Source of the DNA: Methylothermaceae bacterium
Lineage (GTDB): Bacteria > Pseudomonadota > Gammaproteobacteria > Methylococcales > Methylothermaceae
Reading direction: 5' to 3'
Assembly: GCA_026981855.1 (NCBI GenBank)
Contig: JALSIB010000014.1
Location: 1 to 64,000 of the forward strand
DNA: 64,000 nt
Part shown: one piece after another, positions 1 through 64,000 of the stretch
How the letters are laid out: the number at the start of each line of letters is the position of its first letter
How positions within the stretch are numbered: position 1 is the first letter of the stretch
Program-made: the position numbers and the translations under genes
The notes under the pieces: generated by a model
Seen by the model: the letters and a program-made list of their open reading frames with translations, nothing else
Databases searched by the model: none
Told to the model about the DNA's origin: nothing

Positions 1-319
1 TTCAATGGGTTATTGCTATACACATTTTACCCGATCAGGAACCCCGATCCTCTCGTTTTGAACCCCTTTTTATCCGTATATCAATGCCTTGCGCTGACCG
101 CTTGGGAAAATTGGGGAGACACTAGAGCTTGCCAAACTTGAGCTATCCTTACATTACAGGAGCGGCCGGGTTTTACCCGGCAGCACCGGAATGACCTTCG
201 CCGGGGAAGAATCGGCCCGACTGCTGGAAACCCGAAATGCTAACTTCGACCGCACGATTCCATGTCTCTGACCGGATCGCCCCAGCCCCCGGGGGATCAG
301 GCTTCCACGCCTTCCCCGG
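1..319. other. Left flank of CRISPR array, no gene recognised
   Basis: I see no convincing gene here. One plus-strand frame stays open for about 58 codons and ends with TGA just before the array, but it has no recognisable motif or ribosome-binding site. A perfect short hairpin (CCGGG, TTTTA loop, CCCGG) lies at 166-180 and a CCCCCGGGGG palindrome near 286-295. The stretch is GC-richer than the right flank of the array, so it does not look like a typical AT-rich leader. cas genes, if any, would have to lie left of the window. Confidence 0.4.
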
Positions 320-783
320 GTCTTAACGACAGCCCGATGAAGAGGGTATTAAGACCACCCACAGCATTATTGGACTCGATAATAGGGTTCGTCTTAACGA
401 CAGCCCGATGAAGAGGGTATTAAGACTCTACCCCATAAAGGTCAAATACTGGCAAATTCTCGTCTTAACGACAGCCCGATGAAGAGGGTATTAAGACCCA
501 CAGAGATGATCAGTCTCTGTAGTAGGTTTGTTGTCTTAACGACAGCCCGATGAAGAGGGTATTAAGACTTACTCCCCCTCCTCTGATGAATGGTGATCGA
601 GATGTCTTAACGACAGCCCGATGAAGAGGGTATTAAGACACTTCCATAAACTCGTTAAGAGCTTGCTCTCCGATTGTCTTAACGACAGCCCGATGAAGAG
701 GGTATTAAGACAGTAGTTCTTTTGCAGTAAGGTCAGTGAATTTTCTAGTCTTAACGACAGCCCGATGAAGAGGGTATTAAGAC
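320..783. CRISPR. CRISPR array, 7 repeats and 6 spacers
   Basis: Seven copies of one 36-nt repeat start at 320, 391, 462, 533, 604, 676 and 748. By eye all copies are identical. The spacers are 35, 35, 35, 35, 36 and 36 nt and all differ. Each repeat begins GTCTTAA and ends TTAAGAC, a perfect 7-nt terminal inverted repeat that could form a crRNA hairpin. There is no degenerate end repeat to mark the old end. The right flank (784-834) is very AT-rich, which hints that the leader is on the right and the array is read on the minus strand; this is weak evidence. No cas gene is in the window, so the type cannot be assigned. Confidence 0.97.
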
Positions 784-834
784 TAAACAACAAAGTTGGC
801 ATGTTTTATTTATTATTGATGGGGTTAGTATATT

Positions 835-1038
835 ATGGCAATCAAAATACAAATCACAATCCATGATTCGGATATTGAACATCTGTTCAATGGCAAGGCG
901 CCATGGTATGGGAAATTTTTTTCAATAATTGGGGCTGTAGACAAAGACGAAGAAGTGGCAAAGGCAATAACCAGACAGATTGATCAAAAATTATCCTCAA
1001 ATGGAATCCGGGCAATCGTAAATTATAGAGCAACATAA
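835..1038 (+). CDS. Small hypothetical protein beside CRISPR array
   Basis: A 67-residue protein I do not recognise. It starts at an ATG 10 nt after a GGGG run that can act as ribosome-binding site, 51 nt beyond the last CRISPR repeat. It is mixed alpha/beta in character with no transmembrane segment or cysteines and ends in an Ile/Val/Arg stretch. The DNA is AT-rich, unlike the GC-rich core, which fits horizontal acquisition together with the next two genes. Its function is unknown. Confidence 0.6.
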   Translation: MAIKIQITIHDSDIEHLFNGKAPWYGKFFSIIGAVDKDEEVAKAITRQIDQKLSSNGIRAIVNYRAT

Positions 1039-1096
1039 TTATTCATCGATTCATTCTATTTCAGTCAATCAAACAACACAGAAAAGTAGTATATCA

Positions 1097-1468
1097 ATGT
1101 CTGAAAAAACAATCGTAACAACAAAAGGGGAATTAGAAAAATCTATCGAGAAAAAAATCAAGAGAATCATCATCAAGGGAGAATTGGCAGAAAAAGTAAA
1201 TACGTCACTCAAAATAAAAACACTATCCAAATACACTGTTTTAATTTTAGCGGCCGCTTTAGCCACTGTGCCGTTATCAGCTGGATTAAGCTTACCCGTC
1301 GCAGTATCTATTGCCGCAGCCACCAGTGTTGAAATTTCGTTAATAATCGCAATAGCATTCATTGGGCTGGCATTGGTTCTTTTAATCGTCAAGGACTACA
1401 AAAAAGTCAGATTTCAAGCCAAACATGGAGACTCAGAGGCTGAACTGGAATTGGAAATAACCCAATGA
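1097..1468 (+). CDS. Small membrane protein with two transmembrane helices
   Basis: A 123-residue protein. Residues 1-42 form a charged, Lys/Glu-rich N-terminal part (TTKGELEKSIEKKIKR followed by an Ile/Lys stretch). Two hydrophobic segments follow at about 45-68 and 78-98, with a short Gly/Ser/Pro turn between them, then a charged C-terminal tail of about 25 residues. This predicts a hairpin inner-membrane protein with both ends on the same side. It lies 58 nt after the preceding small gene in AT-rich DNA. The family is not known to me. A role as a membrane effector next to the CRISPR array would be speculation. Confidence 0.6.
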   Translation: MSEKTIVTTKGELEKSIEKKIKRIIIKGELAEKVNTSLKIKTLSKYTVLILAAALATVPLSAGLSLPVAVSIAAATSVEISLIIAIAFIGLALVLLIVKDYKKVRFQAKHGDSEAELELEITQ

Positions 1469-1482
1469 ATAAAATCAAAATT

Positions 1483-1508
1483 CCCGGTGTTATCAACACC
1501 CCGGGACA
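1483..1508 (+). terminator. Weak hairpin after small membrane protein gene
   Basis: TCCCGGTGTT and AACACCCCGGGA form an imperfect stem around an ATC loop just after the stop codon at 1468. An AT-rich stretch with a five-T run follows about 10 nt later. It could be a weak terminator. Confidence 0.35.
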
Positions 1509-1586
1509 GATAAAATTTTTACAAACTTTATTCCAACACCAACCATATACAAAACCACCAACCAATCAAAGCGATCAGGAGCCTCT

Positions 1587-1787
1587 ATGCCAGTAAGCAA
1601 AGATATGGTATTCAAATGTGTGAAATGCGGGTATATGGAAACGAGAAAAACAGGTGATGCTCTGCCAGATCGAGGGATGTTAAGACCTTGCAAAAAATGC
1701 GGCGGCATGATGATGCTGAACGGAAAACCGAAGTCATCATTTGAAATATTAAAAAATATTCTTCCGATGTTTCATAAACTGGTCTGA
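1587..1787 (+). CDS. Small zinc-ribbon protein
   Basis: A 66-residue protein with two CxxC knuckles (CVKC at 11-14 and CKKC at 35-38) spaced as in a rubredoxin-like zinc ribbon. A hydrophobic C-terminal tail follows. The ribosome-binding site AGGAG lies 5 nt before the ATG at 1587. The two knuckles imply one bound zinc and possibly nucleic-acid or protein contact, but nothing identifies a partner. It is the third gene of the AT-rich accessory stretch next to the CRISPR array. Confidence 0.65.
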   Translation: MPVSKDMVFKCVKCGYMETRKTGDALPDRGMLRPCKKCGGMMMLNGKPKSSFEILKNILPMFHKLV

Positions 1788-1855
1788 GTCCATGAAAACC
1801 CATTTCAGGCCATTGCTGTTTATCCTGATGTTGTGAAGGGGGCGCACTTGTTCGT

Positions 1856-1902
1856 CATCCTGTGAATGTCGTACCATCATGATGAAATAACATCACAGGA
1901 TG
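1856..1902. repeat. 10-bp perfect inverted repeat upstream of VapC remnant
   Basis: CATCCTGTGA at 1856-1865 is the exact reverse complement of TCACAGGATG at 1893-1902. A CATCATGATG palindrome lies between them. It directly precedes a broken PIN-domain gene and could be an old toxin-antitoxin operator or the end of a lost element. Confidence 0.55.
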
Positions 1903-1903
1903 C

Positions 1904-2071
1904 GATATTGTTGGTGTCAACGTGCTGATAGCCCTGTTGGATGCCGCTCACATCCATCATTCATTAGCCAGAGAATGGTTGAAAGGTGCGCTCGATCGAG
2001 GTTGGGCCTCCTGCCCGGTTACTCAGAAAAGCGGCGGCATGATCAAGGCTTTCAGCAGGGGTCAATTCTGA
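1904..2071 (+). pseudogene. VapC-like PIN-domain toxin remnant
   Basis: The frame ending at the TGA of 2069-2071 reads VNVLIALLDAAHIHHSLARE, then WLKGALDRGWASCPVT. This is the start of a VapC-family PIN-domain ribonuclease toxin (usual form DVNVLIALLDPAH...WATCPLTE). The first catalytic Asp appears displaced. After CPVTQ the similarity stops, and only about 13 unrelated residues follow before the stop, so roughly two thirds of a usual 130-140-residue protein is missing. No ribosome-binding site or antitoxin gene is seen. It is almost certainly inactive. The stop codon directly abuts the next gene's ATG. Confidence 0.65.
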
Positions 2072-3049
2072 ATGGCAGCGTTCATGCCCACTCGTCTGCT
2101 TTCGGCATTGCTTTGCTGTTTTTTTTTCCTTCCCCCGCTGTCGGCCGGGGAAACGGAGGCGGAGGAAACGCAATTCCAGGTCACCCTGACGGTCCGTCAG
2201 CAACGGCTGGCGGATATTCGAACCCGCCCCCCCGAAACGGTCGGTTTCATCCCCGGCGAACCCTTTCCGGCCCGGGTCGTGGACCCCCTCCCCCTGCTCG
2301 AAATGGCGGAGCGGTTGCGGAAGCTGCGGGCGCAGGAAGAAACCGCCAGGCATTTTCTGGCCATCGCCGGCAAAACCCACGACCGGCTGAAACAGCTTGA
2401 AAGCCAGGTGAGACAGGAATCCTTGCTGGAAGCCGAGAAAAACTGGCTCGCGGCCAGGCTCAGGGCACAAACGCTGGCTTTCGAGCTGAAACAGTCGAGG
2501 CTGCGGCTCCGTTTTCAGTGGGGGGAGGTTCTGGCAAAATGGGCCGAAGATCCGGGCGCTCCACTGAAACCCCTGGCGGAAGGACGGCAACGGCTGCTGC
2601 AGGTGGTGGTTCCGCTCGGCCACCCGCATGCCTGCGAACACGATGTCAGGCTCTTGAGGCCACACCTGCCGCCCCTTTCCCTGCCCTGCCTTTCCGCCGC
2701 CCCCCGCGCCGACGCGCGCTATGCCGGGCGGGCTTTTTTCTATCTCGCCGATGCCGGGGATCTGCCTTCGGGAACTTCCCTGACGGTCCGGGAGACCTCC
2801 GCCGGGCCGGCGCTCCCACTCCCCGCCGGGGCCATCGTATGGCACCGGGGAAAGCCCTGGATCTATCTCCGGACAGGGGGGGAAATCTTCCAACGACTGG
2901 CGCTGAGCCACTATCGCCCGGGAGCGGAGACGTGGTGGATCACCCGTCCGATCCCGCAGACCGGGGAAATCGTGGTGCGTGGCGCGCAAATCCTGCTCTC
3001 CGCCGAATTCCGCGGCCAGGTGCCGGAGGAAGACGATGACGACGATTGA
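2072..3049 (+). CDS. Divergent periplasmic adaptor of RND efflux pump
   Basis: A 325-residue protein with a signal peptide (hydrophobic core 9-23, cleavage near LSAGE). Residues about 80-155 are an Arg/Leu/Glu-rich coiled-coil hairpin. The C-terminal half is beta-rich. This order fits a membrane-fusion protein, although the lipoyl and barrel motifs are weak. It overlaps or abuts the RND gene that follows, which is the main support for the role: it would link the inner-membrane pump to an outer-membrane channel. The C-terminus is a run of two Glu and five Asp, possibly metal-binding. No outer-membrane factor gene is in view. Confidence 0.6.
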   Translation: MAAFMPTRLLSALLCCFFFLPPLSAGETEAEETQFQVTLTVRQQRLADIRTRPPETVGFIPGEPFPARVVDPLPLLEMAERLRKLRAQEETARHFLAIAGKTHDRLKQLESQVRQESLLEAEKNWLAARLRAQTLAFELKQSRLRLRFQWGEVLAKWAEDPGAPLKPLAEGRQRLLQVVVPLGHPHACEHDVRLLRPHLPPLSLPCLSAAPRADARYAGRAFFYLADAGDLPSGTSLTVRETSAGPALPLPAGAIVWHRGKPWIYLRTGGEIFQRLALSHYRPGAETWWITRPIPQTGEIVVRGAQILLSAEFRGQVPEEDDDDD

Positions 3050-3057
3050 CCCCGCCC

Positions 3058-6000
3058 ATGCTCGCCACCCTGATTGAAGCTTCCATTCGCCTGCGGGGCG
3101 CGGTGGTGGGGCTATGTCTGCTCCTGGTCTTCTACGGGGGCTGGCGGCTGTCACAGGCGGGGCTGGATATTTTCCCCGAGTTCGCCCCCAAACAGGTGGT
3201 CGTCCAGACCGAGGCGCCGGGACTGACCGCGGAACAGGTCGAAAGACGCATCACCCAGACCATCGAAAACAGTCTCGGGGGGCTGGCGGGCCTGACCGAC
3301 CTGCGCTCCGAATCGATTGCCGGGCTGTCGGTCGTGACCGCCATTTTCGCCGAGGACACCGGGCTTCAGGATACCCGGCAGCGGATCGGCGAACGCCTGG
3401 CCGCCCTGGCGCCGGGACTGCCCGCGGGGACCGGCCCGCCCCTGGCGGTTCCCTTGTCCTCTTCTTCCGCCACCATCCTGACCCTGGGCCTGACCGGAAA
3501 GGATCTTCTGACGCTGCGGGATTTCGCCGACTGGACCCTGGTTCCCCGGCTGCTGGCCATCCCGGGCGTGGCCGATGTCAACGTCTTCGGCGGCGGCAGG
3601 CGGCAATTGCAGATCCGTCTCGATCCGGAAAAACTGTTTCGCCACCGGCTGGGGATCAACACCGCGCTGGAAAAAATCGAGGGCGCGTTGCAACGCCATG
3701 GAATGGGGTACCTGTCCACCCCGAACCAGCGCCTCGATCTGATATTGGGCGGCGGCCGCTTCCCCCTGGAAAGGATACGCCGGCTTCCGTTGTCTCCCGC
3801 CCTCACCCTGGACCGGGTGGCGGAGGTCGGCTGGGGACAGGCGCCCCCGTTCAGCGCGGCGCAGGTGGGCGGCGACCGGGGGCTGGTGTTGATGGTCATC
3901 GGCCAGTACGGCGCCAATACCCTGACCGTCTCGCGGGCGGTGGAGAAGGTTTTGGACGACTTCCGCCCCCTGCTCGCCACCCAGGGCATCTCCCTGCATC
4001 CCCGCCTGTTCCGGCCGGCCGACTACATCGAGCGATCCCTCCGCAGCCTGGGGGGGCACCTGTTGCTGGGGGCGGGACTGGTCGTCATCGTCCTCTATGG
4101 TTTCCTCGGCGACTGGCGGAGCGCCCTGATCTGCACCCTGGCCATTCCCCTCAGCCTCCTCGCCGCCGCGCTGGTGCTCATGGAATCCGGCATCCACCTC
4201 AACATCATGGTTCTGGGGGGGTTGGCGATCGCGCTCGGGGAGGTGGTGGACGATGCCATCATCGATACCGAAAACATTTTCCGCCGGCTGCGGGAGAACC
4301 GGCTTCGCCCAACGCCCCGCCCGCCGGCGGAAATCGTCCTGCGGGCGTCGCTGGAAGTCCGGGGTTCGGTGGTCTATGCCAGCTTCATCGTCGCGCTGGT
4401 TTTCGTCCCCCTCCTGACCCTCGGCGGTGTCGCGGGACGCCTGTTCGCACCGCTGGGCAGCGCCTATATCCTGGCGATCCTCGCCTCGCTCGCGGTGGCG
4501 CTCACCGTCACGCCGGCGCTGGGCTATCTGTTGCTGGCCCGGCGCGGGCGGCACGCCGAACCTCTTTTGCCGCAACGCCTGCAACATCGTTACACCCGGC
4601 TGCTGGCCTGGATCCTGCGGCACCCGAAACCGGTCTGGGGAGGCGCGCTCGTCTTGTGCCTGGCGGCCTTCGGCAGTCTGCCGGCATTGGGCGGGCGGTT
4701 CCTGCCCGAACTTCGGGAAGGTCACTTCATCGTCCACACCGCCAGCCTGCCGGGCACCGCCTTGCCGGCTTCCCTGCGGTTGGGAGAACGGCTCACCCGA
4801 TCGTTCCTGGAGATCCCGGGGGTGGTCTCGGTGTCCCAATGGGCGGGGCGCGCCGAACGCGGCGCCGACACCTACGGCAGCCATTACAGTGAATACGAAG
4901 TCCATCTCGAACCTTCCGGCAGCAAGCGGCAACAGGCGGTTTTGGAACGCATCCGTGAAGTCCTCGGCCGCTTTCCGGGAATCGCCTTCGAGGCCAATAC
5001 CTTCCTGACCGAACGGATCGACGAAACCCTAAGTGGCTATACCGCTCCGGTGGTGGTCAATCTGTACGGTCCCGAAACCGGCACCCTCGACCGTCTCGCC
5101 CGGGAGGTGGCCGGGCTGATGAGGTCGCTGCCGGGCGCCCGGGATGTCAGGATCCGCTCGCAAACGGCCCTGCCTCAACTGTCCGTCGAACCCGATTTCG
5201 AGGCGATGGCCTTGTGGGGCGTCACCCCGGGCACCCTTTCCGGCATTCTGCATACCGGTTACGCCGGACAAAAGGTGGGGGAAAGTTATCACGGCAACCG
5301 GGTCTTTCCGGTGACGGTCCTCCTGCCGGAGAAATTGCGCGCCGATCTTTCCACCCTGCCCCGCCTGCCCGTGGAAACCCCGGCGGGCGACCTGCTCCGC
5401 CTGAAAGATCTGGTTCGCGTGCGCCCGGGGGAAGGCCGTTACAATTACCTTCACCACAGCGCCCAGCGGCTGCAAGTCGTCACCGCCAACCCTTCCGGGG
5501 ATCTGGCGGGTTTCACCGAACGGTTGAGAAAACAGGTTCTGTCGCACATCCGCTTTCCCCCCGGTTACGCGCCGGAATTCACCGGCGCGGCGGTGGAACA
5601 AAGACGCAGCAAGTCGCGATTGATCGTTCACGCGCTGCTGGCGGGCGCGGGTGTGCTGCTGCTGATCCAGGTCGCCATCGGCTCCTGGCGCCATACCCTG
5701 CTGACCCTGGTCAACCTGCCTTTCGCCCTGGTGGGCGGCATAGCGGCCGTATGGCTGGACGGCGGCATCGTGTCGGTGGGTTCGATGGTGGGGTTCGTGA
5801 CCTTGTTCGGGATCACGGTCCGCAACGCCATCATGTTGATCTCGCACTACCGGCGGCTGGTGGTGGATGAAAAATCAGAATGGAACACGGCCACCGTCAT
5901 CCAGGGGGCCAAAGACCGCCTGCCCGCCGTCCTGATGACCGCAACCGTCACCGGCCTGGCGATGCTGCCGGTGGCCTGGGGCAGCGACAACCCCGGCCGG

Positions 6001-6123
6001 GAAATCATGGGGCCCATGGCGGCCATCATCATCGGCGGATTGATCTCGTCGACGATCCTGACCCTGCTGCTGCTCCCCACATTGCTGCTCCGGTGGGGGA
6101 GGTTTCCCGCCCCCGGCCGCTGA
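3058..6123 (+). CDS. Heavy-metal-type RND efflux transporter (CzcA/CusA family)
   Basis: About 1021 residues, the usual size for the HME-RND family. One N-terminal helix (about 14-30) is followed by a periplasmic porter region, helices around 340-500, a second porter region and a final helix bundle around 865-1015. The TM4 motif GEVVDDAIIDTEN carries the Asp/Glu residues expected for proton-driven metal or solute antiport. It uses the proton gradient to pump substrate out through the preceding adaptor. The ATG at 3058 is chosen; an in-frame TTG at 3046 overlaps the adaptor stop and is possible. The substrate cannot be assigned from sequence. Confidence 0.9.
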   Translation: MLATLIEASIRLRGAVVGLCLLLVFYGGWRLSQAGLDIFPEFAPKQVVVQTEAPGLTAEQVERRITQTIENSLGGLAGLTDLRSESIAGLSVVTAIFAEDTGLQDTRQRIGERLAALAPGLPAGTGPPLAVPLSSSSATILTLGLTGKDLLTLRDFADWTLVPRLLAIPGVADVNVFGGGRRQLQIRLDPEKLFRHRLGINTALEKIEGALQRHGMGYLSTPNQRLDLILGGGRFPLERIRRLPLSPALTLDRVAEVGWGQAPPFSAAQVGGDRGLVLMVIGQYGANTLTVSRAVEKVLDDFRPLLATQGISLHPRLFRPADYIERSLRSLGGHLLLGAGLVVIVLYGFLGDWRSALICTLAIPLSLLAAALVLMESGIHLNIMVLGGLAIALGEVVDDAIIDTENIFRRLRENRLRPTPRPPAEIVLRASLEVRGSVVYASFIVALVFVPLLTLGGVAGRLFAPLGSAYILAILASLAVALTVTPALGYLLLARRGRHAEPLLPQRLQHRYTRLLAWILRHPKPVWGGALVLCLAAFGSLPALGGRFLPELREGHFIVHTASLPGTALPASLRLGERLTRSFLEIPGVVSVSQWAGRAERGADTYGSHYSEYEVHLEPSGSKRQQAVLERIREVLGRFPGIAFEANTFLTERIDETLSGYTAPVVVNLYGPETGTLDRLAREVAGLMRSLPGARDVRIRSQTALPQLSVEPDFEAMALWGVTPGTLSGILHTGYAGQKVGESYHGNRVFPVTVLLPEKLRADLSTLPRLPVETPAGDLLRLKDLVRVRPGEGRYNYLHHSAQRLQVVTANPSGDLAGFTERLRKQVLSHIRFPPGYAPEFTGAAVEQRRSKSRLIVHALLAGAGVLLLIQVAIGSWRHTLLTLVNLPFALVGGIAAVWLDGGIVSVGSMVGFVTLFGITVRNAIMLISHYRRLVVDEKSEWNTATVIQGAKDRLPAVLMTATVTGLAMLPVAWGSDNPGREIMGPMAAIIIGGLISSTILTLLLLPTLLLRWGRFPAPGR

Positions 6124-6190
6124 CGGACCCTTCCCGGCCCCCTCCGGCCGAAGTGACAGGGGGGCGAGACGGAACCGGAAATCCGCCACC

Positions 6191-6254
6191 CTTTTTGAAA
6201 AAAGATTGCAACCTGGATTGCAATCGCCTATCTTTTTCAGCAAACTCTTATAAA
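6191..6254 (+). promoter_or_regulatory. Regulatory region of ba3 oxidase operon with direct repeat
   Basis: GATTGCAA occurs twice in direct orientation at 6204-6211 and 6216-6223, 12 bp apart. The second copy continues as the palindrome ATTGCAAT. A CTTTTTGAAAAAAG inverted repeat lies just upstream at 6191-6204. A TATAAA box at 6249-6254 could be the -10, though no good -35 is visible. Spacing and position suggest a transcription-factor site controlling the oxidase genes; the factor is unknown. Confidence 0.4.
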
Positions 6255-6279
6255 CTTGCCATCGATCGGAGGTTTCGCC

Positions 6280-6435
6280 ATGCCCCACCCACTGAACGAA
6301 GACGAAAAACAGAAAATCCTCAACAGCCCGCCCGTGGGCACCTGGGCATTGATGCTCATCGTCGGCGCCGGCATGGTGCTGGCCTGGCTGTTCCTGTATT
6401 ACGGGGTGTTTTTGCCACGCGGCGCCATTCATTGA
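6280..6435 (+). CDS. Small single-helix subunit of ba3-type oxidase (putative)
   Basis: A 51-residue protein starting 7 nt after a GGAGG ribosome-binding site (6268-6272). A polar N-terminus (MPHPLNEDEKQKILNS) is followed by one transmembrane helix at about 22-44. It ends 13 nt before the subunit II gene. Size, topology and position match the small accessory subunit (IIa-like) that accompanies ba3-type oxidases, where it packs against subunit I. The identification rests on context rather than strong sequence similarity. Confidence 0.7.
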   Translation: MPHPLNEDEKQKILNSPPVGTWALMLIVGAGMVLAWLFLYYGVFLPRGAIH

Positions 6436-6448
6436 CGAGGTAGCTCCC

Positions 6449-6973
6449 ATGCATATCGATCCGTTGGAGAAAAAATGGCTCTATATCGCCTTTGGGATGG
6501 TCGGCCTTTTCCTGGGGGCGATCTTCATCAGCGCCCTGGTTTCCGGCATCCATCCTCCCAGCAACGTGGAAACCATCGATTCGGCCCGCCTGCATCTCAG
6601 TGAGGAATTCGCCGAGGACAACCTGGGGGTCAGGATACAGCCCGACGGCACCGTCCGCGTCACCATGGTCGCCGGCCGTTACGGGTTCTTTCCCCGCCAT
6701 ATCACCCTGCCGGCCGACACACCAATCACTTTTCGCTGGGCCAGCATCGACGTCCTCCACGGCGTTCACATGCCGATGACCAACATGAGCACCATGGTGG
6801 TGCCGGGCTACGTGGCCGAAGTCACGACCCAGTTCCCCAAGCCCGGGGACTACCCCATGCTCTGCAATGAATACTGCGGCACCGGCCATGACTTCATGTG
6901 GAGCAAGGTCACCGTGGTGGACAAGCAGACCTGGGCCCGCCGGCACGCCAAAACAGAGGGAGACCCGTCATGA
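6449..6973 (+). CDS. Cytochrome c oxidase subunit II, ba3 type
   Basis: A 174-residue protein with one N-terminal helix (about 10-32) and a periplasmic cupredoxin domain. The CuA ligands are visible: H104 in LHGVH, then C139, C143, H147 and M150 in the CNEYCGTGHDFM segment. It takes electrons from a soluble cytochrome c or cupredoxin and passes them to the heme in subunit I. It is shorter than aa3-type subunit II, as expected for the B family. Its stop overlaps the ATG of subunit I (ATGA), indicating coupled translation. Confidence 0.93.
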   Translation: MHIDPLEKKWLYIAFGMVGLFLGAIFISALVSGIHPPSNVETIDSARLHLSEEFAEDNLGVRIQPDGTVRVTMVAGRYGFFPRHITLPADTPITFRWASIDVLHGVHMPMTNMSTMVVPGYVAEVTTQFPKPGDYPMLCNEYCGTGHDFMWSKVTVVDKQTWARRHAKTEGDPS

Positions 6974-8592
6974 TCGATTCACAAACCCGCACCCTCACGC
7001 TGTGGAATCTCAGCGTCGCTTTCGCCGCCTTCGTCGTGGCATGTTTTCTGGGGTTCTACCAGATCGTGGAGCGCAGCGGCCTGTTCGAATTCCTGAAATC
7101 CGAAAGCCTGTACTTCACCTCGGTCAGCACCCACGGGGTGCTCATGGCGTTCGTGCTGACCACGTTTTTCATCATGGGTTTCGGCTACTATACCGCTGTC
7201 ACCAGCCTGAAACGTCCGATCTGGAACCCCGCCCTGGCGTGGGCGGGATTCGCCGTCACCCTGCTGGGAACCGTCATGGCGGCGATTCCGCTGGTTTCGG
7301 GAAAAGCTTCCGTCCTGTACACCTTCTATCCGCCGATCCAGGCCAGTCCCTGGTTCTATATCGGCGCCGCCCTGCTGGTGGTGGGATCGTGGGCATGGTG
7401 CGTCATCATGGTGGTGATGACGATCCGGTGGAAAAAGGACAACCCCGGCCATCTCATTCCCCTGCCCATGTTCGCGACCACCGCCAACGCCTTGTTGTGG
7501 CTCTGGACCAGCGTCGGAGTGGCGCTGGAAGTGGTTTTCCAGTTGATTCCCTGGTCCCTGGGATGGGTGGACGCCATCGACCCGGGACTGGCCCGGACCC
7601 TGTTCGCCTGGACCCTGCACCCCATCGTCTATTTCTGGCTGATTCCCGCCTACACCGCCTTGTACTGTTTCGTCCCCAAGGCGGCCGGGGGCTATCTGTT
7701 CAGCGATGAAATGGCCCGCTTCGCTTTCCTGGGGCTGCTGGTGTTCAGCCTGCCGATCGGTTTCCATCACCTATACATGGACCCGGAACAAGGCTCGGGA
7801 TGGAAGCTCCTCCATGGCGTCGGCACCTTCCTGGTGACCGTCCCCACCCTGGTCACCGGCTTCACCGTGCTGGCTTCCCTGGAGATCGCGGGCCGGCTTC
7901 GGGGCGGGAAGGGTCTGTTCGGCTGGATCGGCACCCTGCCCTGGTCCAACCCGATGGTGCTGGCGGCCATTCTGGCTTTTCTCATGCTCATTCTGGGGGG
8001 ATTCGGCGGCATCATCAACGCCAGCTACGCGCTCAACGCCATGATCCACAACACCGCCTGGGTGCCCGGCCACTTCCATTTGATCTTCGCCGGCACCACC
8101 ATCATTCTGTATTTCGCCATCGCCTACCATCTTTGGCCAAGACTGACCGGAAAAGCCCTGTATTCCCGGAACATGGCGCTGGTCCAGCTCTGGACTTGGT
8201 TCGTCGGCATGACCATGCTCAGCACCCCCTGGCACGTACTGGGACTGCTGGGGCAGCCGCGGCGGATCTCCGAGGTGACCTACAACAGCCTGTTGACCCT
8301 GGCGTGGCAACCCTATGAGCTGTTCATGATCATGGGCGGGGCGGTGCTGCTGGGATCGGCCATCCTGTTCGGCTACATCCTGGTGAAAAGCCTGGGCAAT
8401 ACCGTCGCCGCCACCGATCCGGAACCGGCCTATGCCCAGCCTGTCCATCCCCCCCGGGGTCTCCCGGCCTGGGTGGAAAACATCAAACTGTGGAACGTGG
8501 TGATCGCCGCGCTGATGCTCCTCAGTTTCGGCTGGCCCATTGTGCAATTCTTCTTCCTGAAAACCTATGACTCCATTCCCTGGGGGTATTGA
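6970..8592 (+). CDS. Cytochrome c oxidase subunit I, ba3 type
   Basis: A 540-residue polytopic membrane protein with at least 12 predicted helices. H55 in STHG is the low-spin heme ligand. TLHPIVYFWLIPAY carries the CuB His and the cross-linked Tyr pair. IHNTAWVPGHFH carries further CuB and heme ligands. It reduces O2 to water and pumps protons. The motif set is that of the B-type (ba3) branch, usually high in oxygen affinity. The ATG at 6970 overlaps the subunit II stop; no better start lies upstream in an untranslated position. Confidence 0.94.
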   Translation: MIDSQTRTLTLWNLSVAFAAFVVACFLGFYQIVERSGLFEFLKSESLYFTSVSTHGVLMAFVLTTFFIMGFGYYTAVTSLKRPIWNPALAWAGFAVTLLGTVMAAIPLVSGKASVLYTFYPPIQASPWFYIGAALLVVGSWAWCVIMVVMTIRWKKDNPGHLIPLPMFATTANALLWLWTSVGVALEVVFQLIPWSLGWVDAIDPGLARTLFAWTLHPIVYFWLIPAYTALYCFVPKAAGGYLFSDEMARFAFLGLLVFSLPIGFHHLYMDPEQGSGWKLLHGVGTFLVTVPTLVTGFTVLASLEIAGRLRGGKGLFGWIGTLPWSNPMVLAAILAFLMLILGGFGGIINASYALNAMIHNTAWVPGHFHLIFAGTTIILYFAIAYHLWPRLTGKALYSRNMALVQLWTWFVGMTMLSTPWHVLGLLGQPRRISEVTYNSLLTLAWQPYELFMIMGGAVLLGSAILFGYILVKSLGNTVAATDPEPAYAQPVHPPRGLPAWVENIKLWNVVIAALMLLSFGWPIVQFFFLKTYDSIPWGY

Positions 8593-8593
8593 G

Positions 8594-9244
8594 ATGATGA
8601 GACTGACATTGGCCCTGCTGACGATCACCGGCCTGGCGCATGGAGCGCCGGCCACCCAGGTGGCCTGGACGCCGGAAACCCAGGAACTGGTCAAAAGCGG
8701 CGATCCCGGGCGGGGCGAAAAACTGGCCGCAACCTGCGCCGGCTGTCACGGTGAACGGGGCGTCAGCGCCAATTCCGCCTTTCCTTCCCTGGCGGGACAA
8801 TTACCCACCTATCTGTACCGCCAGTTGCACGACTACAAGGACGGCAGCCGCGTCAATCCCCTGATGCAGAACTTCACCTCGGCCCTGAGCGACCAGGACA
8901 TGGCCGATCTGGCCGCGTGGTACAGCCGGCAACCGCCGCCCGAAAATTCCAAGGCGGCGGATCCGTCACAATTCGAAGACATCCTGCGCCTCGTCCGCCA
9001 GGGCGACAGCAAGCGGATCATTCCCCCCTGCCGCGTCTGTCATGGCAAGCAGGGACAGGGGGAGCAAATCGACACCCCCAGAATCGCCGGCCAGTCCGCC
9101 ACCTACCTGGAGCAGACCCTCAAGGCTTATCACGACGGTGAACGCCACAACGACATCTACGGCCGCATGCGTCTGATCGCAGAGCAGCTCACCAGCGAGG
9201 AAATCAGGCAACTGGCCCGCTATTATGCCACCCTGCAACCGTAG
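8594..9244 (+). CDS. Diheme cytochrome c (c4-like)
   Basis: A 216-residue periplasmic protein with a signal peptide (cleavage near AHGAPA, about residue 18). Two class I heme motifs are visible, CAGCH (48-52) and CRVCH (146-150), each with following Met residues that can serve as axial ligands (M91; Met in YGRMRL). The tandem-domain layout matches cytochrome c4. Directly behind the ba3 oxidase genes, with a GGGGG ribosome-binding site inside the coxA end, it is the likely electron donor to CuA. Confidence 0.9.
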   Translation: MMRLTLALLTITGLAHGAPATQVAWTPETQELVKSGDPGRGEKLAATCAGCHGERGVSANSAFPSLAGQLPTYLYRQLHDYKDGSRVNPLMQNFTSALSDQDMADLAAWYSRQPPPENSKAADPSQFEDILRLVRQGDSKRIIPPCRVCHGKQGQGEQIDTPRIAGQSATYLEQTLKAYHDGERHNDIYGRMRLIAEQLTSEEIRQLARYYATLQP

Positions 9245-9767
9245 CATTCCGCCGCTTCTTCTGGGGATTCTGCTGCTGCTCCCCCAGGCCGGTTGGCCGG
9301 GGGGCGCTTTCCCCCCAAGCGAAAACGCCTGGGATCTTCCGCCGCTGATCCTGCCCGACCTGCAGGGAAAGATGCGCAATCTTTACACTTGGCACGGCCA
9401 GGTCATCGTGCTCAATTTCTGGGCCAGTTGGTGCGCACCCTGTCAGGTCGAGCTGCCGCATCTGATCGAATACCAGCGCCGCTATGGCGCCCTAGGGCTT
9501 CAGGTCATCGGCGTCGGACTGGACGCCCCGGGCAAACTCGAAAATGTCGCCCGCACCCTTCAGATCCCCTTTCCGGTATTGCATGCCAGCCCGGACAAAG
9601 GCGGGCTGGAGATTCTCAGGCGATGGGGAAATCCCCATGGGGTGCTGCCCTTCAACGTGGTGATCAATCGCGATGGAACGATCCTGTTCAGGCGGATCGG
9701 CATCCTCGACGAAGAGGCTTTCGAGTCACTGCTGCTTCCCATCTTGAAAAGCAAAGGGCGGTTTTAA
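9225..9767 (+). CDS. TlpA/ResA-like thioredoxin
   Basis: A 180-residue protein with an N-terminal hydrophobic segment (about 9-22, signal or anchor), then a thioredoxin fold with the active site WCAPC (69-73) and a cis-Pro loop (GVLPFNVV). It overlaps the cytochrome c gene by 20 nt. Family members reduce disulfides in the periplasm, for cytochrome c heme attachment or for CuA-site cysteines. Its position in the oxidase operon favours a role in CuA or heme maturation; that is inference. Confidence 0.88.
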   Translation: MPPCNRSIPPLLLGILLLLPQAGWPGGAFPPSENAWDLPPLILPDLQGKMRNLYTWHGQVIVLNFWASWCAPCQVELPHLIEYQRRYGALGLQVIGVGLDAPGKLENVARTLQIPFPVLHASPDKGGLEILRRWGNPHGVLPFNVVINRDGTILFRRIGILDEEAFESLLLPILKSKGRF

Positions 9768-9800
9768 TCCAATATCCTTCTTTAAGGATTCTCACATCGG

Positions 9801-10253
9801 TTATTTTCCACATCCTGCATGGATATCTGGATCATCGACACGAAAAAAACCACCCACCTCTTGTAGTACTTCTTCCCCAAAAACCTCGGCAGCTGATTCT
9901 CCAGGAGCAAGAAACAATACGGTCATGGCCACACTATTCAGTTCCTCTTCAAAAGGACTCACCAGAAAACTATATCGATCAAAACCATAATTCAATGCAA
10001 GGTCACGTGCAGAGCAATATAGTAAAAACATTCCGATCATACCCCCACCCGGGGAGGGTAAAAATATATCCAACCGGGCATAGAATTTACGTTCAGTGTC
10101 GTGAAAATAGGTCACACTAGCAACCGGCGGCATGTGGTATTGTTCCGCAAAAAACACAATCGGTTCCTGTGCCTGCAACGAGCCTATTGTTCCTCTCACC
10201 AAAGCATTCACTCCAATGAGCGCCAAAAAAAAGGCTAAGAATGCTTTTCTCAT
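9801..10253 (-). CDS. Hypothetical exported protein
   Basis: A 150-residue protein with an N-terminal hydrophobic segment (about 3-20) resembling a signal peptide with possible cleavage near SLQAQ. A strong ribosome-binding site (AGGAGGTG) precedes the ATG at 10253. The mature part has no motif I recognise and a single cysteine near the end. It faces the oxidase operon tail to tail and lies just downstream of the DUF748 gene. Base composition is lower in GC than its neighbours. Function unknown. Confidence 0.6.
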   Translation of the reverse strand: MRKAFLAFFLALIGVNALVRGTIGSLQAQEPIVFFAEQYHMPPVASVTYFHDTERKFYARLDIFLPSPGGGMIGMFLLYCSARDLALNYGFDRYSFLVSPFEEELNSVAMTVLFLAPGESAAEVFGEEVLQEVGGFFRVDDPDIHAGCGK

Positions 10254-10323
10254 CGTTCACCTCCTCTTGTTGAGTGAAGTATTCATACACTCACCTATGT
10301 CATGAGTCGAAGGCAGTAACCAA

Positions 10324-13236
10324 TTACATCGGTCTGACGTTCAGCCGGGTGACCGCCCCTTCGGGAGGCGTCTTGTCTTCGACGGAAAGCTCGAGAAGAT
10401 AGACCCGGTTGGGGGTGATGAATTCGTGGTCGATAAGATATTTGGCGACGGTTTGGGCTCTGCGCTTGGCCAGATGGTGAAGCAGGGAAGAATCATAAGG
10501 AATCGTGGCGATGAGCTTTTGCTCGATCATCCGGTAGTAACCTTCCACCACCGAGGGATCTTCCGAATCCCTCGCCGACTCGAATGTATCGGCCGATTGG
10601 GGAAATTTCTGTTTGTACAATTCATGCAGCAATTGACGATATTCCTCGGGCGAGCGTTCGCCCCCGCTTTTTTCGCGCTTCTCTTCGATCTGATGTAATT
10701 GCCGCCGCAACAGGGCCTTGGCGATACCCGGCCAGTCATATTCCTTATAGGCGGCCCCCTTGATTTCCAGTTGCAGCTGTGGACGCGCCTTCAGGGCCTT
10801 CCCCAAAAGGTCGAGTTTCTTCCGCTCTTCCGCTGTCAGAACCTTGTCGCCACTCGGAAACCCGACGTAACTGAGATCGTCCTTGGCGCCCACCAGGCTG
10901 GCCAGCAGGGTGAAAGGCGAGGCAGCCACCTTGTAGACGACATTCAACAAGGTCTTGCCGATCAGGGCCGCAAAATTGAACTTGGGATCGTCCAGATTCC
11001 CCTGGACCGGAAGCTCCAGCTCGATCACGCCGCTTGCATCCTTGAGCAGGGCAACCGCGAGCTTGACCGGCGCATCGACCGCATCCGGACTCTCCACCCG
11101 CTCGCCAAGCGTCAGTTGTTCGATCACCAGCTTGTTCTCGGCAAACAGTTTCCGTTTCCTCACCTTGTAATGAAGATCGAGAGATATTCTTCCCTTTTCC
11201 ACCTTGTAACCGGCAAATTGCGCCATGTAGGGAGTCGCTGTCGTCAGATTGACATTTCTGAACTGCAGGAAGACATCGGTATCGTGGTCGAGTCGCAACG
11301 GATACAATTCCCCCTTGATCACGACCGGGGAGATTTTGTCCACCTTTCCCTTGATCAAGGCCTTGGTTTTCCGCTGCGACTCACTGGTGAATCCATCGAC
11401 CCGGCCATTGAGTTCGTTGATATCGACAGCGAAAGGAATGACCAATGACAGGTCGGCAAAGCGGGAAGAAGCGCCGTTGATCCGGATACTGCCAATGGAG
11501 ACGGGAAGTTTTCGGGATTTTTCAGGCGACGGTTTTTCGATGAGCTTTTCTATCTCTTTCCGGGCCTGTTTTTTCGTCGGAAGCTTGAAGATGCTGCTCA
11601 GGTTGGTGGAACGATCTTTTTCGATCACCACCCGGGCGAAAAGACCGTCGGAAACGATTTCGTCGATATCGAGTTTCATCGGATCGAGATTGTACTCGAT
11701 CCCGTTGATGCGCAATGCGCTCCAGTTGAGAAAGTCCTGGCGTTCCACGAGATCGCTGGTGTGCAGGTCCTTCACCAGCACATTGCCGCTATATTTGAGC
11801 GAAGGACCGCTCCCTTCGACCCGTTCGAAAAGCAGATGGCCGTCGGCATCGACGGCGCCCCGGTTCAGCTTGAGACGGGCGAAATCATCGATATAGGGCT
11901 GATAGGCCCTGATGTCCAGATCTTTCCCCTCGAAACGGATATCGGCTCGTACCGGCCTTATCGAAACCTCGCCGCTGGCGGTGATCTTTCCCCGTTCGCC
12001 GACTCCGATTCGCGCCTGGAGCACCGCCGACGAACCGGCCGCGGTGGAAAGATGGGTCAGTGTGATATCCACCGGATGCAGTTTGACCTGGACGGGCCGG
12101 CCTCTCGACAGATCGGTGAATCGCACGCCATAGCCTTCGAGACGGGTTCGTCCGATGGTCACGGCCCAGGTTCCGGCGTTTCCCGCGCCCTCTTTCTCCC
12201 CGGCGCCATTTTCACGCTTCGCGGCCTCGGCGGGTAAAAACAAACCGGCGAGATCGAGGCGCCCGTCTTTCGACAACGTCGTCGCCAACGCCGCGCCCTG
12301 ACTGGCGACCTCCTTCAGCGTGACGGTTCTGGCGGCCAGATCGAAATCGATCCCCTTCAATTCGACGACAGGGATATGAACAACTTCCCGCCCGCTGCCC
12401 TTGGGCGTGAGGGTAAGCGCCTGAATGCGCACGGCGCCGCCTTTCACCTTGAGATCCGGCGACCGCCCGCCGACCTGGAAGTCGTAATCCAGGGTCGCCC
12501 CCGCCCTGCCTTTCGTCAATCTGAAATTCACTTTAGATCGTATGAGCTGCCACACCTTGGGCAATCGCACATCCGATATTTCGATATGCCCCCTGGAACG
12601 GACGGGAACCATATTGATGTCGCCACGCCAACGCAGCTTTCCACCGGACGCCAGCTGGGTTTCCACCGTCAGGGGAGCGTCCGTGCTTTGCTGCAAGGTC
12701 GAAAAATTCTTGATCGAAAGCGAGAGGGGCGTGATCGTTTCCTTGAAAACCTCCTTGCCGCTCCGGTCGATAAAGTCCAGGCTTCCGTTTTTCAGCTCGA
12801 AATGGGCGATCGATATCGCCGGGGGCTTTTTCCGGGGTTCTTCTTCCGCCGGTTTGGAATCGACCAGGGAGGAGAAATTGAAACGCCCCTTTTGGTATTT
12901 GACGATTTTTCCATAAGGTTGAACCAAGGTGATCTCGTCGAAAACGATCGCCCGCTTCAAAATCGAATCCAGCAACTGGAAGTTGGCGGCAAACCTGGAG
13001 AACTTCAGAAAGATGCCCGAAGGATCGTCCGCCATGGAAAAACCGGCGGCGACCAATTGCAGAGTGAAGGGATTGAATTCGACCTTCTCCAAAGTCGCCG
13101 CCCGCCCTGTGTGCTTTTCGATCAGCCTGGGCGCCTGGGCTTCCAGAACCGCGGGAATGACGAAAAAACCCAGCAACGCATACAACGCTACCAGGACACC
13201 AACCAACAGCAAATATCGCGTGTATTTGTTTTTCAT
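10324..13236 (-). CDS. DUF748 / AsmA-like envelope protein
   Basis: A 970-residue protein anchored by one N-terminal helix (about 8-28) with a long periplasmic part made mostly of repeated beta segments. It begins with the characteristic block around EKHTGRAATLEKVEFNPFTL. The C-terminal part (RAQTVAKYLIDHEFI... LNVRP) is also typical of DUF748 proteins. AsmA-like proteins are thought to shape or carry lipid across the periplasm. It sits 2 nt downstream of the TAXI-protein gene and is probably co-transcribed with it and the lipoprotein upstream. Confidence 0.85.
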   Translation of the reverse strand: MKNKYTRYLLLVGVLVALYALLGFFVIPAVLEAQAPRLIEKHTGRAATLEKVEFNPFTLQLVAAGFSMADDPSGIFLKFSRFAANFQLLDSILKRAIVFDEITLVQPYGKIVKYQKGRFNFSSLVDSKPAEEEPRKKPPAISIAHFELKNGSLDFIDRSGKEVFKETITPLSLSIKNFSTLQQSTDAPLTVETQLASGGKLRWRGDINMVPVRSRGHIEISDVRLPKVWQLIRSKVNFRLTKGRAGATLDYDFQVGGRSPDLKVKGGAVRIQALTLTPKGSGREVVHIPVVELKGIDFDLAARTVTLKEVASQGAALATTLSKDGRLDLAGLFLPAEAAKRENGAGEKEGAGNAGTWAVTIGRTRLEGYGVRFTDLSRGRPVQVKLHPVDITLTHLSTAAGSSAVLQARIGVGERGKITASGEVSIRPVRADIRFEGKDLDIRAYQPYIDDFARLKLNRGAVDADGHLLFERVEGSGPSLKYSGNVLVKDLHTSDLVERQDFLNWSALRINGIEYNLDPMKLDIDEIVSDGLFARVVIEKDRSTNLSSIFKLPTKKQARKEIEKLIEKPSPEKSRKLPVSIGSIRINGASSRFADLSLVIPFAVDINELNGRVDGFTSESQRKTKALIKGKVDKISPVVIKGELYPLRLDHDTDVFLQFRNVNLTTATPYMAQFAGYKVEKGRISLDLHYKVRKRKLFAENKLVIEQLTLGERVESPDAVDAPVKLAVALLKDASGVIELELPVQGNLDDPKFNFAALIGKTLLNVVYKVAASPFTLLASLVGAKDDLSYVGFPSGDKVLTAEERKKLDLLGKALKARPQLQLEIKGAAYKEYDWPGIAKALLRRQLHQIEEKREKSGGERSPEEYRQLLHELYKQKFPQSADTFESARDSEDPSVVEGYYRMIEQKLIATIPYDSSLLHHLAKRRAQTVAKYLIDHEFITPNRVYLLELSVEDKTPPEGAVTRLNVRPM

Positions 13237-13238
13237 GA

Positions 13239-14222
13239 TCAGGGCGGGGACGGCCGCAACAAGCCGGCTTGGCGATAGAATTTCACCGCGCCCTCATGCA
13301 AGGGAGCGGTCAGTGATTCCACCACCATGCGCCTTCGATCAAGCGGGGCCAATACCGCCGCGGATCGTCTGAAGGTCTCGAAATCACCGAAAACGGATTT
13401 GACCACTTCGTAGGCGATCCTTCCGGGCAGCTTTTCCGCCGTCACCAAAGTTGCGCGGACGCCCACGGTCTCAAGCGGCTCCGGATTGCCGTCGTAGAGG
13501 CCGCCGGGTATTTCCGCCCGGATGAAATAGGGATACCTGGCCACCAGTTTTTCCACCACCTCTCTGGTGGGGGCGAGGAAACCACCTGGGCAAAGATCCA
13601 GGGTCTCACGGATGGATTGGCTGGGATGCCCAACCACCAGCAACAGCGCATCCAGTCTCGAATCACAGAAGGCGGCCACCTGTTCGAGCAGATTCATGGC
13701 GACCACTTCCCCCAGATCCTTCCGCCCCACACCACTTGCCCGAAGAACCGTCTCGGCCACCCAGCGGCTTCCAGAACCCGCCTTTCCCATATCGATCCGT
13801 TTTCCCCGTAAACCGCTCAGGGAACGAATTCCCTGATCCGGATGGACGATGACGGTGAAAGCTTCCGGATGGAGCGAGAACAAGGCGCGCAATTCCCCGA
13901 AAGGGGGGCGGTCTTCGAACATGCCGGTTCCCTTGACGGCATAAAACTGGATATCGGACTGGACGATTCCCAGTTCGTATTCACCCGAACGGATGGAGGC
14001 GATGTTCGCGATCGAACCGTCGCTGTAGGCCACGGAACAGCGGATTCCATGCTCCTGCCGCCGCAGGTTGATCCTGTCACAAATCGCCCGGGCGACATTG
14101 TAATAACTGCCGTGAACCCTGCCACTGGCAATGGTGATGAAGGTCGGCTCGACGCTGAAAACCCCTCCCCCACTAGCCGCCAGCGCCAGCCCCAGCAGAA
14201 AACGCTGTATCCAGACTTTCAT
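13239..14222 (-). CDS. TAXI-family TRAP solute-binding protein
   Basis: A 327-residue exported protein (signal peptide about 1-23). It has the TAXI start (FITIASGRVHGSYYNVARAI) and the SLSGLRGKRIDMGKAGSG block typical of the family. These proteins capture a solute in the periplasm for a TRAP permease with fused membrane subunits. No TRAP permease gene is in the window, so it is an orphan here. It ends 2 nt before the DUF748 start and follows the LssY_C lipoprotein by 6 nt. Confidence 0.88.
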   Translation of the reverse strand: MKVWIQRFLLGLALAASGGGVFSVEPTFITIASGRVHGSYYNVARAICDRINLRRQEHGIRCSVAYSDGSIANIASIRSGEYELGIVQSDIQFYAVKGTGMFEDRPPFGELRALFSLHPEAFTVIVHPDQGIRSLSGLRGKRIDMGKAGSGSRWVAETVLRASGVGRKDLGEVVAMNLLEQVAAFCDSRLDALLLVVGHPSQSIRETLDLCPGGFLAPTREVVEKLVARYPYFIRAEIPGGLYDGNPEPLETVGVRATLVTAEKLPGRIAYEVVKSVFGDFETFRRSAAVLAPLDRRRMVVESLTAPLHEGAVKFYRQAGLLRPSPP

Positions 14223-14228
14223 GCGTCC

Positions 14229-15533
14229 TCAGTCGTCATCATCCGTCAACATATAAATCATCAGGGGCGGATGTTCCCAGTCGAGTTCTTTCACTTCCGT
14301 GAAGCTGACCGCCTCGTTGCCGATGAACAGAACCAGACGCAGGCCATCGGTATAATAGGGGTCGCCCATCAGATTGTAGCGGGGGCTGTCCTGAAAGGCC
14401 ATCCCCACCCCCTTGGCCAAGGCGCCCATATACACCCGGTTGGTGAGCAGCAGATCCTGGCTCAGGTAGGTACGGGCCTCATCCACCTCCGGGTCGATGA
14501 CGTGGGTGGTCAAAGGATTGATTTTCCCTGTCAGACGCACGCCGATGTCCCGGCTGATCTGCCCCACCCAGATGGGTTTTCCCTGAAACCGGGCCGGCGC
14601 CAGCCACAGACGCAGGTGATTCCTCTCGTCGATGGTTTCACGCGCTTTTTGCATCGCCCAGTCCTGCTTTCTGCCGAACAGATAGAGGGGGGAAACGGGT
14701 GAATAGAGATATTTGGAGCCACTGAGAAACGCCAGAACCGTTTTCCGGATAGTCGCCAGATTCAATTTCTCGGTAGGATGCCATTTCCTTTGCACGAAGG
14801 CCGCCAGAACATCCTGCTCAGAACCGATGAAAACCAGGTTCAGGGGGTCGCCCTCTTTGGCGCCTTTCTCGTCCACGGTGCAGCAGGGCAGGCGTTCGAT
14901 CCAGTGCCGGAGCGCCTGAAGATCCTGGATCTCCACGATTTCGGAAGGCGCGTACAGGCTCCCGAAATCCACCTCGTCGCGGTCCAGCTCCATCCCGGGA
15001 ACCGGCAACGCGAACAGGAAGGTCTTTTCGTCATGCCCCAGGCCCTTCAGATCCACCTTGATGGCCTTCATCCCTTGATCGATACGGGTATAGACGAACC
15101 CGGAAACGGCGTGCCCGGGCAAAATGTGCTTGAACACCTCGTTCTCACGGAAATACCTGTCCATCTCCCGGTTCGCCTGGCTGGCAAAGGAAAAATGGTT
15201 GATCCATGAGGCTTCGTGAGGCGCGTAGTATTCGGGATCGAGAGAAACGGGAAACAACCAGTAGGGATGTTGGGCGTTGTTTCGAATCCTCAACCAGACA
15301 GGTTGAATGCCCCGTTCCATCATATCCACCCCAAAATAGCGGCGGGTCTCCTCAGGGCCCAGCGCCACCGCGCTCACCTCGATCTCATCGTCCCGATGGA
15401 CCTCCATGCGGCTGAGAAACCCAACCTGATCCTTTCCCATGGGACGATACGTGGTGCAGCCGCCCATTCCAATCATCAGGATCAGGCAGGCTGTCAGATA
15501 TTTGAAAAAAGGGGGGTGTCGTGCAGAAACCAT
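14229..15533 (-). CDS. Lipoprotein with LssY C-terminal-like domain
   Basis: A 434-residue protein. The N-terminal hydrophobic stretch ends in a lipobox (IGMGGC, Cys at about 26). The second half, from about residue 205 (NLVFIGSEQDVLAAFVQRKWHPTE), matches the LssY C-terminal domain found alone or behind PAP2 phosphatase domains. The first half contains no membrane helices. It is probably exported to the outer or inner membrane. It is the first gene of a three-gene minus-strand run with TAXI and DUF748. The biochemical role is unknown. Confidence 0.78.
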   Translation of the reverse strand: MVSARHPPFFKYLTACLILMIGMGGCTTYRPMGKDQVGFLSRMEVHRDDEIEVSAVALGPEETRRYFGVDMMERGIQPVWLRIRNNAQHPYWLFPVSLDPEYYAPHEASWINHFSFASQANREMDRYFRENEVFKHILPGHAVSGFVYTRIDQGMKAIKVDLKGLGHDEKTFLFALPVPGMELDRDEVDFGSLYAPSEIVEIQDLQALRHWIERLPCCTVDEKGAKEGDPLNLVFIGSEQDVLAAFVQRKWHPTEKLNLATIRKTVLAFLSGSKYLYSPVSPLYLFGRKQDWAMQKARETIDERNHLRLWLAPARFQGKPIWVGQISRDIGVRLTGKINPLTTHVIDPEVDEARTYLSQDLLLTNRVYMGALAKGVGMAFQDSPRYNLMGDPYYTDGLRLVLFIGNEAVSFTEVKELDWEHPPLMIYMLTDDDD

Positions 15534-15593
15534 GAATGCAACACTCTGAACCTGCGCGGGTCGTCGTATCCTGTAGCGGTTGCAAATAGCGTA

Positions 15594-16274
15594 TCATTTT
15601 TTGGGCGAATATACCTGACTCAACCAGATCAAACTGTTCGCCTGGTAACTTTTCTTCCACCCAAGATCCGACAGGTATTTTTCGATATGCTCCGGATCAT
15701 GAAGCCAGGTCCGGAAGTCGCTTCCACTCAGGGACAAAAGAAGATTCAACGCCCCCATCCCGAAACGGTTGAGCGGATGGGCTCTCGGATAAGTCAACGC
15801 CAAAACCCTGCCGGCCTTTTCCGAGGCGCGGGCCAATAAACCTTCCGCATCGGGATAACAACAGATGACCTTGTCCAGAAGGACGATGTCGGCACTGTCC
15901 AGACACTCCGACAATTCGATAAAATCCCCCTGCCGATAAAACACCTTGTTCCCAAGCCCTTGCTCCCGCGCCAACTGACGGGCTTCCTCCAGCATCACAG
16001 GCGAGAGATCCACGCCTGTGGCCTTTGCCGCGCCATGCTTCAACAACCATTGATGAAGATATCCGACACCGCAGCCGATCTCCAGCAAGCTCGCCCCGTG
16101 GTATCCAATCCGCTCCAGCCCCCGGAGCAATTGCCGCTGGGAATGCTCAAGACCGAACCAGCGGTAGCGATAGCGGTAATATCTGGCGAAACGGGAAAAC
16201 AGGCCACCGGCGGCCCGGGCATGGCAACAACAGGAAAACATGACGCGCTTCAGCTCCGATTCAATCCTCGACAT
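15594..16274 (-). CDS. Class I SAM-dependent methyltransferase
   Basis: About 226 residues. The SAM-binding motif LLEIGCGVGYLHQWLL and the motif ATGVDLSP are clear. A cysteine-rich start (MFSCCCH) and overall pattern recall Mg-protoporphyrin or ubiquinone-type O-methyltransferases, but no pigment genes are near. The start is uncertain: ATG at 16310, 16274 or 16241 are all possible and none has a good ribosome-binding site. A GGGAGG followed by an 8-codon reading frame overlaps the region and could be a leader. The substrate is unknown. Confidence 0.8.
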   Translation of the reverse strand: MSRIESELKRVMFSCCCHARAAGGLFSRFARYYRYRYRWFGLEHSQRQLLRGLERIGYHGASLLEIGCGVGYLHQWLLKHGAAKATGVDLSPVMLEEARQLAREQGLGNKVFYRQGDFIELSECLDSADIVLLDKVICCYPDAEGLLARASEKAGRVLALTYPRAHPLNRFGMGALNLLLSLSGSDFRTWLHDPEHIEKYLSDLGWKKSYQANSLIWLSQVYSPKK

Positions 16275-16371
16275 AGACAAAGACCGCCATCGCCGCTTCC
16301 TCCCTACCATTTCAAGAAGGAAACCACGAGGCGGTCTCAGTGAAACCGGTCAATCCGACCGGAGGGGGAAA

Positions 16372-18459
16372 TCAGCCTTTGGACTGTTCCACGCCTTTCA
16401 TACTCAAGCGCACTCTGCCCTGGCGGTCGATCTCCAGCACCTTGACCCTGACCACATCGCCTTCCTTGAGCACATCCCGGACGTTTTCCAGCCGCCCTTC
16501 GGTGATCTGGGAAATATGCAACAACCCGTCGCGACCGGGAAGAATGTTGACGAAAGCGCCAAAATCCATGATACGCACCACCTTCCCCTCGTAGATCTTG
16601 CCTACCTCCACGTCGGCGACGATCTCTTCGATGCGGTTGCGGGCTTCCTGTCCCGCCTGCTTATCCACCGAAGCGATCTTGACCACGCCATCGTCGCTGA
16701 TATCGATGCTGACCCCGGTTTCCTCGGTGATGCTGCGGATGGTAGCCCCACCCTTGCCGATCACGTCACGGATTTTGTTGGGGTCGATGCGGAAGGTGGT
16801 GATGCGGGGGGCGTAATCGGACATCTCCGCCCGCGGACGGGGTAATTCGGCATTCATCTTCTCGAGGATGTGAAGCCGCCCACGCTTGGCTTGTTCCAGC
16901 GCCTTGCCCATGATCTCGGGGGTGATGCCCTCGATCTTGATGTCCATCTGCAGGGCGGTCACCCCCGCGGGCGTGCCGGCCACCTTGAAATCCATGTCGC
17001 CGAGATGGTCCTCGTCGCCCATGATGTCCGACAACACGGCGTGACGCTCGCCATCCTTGATGAGCCCCATGGCGATCCCGGCCACCGGCGCCTTCACCGG
17101 CACCCCGGCATCCATCAATGCCAGACTGGTTCCGCAAACGCTGGCCATGGAACTGGAACCGTTCGACTCGGTGATCTCGGAAACCACCCGGATGACATAG
17201 GGAAACTCGTCCTCGGACGGCATCACCGCCTGAATGGCGCGTTTGGCCAATTTTCCGTGACCGATCTCGCGGCGTTTGGGAGAACCCATGAAGCCCACTT
17301 CCCCCACGCAGAAAGGCGGGAAATTGTAGTGCAACATGAAACGCTCGAAGTATTCCCCCTCGATGGCGTCGATCAGTTGGGCATCCCTGCCCGTTCCCAG
17401 GGTGGCGATCACCATGGCCTGGGTCTCGCCACGGGTGAACAGGGCCGAGCCGTGGGTCCGGGGAAGCACGCCGGTGCGGATGGTGATCGGACGGATATCG
17501 TCCAATCCCCGGCCGTCGATCCGGACCCCGTCGTTCAGGATCTTTCCGCGAACGAGGCGTTTTTCCAGTTTTTCCAGCGCCTCCTTCACCGCCGCAGGTT
17601 CATATTGCTCGTCCGCGGTCAGGGACTCCACCACAGCCTTGCGCACTTCCTTGAGTTTCTGCGAACGTTCCTTCTTTACCCGAATCTGGTAGGCCACTTC
17701 CAACGCATCCCTGGCGTGGGAGTCCACCAACCCTTCAAGCCCGGGATCGGAGCCGGGCGGTTCCCACGCCCATGGCTCGACCCCCACCATCGTGGCCAGT
17801 TCATTGATCGCGGCAATGGCGGTCTGCATCTGTTCGTGGCCATACAGGACCGCTCCAAGCATCACGTCCTCGGAAAGCTCACGGGCTTCCGATTCCACCA
17901 TCAGAACGGCTTTCTCGGTACCGGCAACCACCAGATCCAACTGTGACCCCTCCAGCGCCGTCGTTCCCGGATTGAGCAGGTACGCACCATCCTTGTAACC
18001 CACCCTGGCGGCGGCGATCGGGCCGTTGAAAGGCATGCCGGAAAGCGCCAGAGCGGCGGAGGCGCCGATCATGGCGGGAATGTCCCCATCCACTTCAGGA
18101 TTGGAAGACAGTACCGTGGCGATCACCTGCACCTCGTTGTGGAATCCCTCCGGAAACAAGGGGCGAATCGGCCTGTCGATCAAGCGCGAGGTCAGGGTTT
18201 CCTTCTCGGTGGGACGCCCTTCCCGCTTGAAGAAACCTCCGGGAATGCGTCCCGCCGCGTAGGCCTTTTCCTGATAATTGACGGTCAAGGGGAAAAAGTC
18301 GGTGCCCGGAGAGGCCTCCTTGTTGCCCACGGCGGTCACCAGAACCACCGTCCCATCCATGTCCACCAACACCGCGCCATCGGCCTGGCGGGCGATTTCA
18401 CCGGTTTCCAGGACGACCCGGCGATCACCGTACTGAAATTCCTTACGAATTGCTTTCAT
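16372..18459 (-). CDS. pnp: Polyribonucleotide nucleotidyltransferase (PNPase)
   Basis: A 695-residue protein of normal length. Two RNase PH domains are followed by a KH domain ([15 protein letters not shown], about 555-570) and a C-terminal S1 domain ([21 protein letters not shown]). It degrades RNA 3' to 5' using phosphate and forms part of the RNA degradosome in relatives. It lies 10 nt behind rpsO, the standard arrangement, so it is likely expressed with the ribosomal operon and possibly autoregulated through the leader, as in E. coli. Confidence 0.98.
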
Positions 18460-18469
18460 AAATCTTTTG

Positions 18470-18739
18470 TCACTTCCGTAGTCCCAGACGCTCGATCAAG
18501 GTGCGATACCGTTCGATATCCTTGCGCTTCAAATAGCTCAACAACTTGCGCCGTTGATTGACCAGACGCAGCAATCCGCGGCGGGAGTGCACGTCCTTTT
18601 TGTGTGTTTGAAAATGGGGCATCAACTGATTGATCCGTGCCGTCAACAGGGCAACCTGCACCTCGGGAGATCCCGTATCTCCTTCCGAACGTTGATAGTC
18701 CTGCATGATCTGGCGTTTTTCTTCCGCGGTCAATGGCAT
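18470..18739 (-). CDS. rpsO: 30S ribosomal protein S15
   Basis: An 89-residue protein with the complete S15 pattern ([16 protein letters not shown] start, [19 protein letters not shown], ending in RLGLRK). It binds 16S rRNA in the platform of the small subunit. The ATG at 18739 follows a GGAG site (TCAGGAGAAAAG), so the longer upstream frame is rejected. It lies between truB and pnp. Confidence 0.98.
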
Positions 18740-18764
18740 CGTCTTTTCTCCTGAATTGATGGTA

Positions 18765-19694
18765 TCAATAATAAAAGTCCTGGCGGGACGGTTTGAACAA
18801 GCGGCGGGGCGCAACCCGACCATCATCGAGTACTTCACCCACACCCAGGAAAGATCCCTCTCGATTATACAGGCGGACAAATCCCTGTGCCTGCACTTTG
18901 GGAATCAGCACCGGCTGTCCTCTCAGCAGATAAAAAGTCATTTCATCACTGAGCCGGACCGGTGGCCACCCGGACACCGCACTGTCGATGGGCAGCAGCA
19001 GATTTCTCCGTTCTTCCAGGGGCAGGGACTCCAGCCGCTCCAATGTCACCGCATCCTCGATATCGAACACGCCGACCTGGGTGCGCCGCAGATCTTCCAC
19101 ATGGCCCAGGGTTCCCAAGGACTTGGCGACATCCTCCGCCAGCGTGCGGATAAAAGTCCCTTTGGAACAAAATACCTCGAGTTTGAGGAAATCCTCTCCA
19201 AAATCGAGCAATTCGAGTTGATGAATGGTCACCCACCGGGGGGGACGTTCCACCTCGATCCCCTGTCGCGCCAAATCATAGAGGCGCTGCCCCCCCTGCT
19301 TCAAGGCCGAAAACATGGGGGGAATCTGCTCGATTTCTCCCAGGAATCGTGACAGAACCGCTTCGACGGTTTCCCGGCTCAACGATGGCACCGCTTCGCG
19401 GGCGGTGATCTCGCCTTCCGCGTCGCCGGTGGCCGTCGCCACGCCCAGCCGAACGGTCACCAGATACCGTTTGTCTCCACCCAGAAGAAAAGGGGAGATC
19501 TTGGTGGCCTCACCGAAACACAGCGGCAACAGGCCGGTGGCAATGGGATCCAGGCTGCCGGTATGGCCGGCCTTGCGTGCCGCCAACAGCCTTTTGGCCT
19601 GTTGCAGGGCCTGATTGGAAGTGATGCCCGGATGCTTGTCCAATAAAAGAATCCCGTCGATCGGGTCGCCACGATGTCTTCTGGGCCTACTCAT
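18765..19694 (-). CDS. truB: tRNA pseudouridine(55) synthase
   Basis: A 309-residue protein. The catalytic Asp lies in [13 protein letters not shown] (D49), with the usual start [13 protein letters not shown]. It makes pseudouridine 55 in the T-loop of nearly all tRNAs. The ATG at 19694 overlaps the rbfA stop by 8 nt, which supports this start and translational coupling. The C-terminal part is PUA-like, as in the long TruB form. Confidence 0.97.
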
Positions 19695-20052
19695 CCTTAT
19701 CTTTTCGCTCCTTGGCAATTTCATCCAAAAGCCGGGTCATGCGGATACCGCGCTCGATGGCGGTGTCCTTGAAGAAACGCAATTGGGGAATGCTGCGCAG
19801 GTGCAGCCGCTTGCCCAGTTCACGCCGCAGGAAAGGGGCCGCGGCGGCAAGCGCCTCCAGTGCGGGCTCGATCCCTTCCGGCTCCAGGGTGCTCACATAG
19901 ACCTTGGCCACCGAAATGTCGCGGCTGACTTCCACGTCATCGACAGTGACCCAGCCTATCCGGGGATCTTTCAACTCGCTGCGGATCAGCTCCGCCAACT
20001 CCCGCTGGAGCTGCGAAGCGACCCTTTGCGCACGGTCGTATTCCCTGGCCAC
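19687..20052 (-). CDS. rbfA: Ribosome-binding factor A
   Basis: A 121-residue KH-like protein (AREYDRAQRVASQLQRELAE start; ends in charged KERKDKDE). It binds the 30S subunit late in maturation and in the cold. A GTG start at 20052 is chosen because it begins 1 nt after the infB stop and matches the usual N-terminus; the longer frame would read into infB. Confidence 0.95.
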   Translation of the reverse strand: MAREYDRAQRVASQLQRELAELIRSELKDPRIGWVTVDDVEVSRDISVAKVYVSTLEPEGIEPALEALAAAAPFLRRELGKRLHLRSIPQLRFFKDTAIERGIRMTRLLDEIAKERKDKDE

Positions 20053-20053
20053 G

Positions 20054-22612
<2,559 letters not shown>

Positions 22613-22626
22613 CGCTCTTACCCTCT

Positions 22627-24132
22627 TTACTCACCCGCCTGACTCTCTGCGAACCATGGCTCTCGCGCTTTCATAATCAATTCCGCAGCCTTGCGTTCGT
22701 CCAGCTCCGGATCGATCTCCCGCAGCTCGTCCACCGACATTTCCGCCAGATCTTCCATGCTGCGGACCCCCGCGGCCGCCAGCCGGTAGGCCAGGGACTG
22801 GTCCATCCCCTCCATCTCCAGAAGATCGGCTTCCGGCGCCTGCGCCTCGATCTGTTCCTCGCTGGCGATGGCTTTGAGCAACAGGGCGTCCCTGGCACGC
22901 TTGCGCAGCTCTTCCACCAAATCCTCGTCGAACGCCTCGATTTCCAGCAGCTCCTTGGCCGGCACATAGGCCAGCTCCTCCAAAGTGGAAAACCCTTCCT
23001 GCACCAGCGCTTCGGCGAGATCCTCGTCGATGTCCAACTCCTTCATGAACATCTGTTTGGATTCCTCGGCCTCGCTGCGATGCTTTTCTTCCATCTCGGA
23101 AGCGGACATGACGTTCAACTCCCAGCCGGTCAACTGACTGGCCAGGCGAATATTCTGCCCCCCCCGGCCGATGGCCTGGGAAAGATTCTCATCGGCGACC
23201 GCGATGTCCATGGAATGCCGATCCTCGTCCACCACGATGGAGATGATGTCCGCCGGTGCCATGGCATTGATCACGAACTGGGCGTCGTTTTCATCCCAGA
23301 GGATGATGTCGATCCGCTCACCGTTGAGTTCGTTGGAAACCGCCTGCACCCTGGAACCGCGCATTCCGATACAGGCCCCGATGGGATCGAGTCTTGGATC
23401 GTTGCTGCGGACCGCGATCTTGGCCCGCGCCCCGGGCTCCCGGGCGGCGCCCTTGATCTCGATCACTCCCTCGCCGATTTCGGGCACTTCCAGTTTGAAC
23501 AATTCGATCAACAGCTCCGGGGCCGTCCGGCTGACGATCAGCTGGGGCCCCCTGCCTTCTTCCCGGACCTCTTTCAGGTAGCCTCTCACCCGGTCACCGA
23601 TACGGAACGATTCGTGAGGAATGGTTTCCTCCCTGGGAATCAGGGCCTCGGCATTCTCACCCAGATCGAGGAAGACATTACCGCGCTCGACCCGCTTGAC
23701 GACGCCTGTCAGCAATTGGCCGATCCTGTCCTTGTAGGCTTCGACCACCTTGCGTCTTTCGGCCTCGCGGACCTTCTGCACGATCACCTGTTTGGCGGTC
23801 TGGGCGGCGATGCGGCCGAAGGCGATGGATTCTATGGGTTGTTCGACATGGCCGCCGACTTCGGCGCCTGGATCGAGCTTGCGGGCCTCTTCCAAGGTCA
23901 TTTCCAGCTCCGGATCGGTCAACGCATCCGGCTCGACCACCTTCCAACGACGCCAGGTCTTGTATTCTCCCGACTGCCGATCTATCTCGACCCGGACGTC
24001 CATTCGCCCTTCGTGTTTCTTGGTTGTCGCAGTGGCCAGGGCGGTTTCCAAAGCCTGAAAAATGACTTCTTTATCGATATCCTTTTCATGGGATACCACA
24101 TCGACAACTCGAAGAATCTCTTTGTTGGTCAT
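22627..24132 (-). CDS. nusA: Transcription termination/antitermination factor NusA
   Basis: A 501-residue protein. Domains in order: N-terminal RNA polymerase-binding domain, S1 (about 135-200), KH1 ([14 protein letters not shown]), KH2 ([13 protein letters not shown]) and two acidic C-terminal repeats (about 370-430 and 445-495) that make it the long, gammaproteobacterial form. It modulates pausing, termination and rRNA antitermination. Its ATG overlaps the rimP stop (ATGA). Confidence 0.98.
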
Positions 24133-24617
24133 CGGCTGTTACCTTTCATCATCGCTTTATAATCTGGTATCAGGCGGGCCTTTTCAATCATTTCGAACGG
24201 GATCGTCACCTGTTTGCCCTCGGAGGTGACGATCACCACCTGATCGTCCTTCACGGACAGAATCGTTCCTTTGAATCGCCGTTGGCCCTCAAAAAGCTGG
24301 TGGAGTTGAATCCGGACCGGCTCTCCCGTGAAACGCTCGAAGTGTCGCAACGAAAACAAGGGGCGGTCCAACCCTGGCGAGGAGATTTCCAGCATGTAGG
24401 CACCTCTTACCGGATTTTCCACATCCAGCAATGCGCTGACCTGACGGCTGACCTGCTCACAATCGTCGACCGTGACGCCATCTTCCGCGTCGATATAGAT
24501 CCTGAGCACTTTCCTGCCCCGCGTATCCGTGGCCCATTCGATGCCGACCATTTCATATCCCAGGCCGGTGACCACAGGCTCCAGCAAGGAGGTCAATTTG
24601 TCTGCTGAGTGACTCAT
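24129..24617 (-). CDS. rimP: Ribosome maturation factor RimP
   Basis: A 162-residue protein with the family blocks [36 protein letters not shown] and FKGTILSV. It assists 30S assembly. ATG 24617 ([14 protein letters not shown]) is the family start; the longer frame adds 12 unlikely residues. It is the first protein gene of the nusA-infB operon, as in E. coli. Confidence 0.96.
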
Positions 24618-24656
24618 ATACCTCTGACGATTTCTCCTCGTACCAACACCCACAAA

Positions 24657-24677
24657 AAATGGGCCAAGGGCCCATTT
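24657..24677. terminator. Bidirectional hairpin between initiator tRNA and rimP
   Basis: AAATGGGCC (24657-24665), loop AAG, GGCCCATTT (24669-24677). On the minus strand it continues into six T residues, so it can act as an attenuator or terminator for transcripts entering rimP from the tRNA. T-rich sequence also follows on the plus strand. Confidence 0.7.
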
Positions 24678-24700
24678 CTTTTTCTTCCCATCCCGGGGGA

Positions 24701-24728
24701 AAATAAAAAGCCCCTGAGCGGGGCCTTG
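24701..24728 (-). terminator. Terminator of initiator tRNA gene
   Basis: On the minus strand GGCCCC, loop, GGGGC is followed by TTTTTATTTT, right behind the tRNA 3' end at 24732. A one-base bulge is present in the stem. Confidence 0.75.
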
Positions 24729-24808
<80 letters not shown>

Positions 24809-24820
24809 ATTGATCATTTC

Positions 24821-24849
24821 ATTATACCCAGATCCCGCCTGAAGCGCAA
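24821..24849 (-). promoter_or_regulatory. Sigma-70 promoter of initiator tRNA
   Basis: Read on the minus strand: -35 TTGCGC (24849-24844), 17-bp spacer, -10 TATAAT (24826-24821), about 12 nt before the tRNA 5' end. It probably also feeds the rimP operon by read-through. Confidence 0.75.
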
Positions 24850-24871
24850 CGCCAAAATTGCTTTCCCAGGG

Positions 24872-24945
24872 CAATCTATGACTGCGGCTTTCCCGTTCAA
24901 ACTCGATTTTGCACGATCTTGAAGACCCTCTCCCTGTGGGAGAGG
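24872..24945. repeat. Dispersed intergenic repeat, copy A
   Basis: About 74 bp sharing a common pattern with 40218-40295: ATGACTGC, TTTCCCGTT, GATTTTGC, TTGAAG and then the hairpin CCCTCTCCC-TGT-GGGAGAGGG. It lies upstream of the initiator tRNA promoter. The pattern resembles a REP-like or small mobile element of this genome. Confidence 0.6.
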
Positions 24946-25020
24946 GGGAAAACCGGTTCGTGCAATTGCCCTGATTGCTTTCCCTGGCTTTCCCTCCCAA
25001 TCCATCGTTTGGTTAGTCGG

Positions 25021-25491
25021 TCACAAAGGCAAAAAGTTCAACACCAGAGCCGCCAGTATGCCGGCAAGCAGATCGTCCAACATGACCCCCAAGCCACCCC
25101 GGACATTGAAATCCAGCCATGAAATCGGCCACGGCTTCCAGATGTCGAACAGCCGGAACAAAAAAAAGCCGGCAAGCAGGTATTGCCATGTCAGGGGAGA
25201 ACCGATCATGGCCACCCAGAAGCCGATGATCTCGTCCCAAACGATACCGGGATGATCTTCCCTGTCCAGGTCATGATTCACCCGGCTGCAAACATAAACG
25301 CCGATGATGAAACCGAAAACGATGGCCGCAAGATAAAAACCGGGTCCAATGGATTTGAGGGCCCAATACATGGGAACGGCAACCAACGTTCCCATCGTAC
25401 CGGGGGCCACCGGCGCCAGTCCGGCTCCGAAACCGGAGGCCAACAGATGGGCCGGACGGGACCAATTGAATGTCAATGCCTTTTCAGCCAT
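25021..25491 (-). CDS. pgpA: Phosphatidylglycerophosphatase A
   Basis: A 156-residue inner-membrane protein. Typical blocks are SGFGAGLAPVAPGTMGTL near the start, the metal/catalytic DLDREDHPGIVWDEIIGFW, and FRLFDIWKPWPI. It dephosphorylates phosphatidylglycerol phosphate in anionic phospholipid synthesis. It starts 1 nt after thiL ends, and thiL-pgpA is the usual gammaproteobacterial pair. Confidence 0.95.
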   Translation of the reverse strand: MAEKALTFNWSRPAHLLASGFGAGLAPVAPGTMGTLVAVPMYWALKSIGPGFYLAAIVFGFIIGVYVCSRVNHDLDREDHPGIVWDEIIGFWVAMIGSPLTWQYLLAGFFLFRLFDIWKPWPISWLDFNVRGGLGVMLDDLLAGILAALVLNFLPL

Positions 25492-25492
25492 A

Positions 25493-26437
25493 TCAAAAAT
25501 GACGATACCCCGCCTGCGGCAGTGATATCACCTCTCCCCCCTTGACCAGTCTGAGTCCCTGTCGTTCCTCTATCGTCCCTATACGATGCCACGACACATC
25601 ACAGCTTGGCAAGCTTTGTTCCAGCACTCGCCGCTGCGATGGCGGGGCGGTGAAACACAGTTCATAGTCGTCTCCCCCATACAGCGGCAAGCGCCAATCG
25701 CCCGTCTGTTCTATATAGTGTCGGACAGCAGGGGCCAACGGCAGCGCCTCCCACCTGATCGTCGCCCCCAGACCACAGCTCTCGAGAATATGCCCAAGGT
25801 CGGCGGCCAGTCCATCGGAAATATCGATACAGGCGTGGGCCACGCCTCTGAGCGTCATCCCGAGCGCCACCCTGGGCTCGGGAGACAAGAGCCTGTCGAT
25901 GGCGGCCCGATCCCGCCATGCCACTTCTCCTGTCAGCATTTTCAACCCCAACCCGGCTTGGCCAAGAAGACCGCTGACATAGATATCGTCGCCCGAACGC
26001 GCACCGGAGCGGAGCATGGAACAGGCTTTCGGCACCCGGCCGATCGCCTGAAGCGTGATCGTCAATGGACCCCGGGTGGTATCCCCACCGGCCAGATCCA
26101 TCCGGTGGCGGGTGGCCAGATCATAAAGCCCCCGACTGAATGATTCGAGCCACACGGGGTCCGCCTCAGGGAGCGTCAACGCCAGAAACCCCCAGGCAGG
26201 CTCCGCCCCCATGGCCGCCAGGTCGCTGAGACTGACCGCCAAGGCCTTGTAACCCAGTTTCCCGGGATCGGTATCGGGCAGAAAATGAACCCCCGCCACC
26301 AAGGTGTCGATGGTGGCGGCCAACACCTCATTCCCGGCCGGATCCAGCAGGGCACAGTCATCGCCGACACCCAAAATCGTGTCTTCACGCCCCCCCGGAC
26401 GGGAAAAAAAACGCCGGATCAGATCGAATTCGTGCAT
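25493..26437 (-). CDS. thiL: Thiamine-monophosphate kinase
   Basis: A 314-residue protein of the PurM/ThiL fold. The N-terminal VGDDCALLDP and ATIDTLVAGVHF blocks form the ATP/metal site, and ACIDISDGLAADLGHI is the second signature. It converts thiamine phosphate to thiamine diphosphate. It follows nusB in the rib operon. Confidence 0.96.
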   Translation of the reverse strand: MHEFDLIRRFFSRPGGREDTILGVGDDCALLDPAGNEVLAATIDTLVAGVHFLPDTDPGKLGYKALAVSLSDLAAMGAEPAWGFLALTLPEADPVWLESFSRGLYDLATRHRMDLAGGDTTRGPLTITLQAIGRVPKACSMLRSGARSGDDIYVSGLLGQAGLGLKMLTGEVAWRDRAAIDRLLSPEPRVALGMTLRGVAHACIDISDGLAADLGHILESCGLGATIRWEALPLAPAVRHYIEQTGDWRLPLYGGDDYELCFTAPPSQRRVLEQSLPSCDVSWHRIGTIEERQGLRLVKGGEVISLPQAGYRHF

Positions 26438-26458
26438 GCGCTATGGCCGGCGTTCAGG

Positions 26459-26926
26459 TCACTTGCGCCCCGCCTGCACCCGGGTTCCGCCGGAGCGGAT
26501 CTCACGCGCCCGCGCCTGATGGGCCAGTTTGTCCAGCACACCGTTGACGTACTTATAGCTTTTATGGGTCGCGCCGAAGGTCTTGGCCAAATTGATGGCC
26601 TCGTTCAGCACCGCCCGATAGGGAATCTCCCACCGGTACAACAGCTCGAAAGCGGCCAGCCGCAAAATGGCCCGTTCGATGGGATCGATTTCTTCCACAG
26701 GGCGGTCGGCATATCTGGCCAAAGCCTCGTCGATGGCGTCCAGGTGCTCGGCCACCCCATTCAGCAATTCGGAAAAATAGTCCCGCTGCGCCCCTTGCGT
26801 ATGATCGTCGGCCAGAAATTGACGCTCGACCTCCGACATGGCGTGGCCGCCCACCTGCCATTGATAAAGGGCCTGCAGGGCACAGCGACGGGCGGCGGTA
26901 CGAGTGGGTTTGGCCTGTTCCTTCAT
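26459..26926 (-). CDS. nusB: Transcription antitermination protein NusB
   Basis: A 155-residue helical protein: ARRCALQALYQWQ near the start, then the family block EIDPIERAILRLAAFELLYR and VLNEAINLAKTFG. With NusE (S10) it binds boxA in rRNA leaders. The ATG at 26926 overlaps the ribH stop by one base (TGATG), so the long upstream extension is rejected. The C-terminal tail (about 25 residues, basic) is longer than in E. coli. Confidence 0.96.
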   Translation of the reverse strand: MKEQAKPTRTAARRCALQALYQWQVGGHAMSEVERQFLADDHTQGAQRDYFSELLNGVAEHLDAIDEALARYADRPVEEIDPIERAILRLAAFELLYRWEIPYRAVLNEAINLAKTFGATHKSYKYVNGVLDKLAHQARAREIRSGGTRVQAGRK

Positions 26927-27411
26927 CACGAACGCAATTTGCGTAACAGATCCACCATCTCGATCGCGGTGACGGCTGCCTCGGCCCCCTTGTTTCCGGC
27001 TTTGGTGCCGGCGCGCTCGATGGCCTGCTCGATGGTATCGGTCGTCAGCACACCGAAAGCGACCGGTATCTTTTGCTGCAACATCGCGGTCGCCATTCCC
27101 TTGACACACTCGCCAGCGACATAATCGAAATGCGGTGTCGCCCCCCTGATCACCGCCCCCAAAGCGATGATCGCGTCCACATCCCCCCCCTCGGCCACGG
27201 CCTGCACCGCCAGAGGCAACTCGAAGGCGCCCGGTGTCTTCACCACCTGGATGTCACAGGCGCCTGCGCCATGGCGCAGCAAAGCATCGATCGCCCCCTG
27301 CTGCAGCTGCTCGACGATGAACCCGTTGAAACGGGAAACGATCAGGGAAAAACGCATTCCAGCCGCGTTGAGGCTGCCTTCCACGATTTGAATCTCTTGC
27401 ATCTTGGTCAC
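26926..27411 (-). CDS. ribH: 6,7-dimethyl-8-ribityllumazine synthase
   Basis: A 161-residue protein. [26 protein letters not shown] and [16 protein letters not shown] (active-site His) are all present. It condenses the ribityl pyrimidine with dihydroxybutanone phosphate to give the riboflavin precursor and forms icosahedral or pentameric assemblies. It directly abuts ribBA. Confidence 0.97.
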
Positions 27412-28512
27412 TCAGACTTCCACATAATCCACCACCTCCAGGCCGAAACCAGGCAGGCCCTTGAACTTCTTCGGCGCTCCCATCACCCGCAATTTTCTAA
27501 GCCCCAGGTCCGCCAGGATCTGGGCACCGGTACCGGTGGTCCGCCAGTCTTCGGGATTTTCTTCCCGGGGCATCTCGAGCCCATTGTCCTGCAGCTGATA
27601 GTGATGGATCTTCTCCAGCAACGAGCGGGTATCCTCTTCGTTGCGAATCACCACCAACACCCCTCTGCCCTCCTCGGCGATACACTTCATCGCCCGGCGC
27701 AAGGGCAGACCGGGTTCACGGGTGGAGGCCAACAGATCGCTGAGCAGGTTCCGGGCATGGACCCGCACCAGCACCGGCTCCTCCCCCGACACCTCCCCCA
27801 TCACCAACGCCAGATGGAGCTTATTATCGACGCGATCCTGGAAGCCGATCAAGCGGAACTCGCCGTACTCGGTAGGGAAACGGCATTCACTGACCCGCTC
27901 GACGGTCTTCTCGTTCTCCAGCCGGTAGCGAATCAAATCGGCCACGGTTCCCATCTTGAGTCCGCGTTCGCGGGCGAACCGTTCCAATTGGGGACGCCTG
28001 GCCATGGTACCGTCTTCGTTCAGGATCTCCACGATCACCGCCGCCGGCTCGAGACCCGCCAATCTGGCCAGATCACACCCCGCTTCGGTGTGGCCGGCAC
28101 GGCTGAGCACCCCGCCGGGATGGGCCATCAAGGGAAAGATGTGCCCCGGCTGCACCAGATCCTCCGGCCTGGCGTTGGGCGCCACCGTCGCCTGGATGGT
28201 CCGAGCCCGGTCGGCCGCCGAGATACCGGTGGTGATCCCTTCCGCCGCATCGATGGAAACGGTGAAGTTGGTGCGATGAGGGGTGCTGTTTTCGTCCACC
28301 ATCAAGGGAAGCCGGAGCTGCTGGCAGCGCTCCCGGGTCAGGGTCAGGCAGATCAGGCCACGGGCGTAACGGGCCATGAAGTTGATGTCCTCGGGGCGGG
28401 TGAGACTTGCGGCCAACACCAGATCCCCCTCGTTCTCCCGCGACTCGTCGTCCAGGATGACGACCATCCTGCCCTGGCGCATATCGGCGATGATTTCTTC
28501 GATCGTGTTCAT
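27412..28512 (-). CDS. ribBA: DHBP synthase with degenerate GTP cyclohydrolase II domain
   Basis: A 366-residue protein. Residues 1-200 are a complete 3,4-dihydroxy-2-butanone-4-phosphate synthase ([25 protein letters not shown]). Residues about 205-366 align with GTP cyclohydrolase II in length and order ([20 protein letters not shown]), but the zinc site is gone: the usual ECLTGDVFGSLRCDCG segment reads [16 protein letters not shown], with no cysteine. The second half should therefore lack cyclohydrolase activity, and a separate RibA must exist elsewhere. The ATG overlaps the ribE stop. Confidence 0.92.
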
Positions 28513-29162
28513 TGATCCTCGATGAAACCGGTTTTCTGTAGCAATTCCCTGTCGACAGGCGCCTGTCGTCGGTCATAAGCCAACAAACGTTCCAGATAAC
28601 GGGCGATGATGTCCACCTCCAGATTGACTTCCATCCCCACCGCGGCGATCCCCAGGGTGGTTTCTGCCAGGGTATGGGGAACGATGTTGACTTCGAACGC
28701 CCCGCCCTCGACCTGGTTGACCGTCAGGCTGATGCCGTCCACACAGACCGATCCTTTGGCGGCGATGTACCGGGCCAAGTCGCCGGGAACCCGAATGCGG
28801 AATCGCACCGAACGGCCATCGTCCCATTTCGCCACGATGACGCCCGTTCCATCCACATGCCCCGAAACGATGTGTCCGCCGAAGCGGGTCGAAGGCGTCA
28901 TGGCCAACTCCAGATTGACCACCGTTCCAGGGCGGGCCTTGCCCAAAGTGGTCAAAGACAGGGTCTCGCGGGAAACATCGGCCCCGAAGGTGGCCGCTCC
29001 CAGTTCCACCGCGGTCAGGCAAACGCCATTGACGGCGATACTGTCACCCGGTTGTACGTTTTCCAGAGGCAATTTGCCGGTGGCCACCGTCAAACGCATG
29101 TCCCCGCCCTTCGGCGCCACTTCGACAATTTTCCCCATTGCCTGAATGATACCTGTAAACAC
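28509..29162 (-). CDS. ribE: Riboflavin synthase, alpha chain
   Basis: A 217-residue protein built from two lumazine-binding repeats (MFTGIIQAMGKI at 1; GGHIVSGHVDGTG at about 98). It dismutates two lumazines to riboflavin and a pyrimidine. It lies between ribD (1 nt away) and ribBA (ATGA overlap). Confidence 0.96.
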   Translation of the reverse strand: MFTGIIQAMGKIVEVAPKGGDMRLTVATGKLPLENVQPGDSIAVNGVCLTAVELGAATFGADVSRETLSLTTLGKARPGTVVNLELAMTPSTRFGGHIVSGHVDGTGVIVAKWDDGRSVRFRIRVPGDLARYIAAKGSVCVDGISLTVNQVEGGAFEVNIVPHTLAETTLGIAAVGMEVNLEVDIIARYLERLLAYDRRQAPVDRELLQKTGFIEDQ

Positions 29163-29163
29163 T

Positions 29164-30258
29164 TCACTCTCCTGCTTCGAGCCGAATCTTCAGGTCCGGT
29201 CCCACCCTGCGAACCTCCCGATAGCACAGCCGCAAGCGCTGCGCCATGGTTTCGAGAGCGGGAAGGTGGAACAATCCCCTGGCCGTATCCCCCAACACGC
29301 AGGGCGCCAGATAAAGCACCCATTCATTCACCAGCCCAAGTTCCGCCAATGCGCCGTTCAATACCGGCCCCGCCTCCACCAGTACCTCATTCACCTCTTC
29401 GTCCGCGAGACGGGACATCAGCGCCGTCAGGTCGATCCGCCCTTCCCTGCCATCGACCCGCCATACTTCCGCCCCCGCTTTCTCCAGCCGAAGGCGTCTG
29501 CGCCGATCCGGCGACAAAGTCACGACCACCGTCCGGCCCGGCTGGGACAGCATCCTGGCATCCGGCGGCATCCGCAAGCCGGAATCGAGCACCACCCGCA
29601 CCGGTTGCAGGACTTCCTCGTCCTCCTCCAGGCGGGCGGTCAGGGCGGGATCGTCGGCGAGCACCGTTCCGATGCCCGTCAACATGGCCGAGCTTCGGGC
29701 ACGGAGACGATGCACGTCGCGGCGAGACTCGGGAGAAGTGATCCAACGGCTTTCGCCGGAAGCCATGGCGGTTCGACCATCCATGCTCGCGGCCATCTTC
29801 ACCGTGATCCAGGGACGGCCTTCGCGCATCCTGAGGCAAAACCCGCGATTGAGCCTTTCCGCCTCCCCGGCGAGCACGCCGCAGCGGGTTTCGACCCCCG
29901 CCGCCCGCAATCGCGCCAACCCCCGGCCCGCCACCAGGGGATTGGGATCGGCCATCGCGGCCACGACCCGGCGCACCCCGGCATCGATCAAGGCGTCGGC
30001 ACAAGGCGGAGTCCGTCCGTGGTGGCTGCACGGTTCCAAAGTGACATAGCAGTCCGCACCCCGGGCCTCACCGGCGGCCGCCCGCAGCGCCACGATTTCC
30101 GCGTGCGCCTCCCCCGCCCGGCGATGCCAGCCCTCGGCGATGACCCGCCCACCCTTCACCAGCACACACCCCACTCTGGGGTTGGGATCGGTGGTATAGA
30201 GCCCTTTCCCGGCCAGTCTGAGTGCGCGGGCCATCAAGGATTCATCGGCAACAGGCAT
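29164..30258 (-). CDS. ribD: Riboflavin biosynthesis deaminase/reductase RibD
   Basis: A 364-residue bifunctional protein. The N-terminal zinc deaminase shows HAEIVAL and PCSHHGRTPPCADALI. The C-terminal NADPH reductase shows GRTAMASGESRWITSPESR and TGIGTVLADDPALTARL. It performs the second and third steps of the pathway. It follows nrdR by 17 nt. I see no FMN riboswitch upstream. Confidence 0.96.
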   Translation of the reverse strand: MPVADESLMARALRLAGKGLYTTDPNPRVGCVLVKGGRVIAEGWHRRAGEAHAEIVALRAAAGEARGADCYVTLEPCSHHGRTPPCADALIDAGVRRVVAAMADPNPLVAGRGLARLRAAGVETRCGVLAGEAERLNRGFCLRMREGRPWITVKMAASMDGRTAMASGESRWITSPESRRDVHRLRARSSAMLTGIGTVLADDPALTARLEEDEEVLQPVRVVLDSGLRMPPDARMLSQPGRTVVVTLSPDRRRRLRLEKAGAEVWRVDGREGRIDLTALMSRLADEEVNEVLVEAGPVLNGALAELGLVNEWVLYLAPCVLGDTARGLFHLPALETMAQRLRLCYREVRRVGPDLKIRLEAGE

Positions 30259-30275
30259 GGGCGTTTCAGCGTGTT

Positions 30276-30728
30276 TCAGGGCTCCCGCTCCAGACCATCG
30301 ATGACTTGCCGGAATTCGCTCACGTCCTCGAAACTGCGGTAAACCGAGGCGAAACGCACGTAGGCGACCCGATCCAGCCCTTTGAGGGCGTCCATCACCA
30401 TTTCGCCGATCTGGCGCGACGGCACTTCCTTTTCCCCCCCACGCATCAACGCGTCCTTGATCTTCTGCAGCGCCCCTTCGATCCGCTCACTCTCCACCGG
30501 CCGTTTCTCCAGGGCCCGCATCATCCCGCCGCGCAGTTTCCCTTCGTCGAAGGGTTCACGCCGCCCGTCGCTTTTGATCACCCTCGGCAGATTCAGTTCG
30601 GCGGTCTCGTAAGTGGTGAATCGTTCCTTGCAGCCGACACATTCACGCCGCCGCCTGACCTTGCCGTCCGGCGTCAGGCGCGAATCGATCACCCGGGTGT
30701 CGGGGGCGTCACAAAAAGGACAGTGCAT
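30276..30728 (-). CDS. nrdR: Transcriptional repressor NrdR
   Basis: A 150-residue protein. A zinc ribbon (C3, C6, C30, C33) is followed by an ATP-cone domain (about 46-136). It senses ATP/dATP and represses ribonucleotide reductase genes. nrdR between glyA and ribD is the common gammaproteobacterial order. Confidence 0.97.
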
Positions 30729-30818
30729 GGGCCCGTTTCACTTCGCTCTGTTCGCTTCACTCAGGTGGCGGCCTCTTATGGCGCTTCGCATGGGTGCCCA
30801 GCTTACCTGACGGCCGCT

Positions 30819-32075
30819 TCATCCTCCATAGACAGGAAAACGCCGGCACAGTTGCACCACCTGCTCCCGGACCCGGGCGATGACGTTTTCGTCCTCCACA
30901 TTGTCCATCACATCGCACATCCAGCCGGCCAGCTGCTCGCATTCGCGAACACCGAATCCACGTGTCGTGGCGGCCGGCGTTCCGACCCGGATGCCACTGG
31001 TGACGAACGGTGACTGGGGATCGTTGGGCACCGCATTCTTGTTGACGGTGATATGAGCCCGCCCCAGGGCTTCTTCGGCCCGCTTGCCGGTCAGATCCCT
31101 GGAGATCAGATCCAGCAGAAACAGATGATTGTCCGTACCCCCGGAAACCACCGGATACCCCCGCTCCATGAAGGCCGCCGCCATGGCCCGGGCATTGTCC
31201 ACCACTTGTTTCTGGTATTCCTTGAATTCGGGTTCCATCGCCTCCTTGAACGCCACCGCCTTGGCCGCGATCACATGCATCAAGGGGCCGCCCTGAATCC
31301 CCGGAAAAACGGTGGAATTAAGCTTCTTCTCCACTTCCGGATTGGCCCTGGCGAGAATCAGCCCCCCCCGGGGGCCGCGGAGCGTCTTGTGGGTGGTGGT
31401 CGTGGTGACATCGGCGATGGCGACGGGGCTGGGATAAAGGCCCGCGGCCACCAGGCCGGCCACGTGCGCCATGTCCACCATCAGCCAGGCGCCGACCTCG
31501 TCGGCGATGTCACGGAACCGCTGCCAATCGACGACCCTCGAATAGGCCGAGAAGCCGGCGACGATCATTTTCGGCTTGTACTCACGCGCCAGTTCGTCCA
31601 CCTGATCGTAATCGATTTCTCCGCTGTCCGGCCGGATACCGTACTGGATGGCGTTGAAGATTTTTCCCGACAGGTTGACCTTGGCGCCGTGGGTCAAATG
31701 CCCGCCATGGGCCAGACTCATTCCCAAAATGGTGTCACCCGGTCGCAGCAGAGCCAGATAGACCGCCTGGTTGGCCTGGGAGCCGGAATGCGGCTGGACG
31801 TTGGCATAATCGGCGCCGAACAGCTGCCTGGCCCTGTCGATGGCCAGGGATTCGGCCACATCGACGTATTCGCAACCACCATAATAACGCTTGCCGGGAT
31901 ACCCCTCGGCATACTTGTTGGTCAACACCGTGCCCTGGGCCTGAAGCACCCGGGGACTGGCATAGTTTTCCGATGCGATCAGCTCGACATGATCTTCCTG
32001 GCGCTGCGCCTCCCCACGGATCGCGGCCCACAATTCCTCATCGAAACCGGCGATTTCCATACCTTTGCTGAACAT
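30819..32075 (-). CDS. glyA: Serine hydroxymethyltransferase
   Basis: A 418-residue PLP enzyme of normal length. The PLP lysine lies in [15 protein letters not shown]; other marks are [14 protein letters not shown] and [11 protein letters not shown]. It interconverts serine and glycine and supplies methylene-tetrahydrofolate. Divergent from ettA across a 116-bp intergenic region. It could also serve a serine-cycle methylotroph, but nothing here proves that. Confidence 0.98.
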
Positions 32076-32191
32076 GGCTCCTGTGTCCTCCCGCTGTACA
32101 AATTGCCGTTATTCTAAGCGCTGAACATCCCTACAGCCAGCAAAATCGAGTACAATCGCGCCCAATTCAATCAAACCACACACATCGAAAC

Positions 32192-33859
<1,668 letters not shown>

Positions 33860-33883
33860 CGGCAAAGCCGCCGCGTCAACGGC

Positions 33884-34465
33884 TCAACGCAGCCATCCAT
33901 ACGCGCCGAGGGCGCCCGCCAACAGAATCAACGACACCCAGCCAAGTCGGTTGATGTGGCGGTGGATGGCCTGCTCCAACCGTTCCCCGCCCCAGGCGAT
34001 CAAACCCGCCAGAAGAAAGAAACGGCCGCCGCGACCGATGAACGAAGCCAGGATGAACGCCAGCGGATTCATGGCCATGGAGCCCGCCGCGATGGTGAAT
34101 ACCTTGTAGGGAACGGGGGAAAAGCCGGCGACGAACACCGCCCAGAATCCCCACGCCACGAACCATTGACGGGCGGTGAGATAGGCGTCCCAATACCCCC
34201 ACTGGCGCAGCCAGGGTTCCACCGTCAAGAGGGCGAAGTAGCCGATCCCATACCCCACGGCGCCACCGATCACCGACGCCAGGGTGGTCAACAGCGCCAG
34301 CCGCCAAGCATGGCGGGGATTGGCCAGAGCCATGGGAATCAGCATTACATCCGGAGGAACGGGAAAAAAAGAGGATTCGGCGAAACTCAATGCCACCAGG
34401 TAACGGATCGCATGCTTGTGTCTGGCATATTGCAGCGTCTTGCGATAAAGACGATCGAACATCAC
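33884..34465 (-). CDS. YqaA/DedA-family membrane protein
   Basis: A 193-residue protein with about four to five helices. It has the SNARE-associated/DedA blocks ESSFFPVPPDVMLIPMALANP and VAGFSPVPYKVFTIAAGSM. DedA-type proteins are linked to lipid carrier flipping and proton-motive-force homeostasis. Its start overlaps the pcm stop (ATGA). The order surE-pcm-yqaA is conserved in many gammaproteobacteria, usually followed by nlpD-rpoS, which here lie 28 kb away. Confidence 0.9.
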   Translation of the reverse strand: MMFDRLYRKTLQYARHKHAIRYLVALSFAESSFFPVPPDVMLIPMALANPRHAWRLALLTTLASVIGGAVGYGIGYFALLTVEPWLRQWGYWDAYLTARQWFVAWGFWAVFVAGFSPVPYKVFTIAAGSMAMNPLAFILASFIGRGGRFFLLAGLIAWGGERLEQAIHRHINRLGWVSLILLAGALGAYGWLR

Positions 34466-35121
34466 CCCACCCCGGCGACCAGGGGAACGAATTTCACCGC
34501 CTCGATATCTTCCACTTCACAACCCTCTACAGTGCGCACGATTCGCTTGAGAACCTGATCACGCCCCTGACGCACGGGAATGACCATCGTGCCGCCGACA
34601 GCCAGTTGCCGAAGCAGCGACTCCGGAATCTGTCCGGCCGCCGCCGTTACCACGATGGCCTCGTAGGGCGCGTGCTTTTCCCAGCCCCAACCGCCATCAC
34701 TGTGTTCGAACTTGATGTTGTACATCTTCAAGTCGTACAGAAGAAAACGCGCCTTCTTTTGCAATGTCTCGATTCTTTCTACGGTATAGACCGTCTGTGC
34801 CAGTCCCGCCAGAACGGCGGTTTGATAACCGGAACCGGTACCGACCTCGAGAACCTTTCCCGGTCTGCCGCGCTTGAGGATCAGCTCACTCATCCTGGCC
34901 ACGATGTAGGGCTGGGAAATGGTCTGCCCATACCCGATGGGCAGGGCGGTATCCTCATAGGCTCGGCTGGCCAGCGCTTCCTCCACGAACAAATGACGGG
35001 GCACCTCCCGCATGACATCCAGCACGCGCGCATCGCGGATGCCCTGCGACAAAAGACGGTCCACCATCCGCTCCCGGGTTCTGCGGGAAGTCATCCCGAT
35101 GCCCGATTTCCTTATGCTCAT
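34462..35121 (-). CDS. pcm: Protein-L-isoaspartate O-methyltransferase
   Basis: A 219-residue protein. The family block [19 protein letters not shown] and the SAM site [16 protein letters not shown] are intact. It methylates damaged isoaspartyl residues to start their repair. Its start overlaps the surE stop by 4 nt. Confidence 0.97.
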
Positions 35122-35870
35122 ATGCCCTCCTCCGGTAACCAGGCCGCCAGGGATTCGATCGCATCGTAGCGAGTCAGATCGATCTGTAACGGCGTCACCG
35201 ACACATACCCCTGCCGGATCGCGTGAAAATCCGTGCCGGGCCCTGCGTCCTGCTCGGGACCTGCGGGCCCGACCCAGAAGATGGTGCGCCCCCGGGGGTC
35301 CATGTCCTTGATCACGGGCTCGGCCTTGTGACGCTGGCCCAGACGGGTGGAGCGAAACCCCCGGATTTCCTCCATCGCCACATCGGGCACGTTGACGTTG
35401 AGGATCGTATCCGCCGGCAGGGGATTGGCCAGGATGTGATCGAACAACCTCAGCACCACTTCTACCGCGGTGTCGAAATGGCGCGCCTGCTCCCCCGCCA
35501 ACGACACCGCGATGGCCGGCAGCCCCAGGAACCGTCCCTCGGTGGCGGCGGCGACGGTCCCCGAATAGAGAACGTCGTCACCGAGATTGGCGCCATGATT
35601 GATTCCAGCGATCACCATGTCCGGTTCTTCTTCCAACAAGCCGGTGACCGCAAGGTGAACACAATCGGTGGGCGTGCCGTCCACCCGGTAAAATCCATTT
35701 TCCACGCGGTTGACCCGCAAGGGCCGGTCCAGCGTCAGGGAATTGCTGGCGCCGCTTCGATTACGGTCTGGCGCGACCACCGTGATCTTCGCCCTGGCGG
35801 CAAGGGCACGGGCCAACTTCACCAAACCTGTGGCAGTATATCCATCGTCGTTACTGAGCAAAATGTGCAT
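35118..35870 (-). CDS. surE: 5'/3'-nucleotidase SurE
   Basis: A 250-residue protein. The metal site NDDGY is at residues 7-11, with [14 protein letters not shown] and ITPLQIDLT-type C-terminal blocks. It dephosphorylates nucleotides and short polyphosphates in stationary phase. ATG 35870 gives the standard [10 protein letters not shown] start. Confidence 0.97.
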
Positions 35871-35963
35871 GCAAGAAAGCGTCTTTATGGCAACAATCAG
35901 TTGTGATTGTACCAAAGAAAGTGGATTCCACCGGGAGATTCCCCCATCCCTCCGATATTAAGT

Positions 35964-37052
35964 ATGGCCAAAAAAACACAAAGTTATAGCTGCGATTTTC
36001 TGATCGTCGGCCAGGGCCTTGCCGGCAGCCTGATGGCTTGGCGGTTATGGCATACCGGCGCCAGAATCATGGTGGTCGATCCAGGCGGCAACAATGCCTC
36101 CAAGGTGGCGGCCGGACTCGTCTCCCCTGTCACCGGCAAACGATGGGTCAAGATGCGGCAGGTTGACGAGTTGTTGCATCAGGCACGCCGAACCTATCGG
36201 CGATTGGAGATGGAACTGGAGATCCGGCTGTGGTTCGAGCACAAATTGCTGCGCCTCCACCAAAGCAGGGCGGAAAGCTCTCTCAGCAAAAGAAGGGCCA
36301 CGGAACCCGGCTACCGGGATTTTCTGGCGGCCGAGCTCGAACCTGGATGTGCCGGTCATGGCTTGGTGGATGACTTCGGTGGCCGCTGGATAGAGGGAGC
36401 GGCCCATTTGGCGACGACCCCGCTACTGGAATCCCTGCGGTCCTGGCTCGAGGAAAGAAACGTCCTCCGTTCCCACTCCATCGCCTACGCCGATCTCAAA
36501 GTGGGGGAGACGGGAATCCAGTGGCGGGATGTAAGGTGCGATTTCGTGATCTTTTGCGAGGGCTGGAAGGTGATTCACAACCCCTGGTTCGCCGGCCTGC
36601 CATGGCAACCCAGCGCCGGGGAAATTCTCACTCTGGAATCCCCCGATCCCCTGCCCCCCCATCCGCTCAACCGGGGTATCTGGTTGCTGCCGGAGGGAAA
36701 GGGACGAATCCGGATCGGGGCGACCTACCGCTGGCATCCGCTGGACGAGGCGCCCTGCGAAGAAGGTGTCGGACATCTGTTGGCCTCGTTCCGGAAACTG
36801 TTTCACACCCCTCCCCGATATCGATGTCAGACAGCCGCCGCCGGCGTCAGACCCAATACCCTCGACCATCACCCCATGGTCGGCGCCCATCCCCGCTTTC
36901 CCCGATTGATCCTGGCCAACGGATTCGGTTCCAAAGGCACTCTGTACGCTCCCTGGTGCAGCGAAAAGTTGACCGAACACCTGACACAGGGACATCCTTT
37001 ACCCCCTGAAATCAGTATTGGCCGGTATTTGGAGAGGGCGGATGGAAAATGA
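35964..37052 (+). CDS. DAO-family FAD-dependent oxidoreductase, possible MnmC1-like
   Basis: About 362 residues. An FAD-binding dinucleotide fold is at the N-terminus (FLIVGQGLAGSLMAWRL), and the C-terminal FAD-contact block GVRPNTLDHHPMVGAHP is followed by ANGFGSKGTLYAPWCS. This is the D-amino-acid/glycine oxidase superfamily, which includes the MnmC oxidase domain that removes the carboxymethyl group from cmnm5U in tRNA. The gene overlaps the MnmM/YtqB-like methyltransferase by 11 nt. That pairing suggests tRNA wobble-uridine processing; an amine or amino-acid oxidase is the alternative. ATG 35964 is chosen over an upstream ATG at 35907. Confidence 0.75.
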   Translation: MAKKTQSYSCDFLIVGQGLAGSLMAWRLWHTGARIMVVDPGGNNASKVAAGLVSPVTGKRWVKMRQVDELLHQARRTYRRLEMELEIRLWFEHKLLRLHQSRAESSLSKRRATEPGYRDFLAAELEPGCAGHGLVDDFGGRWIEGAAHLATTPLLESLRSWLEERNVLRSHSIAYADLKVGETGIQWRDVRCDFVIFCEGWKVIHNPWFAGLPWQPSAGEILTLESPDPLPPHPLNRGIWLLPEGKGRIRIGATYRWHPLDEAPCEEGVGHLLASFRKLFHTPPRYRCQTAAAGVRPNTLDHHPMVGAHPRFPRLILANGFGSKGTLYAPWCSEKLTEHLTQGHPLPPEISIGRYLERADGK

Positions 37053-37686
37053 AGGCGGATACATTCCCTTGACCGAACAGGCGCAGGCATTCATCTCCGG
37101 ACACGTCCAGGAAGGGGACGGGGCAATCGACGCCACGGTCGGCAATGGCCATGACACCGCCTTCCTGGCGCGCCTGGTGGGCGCCGGCGGAAAGGTGTTC
37201 GGCTTCGACATCCAACCGGCCGCGATCGAGACCGCCAGGGAGAAACTCGCCCGCTTGGGCTTGGCACGGCGTGTCGAGTGGATCTGTGACTGCCATGGAA
37301 AGCTGGCCCGGCATATCCCGGAAGATTGGCACGGCCGGATTCAGGCGGTGATGATCAACCTGGGGTACTTGCCCGGGAGCGACAAACGGATCACCACCCA
37401 CCCCCGCACCACACTGGCGGCCTTGTCGCAAGCCCTGGATCTGCTGTCTCCAACCGGCAGGATCAGTATAATCGCCTATACCGGGCATGGCGGTGGGCAA
37501 GAAGAGGCCAACGCCATCGGCCAGTGGCTCGCCACCCGGCTACCGGGCCAAAGACGCTGGAGACGGGTGGTGCCAGGTGGCAGGCGATCCCCTCCCCAAT
37601 TGTTCCTGATCGGACAGGGGCAACCCCCCACTGACCGGCAATGCGACAATCCGAAAAAAAAACTTGTTCCAGCCACAACACCATGA
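37042..37686 (+). CDS. MnmM/YtqB-family SAM methyltransferase
   Basis: A 214-residue protein. DATVGNGHDTAFLA is the SAM-binding motif. INLGYLPGSDKRITT and AYTGHGGGQEEANAI match the Bacillus YtqB family, which methylates nm5(s2)U34 in tRNA to mnm5(s2)U (MnmM). ATG 37042 has a GGAGAGGG site before it and lies inside the end of the FAD oxidoreductase gene. With that oxidoreductase it could supply both late steps usually carried out by bifunctional MnmC. Confidence 0.8.
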   Translation: MENEGGYIPLTEQAQAFISGHVQEGDGAIDATVGNGHDTAFLARLVGAGGKVFGFDIQPAAIETAREKLARLGLARRVEWICDCHGKLARHIPEDWHGRIQAVMINLGYLPGSDKRITTHPRTTLAALSQALDLLSPTGRISIIAYTGHGGGQEEANAIGQWLATRLPGQRRWRRVVPGGRRSPPQLFLIGQGQPPTDRQCDNPKKKLVPATTP

Positions 37687-38993
37687 AAACGCATCGCCCG
37701 CTTGGGTGGGTACTCGTCGTCACGCTGCTTGTCGGGTGCGCCGGGCAAATCGTCAGAAAAGCCCCGCCACCGCCCGCACCGCCTGAAACCACCCGATTCC
37801 GGCTTACGCCCGGAAATTCGGTGATTGGCCATATCTACCGACTGAGGCTCCGTGACGGAGACACCCTGGCCGATGTGGCCCGCCATTTCGCCATCGGGCT
37901 GCAAGCCCTCCAGGATGCCAACCCCAGTATCGACCCCTGGATACCGCCGGCGGGAAAAGAAATCATCCTGCCGCTGGCCTTCGTCCTCCCGGCGGTACCG
38001 GGCGGCGGGATCGTGATCAATCTTGCGGCCATGCGCTTGTTTCATTTCACCTCGGAGAAGGAAGTGGAAACCTATCCGGTCGGCATCGGCCGCGCCGGCT
38101 GGAAGACCCCTCTGGGGACGACACGGATCGTTCAGAAGAAGAAACATCCTCGCTGGGTGGTGCCGGCATCCATTCTCCGGGAACACGCCATCCGGGGCGA
38201 TCCTTTGCCCCGAGTGGTTCCGCCGGGACCGGACAATCCATTGGGAAACCGTGCCTTGCGCCTGGGATTTCCGGGTTATCTCATCCACGGCACCAACAAG
38301 CCCTATGGTGTCGGACTTCGCATCAGTCACGGCTGCATCCGGCTCTACCCGGAAAACATCGAAACCCTTTTCGCCCACACCAAAGTCGGAACGCGCGTCA
38401 CGATCGTCGATCAACCGTATCTGCTCGGGTGGTGGGGCAAGCAGCTCTACCTGGAAGCCCACCCCCCGCTGCAAGCCGGCGAAGGGGAGAGAAGAAAAAA
38501 GCGCAGAGCGCTCATCAAACGCCTGCGGAACATGGCCGAAAAAAGCGGCCTGGAAATCGACTGGAAACGGGTGCGAAACACCTTGCTTGAAGCCCGGGGA
38601 ATTCCGGTGCCCATTCTGAAATCCTCACCCGATCTGGAACGGTTACTGGCCCGACTCCTCCGGATGCCGCACCCCGGAAGATGGCCCCATGCCCCGGAGC
38701 TTCCCCCTCTGGCACCCGGCTGGCTGGTGACTCTCGACATCCCCCTGACCGACCGTGCCGCCGGAAAGCTGACCGCCATCCTGCGTCACCAGACGCCCCC
38801 CATACCCGCCCATCAAATGGGGGATCAGGTGATCATCGGACCTTATGAAGACCAACGCGGCGTCAATGCCGTCCTGTCGCGCCTGAAGAGGGATCTCGGG
38901 CTGAAAGGACGAACAGTGACGCCCGTAGCGAGCCGAAGCTTCCTGAAAGCGCCGGCCAGTCATTCGTTGTACAGAACGAACGCCTCTCCATAA
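37683..38993 (+). CDS. L,D-transpeptidase (YkuD) lipoprotein
   Basis: A 436-residue protein. The signal ends in the lipobox LLVGC (Cys 19). A LysM-like region (about 44-92) precedes a YkuD domain (about 110-245) with the catalytic HGT...ISHGCIRLYP motif. A Lys/Arg-rich linker and a C-terminal domain, possibly SPOR-like (about 345-420), follow. It would form 3-3 peptidoglycan cross-links or attach proteins to peptidoglycan in the periplasm. Its ATG overlaps the preceding stop. Its 3' end overlaps the convergent TIGR04073 gene by 34 nt. Confidence 0.9.
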   Translation: MKTHRPLGWVLVVTLLVGCAGQIVRKAPPPPAPPETTRFRLTPGNSVIGHIYRLRLRDGDTLADVARHFAIGLQALQDANPSIDPWIPPAGKEIILPLAFVLPAVPGGGIVINLAAMRLFHFTSEKEVETYPVGIGRAGWKTPLGTTRIVQKKKHPRWVVPASILREHAIRGDPLPRVVPPGPDNPLGNRALRLGFPGYLIHGTNKPYGVGLRISHGCIRLYPENIETLFAHTKVGTRVTIVDQPYLLGWWGKQLYLEAHPPLQAGEGERRKKRRALIKRLRNMAEKSGLEIDWKRVRNTLLEARGIPVPILKSSPDLERLLARLLRMPHPGRWPHAPELPPLAPGWLVTLDIPLTDRAAGKLTAILRHQTPPIPAHQMGDQVIIGPYEDQRGVNAVLSRLKRDLGLKGRTVTPVASRSFLKAPASHSLYRTNASP

Positions 38994-39352
38994 GTGGTGT
39001 CCCCCCGAAAATCCTGCCACACAAAGGCCGGCTGGGGTATCGGTTTGGTGGGAACGGGAAAGGTGATCACGTCCAGGGCACCGGTGAACAGACGCCCCAC
39101 GGTATGCCCGATTCCGAAGGAAATGCCGGAAATCAGCCCCCAGGCGACCCCCGGCACCCCCTCATCATAGTGACTGTTGTTGTATCCGTTGATCATGCAC
39201 TTCGGCAGCTCCACCCAGGACAGAACGACATTGCTCAAGCCGGCGCCAAGCTTGTAGCCCACCGCGCCCGCGTAGGTTTCCTGGGCGTTCAGGTTTCCCG
39301 CCAAAACAGCCAGCAAGAAAGCCAGTACGAATCCTTTGAACCGATAGCGCAT
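38960..39352 (-). CDS. Exosortase-associated TIGR04073-family protein
   Basis: A 130-residue exported protein (signal peptide 1-23, cleavage near NLNAQE). It contains KLGAGLSNVVLSWVELPK and a glycine-rich GVAWGLISGISFGIGHTVGR hydrophobic stretch, then ends in PAFVWQDF. This pattern matches the small TIGR04073 family seen in genomes with exosortase/PEP-CTERM systems. Three consecutive ATGs occur; the last (39352) is best spaced from AGGAG. No exosortase gene is in the window. Confidence 0.75.
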   Translation of the reverse strand: MRYRFKGFVLAFLLAVLAGNLNAQETYAGAVGYKLGAGLSNVVLSWVELPKCMINGYNNSHYDEGVPGVAWGLISGISFGIGHTVGRLFTGALDVITFPVPTKPIPQPAFVWQDFRGDTTYGEAFVLYNE

Positions 39353-39460
39353 CATCATTCTCCTGTAGCAGAACTCCCGAAGCAAAACCCGCCCGTGACA
39401 GACAGGCCCTTCTATAACCATAGAAAACCTTGCGCGGTTTGCAAGTGATCCGGCGCAACG

Positions 39461-39494
39461 AAAACGCCCCGGCCGCTTTCAAGCGACCGGGGCG
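39461..39494 (-). terminator. Terminator of sodB
   Basis: A long stem (GCCCCGGTCGCTT / AGCGGCCGGGGC on the minus strand, one mismatch) is followed by GTTTTCGTT, 26 nt behind the sodB stop. Confidence 0.75.
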
Positions 39495-39519
39495 CCCGCT
39501 GGATTGCCAGACCGGGAAA

Positions 39520-40098
39520 TCAGCCGGCCAGATTCTGATTGGCGAATTCCCAGTTCACCAAGCTCCAGAAGTTTTCCACATATTTGGGGCGGGCATTGCG
39601 ATAATCGATGTAATAGGCATGCTCCCAAACGTCACAGGTCAGGATCGGCTTCTTGCCGTCGGTCATGGGGTTTCCGGCATTCTGGGTCTGGACGATTTCC
39701 AGCTTGTCACCATTGGCGACCAGCCAGGCCCACCCGGAGCCGAACAAGGTGACCGCCGCCTTGCTGAAGGCTTCCTTGAAGGCATCGAAGCTGCCGAAAT
39801 CACGGTCGATCGCCGCGGCGACGGCGCCTGAAGGCGCCCCACCGCCATTGGGAGACAGACTGTTCCAGTAGAAGGTGTGGTTCCACACCTGGGCGGCGTT
39901 GTTGAAGATGGGACCGGAAGCTTTGAGAATGATCTCCTCCAGCGTCATATTCTCGAATTCGGTACCCTGAATCAGATTGTTCAAATTGACCACATAGGTA
40001 TTGTGGTGCTTGCCGTAATGATACTCCAACGTCTCCTTGGAGATATGGGGTTCCAGGGCATCCATCGGATAAGGAAGGGGAGGTAATTCGTGTTTCAT
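39520..40098 (-). CDS. sodB: Superoxide dismutase (Fe type)
   Basis: A 192-residue cytoplasmic protein. Metal ligands lie in HHNTYVVNL (His), NHTFYW (His) and [13 protein letters not shown] (Asp, His). The [20 protein letters not shown] block favours iron over manganese. It dismutates superoxide. AGGAG precedes the ATG at 40098. It has no signal peptide. Confidence 0.96.
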
Positions 40099-40217
40099 TG
40101 AGTGACTCCTTTTGCTTGTTGTTCCACAGAGATGCGGGGAAGTCATTCCCTAGCGCAATACTCGGAAACGGATACTTTAGCACCGCTCCGATCGCGAATA
40201 AAGCGCCAAACCCAAGG

Positions 40218-40295
40218 CGATCGCATGACCGCCGTTTTTCCCGTTGGGAGTGGATTTTGCCCCGTGTTGAAGCCCCTCTCCCTCTGGGAGAGCTT
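40218..40295. repeat. Dispersed intergenic repeat, copy B
   Basis: About 78 bp upstream of sodB that shares ATGACCGC, TTTCCCGTT, GATTTTGC, TTGAAG and the hairpin arms CTCTCCC/GGGAGAG with 24872-24945. The flanking GCGCCAAA is also shared with copy A. Confidence 0.6.
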
Positions 40296-40357
40296 CCGCG
40301 AACAGAATATAAAGGAATAATGATACATCGGTCGGAATGCGGGCGTCTTGAGCCAGG

Positions 40358-42679
40358 TCAAAGTCCGTTTGGGCAAAGCGGAAGCGGGACTTCCAGCTTC
40401 AGGTCTTCAGGCGTCAGGCAGTGCCGGTCATCGCAGGCCTGCAAGCGCAGCCGGACACCCAAAGGCCCGCTCCCTGCATGGGTCACGGATGCCGCGATCA
40501 CCGCCCGGTGGCGATACAAAGCGAGGGGCCGGGCGGAAAACGGCAGCGTCACGGATTCCGCCGGAGAATAATGGACAGCGCCTATCCTCCAACCCCGGTC
40601 GGGCTCAGCCGGATCAAGACGCGTCGGCACCCGATCGGCGGAAGTCTGCGGTCCGTTCAGATGCCAGCCCGGGCGCATCAACAGCCGCGCCTCCAGTCTT
40701 CTCCGGCTGGCCATAGCGGAAACCCTCACATTCCCTCGGGCCGCATATTGCAAAGGTCCCGGCTCTCCCTGCAACGACTCCCGCAAAACCGTCAGTAAAA
40801 AAGCAAAACCGGCCGGGCCGCGCCGGATCTGTTCACTCAAAACCTTGATCAGGACATGGAAGCGCGTTTGATAGAGAGGCTGTGGCGCCCGGTGCCGGAG
40901 CCGGACCAGCAATCTCGCCGCCACCGCGTTTCCCGAAGGGATGGCGCCATCGTGGATTTCCTTCGGACGCACCATGAGCGGGTCGGCGCCCTGGGGGCTC
41001 ATGAAAAACGCCCCCTGGTCCTCATCCCAGAACTTCGCCAACATCCCGTCGGTCAGAATCCGGGCTTTCCGCACCCACGCCCGGTCCCAACTGCCGTCGT
41101 AGAGACTCAACATTCCCAGGGCCAGCCAGGCGTAATCCTCCTGCATCCCCTCCCCGCCGGCCCAGCCGTGCAGGGAAGCCCGCATCAGGCGACCGTCCCG
41201 GTAATGGTTCCGCCACAAAAATTCCGCCGCCTTTTTTGCCGCCAGAAAATAGCGGGGCTGGTGCAGCAACCTTGCGGCTTCGGCCAGAGAGACGATCATC
41301 ATGCCGTTCCAGGCGGTGATCACCTTGTCGTCCCGCAGGGGAGGGATTCTTTCGTTTCTGGCAGCATGCAGGCGGCTGCAGATGGCGTCCAGGCGCCGCA
41401 GAAATTCCGCTTCCCCCACACCTTTCAGTCTGGCGAAGTCGCTCAAGGGACGAGCTAAATAAAGGATGTTGTGCCCCTCGAAATTCCCCTGCTGTGTCAC
41501 CCCGAACACTTCCAGGGCGAAATCGGCGTCCCCGGGGGGCAGAGCCGCCCTGATCTGCTTCGGGGTCCAGACGAAAAATCGTCCCTCCCCGCCTTCACTG
41601 TCGGCATCGGTGGCCGAATAGAACCCGCCTTCCGGGGCGGTCATCTCCCGGAGCACATAGTCGAAGGTCTGGCGGGCCACCCGGGCAAAAAACGGGTTGG
41701 CGGTCAAAACCGCGGCATGCGCGTAAACCAGGCCCAACTGGGCCTGGTTGTAGAGCATTTTCTCGAAGTGCGGCACCTGCCAGGCGGCATCGGTGGCGTA
41801 GCGGTGGAACCCCCCACCGAGCTGGTCGTAGATGCCGCCTCTGGCCATGGCATCGAGGGTATGGGTGAGCACCCGGCGCACGGTTGCGTCATCACTGCGC
41901 CACAATTCATCCAACAACAGAAACAACCACGGCTCGTTGGGGAACTTGGGCGCCTGACCAAAGCCGCCATGTTCCCGATCATAGCGGCCGAGGATATCTT
42001 TCAGTGCCCGCCCCACCTCTTCGATACCCGCCTCGGCGGCGCCTGCGGCGGTAACGTTCAGTCGCGCCACCGCCCGGGCGATTTCATCCGCCTGGCGGTC
42101 AATCACCGGCCTTTGCGTGCGCCATGCCTCGGCAATCTGTAACAACAACTGAAGAAACCGGGCCGGTGGAAAATAGGTTCCCCCATAGAACAATCTGCCT
42201 TCCGGCGTCAAAAACGCGGACAAGGGCCAGCCTCCGCCGCCGGTCAACCATTGCACCGCGCTCATATAGGTGGCGTCCACGTCCGGAAGCTGCTCGCGGT
42301 CCACCTTGATGGCGATGAAATCACGGTTGAGGACGGCCGCGATTTCCGGATTCTCGAAACTCTGTTCTTCCATCACATGGCACCAATGACAGGTGGAATA
42401 GCCGATGGAAAGAAAGACAGGCTTGTTCTCTTTCCCCGCCCTGGCAAAAGCCGCCTCTCCCCAGGGATGCCAATCGACCGGATTATGGGCGTGCTGCAGC
42501 AGATAGGGAGAGTGTTCGGCAATCAGGCGATTGGTGTATCTGGGCGAGCCATCGGGAAGAACATGCCGGGTCCGGGGACGATAATCCCGACCTTTGGCCT
42601 CCAAGGCCGCCCGGAGTTTCTTTTGCAAGCCGGTGGGATAGGTCACCCCTTCGGCCTGGGGAATGGCATGGATGTTCAT
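40358..42679 (-). CDS. YyaL/Spermatogenesis-associated-20-like protein with C-terminal DsbD-alpha-like domain
   Basis: A 773-residue protein. Residues about 50-215 are a thioredoxin-like domain starting [15 protein letters not shown] with the redox motif [10 protein letters not shown] long alpha/alpha-barrel, glycosidase-like region follows (about 230-630, including [10 protein letters not shown] and [10 protein letters not shown]). The last 125 or so residues are an Ig-like extension ending in [23 protein letters not shown], which resembles the DsbD N-terminal domain with its paired cysteines. No signal peptide is evident. Such proteins are poorly characterised. AGGAGG precedes the ATG at 42679. 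Confidence 0.85.
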
Positions 42680-42980
42680 GGCGGTGACCTCCTGGGATGA
42701 AACCCTGGTCTGAATGAAAAACAAGAAGAACGCGAAATCCTCCCGCTCCGGCTGGAATGCCTGTGTTTCCGGGGGGCTCGCCGCAAGAAGGTGCGAAAAT
42801 AAAACCGGGGCGGGAACAATGGCGGTTTTTCAGGGTCTTTATTGCACACGTACTCATGATTTGTCTCCAAATCATCCTCCTCATGGGTATTGCTCCCATC
42901 CCCACCCTGCCGGGTGGGTTTTTTTTGCCCCTTGCCTGGGTGTTTTCAGCCCGGTTCCGGTCGGCTGCGGTGACGAGACA
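42680..42980. other. Intergenic region between dapE and the YyaL-like gene
   Basis: A 301-bp gap between two minus-strand genes. Its right half holds the hairpin series at 42856-42926. Its left part holds the ribosome-binding site of the YyaL-like gene. No plus-strand promoter with both boxes is obvious. A minus-strand frame with a TTG start at 42870 behind GAGGAGG ends on the YyaL start codon, but its Arg/Pro/Ser-rich composition looks non-coding. Confidence 0.5.
42856..42926 (+). ncRNA. Candidate small RNA 3' part with intrinsic terminator
   Basis: Three hairpins in a row on the plus strand: ATGATTTG-TCTC-CAAATCAT (42856-42875, perfect), ATGGG-7 nt-CCCAT (42883-42899) and CCCACCC-TGCC-GGGTGGG (42901-42918) followed by eight T residues. 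An unpaired CCTCCTC at 42876-42882 could pair with Shine-Dalgarno sequences. The genes on both sides run on the minus strand, so this terminator serves no annotated gene. The 5' end is unknown. The minus-strand reading of the same site (GAGGAGG before a TTG) is an alternative. Confidence 0.4.
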
Positions 42981-44111
42981 TCAGGCCAACAACAGATTCG
43001 CCAGCAGCCGTTCGTAGATCCCGGTCAGGCGCTCCAGATCCTCGACCTCCACCCACTCGTTGACCTTGTGGATGGTCGCGTTGACCGGCCCCAGTTCCAG
43101 CACCTCGGCGCCGGTGGGGGCGATGAAGCGGCCATCGGAAGTTCCGCCACCGGTGGAAAGCTTGGCCTTTCGGCCCACCACCTGTTCCAGGGCCTCCTGA
43201 ACCGCTGCGATGAGAGACGCTCCCGCCGTTTTGAAGGGATTGCCCGACAGCCGCCATTCCAGCTCATAATCGAGGCCGTAATGATCGAGGATGGCAGCCG
43301 TTCGGCGCTTGATCTCGGCGGCGGTCAATTCGGTGGAAAAACGGAAATTGAAGGTCACATCGAGGTGGCCGGGAATCACGTTTTCGGCGCCGGTCCCGGC
43401 CTGGATGTTGGAAACCTGAAACGAAGTGGGGGGAAAGTGCTCATTCCCCTGATCCCAGACCTCGTTCACCAGATGCTGCAACGGCTCGGCGAAACGGTGA
43501 ATAGGGTTGTCGGCCTTGTGAGGATAGGCCACATGCCCCTGAACGCCGAACACCCGCAGCTGGCCGTTGAGAGACCCCCGGCGCCCGACCTTGATCACAT
43601 CCCCCAGCCTCTCCTCGCTCGACGGTTCGCCCACCAGGCACCAGTCGATCTTCTCTTCCCTCGCCTCGAGCACCTCCACCACCTTGACCACGCCGTCGGT
43701 GGCGATGCCTTCTTCGTCGGAAGTCAGAAGCATGGCGATGGAACCCCGATGCCGGGGATGCTTCTCGACGAAACGCCGACAAGCCACGGTAAAGGCCGCC
43801 ACCGATCCTTTCATGTCGGCGGCGCCGCGGCCGTACAGCCGCCCTTCCCTGACATGGGCTTCGAAGGGCGGCGAAGTCCACTCGGAAAGCGGGCCGGGAG
43901 GCACCACATCGGTATGCCCCAGGAACACCAGCAAGGGACGGGCCTCCCCCCGCCGCAACCACAGGTTACGGGTATCGCCGAAATCCAGAAATTCCGGCTC
44001 GAACCCCAAAGGGGTCAGGGGCTCGCAGACGAGATCCATGCATCCGGCATCGTCCGGGGTCACGGAAGGTCTTTCGATCAAAGCCCGGGCGAAATCGAGC
44101 GTCTCGCTCAT
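42981..44111 (-). CDS. dapE: Succinyl-diaminopimelate desuccinylase
   Basis: A 376-residue M20-family dizinc peptidase. Metal sites: FLGHTDVVPPGP, GAADMKGSVAAF and TSDEEG. It releases succinate from N-succinyl-LL-DAP in lysine and peptidoglycan synthesis. The start overlaps the stop of the ArsC-like gene by 4 nt (ATGA). Confidence 0.97.
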   Translation of the reverse strand: MSETLDFARALIERPSVTPDDAGCMDLVCEPLTPLGFEPEFLDFGDTRNLWLRRGEARPLLVFLGHTDVVPPGPLSEWTSPPFEAHVREGRLYGRGAADMKGSVAAFTVACRRFVEKHPRHRGSIAMLLTSDEEGIATDGVVKVVEVLEAREEKIDWCLVGEPSSEERLGDVIKVGRRGSLNGQLRVFGVQGHVAYPHKADNPIHRFAEPLQHLVNEVWDQGNEHFPPTSFQVSNIQAGTGAENVIPGHLDVTFNFRFSTELTAAEIKRRTAAILDHYGLDYELEWRLSGNPFKTAGASLIAAVQEALEQVVGRKAKLSTGGGTSDGRFIAPTGAEVLELGPVNATIHKVNEWVEVEDLERLTGIYERLLANLLLA

Positions 44112-44449
44112 TTGATCCGCCCGTATGCTTCAGGGTCGAAACCGACCACGACGCCTTCCCGGTGTTCGAGCACCGGGCGTTTGATCAGGGTGGGATGGGT
44201 CATCAGCAATCCTCTGGCCTTGTCCCGGTCCAGACCGTCCCGCGCCTCTTCCGGCAGCCGCCGCCAGGTCGTCCCCCGGCGGTTGACGAGCGCCTCCCAT
44301 CCCACCCGTTCCAGCCAGGCATCCAGCCGCGCCGGATCGACACCCTCTTTCTTGAAATCATGGAAATGGAAGTCGATTCCGTGGTCCTGCAACCACTGGC
44401 GCGCCTTTTTCACCGTGTTGCAGTTCGGGATCCCATAGAGCCTGACCAT
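44108..44449 (-). CDS. ArsC/Spx-family protein (YffB-like)
   Basis: A 113-residue thioredoxin-fold protein with one conserved N-terminal cysteine (YGIPNCNTVKKARQWL) and the family block HPTLIKRPVLE. The YffB branch is common beside dapE/dapD in Proteobacteria and its reaction is not settled; a glutathione-dependent thiol reductase role has been proposed. A real arsenate detoxification function is unlikely without ars genes. Confidence 0.93.
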   Translation of the reverse strand: MVRLYGIPNCNTVKKARQWLQDHGIDFHFHDFKKEGVDPARLDAWLERVGWEALVNRRGTTWRRLPEEARDGLDRDKARGLLMTHPTLIKRPVLEHREGVVVGFDPEAYGRIK

Positions 44450-44456
44450 CGGCGCC

Positions 44457-45278
44457 TCAATCCCGAAGCAACTCATTGATACCCACCTTGCTGCGGGTAC
44501 GTTCGTCCACCTGCTTGATGATCACCGCGCAATAGAGGCTGTGACTGCCGTCTTTGGCCGGCAGGCTGCCCGGCACCACCACCGCGCCGGCGGGCACGCG
44601 GCCGTAGGTGATCTCTCCGGTCATGCGGTTGTAGATCTTGGTGCTCTGACCGATGTACACGCCCATGGAAATGACGGCGCCTTCCTCCACGATCACCCCT
44701 TCGACGATCTCGGAACGGGCGCCGATGAAACAATTGTCCTCGATGATGGTGGGATTGGCCTGGAGCGGCTCCAGTACGCCACCGATACCGACGCCTCCGG
44801 ACAAATGCACGTTCTTTCCGACCTGGGCGCAGGAGCCCACCGTGGCCCAGGTATCCACCATGGTTCCGGAATCCACATAAGCGCCGATATTCACATACGA
44901 CGGCATCAACACCGCCCCCGGGGCGATATAAGCCCCCCGGCGGACGTTGGCCAGCGGCACCACCCGCACCCCATCGCGGCGGAAGTCCCCGGGGCGATAG
45001 CCGGCATACTTCATTTCCACCTTGTCGTAGAAATTGGTCGGCGCCCCATCCATCATCCGGTTGTCATTGAGGCGGAAGGAAAGCAGCACCGCCTTCTTGA
45101 GCCACTGGTTGACCACCCACTCGCCATCCTGTTTTTCCGCCACCCGGGCCTGCCCCGAATCCAGCAGGCAGAGGGCGGCCTCCACCGCTTCCCGCACCTC
45201 GGCGGCAGCGTTATGAGGGTTGATCTCGCCGCGCCGCTCGAAGGCTTCCTCAATGATCTTGGATAATTGTTCGCTCAT
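44457..45278 (-). CDS. dapD: Tetrahydrodipicolinate N-succinyltransferase
   Basis: A 273-residue left-handed beta-helix enzyme, seen as hexapeptide-like turns from about 105 to 230 ([32 protein letters not shown]). It transfers succinate from succinyl-CoA in the DAP pathway. It is the first gene of dapD-yffB-dapE. Divergent from the NlpC/P60 gene. Confidence 0.97.
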
Positions 45279-45334
45279 CTGCCATTCCCTGTTATGTTAA
45301 TAGTGAAGGTGAAAAACGGTAGAGGATACCCGCC

Positions 45335-45793
45335 TTGCCAATGCCGGTTCAAGTTGCGGCCACGCTTCTGATCAGCCTGCTGCTGACCTTCCTGCCCGGT
45401 TGCGCCGGCAGGCCCGTCTCTTCCGTGGCTTCAGACGACCCCATCGTCCGCCGCGCCCTGCGTTATCAGGGCGTTCCCTATCGCTATGGCGGAACCACCC
45501 CCAAGGGCTTCGATTGCAGCGGGCTGGTCCAGTATGTCTACCGGCAAGAAGGGCTGCGCATTCCGCGGACCACCCGCGGCCAATGGCAGCGGGCCAGAAA
45601 AGTGGCCCGCTCCGAAATCGCCGCCGGTGATCTGCTGTTCTTCCGGATGCCGGGGAAAGGACTGCACGTAGGCATCTACGTTGGCCGTGAGCGGTTCATT
45701 CACGCCCCCTCCAGGGGAAAAACCGTCCGCATCGATCCCCTGGGGCCTTATTGGTGGCGCCACTATATGGGGGCCGGCCGTTACCGGCACTGA
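45335..45793 (+). CDS. NlpC/P60 peptidoglycan endopeptidase lipoprotein
   Basis: A 152-residue protein. A signal with lipobox (TFLPGC) is followed by the NlpC/P60 domain: catalytic Cys in FDCSGLVQYVY, His in GLHVGIYVG, third polar residue in FIHAPSRGK. It would cut the D-Glu-mDAP bond in peptidoglycan. A TTG at 45335 lies 8-9 nt behind AGAGGA and fits best; the ATG at 45341 is the alternative. It stands inside the DAP gene group in opposite direction and overlaps the end of dapC by 13 nt. Confidence 0.9.
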   Translation: MPMPVQVAATLLISLLLTFLPGCAGRPVSSVASDDPIVRRALRYQGVPYRYGGTTPKGFDCSGLVQYVYRQEGLRIPRTTRGQWQRARKVARSEIAAGDLLFFRMPGKGLHVGIYVGRERFIHAPSRGKTVRIDPLGPYWWRHYMGAGRYRH

Positions 45794-46980
45794 AGCGATT
45801 CGGCGCACTCCCGGATTCTGAGTGCCGCATCGCGGCAGACCTGGTGGGAATGCACCCAGGCGATACGGACATATCCCCGCCCCGGATTGACGCCATCCGA
45901 CTCCCGGGAGAGGAAAGAGCCAGGCAGGACCGTCACGTTCTGCTCGGCATAGAGCCTGCGGGCGAACCCGACATCGTCCAGAGGCGTCTTGAGCCAGAAG
46001 TAGAAAGCCGCAGGCGGCACCTCCAGCGGCAGAACGTCCGCCAGGATTTCGGCGGCGAGCGCGAAACGCTCGCGATAGTTCCGCCGGTTCGTTTCCACAT
46101 GGCACTCGTCCGACCAGGCGGCGATGCTGGCATGCTGAATGGGAGGCGGCATGGCGCAACCGTGGTAGGTCCGGTAGAGAAGATAGCGCCGCAGGATCGC
46201 GGCATCGCCGGCCACGAACCCCGAACGCAGGCCGGGGGCGCTGGAACGCTTGGACAGGCTGTGGAACACCACGCAGCGGGAAAAACGCTCGTTTCCCATC
46301 TCGGCGGCGGCCTGCAACAAGCCGGGCGGTGGGATGCCGTCATGCAGCTCGCTGTAGCACTCGTCACTGGCGATGACGAAATCGTGCCGGTGGGCCAGAT
46401 CGATGAGGGTTTTCAGAACTTCCAGGCCGATGACGCTTCCGGTGGGGTTGGATGGCGAACACAGATAGAGCAGTCGGCAACGCCGCCAGACTTTCGCCGG
46501 TACCGAATCGAAATCGGGCAGATAACCCGTGTCCGCCGTGGCATTGAGATAACGGGGCTCGGCACCGGCCAGCAGCGCCGCCCCCTCATAAATCTGATAA
46601 AACGGGTTGGGCAGCAGCACCAGTGGAGAATCCGCCGGATCGACCAAAGCCTGGCAGAAGGAAAAAAGCGCTTCCCGGGTGCCATTGACCGGCAACACCT
46701 GAGTCTCCGGATCCACTCCGCCGTCTGGCAGGCCGAACCGCCTGACCAGCCAGCCGGCTATGGTCTCCCGCAGTGCCGGCATGCCCTTGGTCAAGGGATA
46801 CCTGGCCAGCCCATGCAAATGGCTGATCAGCGCCTCGGAGACGAAATGCGGCGGCGGATCCTGGGGCTCGCCGATGGACAGGGCGATGGGGGGCTTGTCC
46901 GAAGGCGGGGATACGCCTTCCTTGAGGGCGGCGAGTTTTTCGAAGGGATAAGGTTGCAAACGGTCGAGCAGCGGATTCAT
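45781..46980 (-). CDS. dapC: Succinyldiaminopimelate transaminase
   Basis: A 399-residue fold-type I aminotransferase. CSPSNPTGSVIG and the PLP lysine in FHSLSKRSSAPGLRSGF are clear, as is DECYSELH. It makes N-succinyl-LL-DAP from the keto acid. Together with dapD and dapE it completes the succinylase branch. ATG 46980 follows GAGGGG by 7 nt; a TTG at 46986 overlapping the previous stop is less likely. Confidence 0.93.
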   Translation of the reverse strand: MNPLLDRLQPYPFEKLAALKEGVSPPSDKPPIALSIGEPQDPPPHFVSEALISHLHGLARYPLTKGMPALRETIAGWLVRRFGLPDGGVDPETQVLPVNGTREALFSFCQALVDPADSPLVLLPNPFYQIYEGAALLAGAEPRYLNATADTGYLPDFDSVPAKVWRRCRLLYLCSPSNPTGSVIGLEVLKTLIDLAHRHDFVIASDECYSELHDGIPPPGLLQAAAEMGNERFSRCVVFHSLSKRSSAPGLRSGFVAGDAAILRRYLLYRTYHGCAMPPPIQHASIAAWSDECHVETNRRNYRERFALAAEILADVLPLEVPPAAFYFWLKTPLDDVGFARRLYAEQNVTVLPGSFLSRESDGVNPGRGYVRIAWVHSHQVCRDAALRIRECAESLQCR

Positions 46981-46982
46981 CG

Positions 46983-48191
46983 TCAAGCCCCTCGCTCACT
47001 CACTTCCAGCACCGGATAGACCGCCATCCACTTTTCCCTCAGAACCTCAAACGCCGTCTCCAGATCCTTCACCCGCAATTTCGTCCCTTCCTTCTCCAAA
47101 AGTTCCAAGTCCCTCAGTTTCCGCAAGCCGTCTTCCACTTCGAAATCCATCTCCACCTTGAATTTGTCCCGCATGAAATCTTCAATCTCTCGATCCAACG
47201 TTTCCCTTTCCATCGCCCCCCCGGCGAGCAGAAATCCATAGGCCAGCAGCGCTTCTTTCGCCTCTTCGCTGCTGGCCATTTCGATGAGCCAGGCGAGCGC
47301 TCCGGCGTTGTTGTCCAGATTGTAGAAATACAGATTCCTGGCCAGTTTGGCCATATACTCGGTACGCTGTTTCATGACATTGGAAACCTGTTTCCAGATC
47401 ACCCCCCCGAGCGCCCCCAAAGCACCGGCCGCCGCCATGGGATTGGCCGCCGCGGTGGCGAGTTTTCCCGTGGCGCTCACGATTCCCGCGGCCACGCCTC
47501 CGCCGCCGGTCACCCCCAGCTTGACCTTGTCGAACGGGCTGAGACGCACCTTGGTGTTGGGAAAGATCGTTTCCAGGTCCGATTGGGGAATCTCCTTGAA
47601 CAGCTTGATGAAAACGCTGTCCCGCTCCTTTTCCTTCTCATCCGGCCTGAACTTCAACAACACGAACAGGCGGCGGTAAATAGGGACGGTTACCGCCCGC
47701 CGCTTGCCCAGCAGGCGTTTCCATAATGGCAGCGTCAGGGTGCGGGAAGTGCTGCCGCAATAATAGATCAGCACCTCGTCGAATTCATCGAGATCCACAC
47801 TGACGGTCACGCCTTCCGGTGAGGTCTTGTTGAGCGCCAGGTTCAGCGCCTCCTGATCCAGCCGCTGAAAGTTGGCCTGTCTCAGCAGGGTTTCGATTTC
47901 TTCTATCAGTTTCGTCTGGTTTCCCGCTACCCTTCCCTGCACCTCAATCGGTATCGCCATATCCGGGCGGTCGGGATTGTGGGGATAATACAGCCGCTTG
48001 AGCAACTCCAGACGTTGACTGAACCTGGCGTCGTACAAAAGCGTCAACCCCTCGGCAAATGCATCGAAGCGTTGCCGGGAAACCCGTCCCGCCAGATGAG
48101 AGGAAAGGGTTTCGGTCAACACCGCAAGGGGCACGGGGATGAACGGTTCCCGGGAAGAATGCTCCCCGGCCGCTGAAGCTGCCTGATTCAT
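46983..48191 (-). CDS. DUF3754 (TMEM143-like) membrane protein
   Basis: A 402-residue protein. The N-terminal soluble part carries the DUF3754-like blocks around VPIYRRLFVLLKF and VFIKLFKEIPQSDLETIFP. A glycine/alanine-rich hydrophobic region at about 225-270 gives two short membrane segments, and the rest is helical and charged (NLYFYNLDNNAGAL). Relatives exist in mitochondria (TMEM143) with unknown role. It sits between SCO and dapC with short spacing; the SCO stop overlaps its neighbourhood by 4 nt. Confidence 0.85.
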   Translation of the reverse strand: MNQAASAAGEHSSREPFIPVPLAVLTETLSSHLAGRVSRQRFDAFAEGLTLLYDARFSQRLELLKRLYYPHNPDRPDMAIPIEVQGRVAGNQTKLIEEIETLLRQANFQRLDQEALNLALNKTSPEGVTVSVDLDEFDEVLIYYCGSTSRTLTLPLWKRLLGKRRAVTVPIYRRLFVLLKFRPDEKEKERDSVFIKLFKEIPQSDLETIFPNTKVRLSPFDKVKLGVTGGGGVAAGIVSATGKLATAAANPMAAAGALGALGGVIWKQVSNVMKQRTEYMAKLARNLYFYNLDNNAGALAWLIEMASSEEAKEALLAYGFLLAGGAMERETLDREIEDFMRDKFKVEMDFEVEDGLRKLRDLELLEKEGTKLRVKDLETAFEVLREKWMAVYPVLEVSERGA

Positions 48192-48772
48192 GACTCCTCC
48201 ATCAATCGCCGGATATCCCGGCCAAGATTCTCCAGGGGAGTATCGCTGCGCGCCAACAGCCTCGCCCTGCCCCTGGAATCGAAGATGACGACGATATCGC
48301 TGTGGATCACGTCATACGCGCCGGAAGCGTCCGGGGATTCCTTCCGGTAGCTGAGAAAATAGCGCCGGACCAGAGCGTCGAGCTGCCCCCGCTCGCCGGT
48401 CAGGCCGATAAACCAGGGCCCGAAACGCCGCACGTAATTTTTCAACCCTTCCGGGGAATCCCGCTCCGGATCCAGACTCACGAACAAGACCTGAACCCGC
48501 TCCCTGCTGCCCGCCACCTCTTCCAGGACGGTGGCCAATCTTGCCAGCGTCGCGGGACAAACGCCGGGGCAATGGGTGAACCCCGTGAACAACAACGTCA
48601 CTTTGCCCCGGTAGTCCTCCCCATGACGAATCTTGCCCGTCATATCGGTCAAGGTGAACTCGAGAGGCGGCAACTTGCCGCTGACATCGGTCAGACGCCA
48701 ATCCTCCGGGGGTTGGCAGGCGGGCAGCAAAAGCCAGGCGAGCAGCAGGAAAAGGCAGCTGTGATATTTCAT
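48188..48772 (-). CDS. SCO/SenC-family copper chaperone
   Basis: A 194-residue lipoprotein (lipobox LLLPAC). The thioredoxin fold carries the copper-binding CPGVC motif (about 69-73) and the distal His in DVIHSDIVVI. SCO proteins load copper into the CuA site of cytochrome oxidase subunit II. The ba3 oxidase at 6.4-8.6 kb is a plausible client, although the genes are 40 kb apart. Its stop lies past the DUF3754 start (4-nt overlap). Confidence 0.93.
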   Translation of the reverse strand: MKYHSCLFLLLAWLLLPACQPPEDWRLTDVSGKLPPLEFTLTDMTGKIRHGEDYRGKVTLLFTGFTHCPGVCPATLARLATVLEEVAGSRERVQVLFVSLDPERDSPEGLKNYVRRFGPWFIGLTGERGQLDALVRRYFLSYRKESPDASGAYDVIHSDIVVIFDSRGRARLLARSDTPLENLGRDIRRLMEES

Positions 48773-48786
48773 CGGTGTCCTGCCCG

Positions 48787-51264
<2,478 letters not shown>

Positions 51265-51338
51265 CTATGAACAATAGTGTTAGAATGAGTGGTGTCCTTA
51301 AATCTTGCGATTTTAACCAACACCACAAGGCAGGTCTA

Positions 51339-52115
51339 ATGCGTAGGGTCATATTCAATCAGAAAGGCGGCGTGGGAAAATCCACCATCACCTGCAACCT
51401 GGCCGCCATCAGCGCGTCGGAAGGCAAATCCACCCTGGTGGTGGATCTGGACATTCAGGGCAACACCACCCATTACCTGCTGGGCGCCAGAATCGAAGAT
51501 CCCGAGGAAACGCTGGCCAGATTCTACCGCGAGACGCTCAGCATCAACCCTTTCGCCAAGAACCAGAAATCCTCCGCCCGGGAGCTGATTCAGGATACCC
51601 CTTTCGCCAATCTCTATCTGCTCGCCTCCCACCCGGAAATGGAATCGCTGCAGGGACGGCTCGAATCACGTTACAAAATCTACAAACTCCGCGAGGCCCT
51701 GGAACAACTCAACGACTTCGACCACATCTTCATCGACACCCCGCCCATCCTCAATTTCTACAGCCGGTCGGCCCTCATTGCGGCGGAAAAGTGCCTGATC
51801 CCCTTCGACTGCGACGCCTTCTCGCGCGACGCGCTGTACAAGCTGATGGAGGCCATCGCCGAAGTGAAGATGGACCACAATCCCGAACTGGACGTGGAGG
51901 GGGTGGTGGTCAATCAATTCCAGGGGCGCGCCAGGCTGCCTCAACAAATGGTGGAGGAACTGGCCTCGGAAGGACACCCGGTACTCAACACCCGCATCTC
52001 CCCCTCGGTCAAGGTCCGGGAATCCCACAGCCACGCCAAGCCCTTGATCCACTATGCCCCGGAGCACAAACTCACCGAGGAGTTCAAGTCTCTGTACCGC
52101 GAATTACAGGGGTGA
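51339..52115 (+). CDS. ParA/MinD-family ATPase, orphan
   Basis: A 258-residue protein. The deviant Walker A is NQKGGVGKST (8-17), with Walker A' VVDLDIQGN and Walker B FIDTPP. Such ATPases position plasmids, chromosomes or protein complexes. No ParB gene or obvious centromere repeats are nearby. It ends 4 nt before the ABC binding-protein gene, so the two are probably co-transcribed. That linkage is unusual. ATG 51339 gives the usual short N-terminus. Confidence 0.88.
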   Translation: MRRVIFNQKGGVGKSTITCNLAAISASEGKSTLVVDLDIQGNTTHYLLGARIEDPEETLARFYRETLSINPFAKNQKSSARELIQDTPFANLYLLASHPEMESLQGRLESRYKIYKLREALEQLNDFDHIFIDTPPILNFYSRSALIAAEKCLIPFDCDAFSRDALYKLMEAIAEVKMDHNPELDVEGVVVNQFQGRARLPQQMVEELASEGHPVLNTRISPSVKVRESHSHAKPLIHYAPEHKLTEEFKSLYRELQG

Positions 52116-52119
52116 GTCC

Positions 52120-53112
52120 ATGCGCATGAGATGGATGCGGTTTTTCCAACTGGCATTGCTGGGGCTATGGATGCTTTCCACCCCGCTGGCGGCCGGTTCC
52201 CGCTCGATCACGGTGGGCGCTTTGGCATACGGAACCCTGAACTGGGAATTGACCGTCATCCGGCGGGAGGGGCTGGACCGCCGCCAGGGATTCGATCTCG
52301 AAATCCGCACCCTCGCCAACCCCCAGGCGGGCCGTATCGCCCTGCAGGGAGGAACGGTGGACCTCATCGTCACCAACTGGCTGTGGGCGGCAAGACAACG
52401 GAATCAGGGCATTGGCTTCAGCGCGGTGCCTTACTCCCTCACCCATGGCGCCTTGATCGTCCCTGCCGGCTCTCCCGTCCACACCATCGGCGACCTGGCG
52501 GGCAAGCGCATCGGCGTGGCCGGCAGCCCCCTGTACGAGAATTGGCTTTTGCTCAAGGCCCTGGCGAAGCGGGCATACAATCTGGACCTGGAAAGGGAGG
52601 CCACACCGGTATTCGGCGCCCCACCCCTCCTCAACCAGCAAATGACCCAGGGGCGTCTGGACGCCCTGCTCAATTACTGGCACTACGCCGCCCGGCTGGA
52701 GGCACGGGGATACAAGCGGCTTCTCGATGGAAAGGATCTCCTTGAAAGCCTGGGCATCCAACCGCCCGTCCCAACCCTGAGCTATGTCTTCCGTGACCGC
52801 TGGGCCGACGACCGCAAAGACACCCTCGATGCCTTTTTGCGCGCCGCCTATGGCGCCAAGGATGCGATTTGCACCAACCCCAGGGTATGGCAATACATCG
52901 CCCCCCTGAGCGGCAGTGATGACAGGGGGGTGCGTGCCGCCTTGCGGAAAAGATACTGCGAAGGAAGAGTCCGAAGCTGGGGCAAGGCGGAAATCCATGC
53001 CGCGAAAAAACTGTACGCATTGTTGCGCCAGCAGGGGGGAGAGAAACTGACCGGCAAGGCGGAAACCCTGCCCAGAGGAACATTCTGGCCCCATTTCGTT
53101 CTGCCACGTTGA
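52120..53112 (+). CDS. ABC transporter substrate-binding protein (NMT1/SsuA type)
   Basis: A 330-residue exported protein (signal about 1-27, cleavage near LAAGS). ITVGALAYGTLNWELTVIRR and TVDLIVTNWLWAARQR mark the nitrate/sulfonate/taurine binding-protein fold. It would capture an organic solute in the periplasm for the permease and ATPase genes downstream. The substrate is not readable from the sequence. Confidence 0.88.
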   Translation: MRMRWMRFFQLALLGLWMLSTPLAAGSRSITVGALAYGTLNWELTVIRREGLDRRQGFDLEIRTLANPQAGRIALQGGTVDLIVTNWLWAARQRNQGIGFSAVPYSLTHGALIVPAGSPVHTIGDLAGKRIGVAGSPLYENWLLLKALAKRAYNLDLEREATPVFGAPPLLNQQMTQGRLDALLNYWHYAARLEARGYKRLLDGKDLLESLGIQPPVPTLSYVFRDRWADDRKDTLDAFLRAAYGAKDAICTNPRVWQYIAPLSGSDDRGVRAALRKRYCEGRVRSWGKAEIHAAKKLYALLRQQGGEKLTGKAETLPRGTFWPHFVLPR

Positions 53113-53214
53113 GGGCATGACGCTTCCCGTGCCCGACAATCCATCCGACGCCTGCCATCGGGCCACCCGCCCCGCCCCGGAGGTGAAACGACCGCTTGAT
53201 GAAAACCGCCGGCA

Positions 53215-53952
53215 ATGTCACGCCTGATCCCCCTCGCCTCGCTTTTCATGCTGCTGGTCATTTGGCAGGCGCTCGCCTGGTGGCTGCACTCCCCTCTCCT
53301 GCCAGGGCCTCCCGAGGTCTTCTCCGAACTGTTCACAGCAATCCGGACAGGAGTGCTTCCCTATCACCTGGGGATCACCCTAACCCGGCTGGGGGTCAGT
53401 TTCATCCTGGCCATGTCGCTGGGATGCATACTGGGTATTCTGATGGGCCATCACCGATCCCTGGACCGGTGGCTGGATCCCTGGCTCACCGCATTTCTCA
53501 ACATCCCCGCTCTGGTGACCATCATTCTCTGTTACGTATGGTTCGGCCTCACGGAAGCCGCCGCCATTACCGCCGTGGTGGTGAACAAACTTCCCAATGT
53601 GGCGGTCACCCTGCGGGAAGGCACCCGCCAACTGGACAAGCAGTTGCTGGAAATGGCCCAGGTCTACCGCTTCGGCCGCTGGAAGACCCTGCGGCATGTC
53701 ATCTGGCCCCAGCTCACGCCTTTCGTCGTGACCGCCGCGCGCACCGGTCTGGCCCTGATCTGGAAGATCATTCTGGTGGTGGAGCTGCTGGGGCGCAGCA
53801 ATGGCATGGGATATCAACTACATTTGTTTTTTCAGCTGTTCGACGTGGCGGCCATTCTGGCCTATACCCTGGCTTTCGTCATCGTCATCCAGCTGTTTGA
53901 ATGGTCGGTTCTGCAACCCCTTGATCACTATGCCAACCGCTGGCGCCGATGA
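53215..53952 (+). CDS. ABC transporter permease (SsuC/TauC type)
   Basis: A 245-residue protein with six predicted helices and the BPD-type EAA loop (MAQVYRFGRWKTLRHVIWPQL). The ATG at 53215 is the first after an in-frame stop, and no ribosome-binding site stands out. A 102-bp gap separates it from the binding-protein gene. Its stop overlaps the ATPase start (ATGA). Confidence 0.92.
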   Translation: MSRLIPLASLFMLLVIWQALAWWLHSPLLPGPPEVFSELFTAIRTGVLPYHLGITLTRLGVSFILAMSLGCILGILMGHHRSLDRWLDPWLTAFLNIPALVTIILCYVWFGLTEAAAITAVVVNKLPNVAVTLREGTRQLDKQLLEMAQVYRFGRWKTLRHVIWPQLTPFVVTAARTGLALIWKIILVVELLGRSNGMGYQLHLFFQLFDVAAILAYTLAFVIVIQLFEWSVLQPLDHYANRWRR

Positions 53953-54659
53953 GTCGCATAGACATCGAAATCCACGCCAAACGTTTCCCTTCCCGAGGCA
54001 ATGCCGCGGCCCATCTCGCGATCGCCGATCTCAGACTGACGCTGAAACAAAACGAATTCGTCTGCCTGGTCGGCCCCTCCGGCTGTGGCAAGACGACCCT
54101 GTTGAACATCATCGCCGGTTTGGACCCCGAATACGAGGGCAGGATCGATTTCCACCTTGCCGAGCCCCCCATGCTGGGTTACATGTTCCAGGAGCCGCGG
54201 CTGCTGCCCTGGCGGACAGTGAGACAAAACCTGGAACTGTCCCTGCCTCCCCGCACCGAGCCGGTAATCATCGACGAACTCCTGGAAATGACCGGGCTGA
54301 CGCCTTTTCAACACAGCTATCCACAAAGGCTTTCGTTGGGCATGAGCCGCCGTGTCGCCCTGGCACGGGCGTTTTCCCTCCAGCCCCATTTGCTCCTGAT
54401 GGACGAGCCCTTCGTTTCCCTCGATGCCACAACAGCCGAGAGGATGCGTATCTTGCTGCTTCGTTTGTGGAAACACCGCCCCCATACCATCCTGTTCGTC
54501 ACCCATGATCTGAGGGAAGCCATCGCCCTCTCCGACCGGATCGTATTCCTGACCCCCTCCCCAACCCGGGTCGAACGAGAGATAAGGCTCCCCATTCCCC
54601 GGGAAAAGCGCGGCACCGAGGCCGTGGAAGCACTCTATCGGAAAATCGCCTCAAAATAA
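53949..54659 (+). CDS. ABC transporter ATP-binding protein (SsuB/TauB type)
   Basis: A 236-residue protein. Walker A GPSGCGKTT (about 37-45), Q-loop FQEPRLLPW, and a Walker B LLLMDEPFVSLD are visible. The signature reads LSLGMSRRVALARA instead of the usual LSGGM, a change seen in some ABC proteins. It powers the importer encoded upstream. Confidence 0.93.
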   Translation: MSRIDIEIHAKRFPSRGNAAAHLAIADLRLTLKQNEFVCLVGPSGCGKTTLLNIIAGLDPEYEGRIDFHLAEPPMLGYMFQEPRLLPWRTVRQNLELSLPPRTEPVIIDELLEMTGLTPFQHSYPQRLSLGMSRRVALARAFSLQPHLLLMDEPFVSLDATTAERMRILLLRLWKHRPHTILFVTHDLREAIALSDRIVFLTPSPTRVEREIRLPIPREKRGTEAVEALYRKIASK

Positions 54660-54767
54660 GTCTTATGCCTCAACAGTAGGGGATTTGCCTCATTCCCTGC
54701 ACCACAACCTGACACACCCGCCTCATTTTTTATTCTATCCATTTGATTACAAAAGACTTAAAACTTA

Positions 54768-54783
54768 TGGCACGGAACATGCT
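54768..54783 (+). promoter_or_regulatory. Sigma-54 promoter
   Basis: TGGCACGGAACATGCT matches the -24/-12 consensus TGGCACG-N4-TTGCW at all conserved positions but one (A for the first T of TTGC). GG (54769-54770) and GC (54781-54782) are exactly 10 bp apart, as sigma-54 requires. A start site near 54794 would begin right at the hairpin at 54793. The upstream 100 bp are AT-rich and could hold activator sites; none is identified. Confidence 0.7.
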
Positions 54784-54792
54784 TTATATGAA

Positions 54793-54912
54793 AGCGCATA
54801 ACCTCTTCAACCTGGTTAACCGGCGCTCGAAGTCTTTTTACACAATCCTCCTCTCAAGTCGGGTATTGTAAAGACTGTCAACCACGCCTCTGTCGGGCGC
54901 CGGTCTTTTTTT
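54793..54912 (+). ncRNA. Probable sigma-54-dependent small RNA
   Basis: About 120 nt. Hairpin 1 pairs AGCGC (54793-54797) and TAACC (54799-54803) with GGTTA (54814-54818) and GCGCT (54823-54827). A single-stranded CCTCCTCTC follows (54847-54855), able to pair with Shine-Dalgarno sequences. The terminator pairs AAGACTG (54871-54877) with CGGTCTT (54901-54907) around an inner CGCC/GGCG stem and ends in seven T residues. AGTCTTT (54830-54836) can also pair with AAAGACT (54870-54876), a rival fold to the terminator. No reading frame is evident. GlmZ- or CrcZ-like sigma-54 RNAs are precedents, but I see no sequence likeness. Confidence 0.6.
54871..54912 (+). terminator. Intrinsic terminator of the sigma-54 transcript
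   Basis: AAGACTG / CGGTCTT stem (one G-U pair) with an inner CGCC/GGCG helix, then TTTTTTT (54906-54912). It overlaps the end of queA on the other strand. Confidence 0.7.
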
Positions 54913-55927
54913 CCCCTCTCGTCAGAAACATGGCATCCCCGTAGCTGAAGAAGCGGTAGCGCTGGCGGACCGCATGCCGATAAGCGGACATGACAGGTTC
55001 ATAGCCGGAAAAAGCGCATACCAGCATCAGCAAGGTGGACTCCGGAAGATGAAAATTGGTGATCAACCCATCCACGCAGTGAAACTGAAATCCCGGACGG
55101 ATGAAAAGATCCGTCTCACCACGACAGGCGCACAGTTTCCCTTCCCGAACCGCCGATTCCAACGATCGAACCGCTGTCGTTCCCACCGCGACGACCCGCC
55201 CCCCCCGATGCCTGGCCTTTTCCACCGCTTCAACCACCCTGCCACTGACCTCGAACCATTCGCTGTGCATCCGATGTTGCCGCAAATCCTCCACTCGCAC
55301 GGGCTGGAAAGTGCCCGCCCCCACATGGAGGGTGACAAAGGTCATTTCCACCCCTTTCGCCCGTAGCCGCGACAACAAGCCATCATCGAAATGCAGGCCG
55401 GCGGTGGGCGCCGCCACCGCGCCGGGCTTCCGCGCATAGACGGTTTGATAACGTTCCTGATCGGAGGCGGAATCGGGACGATCGATATAGGGAGGCAAGG
55501 GCACATGACCGATTCGCTCCAACACCTCAAGCACTTTCCGGCCGGAAAACCGCAACACGAACAAATCCTCCCTGCGGCCCTCGACCACACAGGCATAACC
55601 CTTGTCCAGGGTAATGGACGTGCCGGCCCTCGGACTTTTGCTGGCCCGCACATGCGCCAAAGCCAGTCCCTCCTCCAACAACCGTTCCACCAGAATCTCC
55701 ACCCTGCCACCCGATTCCTTGCGCCCATACAGTCGCGCCGGAATCACCCGGGTATCGTTGAATACCAACAGATCGCCGCGATTGAGAAGGGAAACGACAT
55801 CGATGAAGTTCCGATCCTCGACCCCCGCCTCCGTCACCACCAGCAACCGGCTGGATGCCCGATCCGCCAACGGATGGCGGGCGATCAACTCATTCGGCAA
55901 TTCATAATGGAAATCGCGGGTACGCAT
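54878..55927 (-). CDS. queA: S-adenosylmethionine:tRNA ribosyltransferase-isomerase
   Basis: A 349-residue protein. [15 protein letters not shown] at the start, [25 protein letters not shown] and [12 protein letters not shown] are all family blocks. It builds epoxyqueuosine on tRNA from preQ1. The usual partner tgt is not downstream; the gene ends into the sigma-54 RNA. The promoter is probably short and divergent from tRNA-Leu. Confidence 0.97.
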
Positions 55928-55929
55928 CT

Positions 55930-55957
55930 TTTACAGCGGTCCTCAATACGGTATAAT
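55930..55957 (+). promoter_or_regulatory. Sigma-70 promoter of tRNA-Leu
   Basis: -35 TTTACA (55930-55935), 16-bp spacer, -10 TATAAT (55952-55957), with the tRNA starting 14 nt later. Confidence 0.8.
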
Positions 55958-55971
55958 GGATGCTTCATTTG

Positions 55972-56058
55972 GCCGAGGTGGCGAAACTGGTAGACGCGCC
56001 AGACTCAAAATCTGGTGGTGGCAACACCGTGGGAGTTCGAGTCTCCCCCTCGGCACCA
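55972..56058 (+). tRNA. tRNA-Leu (CAA)
   Basis: An 87-nt gene with the long variable arm of leucine tRNAs and encoded CCA. The anticodon loop CTCAAAA gives CAA, reading UUG. Acceptor GCCGAGG pairs with CCTCGGC. Confidence 0.97.
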
Positions 56059-56072
56059 GCCTAATCTAGCAC

Positions 56073-56100
56073 AAAACCGCCTTAAGGCGGTTTTTTCTTT
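56073..56100 (+). terminator. Terminator of tRNA-Leu
   Basis: AAAACCGCC-TTAA-GGCGGTTTT followed by more T residues (GGTTTTTTCTTTT), 14 nt behind the tRNA. Confidence 0.9.
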
Positions 56101-56375
56101 TGTTTCATATCCTTGCACCAACCGTTCTTGTCTTGCGCCCCCTGCTTGATTGCGTTTTTTTGCCGTTGAGGAATAGGCGTGTCCGTGCGCACCATATCCG
56201 ACCTGGAGGCGCACTTGAGATCCATTTGCGTGATGTAGACAATGGCGTCGGCCAAGCGGGTTCTGGGAAGCTGGCTGTATTTGGCGATGCGGAATTTGTT
56301 GTGCAGCCTGGACCAGATTTCAGCCAGGGCCTTGCCCTTTAGATTGTCTGGCACATCGGCCACGCGCTTGTGGGC
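56082..56375 (-). pseudogene. Phage antirepressor C-terminal fragment (ORF6C-like)
   Basis: The minus-strand frame reads RVADVPDNLKGKALAEIWSR, then LHNKFRIAKYSQLPRTRL and ADAIVYITQM. This matches the C-terminal domain of phage antirepressor / ORF6-type proteins. An in-frame TAA (just upstream of residues VAHKRV) removes the N-terminal DNA-binding part, and no ribosome-binding site precedes the possible GTG at 56363. The end runs into the tRNA-Leu terminator. It is a prophage relic beside a tRNA gene. About 200 bp further right (to 56580) may belong to the same relic but show no intact frame. Confidence 0.6.
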
Positions 56376-56580
56376 GACTTACATGAGGGTGCGCTGTTCT
56401 GAGGGCAGGAGGGTTTTTCTGGTTCCACACGGCCTGCGACCATGGTATGAAAAACGCGCTCGAACGGCGCGTCTGCGTCTTGGGTTTCCGGGCTACCACA
56501 CCCAGGCACCGGATTTTCCCGGTGCGGTTTCAGGATAGACCGGGTGAATAGGGTCTGTCAATGATTTGTCCTGGCGAAAA

Positions 56581-56623
56581 GCAACCGAGAATGGTTGCAC
56601 ACATCCGAAACAGCAACTAGAAT
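56581..56623 (+). promoter_or_regulatory. Promoter and likely operator of hicAB
   Basis: -35 TTGCAC (56595-56600), 17-bp spacer, -10 TAGAAT (56618-56623). An inverted repeat GCAACC (56581-56586) / GGTTGC (56593-56598) overlaps the -35, where HicB-type autorepression would act. Confidence 0.65.
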
Positions 56624-56648
56624 TGATATCAAACCAACGGTGAACGAC

Positions 56649-56897
56649 ATGACCGCCCGGAACAAGCTGCTGAACAAACTGCGTCATGCCAACAAGACGT
56701 TTCCCTGGAACGATCTGGTGACGCTGCTGAACCATCTTGGTTACGAAAAGCAGGAAATGGCAGGCTCCCGGGTGCGGTTTTATCACCCAAAGACGCAGCA
56801 CATGATCCGCCTGCACCGCCCGCATCCCGAAAATGCCATCCAGGGCGGCGCCTTGCGGGACATCAAAAACGCTCTGAAAGCGGAGGGTTATCTGTGA
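56649..56897 (+). CDS. hicA: HicA-family toxin
   Basis: An 82-residue double-stranded-RNA-binding-like protein: LVTLLNHLGYEKQEMAGSRVRFYHP, then IRLHRPHPENAI and ALRDIKNALKAEGYL at the end. HicA toxins cleave mRNA. The usual catalytic GSH is GSR here, as in one HicA subgroup, so activity may rely on another residue or be reduced. The stop overlaps the hicB GTG start by 4 nt. Confidence 0.88.
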   Translation: MTARNKLLNKLRHANKTFPWNDLVTLLNHLGYEKQEMAGSRVRFYHPKTQHMIRLHRPHPENAIQGGALRDIKNALKAEGYL

Positions 56898-57232
56898 CGA
56901 CTTATCTCACCCACAAGGGTTATCTTGGCTCCATCGAGCCGGATCTGAAAACCGGCCAGCTATACGGCAAGCTGCTGTTCATCCGCGATCTGGTCACTTA
57001 CGAGGCGGAAACCCTGGAAGCGCTGAAAAAGGAGTTCATCGCTTCGGTCGAATCCTACCTGGATGATTGCGAGGCGCTCGGCAAGGAACCAGACAAGCCA
57101 TGCAAAGGCACCTTCAACGTTCGCATCCCGCCGGAACTGCACCGGAAGATCGTCGTGGCGGCGAAGGGAAAAAGCCTGAACCAGTTCGTGCGCGAGGCCC
57201 TGGAGGAAAAGCTGGCACATACCGTGCGATAG
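56894..57232 (+). CDS. hicB: HicB-family antitoxin
   Basis: A 112-residue protein. The N-terminal RNase-H-like HicB domain (GYLGSIEPDLKTGQLYGKLL, ETLEALKKEFIASVESYLD) precedes a C-terminal ribbon-helix-helix (FNVRIPPELHRKIVVAAKG, then SLNQFVREAL). It neutralises HicA and probably binds the inverted repeat at 56581-56598. GTG start overlapping hicA. Confidence 0.92.
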   Translation: MTTYLTHKGYLGSIEPDLKTGQLYGKLLFIRDLVTYEAETLEALKKEFIASVESYLDDCEALGKEPDKPCKGTFNVRIPPELHRKIVVAAKGKSLNQFVREALEEKLAHTVR

Positions 57233-57472
57233 TTCTGGAGGTTCTTCTGGCAAATGCATACTTTAGGCTGGGCAGGTCACCTTAGCGGCGATAATGCGGC
57301 GCGACGCTCAATCTGCCTCTGATGTCGCAGCCGGAAAAGCCTTGACAGTCCATGTAGCCGGCTGGCGCGGGCATCTGGGATTCACCCGGGCGGAGACAAC
57401 CATACGGGTTGGCATGAAGCAAGAAAGGGGGAGGTGCATCACGCCACACCAGATCCAAGCTCTTCGGAAAAG
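57233..57472. other. Intergenic remnant between hicB and tRNA-Glu
   Basis: About 240 bp with no gene I can support. It may be leftover mobile DNA between the hicAB pair and the tRNA-Glu terminator. No copy of a tRNA 3' end (attachment site) was found. Confidence 0.35.
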
Positions 57473-57498
57473 AAAAGGCCCGCTTCTGCGGGCCTTTT
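57473..57498 (-). terminator. Terminator of tRNA-Glu/tRNA-Ala transcript
   Basis: On the minus strand AAAAGGCCCGC-AGAA-GCGGGCCTTTTCTTTTC, 6 nt behind the tRNA-Glu 3' end. The stem is perfect. Confidence 0.88.
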
Positions 57499-57503
57499 GT
57501 ATA

Positions 57504-57580
57504 TGGCGTCCCCAACGGGATTCGAACCCGTGTCGCAGCCTTGAAAGGGCTGTGTCCTAGGCCGACTAGACGATGGGGAC
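57504..57580 (-). tRNA. tRNA-Glu (TTC)
   Basis: A 77-nt gene with encoded CCA. Acceptor GTCCCCA pairs with TGGGGAC; the anticodon loop CTTTCAA gives TTC. Co-transcribed with tRNA-Ala 13 nt upstream, just behind gltX in genome order. Confidence 0.97.
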
Positions 57581-57593
57581 AGATTGTATTCCT

Positions 57594-57669
<76 letters not shown>

Positions 57670-57710
57670 TCACAAGAAGCGATTATTATAAGACCGAGTA
57701 TTCGGCTTGT

Positions 57711-59126
57711 CTAGGGGGTGGATGAATTTTTTTCGATGTACTTGATGGCCCTGGCCAATCTGGCCGACACGACCTCTTTACCCAACAGATACAAAGTCAC
57801 GTCGATGGGAGGAGACACCGCGCCACCGGAAAGCGCCACCCTCAGGGGTTGCGCAACCTTCCCCAGTTTCAAATCCAGGGACTGGGCCGTATCCAGAACC
57901 ACTTGATGCAAGGATTCAGGCTCCCAGTTTTGAAGTGCCTGGAATTGTTGGTGGAGCTTCTTCAAGGGCTCCAGCGCTGCCTGCTTGAGATTTTTCTTCG
58001 CCGCTTTCTCATCATACTGTTCGAAATCGCGATAGAAAAACAGGCTGCTTTCCGCCATTTCCCTGAGCGTCTTGCACCGTTCCCGCTGGGCGGCCACCAC
58101 ATCGACCGGATCCGGACCACCGGCTTCCGGATCGATCCCCAGTTGCCCCAGATGCCAGCGCAAATGATGGGCGACATGCAAGGGGTCGGAATGCATGATG
58201 TAATGGTGGTTGAGCCACAGCAACTTGGCAGGGTTGAAGGTGGAAGCCGACTTGTTGACATCCTTGATGTCAAACAATTCGATCATCTCGTCGATACTGA
58301 ACACTTCCTGATCTCCGTGGGCCCAACCCAACCGCACCAGATAATTGAGCAGCGCCTCGGGCAAATACCCCTGATCGCGATACTCGAGGACGCTGACCGC
58401 CCCGTGCCGTTTCGACAGGCGGGCGCCATCCTCGCCCAGAATCATGGGCACATGGGCATAGTCCGGGGGCTCTCCCCCCAATGCCCGCATGATGTTGATC
58501 TGGCGTGGCGTGTTGTTCAGATGGTCGTCTCCGCGAATGACGTGGCTCATGCCCATATCCAGATCATCCACCACCACCGTGAGATTGTAAGTGGGCGTTC
58601 CATCCGAGCGGGCAATGATCAGATCGTCCAGCTCCTGATTCTGAAACACCACCCGGCCCCGAACCAAATCATCGATGATCACAGCCCCCTCGTCCGGATT
58701 CCTGAAACGAACGACAGGGCTGACCCCTTCCCGCGGCGCCTTGCGGTGGCGGCAGCGCCCGTCATAGCGCGGCTTCTGCTTGCGCTCCATCTGTGCCTGG
58801 CGCATCTCGTCCAGTTCTTCCTTGGTGCAGTAACAGTAATAGGCCCGGCCTTCTTCGAGCAGCCGCTGAATCACTTCCCGATAGCGGGGAAAGCGTTCAC
58901 TTTGGTAGACGGGCCCTTCGTCATAATCGAGACCCAACCAGGCCATGGCCTCGAGAATCACATTGACCGATTCGGTGGTGGAGCGCTCACGGTCGGTATC
59001 CTCGATTCGCAACACGAAGCGCCCGCCATGTTTTCTCGCATAGAGCCAATTGAACAATGCCGTCCGGGCACCGCCGATATGCAGATAGCCGGTGGGACTG
59101 GGAGCAAAACGGGTACGTACAGTCAT
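57711..59126 (-). CDS. gltX: Glutamyl-tRNA synthetase
   Basis: A 471-residue class I synthetase: [20 protein letters not shown] (HIGH-type motif) and [11 protein letters not shown] (KMSKS-type). A zinc-ribbon-like [13 protein letters not shown] lies between. It charges tRNA-Glu, whose gene lies just downstream on the same strand. ATG 59126 is the family start ([13 protein letters not shown]); ATG 59141 would add five residues. Confidence 0.97.
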
Positions 59127-59185
59127 AGTGGGGTGATCCATCCTTATCGCTTAAAGCCGGAGGATTCTACCAGAGTTGTCCTGGC

Positions 59186-60076
59186 TCAGTGATGCAATGC
59201 CCGGACGATTTGCGCCAGCGGAACCAGGGAAATCATCGCCTGGAACAAGGGCGTGTTGCCGATCAACCCCAGACAGAGAAAACGCTGCAGATCCTCCGAT
59301 TCCTCCTCGGCCGCCACAAGAATATGCAACCTGTCATTACTGCGGATCCGTTCAGCCACTTCGAGATCCACGCTCACCTCATGCTTGCTGTACACCATGG
59401 GCCCCGCCTCGAAATCGTAGCCGGACCTTTGCACCCGCTCCAACAGGGCGCAGGAAATGTAACTGAGCGGGAACATGACGGGAAAACGAACCCGGTTCTC
59501 CAGTTCGTCGAAATAATTCGCAGGCTCTACCCGGCAACCCAGGAGAAAATTCTTGGCGTTGGCGGTCATCATGAATTTACGCTTCAAAAACCACCTTCCT
59601 CCAATCTCGCTACGATCCTGACAATGAATCAAGTCGGGCAACCCGGGCCACTGCCAAGCGGAACAGATTTGCGGCCGATACGACCGGGAATGTTGTCCCA
59701 TGATCACCATTCCCGCACCGCTTTTGATCACGAGGCGATTTCCCAGCACGCCTCTTTCCCCATCGAAGCGGGAACGTTTGACGGTCAAAACGAATGCCTG
59801 ACCCGGCCCGAGGGCGGAAGCGAAGTTGATTCGGTAGTTGAGATACGGCATTTCCCGGAGCCGCCGGGGATCTTCCTGCTGCCTGCGAAAGCAGTCCAGC
59901 TGCTCCGTCAGCCAGGTAACCGTTTGAAACCCCAAAACGATGGGACCGCCAAAAGGATTACCCCGGATCCGGCGCCATTTTCCGCCATCGTGGAACGGGT
60001 TGAAGTCGTCGGTGGCAAATCTCGCCACATCGATGTGCAGCTGGGAAAAACCCTCACAGGGATAGTCCATCATCAA
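59186..60076 (-). CDS. Hotdog-fold (MaoC-like) protein
   Basis: A 296-residue protein. The N-terminal block VARFATDDFNPFHD and then GGPIVLGFQTV has the MaoC/hotdog dehydratase pattern (Asp...Asn-Pro-His, Gly-X-Ile...Gly). The second half (about 150-296) is not recognised. It may act on an acyl thioester, but no fatty-acid genes are nearby. Convergent with nothing; divergent from rpiA across 294 bp without features I can name. Confidence 0.65.
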   Translation of the reverse strand: MMMDYPCEGFSQLHIDVARFATDDFNPFHDGGKWRRIRGNPFGGPIVLGFQTVTWLTEQLDCFRRQQEDPRRLREMPYLNYRINFASALGPGQAFVLTVKRSRFDGERGVLGNRLVIKSGAGMVIMGQHSRSYRPQICSAWQWPGLPDLIHCQDRSEIGGRWFLKRKFMMTANAKNFLLGCRVEPANYFDELENRVRFPVMFPLSYISCALLERVQRSGYDFEAGPMVYSKHEVSVDLEVAERIRSNDRLHILVAAEEESEDLQRFLCLGLIGNTPLFQAMISLVPLAQIVRALHH

Positions 60077-60370
60077 CCTCCACCCGGGGAGTCACCATGT
60101 CTACAAGCATAGCAAAGATTCCATTGCCACCCGCGCTTCAATACCCGGCAATCCCACCACCTATCAGTTCTGCCGGAAGAGGCCGGGAAAGATCCGTCGG
60201 CAGGCAGGGAAGCCGGGCCTGAATTCACGGGCGAATTTCGCTCCTGCGGATCCTTCCCGGATCCCGAAAAACCAAACCGACAGGTGTTGGGGGATTTGGA
60301 GTTGACCCCGACATTTCCTTGTACCATACTCAACAATTCATCGCTTTGAACCGATCTGGAGGTGGCGCTG

Positions 60371-61048
60371 ATGAACGACAAAACCCTGGTGGCCGGCTTC
60401 GCCGCGCAACAGGTGAAAGACGACATGCTCGTCGGCCTCGGTACAGGTTCCACCGCCGATTGCTTTATCGAAACCCTGGCCCGACGCCACCTCGAGGAAG
60501 GACTGAAGGTCACCACCGTCGCCAGCTCTCCTGTCAGCGCCCTCAAGGCGAGGGAACTGAAACTGCCTCTGCTCGCTTTCGAACAGATCGGCCGGCTCGA
60601 TCTATATGTGGACGGAGCCGATGAAGTCGCGCCCGACCTGACCTTGCTCAAAGGCAGGGGACAAGACTTGGTCAGAGAGAAATTGTTGGCGGCAAGCAGC
60701 GACCAATTCTGGGTTCTGATCGACCGTTCGAAACAGGTCGATCACATCGGTGAACGGTTCCCCATCCCGGTGGAAGTCCACCCCTGGGCCTGGCGGATGG
60801 TCCGAACCTTGCTCGAGCGCGCCGGCGGCAAATCTGAACTGCGCCTCGGAGCTGCCGGGGTGGCGATCACTTCGGCCGGCGGAGTGGTGCTCGACACCGT
60901 TTTCGATTCCTCCATGGAAACATCCAGTCTCAACGGTTTCCTGGATTCCCTTCCCGGCATTCTGGCGCATGGAATCTTTCATCAGCTCGCCACCTCCGTG
61001 TTCATCGGTGCCGATGGCAAGGTGGAGACGCTCTCCCCCAAAACATGA
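60371..61048 (+). CDS. rpiA: Ribose-5-phosphate isomerase A
   Basis: A 225-residue protein: [41 protein letters not shown] (catalytic Asp/Lys/Glu) and the C-terminal [13 protein letters not shown]. It interconverts ribose-5-phosphate and ribulose-5-phosphate. GGAGG precedes the ATG at 60371 by 8 nt. Confidence 0.97.
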
Positions 61049-61073
61049 ACCCACCTACGAAGAGGATAAAACG

Positions 61074-61547
61074 ATGCTGTTACAAACCAATCAACCCGCT
61101 CCAGACTTCACCGTTCCCGACCAGGATGGCAATCCCATCAGTCTGTCGGATTTCCGTGGCGAAAAGAATGTCGTCTTGTACTTCTACCCAAAGGACGACA
61201 CCCCCGGCTGCACGATAGAAGCCAACGAATTCACCCAACTGGCCGGCGAATTCGCCAAGCATGACACCGTCGTGATCGGGGTCAGCAAAGACCCATGCGA
61301 CATGCACCGGGCGTTCATTGCCAAATATGGGCTGAAAATCCCTCTGCTGGCCGATACCGACGGCACCCTGTGTGAAAGATATGGCGTCTGGCAGGAAAAA
61401 GAAAAAGCCGGTGTCAAGAAAATGGGGATCGTTCGCTCTACCTTCCTCATCGACAAAAACGGCAATCTGGTTCATGTCGAATATGGCGTCAACCCGGAAG
61501 GACACGCCCAGGCCATGCTGGAAAAAGTCAGAAACCTGGCGAGCTGA
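61074..61547 (+). CDS. bcp: Thioredoxin-dependent peroxiredoxin, BCP/PrxQ type
   Basis: A 157-residue protein. Peroxidatic Cys46 lies in [13 protein letters not shown]. The E. coli resolving position five residues on is not a Cys; C75 in SKDPCDMH may resolve instead. It reduces hydroperoxides in the cytoplasm. It starts 25 nt behind rpiA and is probably co-transcribed. Confidence 0.96.
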
Positions 61548-61549
61548 CG

Positions 61550-61600
61550 AAAAAGAAAACGGGCGTATTGCCTGGCGGGATCGAGACGGCGATACGCCCG
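61550..61600 (-). terminator. Terminator of NUDIX gene
   Basis: CGGGCGTAT (61592-61600 complement) pairs with ATACGCCCG (61560-61568 complement) around a 23-nt loop that also has a small inner stem; TTTTCTTTTT follows on the minus strand. A second hairpin (GTTGAGaGGC/GCCTCAAC) lies at 61601-61620. Confidence 0.7.
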
Positions 61601-61690
61601 GTTGAGAGGCACCGCCTCAACATCCGGACAGCTTTGGGAATGACCGGGGAAAACAACCTTGGCCGCCGTTGTAACCTGATCCTCATTCAT

Positions 61691-62134
61691 TCATCCTGGC
61701 TCTGGATGGCTTGCGTACTCATGGGCCCAGTCGAGAATCACCTGAAGGCGGGGCACCAACAATTGGCGCGCTTGATGATAAGGCAACCAGCGAAATTCCT
61801 GATGTTCCGGACGCCCCAATTCCTTGCTGACGGGTAAGAAGACCTCCCCCTCGGGAGCTTCCGCCAGATAATACCTGGCCACTTTCCCTTTCCCATAGGG
61901 CGGGGTTTCCCGATAGATCTCTCCCCAGCGGAAGACAAGACGATCGAGCCCGGTCTCCTCCTCCACCTCGCGAAGCGCCGCCTGCAAGGGTTGTTCTCCC
62001 GCCTCCACCTGGCCTTTGGGGAAATCCCAGTAATTGTATGCCCGAAGCAGCAGATAATGCGGCTCACGGCGCAAGTACCGCACCAGAACCACACCCACAG
62101 AAAGCATTTCTTGCCGGACCGTGGATGTTTTCAT
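61691..62134 (-). CDS. NUDIX hydrolase, bis(5'-nucleosyl)tetraphosphatase-like
   Basis: A 147-residue protein. The Nudix box GQVEAGEQPLQAALREVEEETG is complete. The start MLSVGVVLVRYL and the tail RWLPYHQARQLLVPRLQVILDWA match the asymmetric Ap4A hydrolase branch. It may remove dinucleoside polyphosphates. Upstream of it on the same strand is rpoS with its own terminator. Confidence 0.88.
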   Translation of the reverse strand: MKTSTVRQEMLSVGVVLVRYLRREPHYLLLRAYNYWDFPKGQVEAGEQPLQAALREVEEETGLDRLVFRWGEIYRETPPYGKGKVARYYLAEAPEGEVFLPVSKELGRPEHQEFRWLPYHQARQLLVPRLQVILDWAHEYASHPEPG

Positions 62135-62235
62135 GATTTTATGATGCCTTGGCCGGACACCGTTGCCAAGTAATCGAAGCCCTACGGTCTCTTTCCTTAC
62201 CCCCCACCGCGAACATTCAGACAAATATTCATGGA

Positions 62236-62262
62236 CAAAAAAAACCCGCCGTTTGGGGCGGG
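62236..62262 (-). terminator. Terminator of rpoS
   Basis: On the minus strand CCCGCC-CCAAAC-GGCGGG is followed by TTTTTTTTG, 31 nt behind the rpoS stop. Confidence 0.9.
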
Positions 62263-62293
62263 TGGAAAACCATCATGAAACTTTGTCAACAAT

Positions 62294-63238
62294 TCAGTGA
62301 AAAATCGTCTCCATCGAGAAACCATCTTTCTCCAACATCTCGCGCAACTTTTTGACCGCCTCCATCTGGATTTGCCTGACACGTTCGCGGGTCACCTGGA
62401 GTTCTCGGGCAACTTCCTCAAGGGTGGAAATCTCATATCCCCACAAACCGTAACGACGCAGCAACACTTCGCGATGCTTTTCCGGCAACTTGCGCAACCA
62501 ACGGCTCATGTGTTTACGCACCGACTCATCCTGGATCTGTTCCTCGGGGCCCTCCACTGCTTCATCGGTCATCACATCCAACAGCGGCTTGTCCGATTCC
62601 TTGCCGTAGGGTACGTCCACAGATGTGGTACGCTCATTGAGCTTAAGCATCCGCTCCACATCCTTGACCGGTTTGTTCAGGTGCGCGGCGATGTCTTCCG
62701 GCGTGGGCTCACGGTCCATTCTTTGCGACAACTGCCTCATCGCCTTGAGATAGACGTTCATCTCTTTCACGATATGGATGGGCAAGCGTATGGTCCGGGT
62801 CTGATTCATCAAGGCCCGCTCGATGGTCTGACGGATCCACCATGTGGCGTAGGTAGAAAAACGAAACCCCCGTTCAGGCTCGAATTTCTCCACCGCCCGG
62901 ATCAACCCCAGATTGCCTTCCTCCACCAGATCCAACAAGGGCAGCCCCCGGTTCAGATACCGGCGCGCAATCTTCACCACCAGCCGCAAATTGCTTTCGA
63001 TCATCCGCTTGCGGGCCGCCTCGTCGCCCTGGCGCGCCAAGGTACCATAATATTTTTCCTCTTCGGCCGTCAGCAACTTGGATTGACTCAACTCGTTCAA
63101 ATAGATTTGTGTCGCGTCAAACTGGCTTTCCCCTTGTGAAGCCACGACCGGTTCGGCAAAAGCCTCGGCACTCCACTCAGCGAGTGTTTCGTTCACTGCT
63201 GCATTCCCCCCGACTCTGACCATCGTTTTCTGAACCAT
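62294..63238 (-). CDS. rpoS: RNA polymerase sigma factor RpoS
   Basis: A 314-residue group 2 sigma factor. Region 1.2 ([20 protein letters not shown]), region 2 ([55 protein letters not shown]), region 3 and region 4 ([22 protein letters not shown]) are complete. It directs stationary-phase and stress transcription. GGGAGG precedes the ATG by 6 nt. It follows nlpD, the usual source of its main promoter. Confidence 0.97.
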
Positions 63239-63267
63239 CCCGCTCCTCCCGTCATGTCACTACTCAA

Positions 63268-64000
63268 TTAGCGCCCGGGTAAAAATCGCAAAGGATCGAC
63301 TGGATCCCCCTGCCGGCGTATCTCGAAATGAAGGATGGGACGACCGGCCGCCCTGCTCCCCAATTCAGAGATGATCTGCCCGCCTTTGACTTTTTGCCCT
63401 TCTTTAACCAAAAGCCGACGATTATTGCCATACGCCGACAGATAAGTTTCCCCGTGCTTGATGATAACCAGATTGCCGTAACCCACCAGACCACTGCCGC
63501 TGTATACCACTTTCCCGGCTGCCGCCGCTCTGACCTGTCTGCTTGTGGTCGCTGCAATGTCGATTCCTTTCTTACCTGTCTGGGTGAAATTCCTGACAAT
63601 CACCCCCTTTAACGGCCAGCGCCAAAAAATCTTTAAACTTTTTTTCGAATTTTTTTTTCTGGCGGAAGCAGAGCGCCGCTTCCTGGCCCGGGACGCCTGA
63701 ATCCGGCCTTTCTTTGCCGGCGGAGGTGTGAGGCGGAGAACCTGACCAACCCGGATGGTATAAGGCGGCCTGATATGATTCCAACGGGCGACTGTCCGGT
63801 AATCATGTCCGCTTCGTCGTGAAATCGCATACAACGTATCTCCTGGACGTACCCGGTAGAAGTCGCCATGGATCGGTGGAGAGGCGGGCCTGCGTGGAGG
63901 ATTCGAGTGACCACAGGAAGCGATGACGACTGCCGTCAAGGCGATCATCGCCAAATGGGCGAAAACCCGGCGGCGGCGTCCTTTATCGATGCCGATGTTG
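63268..64000 (-). CDS. nlpD: NlpD-like LysM/M23 lipoprotein, 5' end cut by window
   Basis: At least 228 residues are in view. A lipobox (VVIASC) is followed by a LysM domain (YRVRPGDTLYAISRRSG... VGQVLRLTP), a Lys/Arg/Ser-rich linker and an M23 domain (GIDIAATTSRQVRAAAAGKV, LVIIKHGETYLSAYG). As in E. coli NlpD the M23 zinc ligands are partly missing, so it probably activates amidases rather than cutting peptidoglycan. The frame stays open to the window edge and the arginines before the hydrophobic core look like the signal n-region, so the true start probably lies beyond 64000; TTG 63954 and ATG 63948 are internal alternatives. Confidence 0.9.
   Translation of the reverse strand, partial: NIGIDKGRRRRVFAHLAMIALTAVVIASCGHSNPPRRPASPPIHGDFYRVRPGDTLYAISRRSGHDYRTVARWNHIRPPYTIRVGQVLRLTPPPAKKGRIQASRARKRRSASARKKNSKKSLKIFWRWPLKGVIVRNFTQTGKKGIDIAATTSRQVRAAAAGKVVYSGSGLVGYGNLVIIKHGETYLSAYGNNRRLLVKEGQKVKGGQIISELGSRAAGRPILHFEIRRQGDPVDPLRFLPGR

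Follow-up and report, generated by a model that had tools for sequence, protein, structure and literature searches.

The locus considered here raises the question of how a gammaproteobacterium might finish the tRNA wobble nucleoside mnm5(s2)U34 with two separate genes rather than with the fused mnmC. In tRNA, MnmE-MnmG make cmnm5(s2)U34 or nm5(s2)U34. Both MnmE and MnmG are near-universal in bacteria (PMC9976899). The window (the whole 64,000-nucleotide stretch of DNA that was analysed, from a Methylothermaceae bacterium) contains a run of genes that bears on the steps that follow:

35964..37052, + strand: DAO-family FAD oxidoreductase, 362 aa (ATG at 35964, TGA at 37050-37052; intact ORF)
37042..37052, + strand: 11-nt overlap of the oxidase and MnmM coding sequences, read from the sequence
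37042..37686, + strand: MnmM (YtqB family), a predicted tRNA nm5(s2)U34 methyltransferase of class I, 214 aa (ATG at 37042, TGA at 37684-37686; intact ORF)
37683..38993, + strand: L,D-transpeptidase (YkuD) lipoprotein (PF03734, 79 bits)

The sequence-only reading had described a DAO-family gene overlapping a methyltransferase gene of the YtqB/MnmM family by 11 nt and had proposed that the two replace MnmC. The description is accurate (both ORFs are intact, and the oxidase matches PF01266 [DAO] at 118 bits), and the overlap is consistent with coupled expression of the two genes by translational coupling. We put the probability of the proposal itself at roughly 0.8: the oxidase, a homolog of MnmC(o) that probably forms its sister clade, would convert cmnm5(s2)U34 to nm5(s2)U34, and MnmM, which is non-orthologous to MnmC(m), would carry the product on to mnm5(s2)U34. 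We favor this reading because of the identity of MnmM, the absence of MnmC and MnmL, the linkage of the two genes, the exclusion between MnmM and PF05430, and the residue, tree, and structure comparisons of the oxidase.

The family assignment of the methyltransferase is borne out by both profile and residue comparisons. The protein matches PF06962 (126.5 bits) and exceeds the equivalog cutoff of the NCBIfam model for MnmM (NF053511; 179.8 bits against 135), and its closest solved structures are those of YtqB/MnmM (4pon, 8h0s, and 8h1a). In Bacillus subtilis MnmM (bsMnmM), mutation of the tRNA-binding or catalytic residues D34, N101, Y104, K110, Y141, and H144 abolishes activity (PMC9976899); the aligned residues here are the identical D38, N106, Y109, K115, Y146, and H149, and across 112 aligned relatives each is either invariant or kept in the majority. 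A further essential residue of bsMnmM, K11, contacts U33 (PMC9976899); its position would tentatively be Q15 here and H in 78 of the 112 relatives, a correspondence drawn by offset, with the B. subtilis N terminus outside the alignment. By curated cutoff and key residues, the methyltransferase is MnmM.

The refutation test set beforehand for a two-gene replacement was the presence of a full-length mnmC at another site, and this assembly (2.75 Mb in 60 contigs, 99% complete) has none. Across the whole genome there is no match to PF05430 (MnmC(m)) and no MnmC(o) over cutoff, so that a hidden mnmC is rejected. MnmL, a radical-SAM protein, is likewise rejected as the real oxidase: its family (TIGR01212) has no member over cutoff in this genome, where the best score is 26 bits, and it is missing from most genomes that carry the pair.

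The identity of the oxidase has to be argued from several lines of comparison, and it is here that the main competing explanation arises, namely, that the protein oxidizes glycine or another small-molecule amine (as a further ThiO-like enzyme or as a D-amino-acid dehydrogenase) and is cotranscribed with MnmM only by chance. By raw score, the top curated profile is indeed that of ThiO (TIGR02352), at 107.7 bits, somewhat higher than the 78.7 bits obtained with the MnmC(o) profile (TIGR03197, MnmC_Cterm). Both values, however, fall under the curated cutoffs (250.8 for the ThiO equivalog and 174.2 for the MnmC(o) equivalog domain), as do those of ten relatives of the oxidase, and no curated NCBIfam equivalog model covers the family. 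The possibility that this gene is the genome's own ThiO is rejected: the true ThiO is a separate gene (C60/L002) that scores 281.7 bits against the same cutoff of 250.8.

Residues and phylogeny point toward MnmC(o). Residues G252, R296, G307, and G325 of the oxidase align with G518, R567, G578, and G619 of Escherichia coli MnmC, which belong to a set that is more than 98% conserved among bifunctional MnmC proteins (PMC3648344). In the alignment, the oxidase motif NGFGS[KR]G resembles the [LH]GSRG of MnmC and is unlike the GHxRNG of ThiO, which is missing from the oxidase. A careful tree recovers the oxidase as a clade of its own (support 100/100), outside the MnmC(o) clade, and separates the two together from ThiO, the D-amino-acid dehydrogenases (DadA), and further DAO proteins with support of 99/95; the same split had 85 in a preliminary quick tree that included fewer outgroups. 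The oxidase clade is therefore plausibly sister to MnmC(o), although this grouping joins two long stems and could reflect long-branch attraction. By these comparisons, the oxidase shares ancestry with MnmC(o) without qualifying as MnmC(o) on the curated score. The earlier expectation of a non-homologous split route thus stands for the methyltransferase, which would be a non-orthologous replacement, and fails for the oxidase, which is homologous to MnmC(o) and groups with it.

The predicted structure of the oxidase (AlphaFold; pLDDT of 93.1, pTM of 0.90) is nearest, among solved structures, to glycine oxidase (Z of 36.0), followed by CmiS2 (35.3), MnmC (33.6), and the iminodiacetate oxidase IdaA (33.0). 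The presence of glycine oxidases in this group could be taken to favor a small-molecule substrate; as far as is known, all four enzymes attack N-carboxymethyl amines, which is the chemistry needed to pass from cmnm5U to nm5U. A fold held in common with such oxidases, as predicted by a model, would not by itself prove function. It is because of the MnmC(o) residues, the tree grouping, and the nearest structures together that we regard the protein as a probable cmnm5(s2)U34 oxidase.

The distribution of the two genes speaks to the same issue. Among 80 named oxidase loci taken from a species-level collection, MnmM lies directly 3′ of the oxidase in 61, mostly with overlaps or very short gaps similar to those of the present pair, and 0.6 to 2.7 kb downstream in three. 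The order is reversed in a single locus (L207 in Omnitrophota, positions 3382-5050), where the MnmM and oxidase genes still overlap or abut. MnmM is not nearby in the remaining 15 loci, nine of which belong to genomes with MnmM elsewhere. The oxidase occurs, among other taxa, in Methylococcales, Nitrosomonas, Mariprofundaceae, Sedimenticola, Ectothiorhodospiraceae, Verrucomicrobiota, and Omnitrophota, and linkage holds at 30 to 40% protein identity over several phyla, far beyond chance. One species with the pair is Methylotuvimicrobium buryatense (strain 5G). A split pair is, as proposed, present in this gammaproteobacterium, but it is not peculiar to this genome, being widespread in Methylococcales and beyond.

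Within Methylococcales (61 genomes), 32 genomes carry the oxidase and 28 carry MnmM, and every one of the latter also has the oxidase; a convincing MnmC occurs in none of the 61. (PF05430 matches of 22 to 25 bits in three relatives are weak, marginal, and partial, and were not counted as MnmC.) The four oxidase-only genomes comprise two in which the locus meets a contig end (G005 and G058), one clean absence (G006), and one with an MnmM remnant (G020): in this last genome, MnmM fragments with in-frame stops lie directly 3′ of an intact oxidase (L028, contig C13:52493-52739), which on sequence is a recent loss of the methyltransferase. At the level of the class (369 genomes), 28 genomes have the oxidase, 31 have MnmM, and 26 have both, adjacent in 25. 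MnmM is thus found in 26 of 28 oxidase genomes versus five of 341 others (Fisher P of about 1e-32, uncorrected for phylogeny). PF05430 is present in 86 of the 369 genomes but in none of the 31 with MnmM (P = 2.5e-4, phylogeny ignored).

A small-molecule oxidase that happens to share a transcript with MnmM sits poorly with linkage that spans several phyla and withstands a reversal of gene order, as it does with the largely joint loss of the two genes within the same genus and order; given also the low ThiO score, the true ThiO elsewhere, and the missing ThiO motif, we consider that explanation improbable. Still less likely, at long odds, is that the oxidase serves another step of wobble-uridine metabolism, for instance with the ammonium route of MnmEG providing the substrate of MnmM and the oxidase working in repair or recycling of modified nucleosides or on a different xm5U. 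In favor of this, nm5U that comes straight from MnmEG is a substrate for MnmM, and f162 genomes have MnmM but no oxidase; against it, the oxidase resembles MnmC(o) in residues, tree, and fold, and neither another MnmC(o)-like candidate nor, in this and most pair genomes, MnmL is there to take its place.

Under the two-gene replacement of MnmC, MnmEG would supply cmnm5(s2)U34, and the flavoprotein would oxidize its N-carboxymethyl (glycine) moiety to an imine, hydrolysis of which would release glyoxylate and leave nm5(s2)U34. MnmM would then use SAM to methylate the exposed amine, yielding mnm5(s2)U34, a role that we infer from curated orthology and that is known as an activity of orthologues in the literature. 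Where a genome has the oxidase and lacks a methyltransferase, the pathway would stop at nm5(s2)U. Oxidase genes are kept in some genomes that have neither MnmM nor MnmC (G006, G094, G429, G433, G434, and G438), and MnmM is kept in f162 genomes that lack the oxidase; both patterns weigh against the proposed replacement. Gammaproteobacterial genomes with MnmM but no oxidase (L103, L104, and L105 in G214, G324, and G419 of family f162, plus L096 in G380) would need nm5(s2)U from the ammonium branch of MnmEG; for G380, MnmL is another possible source: a TIGR01212 protein is encoded elsewhere in G380, whereas the f162 genomes have neither the oxidase nor TIGR01212.

One further genome, G413, has the oxidase without MnmM and encodes, on a separate contig, a standalone MnmC(m) (a 253-aa frame) with which the oxidase may be paired instead. 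The G413 oxidase (L074) is diverged, at 30% identity. More tentatively, and at somewhat less than even odds, the oxidase clade as a whole may be a distinct, widespread, stand-alone cmnm5(s2)U34 oxidase with interchangeable methyltransferase partners, mostly MnmM but a standalone MnmC(m) in G413.

Compared with known systems, the pair is closest in predicted output to the bifunctional MnmC of E. coli and Yersinia pestis: the same two reactions are predicted, and the oxidase half is homologous, with FAD and active-site residues as well as the fold (Z of 33.6) retained. It differs in comprising two genes rather than one, in having a PF06962 rather than a PF05430 methyltransferase, and in an oxidase that forms a separate clade and lacks the insert of ~26 residues that precedes the last strand in MnmC(o). 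With the MnmL-MnmM route of Gram-positive bacteria (PMC9976899 for MnmM; MnmL as cited in PMC12548931), the pair shares the methyltransferase and the removal of the carboxymethyl group by a separate enzyme, but that enzyme is here a predicted FAD oxidase and not MnmL. ThiO, IdaA, and CmiS2 are similar in fold and probably in acting on an N-carboxymethyl amine, but the oxidase scores under the ThiO cutoff, has another motif, and is linked to a tRNA methyltransferase and not to genes of thiamine or other pathways. The standalone MnmC(m) proteins (MnmC2/MnmD, Aquifex DUF752) are also part of a split arrangement, although their methyltransferase is of the PF05430 type and not MnmM (PF06962); to our knowledge, their partner oxidase is usually unknown.

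Within the largely open-access literature searched, we found no description of the oxidase-MnmM pair; the MnmL paper, which was not part of that literature, reportedly mentions alternate arrangements. The 2023 description of MnmM stated that the MnmC(o)-like partner in MnmM-containing organisms was unknown (PMC9976899), and MnmL was later named as the enzyme for this step in Gram-positive bacteria (cited in PMC12548931). The comparisons made here support a variant route to mnm5(s2)U that is both new and widespread, in which a stand-alone oxidase related to MnmC(o) would act with a non-orthologous methyltransferase. It offers a specific candidate flavoenzyme for the cmnm5(s2)U step in Methylococcales, Nitrosomonas, Mariprofundaceae, and others; would assign a function and a pathway to an oxidase family outside the curated NCBIfam equivalog models; and corrects the view of MnmM as an enzyme found mainly in Firmicutes and plants, with proteobacteria using MnmC. 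If the more tentative reading of interchangeable partners is true, the stand-alone clade would add a third enzyme to MnmC(o) and MnmL for this tRNA reaction and could account for the missing oxidase of organisms whose MnmC(m) is an orphan.

As to the surroundings of the pair, a divergent surE adjoins its start, and scans for promoters and terminators gave no signal clearly over chance. The next gene in the run encodes the L,D-transpeptidase lipoprotein; its ATG overlaps the MnmM stop by 4 nt, and the gene is probably unrelated to the pair's function. At 38960-39421 lies a small membrane-type protein with a subthreshold match to a phage holin family (PF05449, 22.3 bits versus 25.4). A similar lipoprotein also lies 3′ of the oxidase in G006 (L012), a locus without MnmM.
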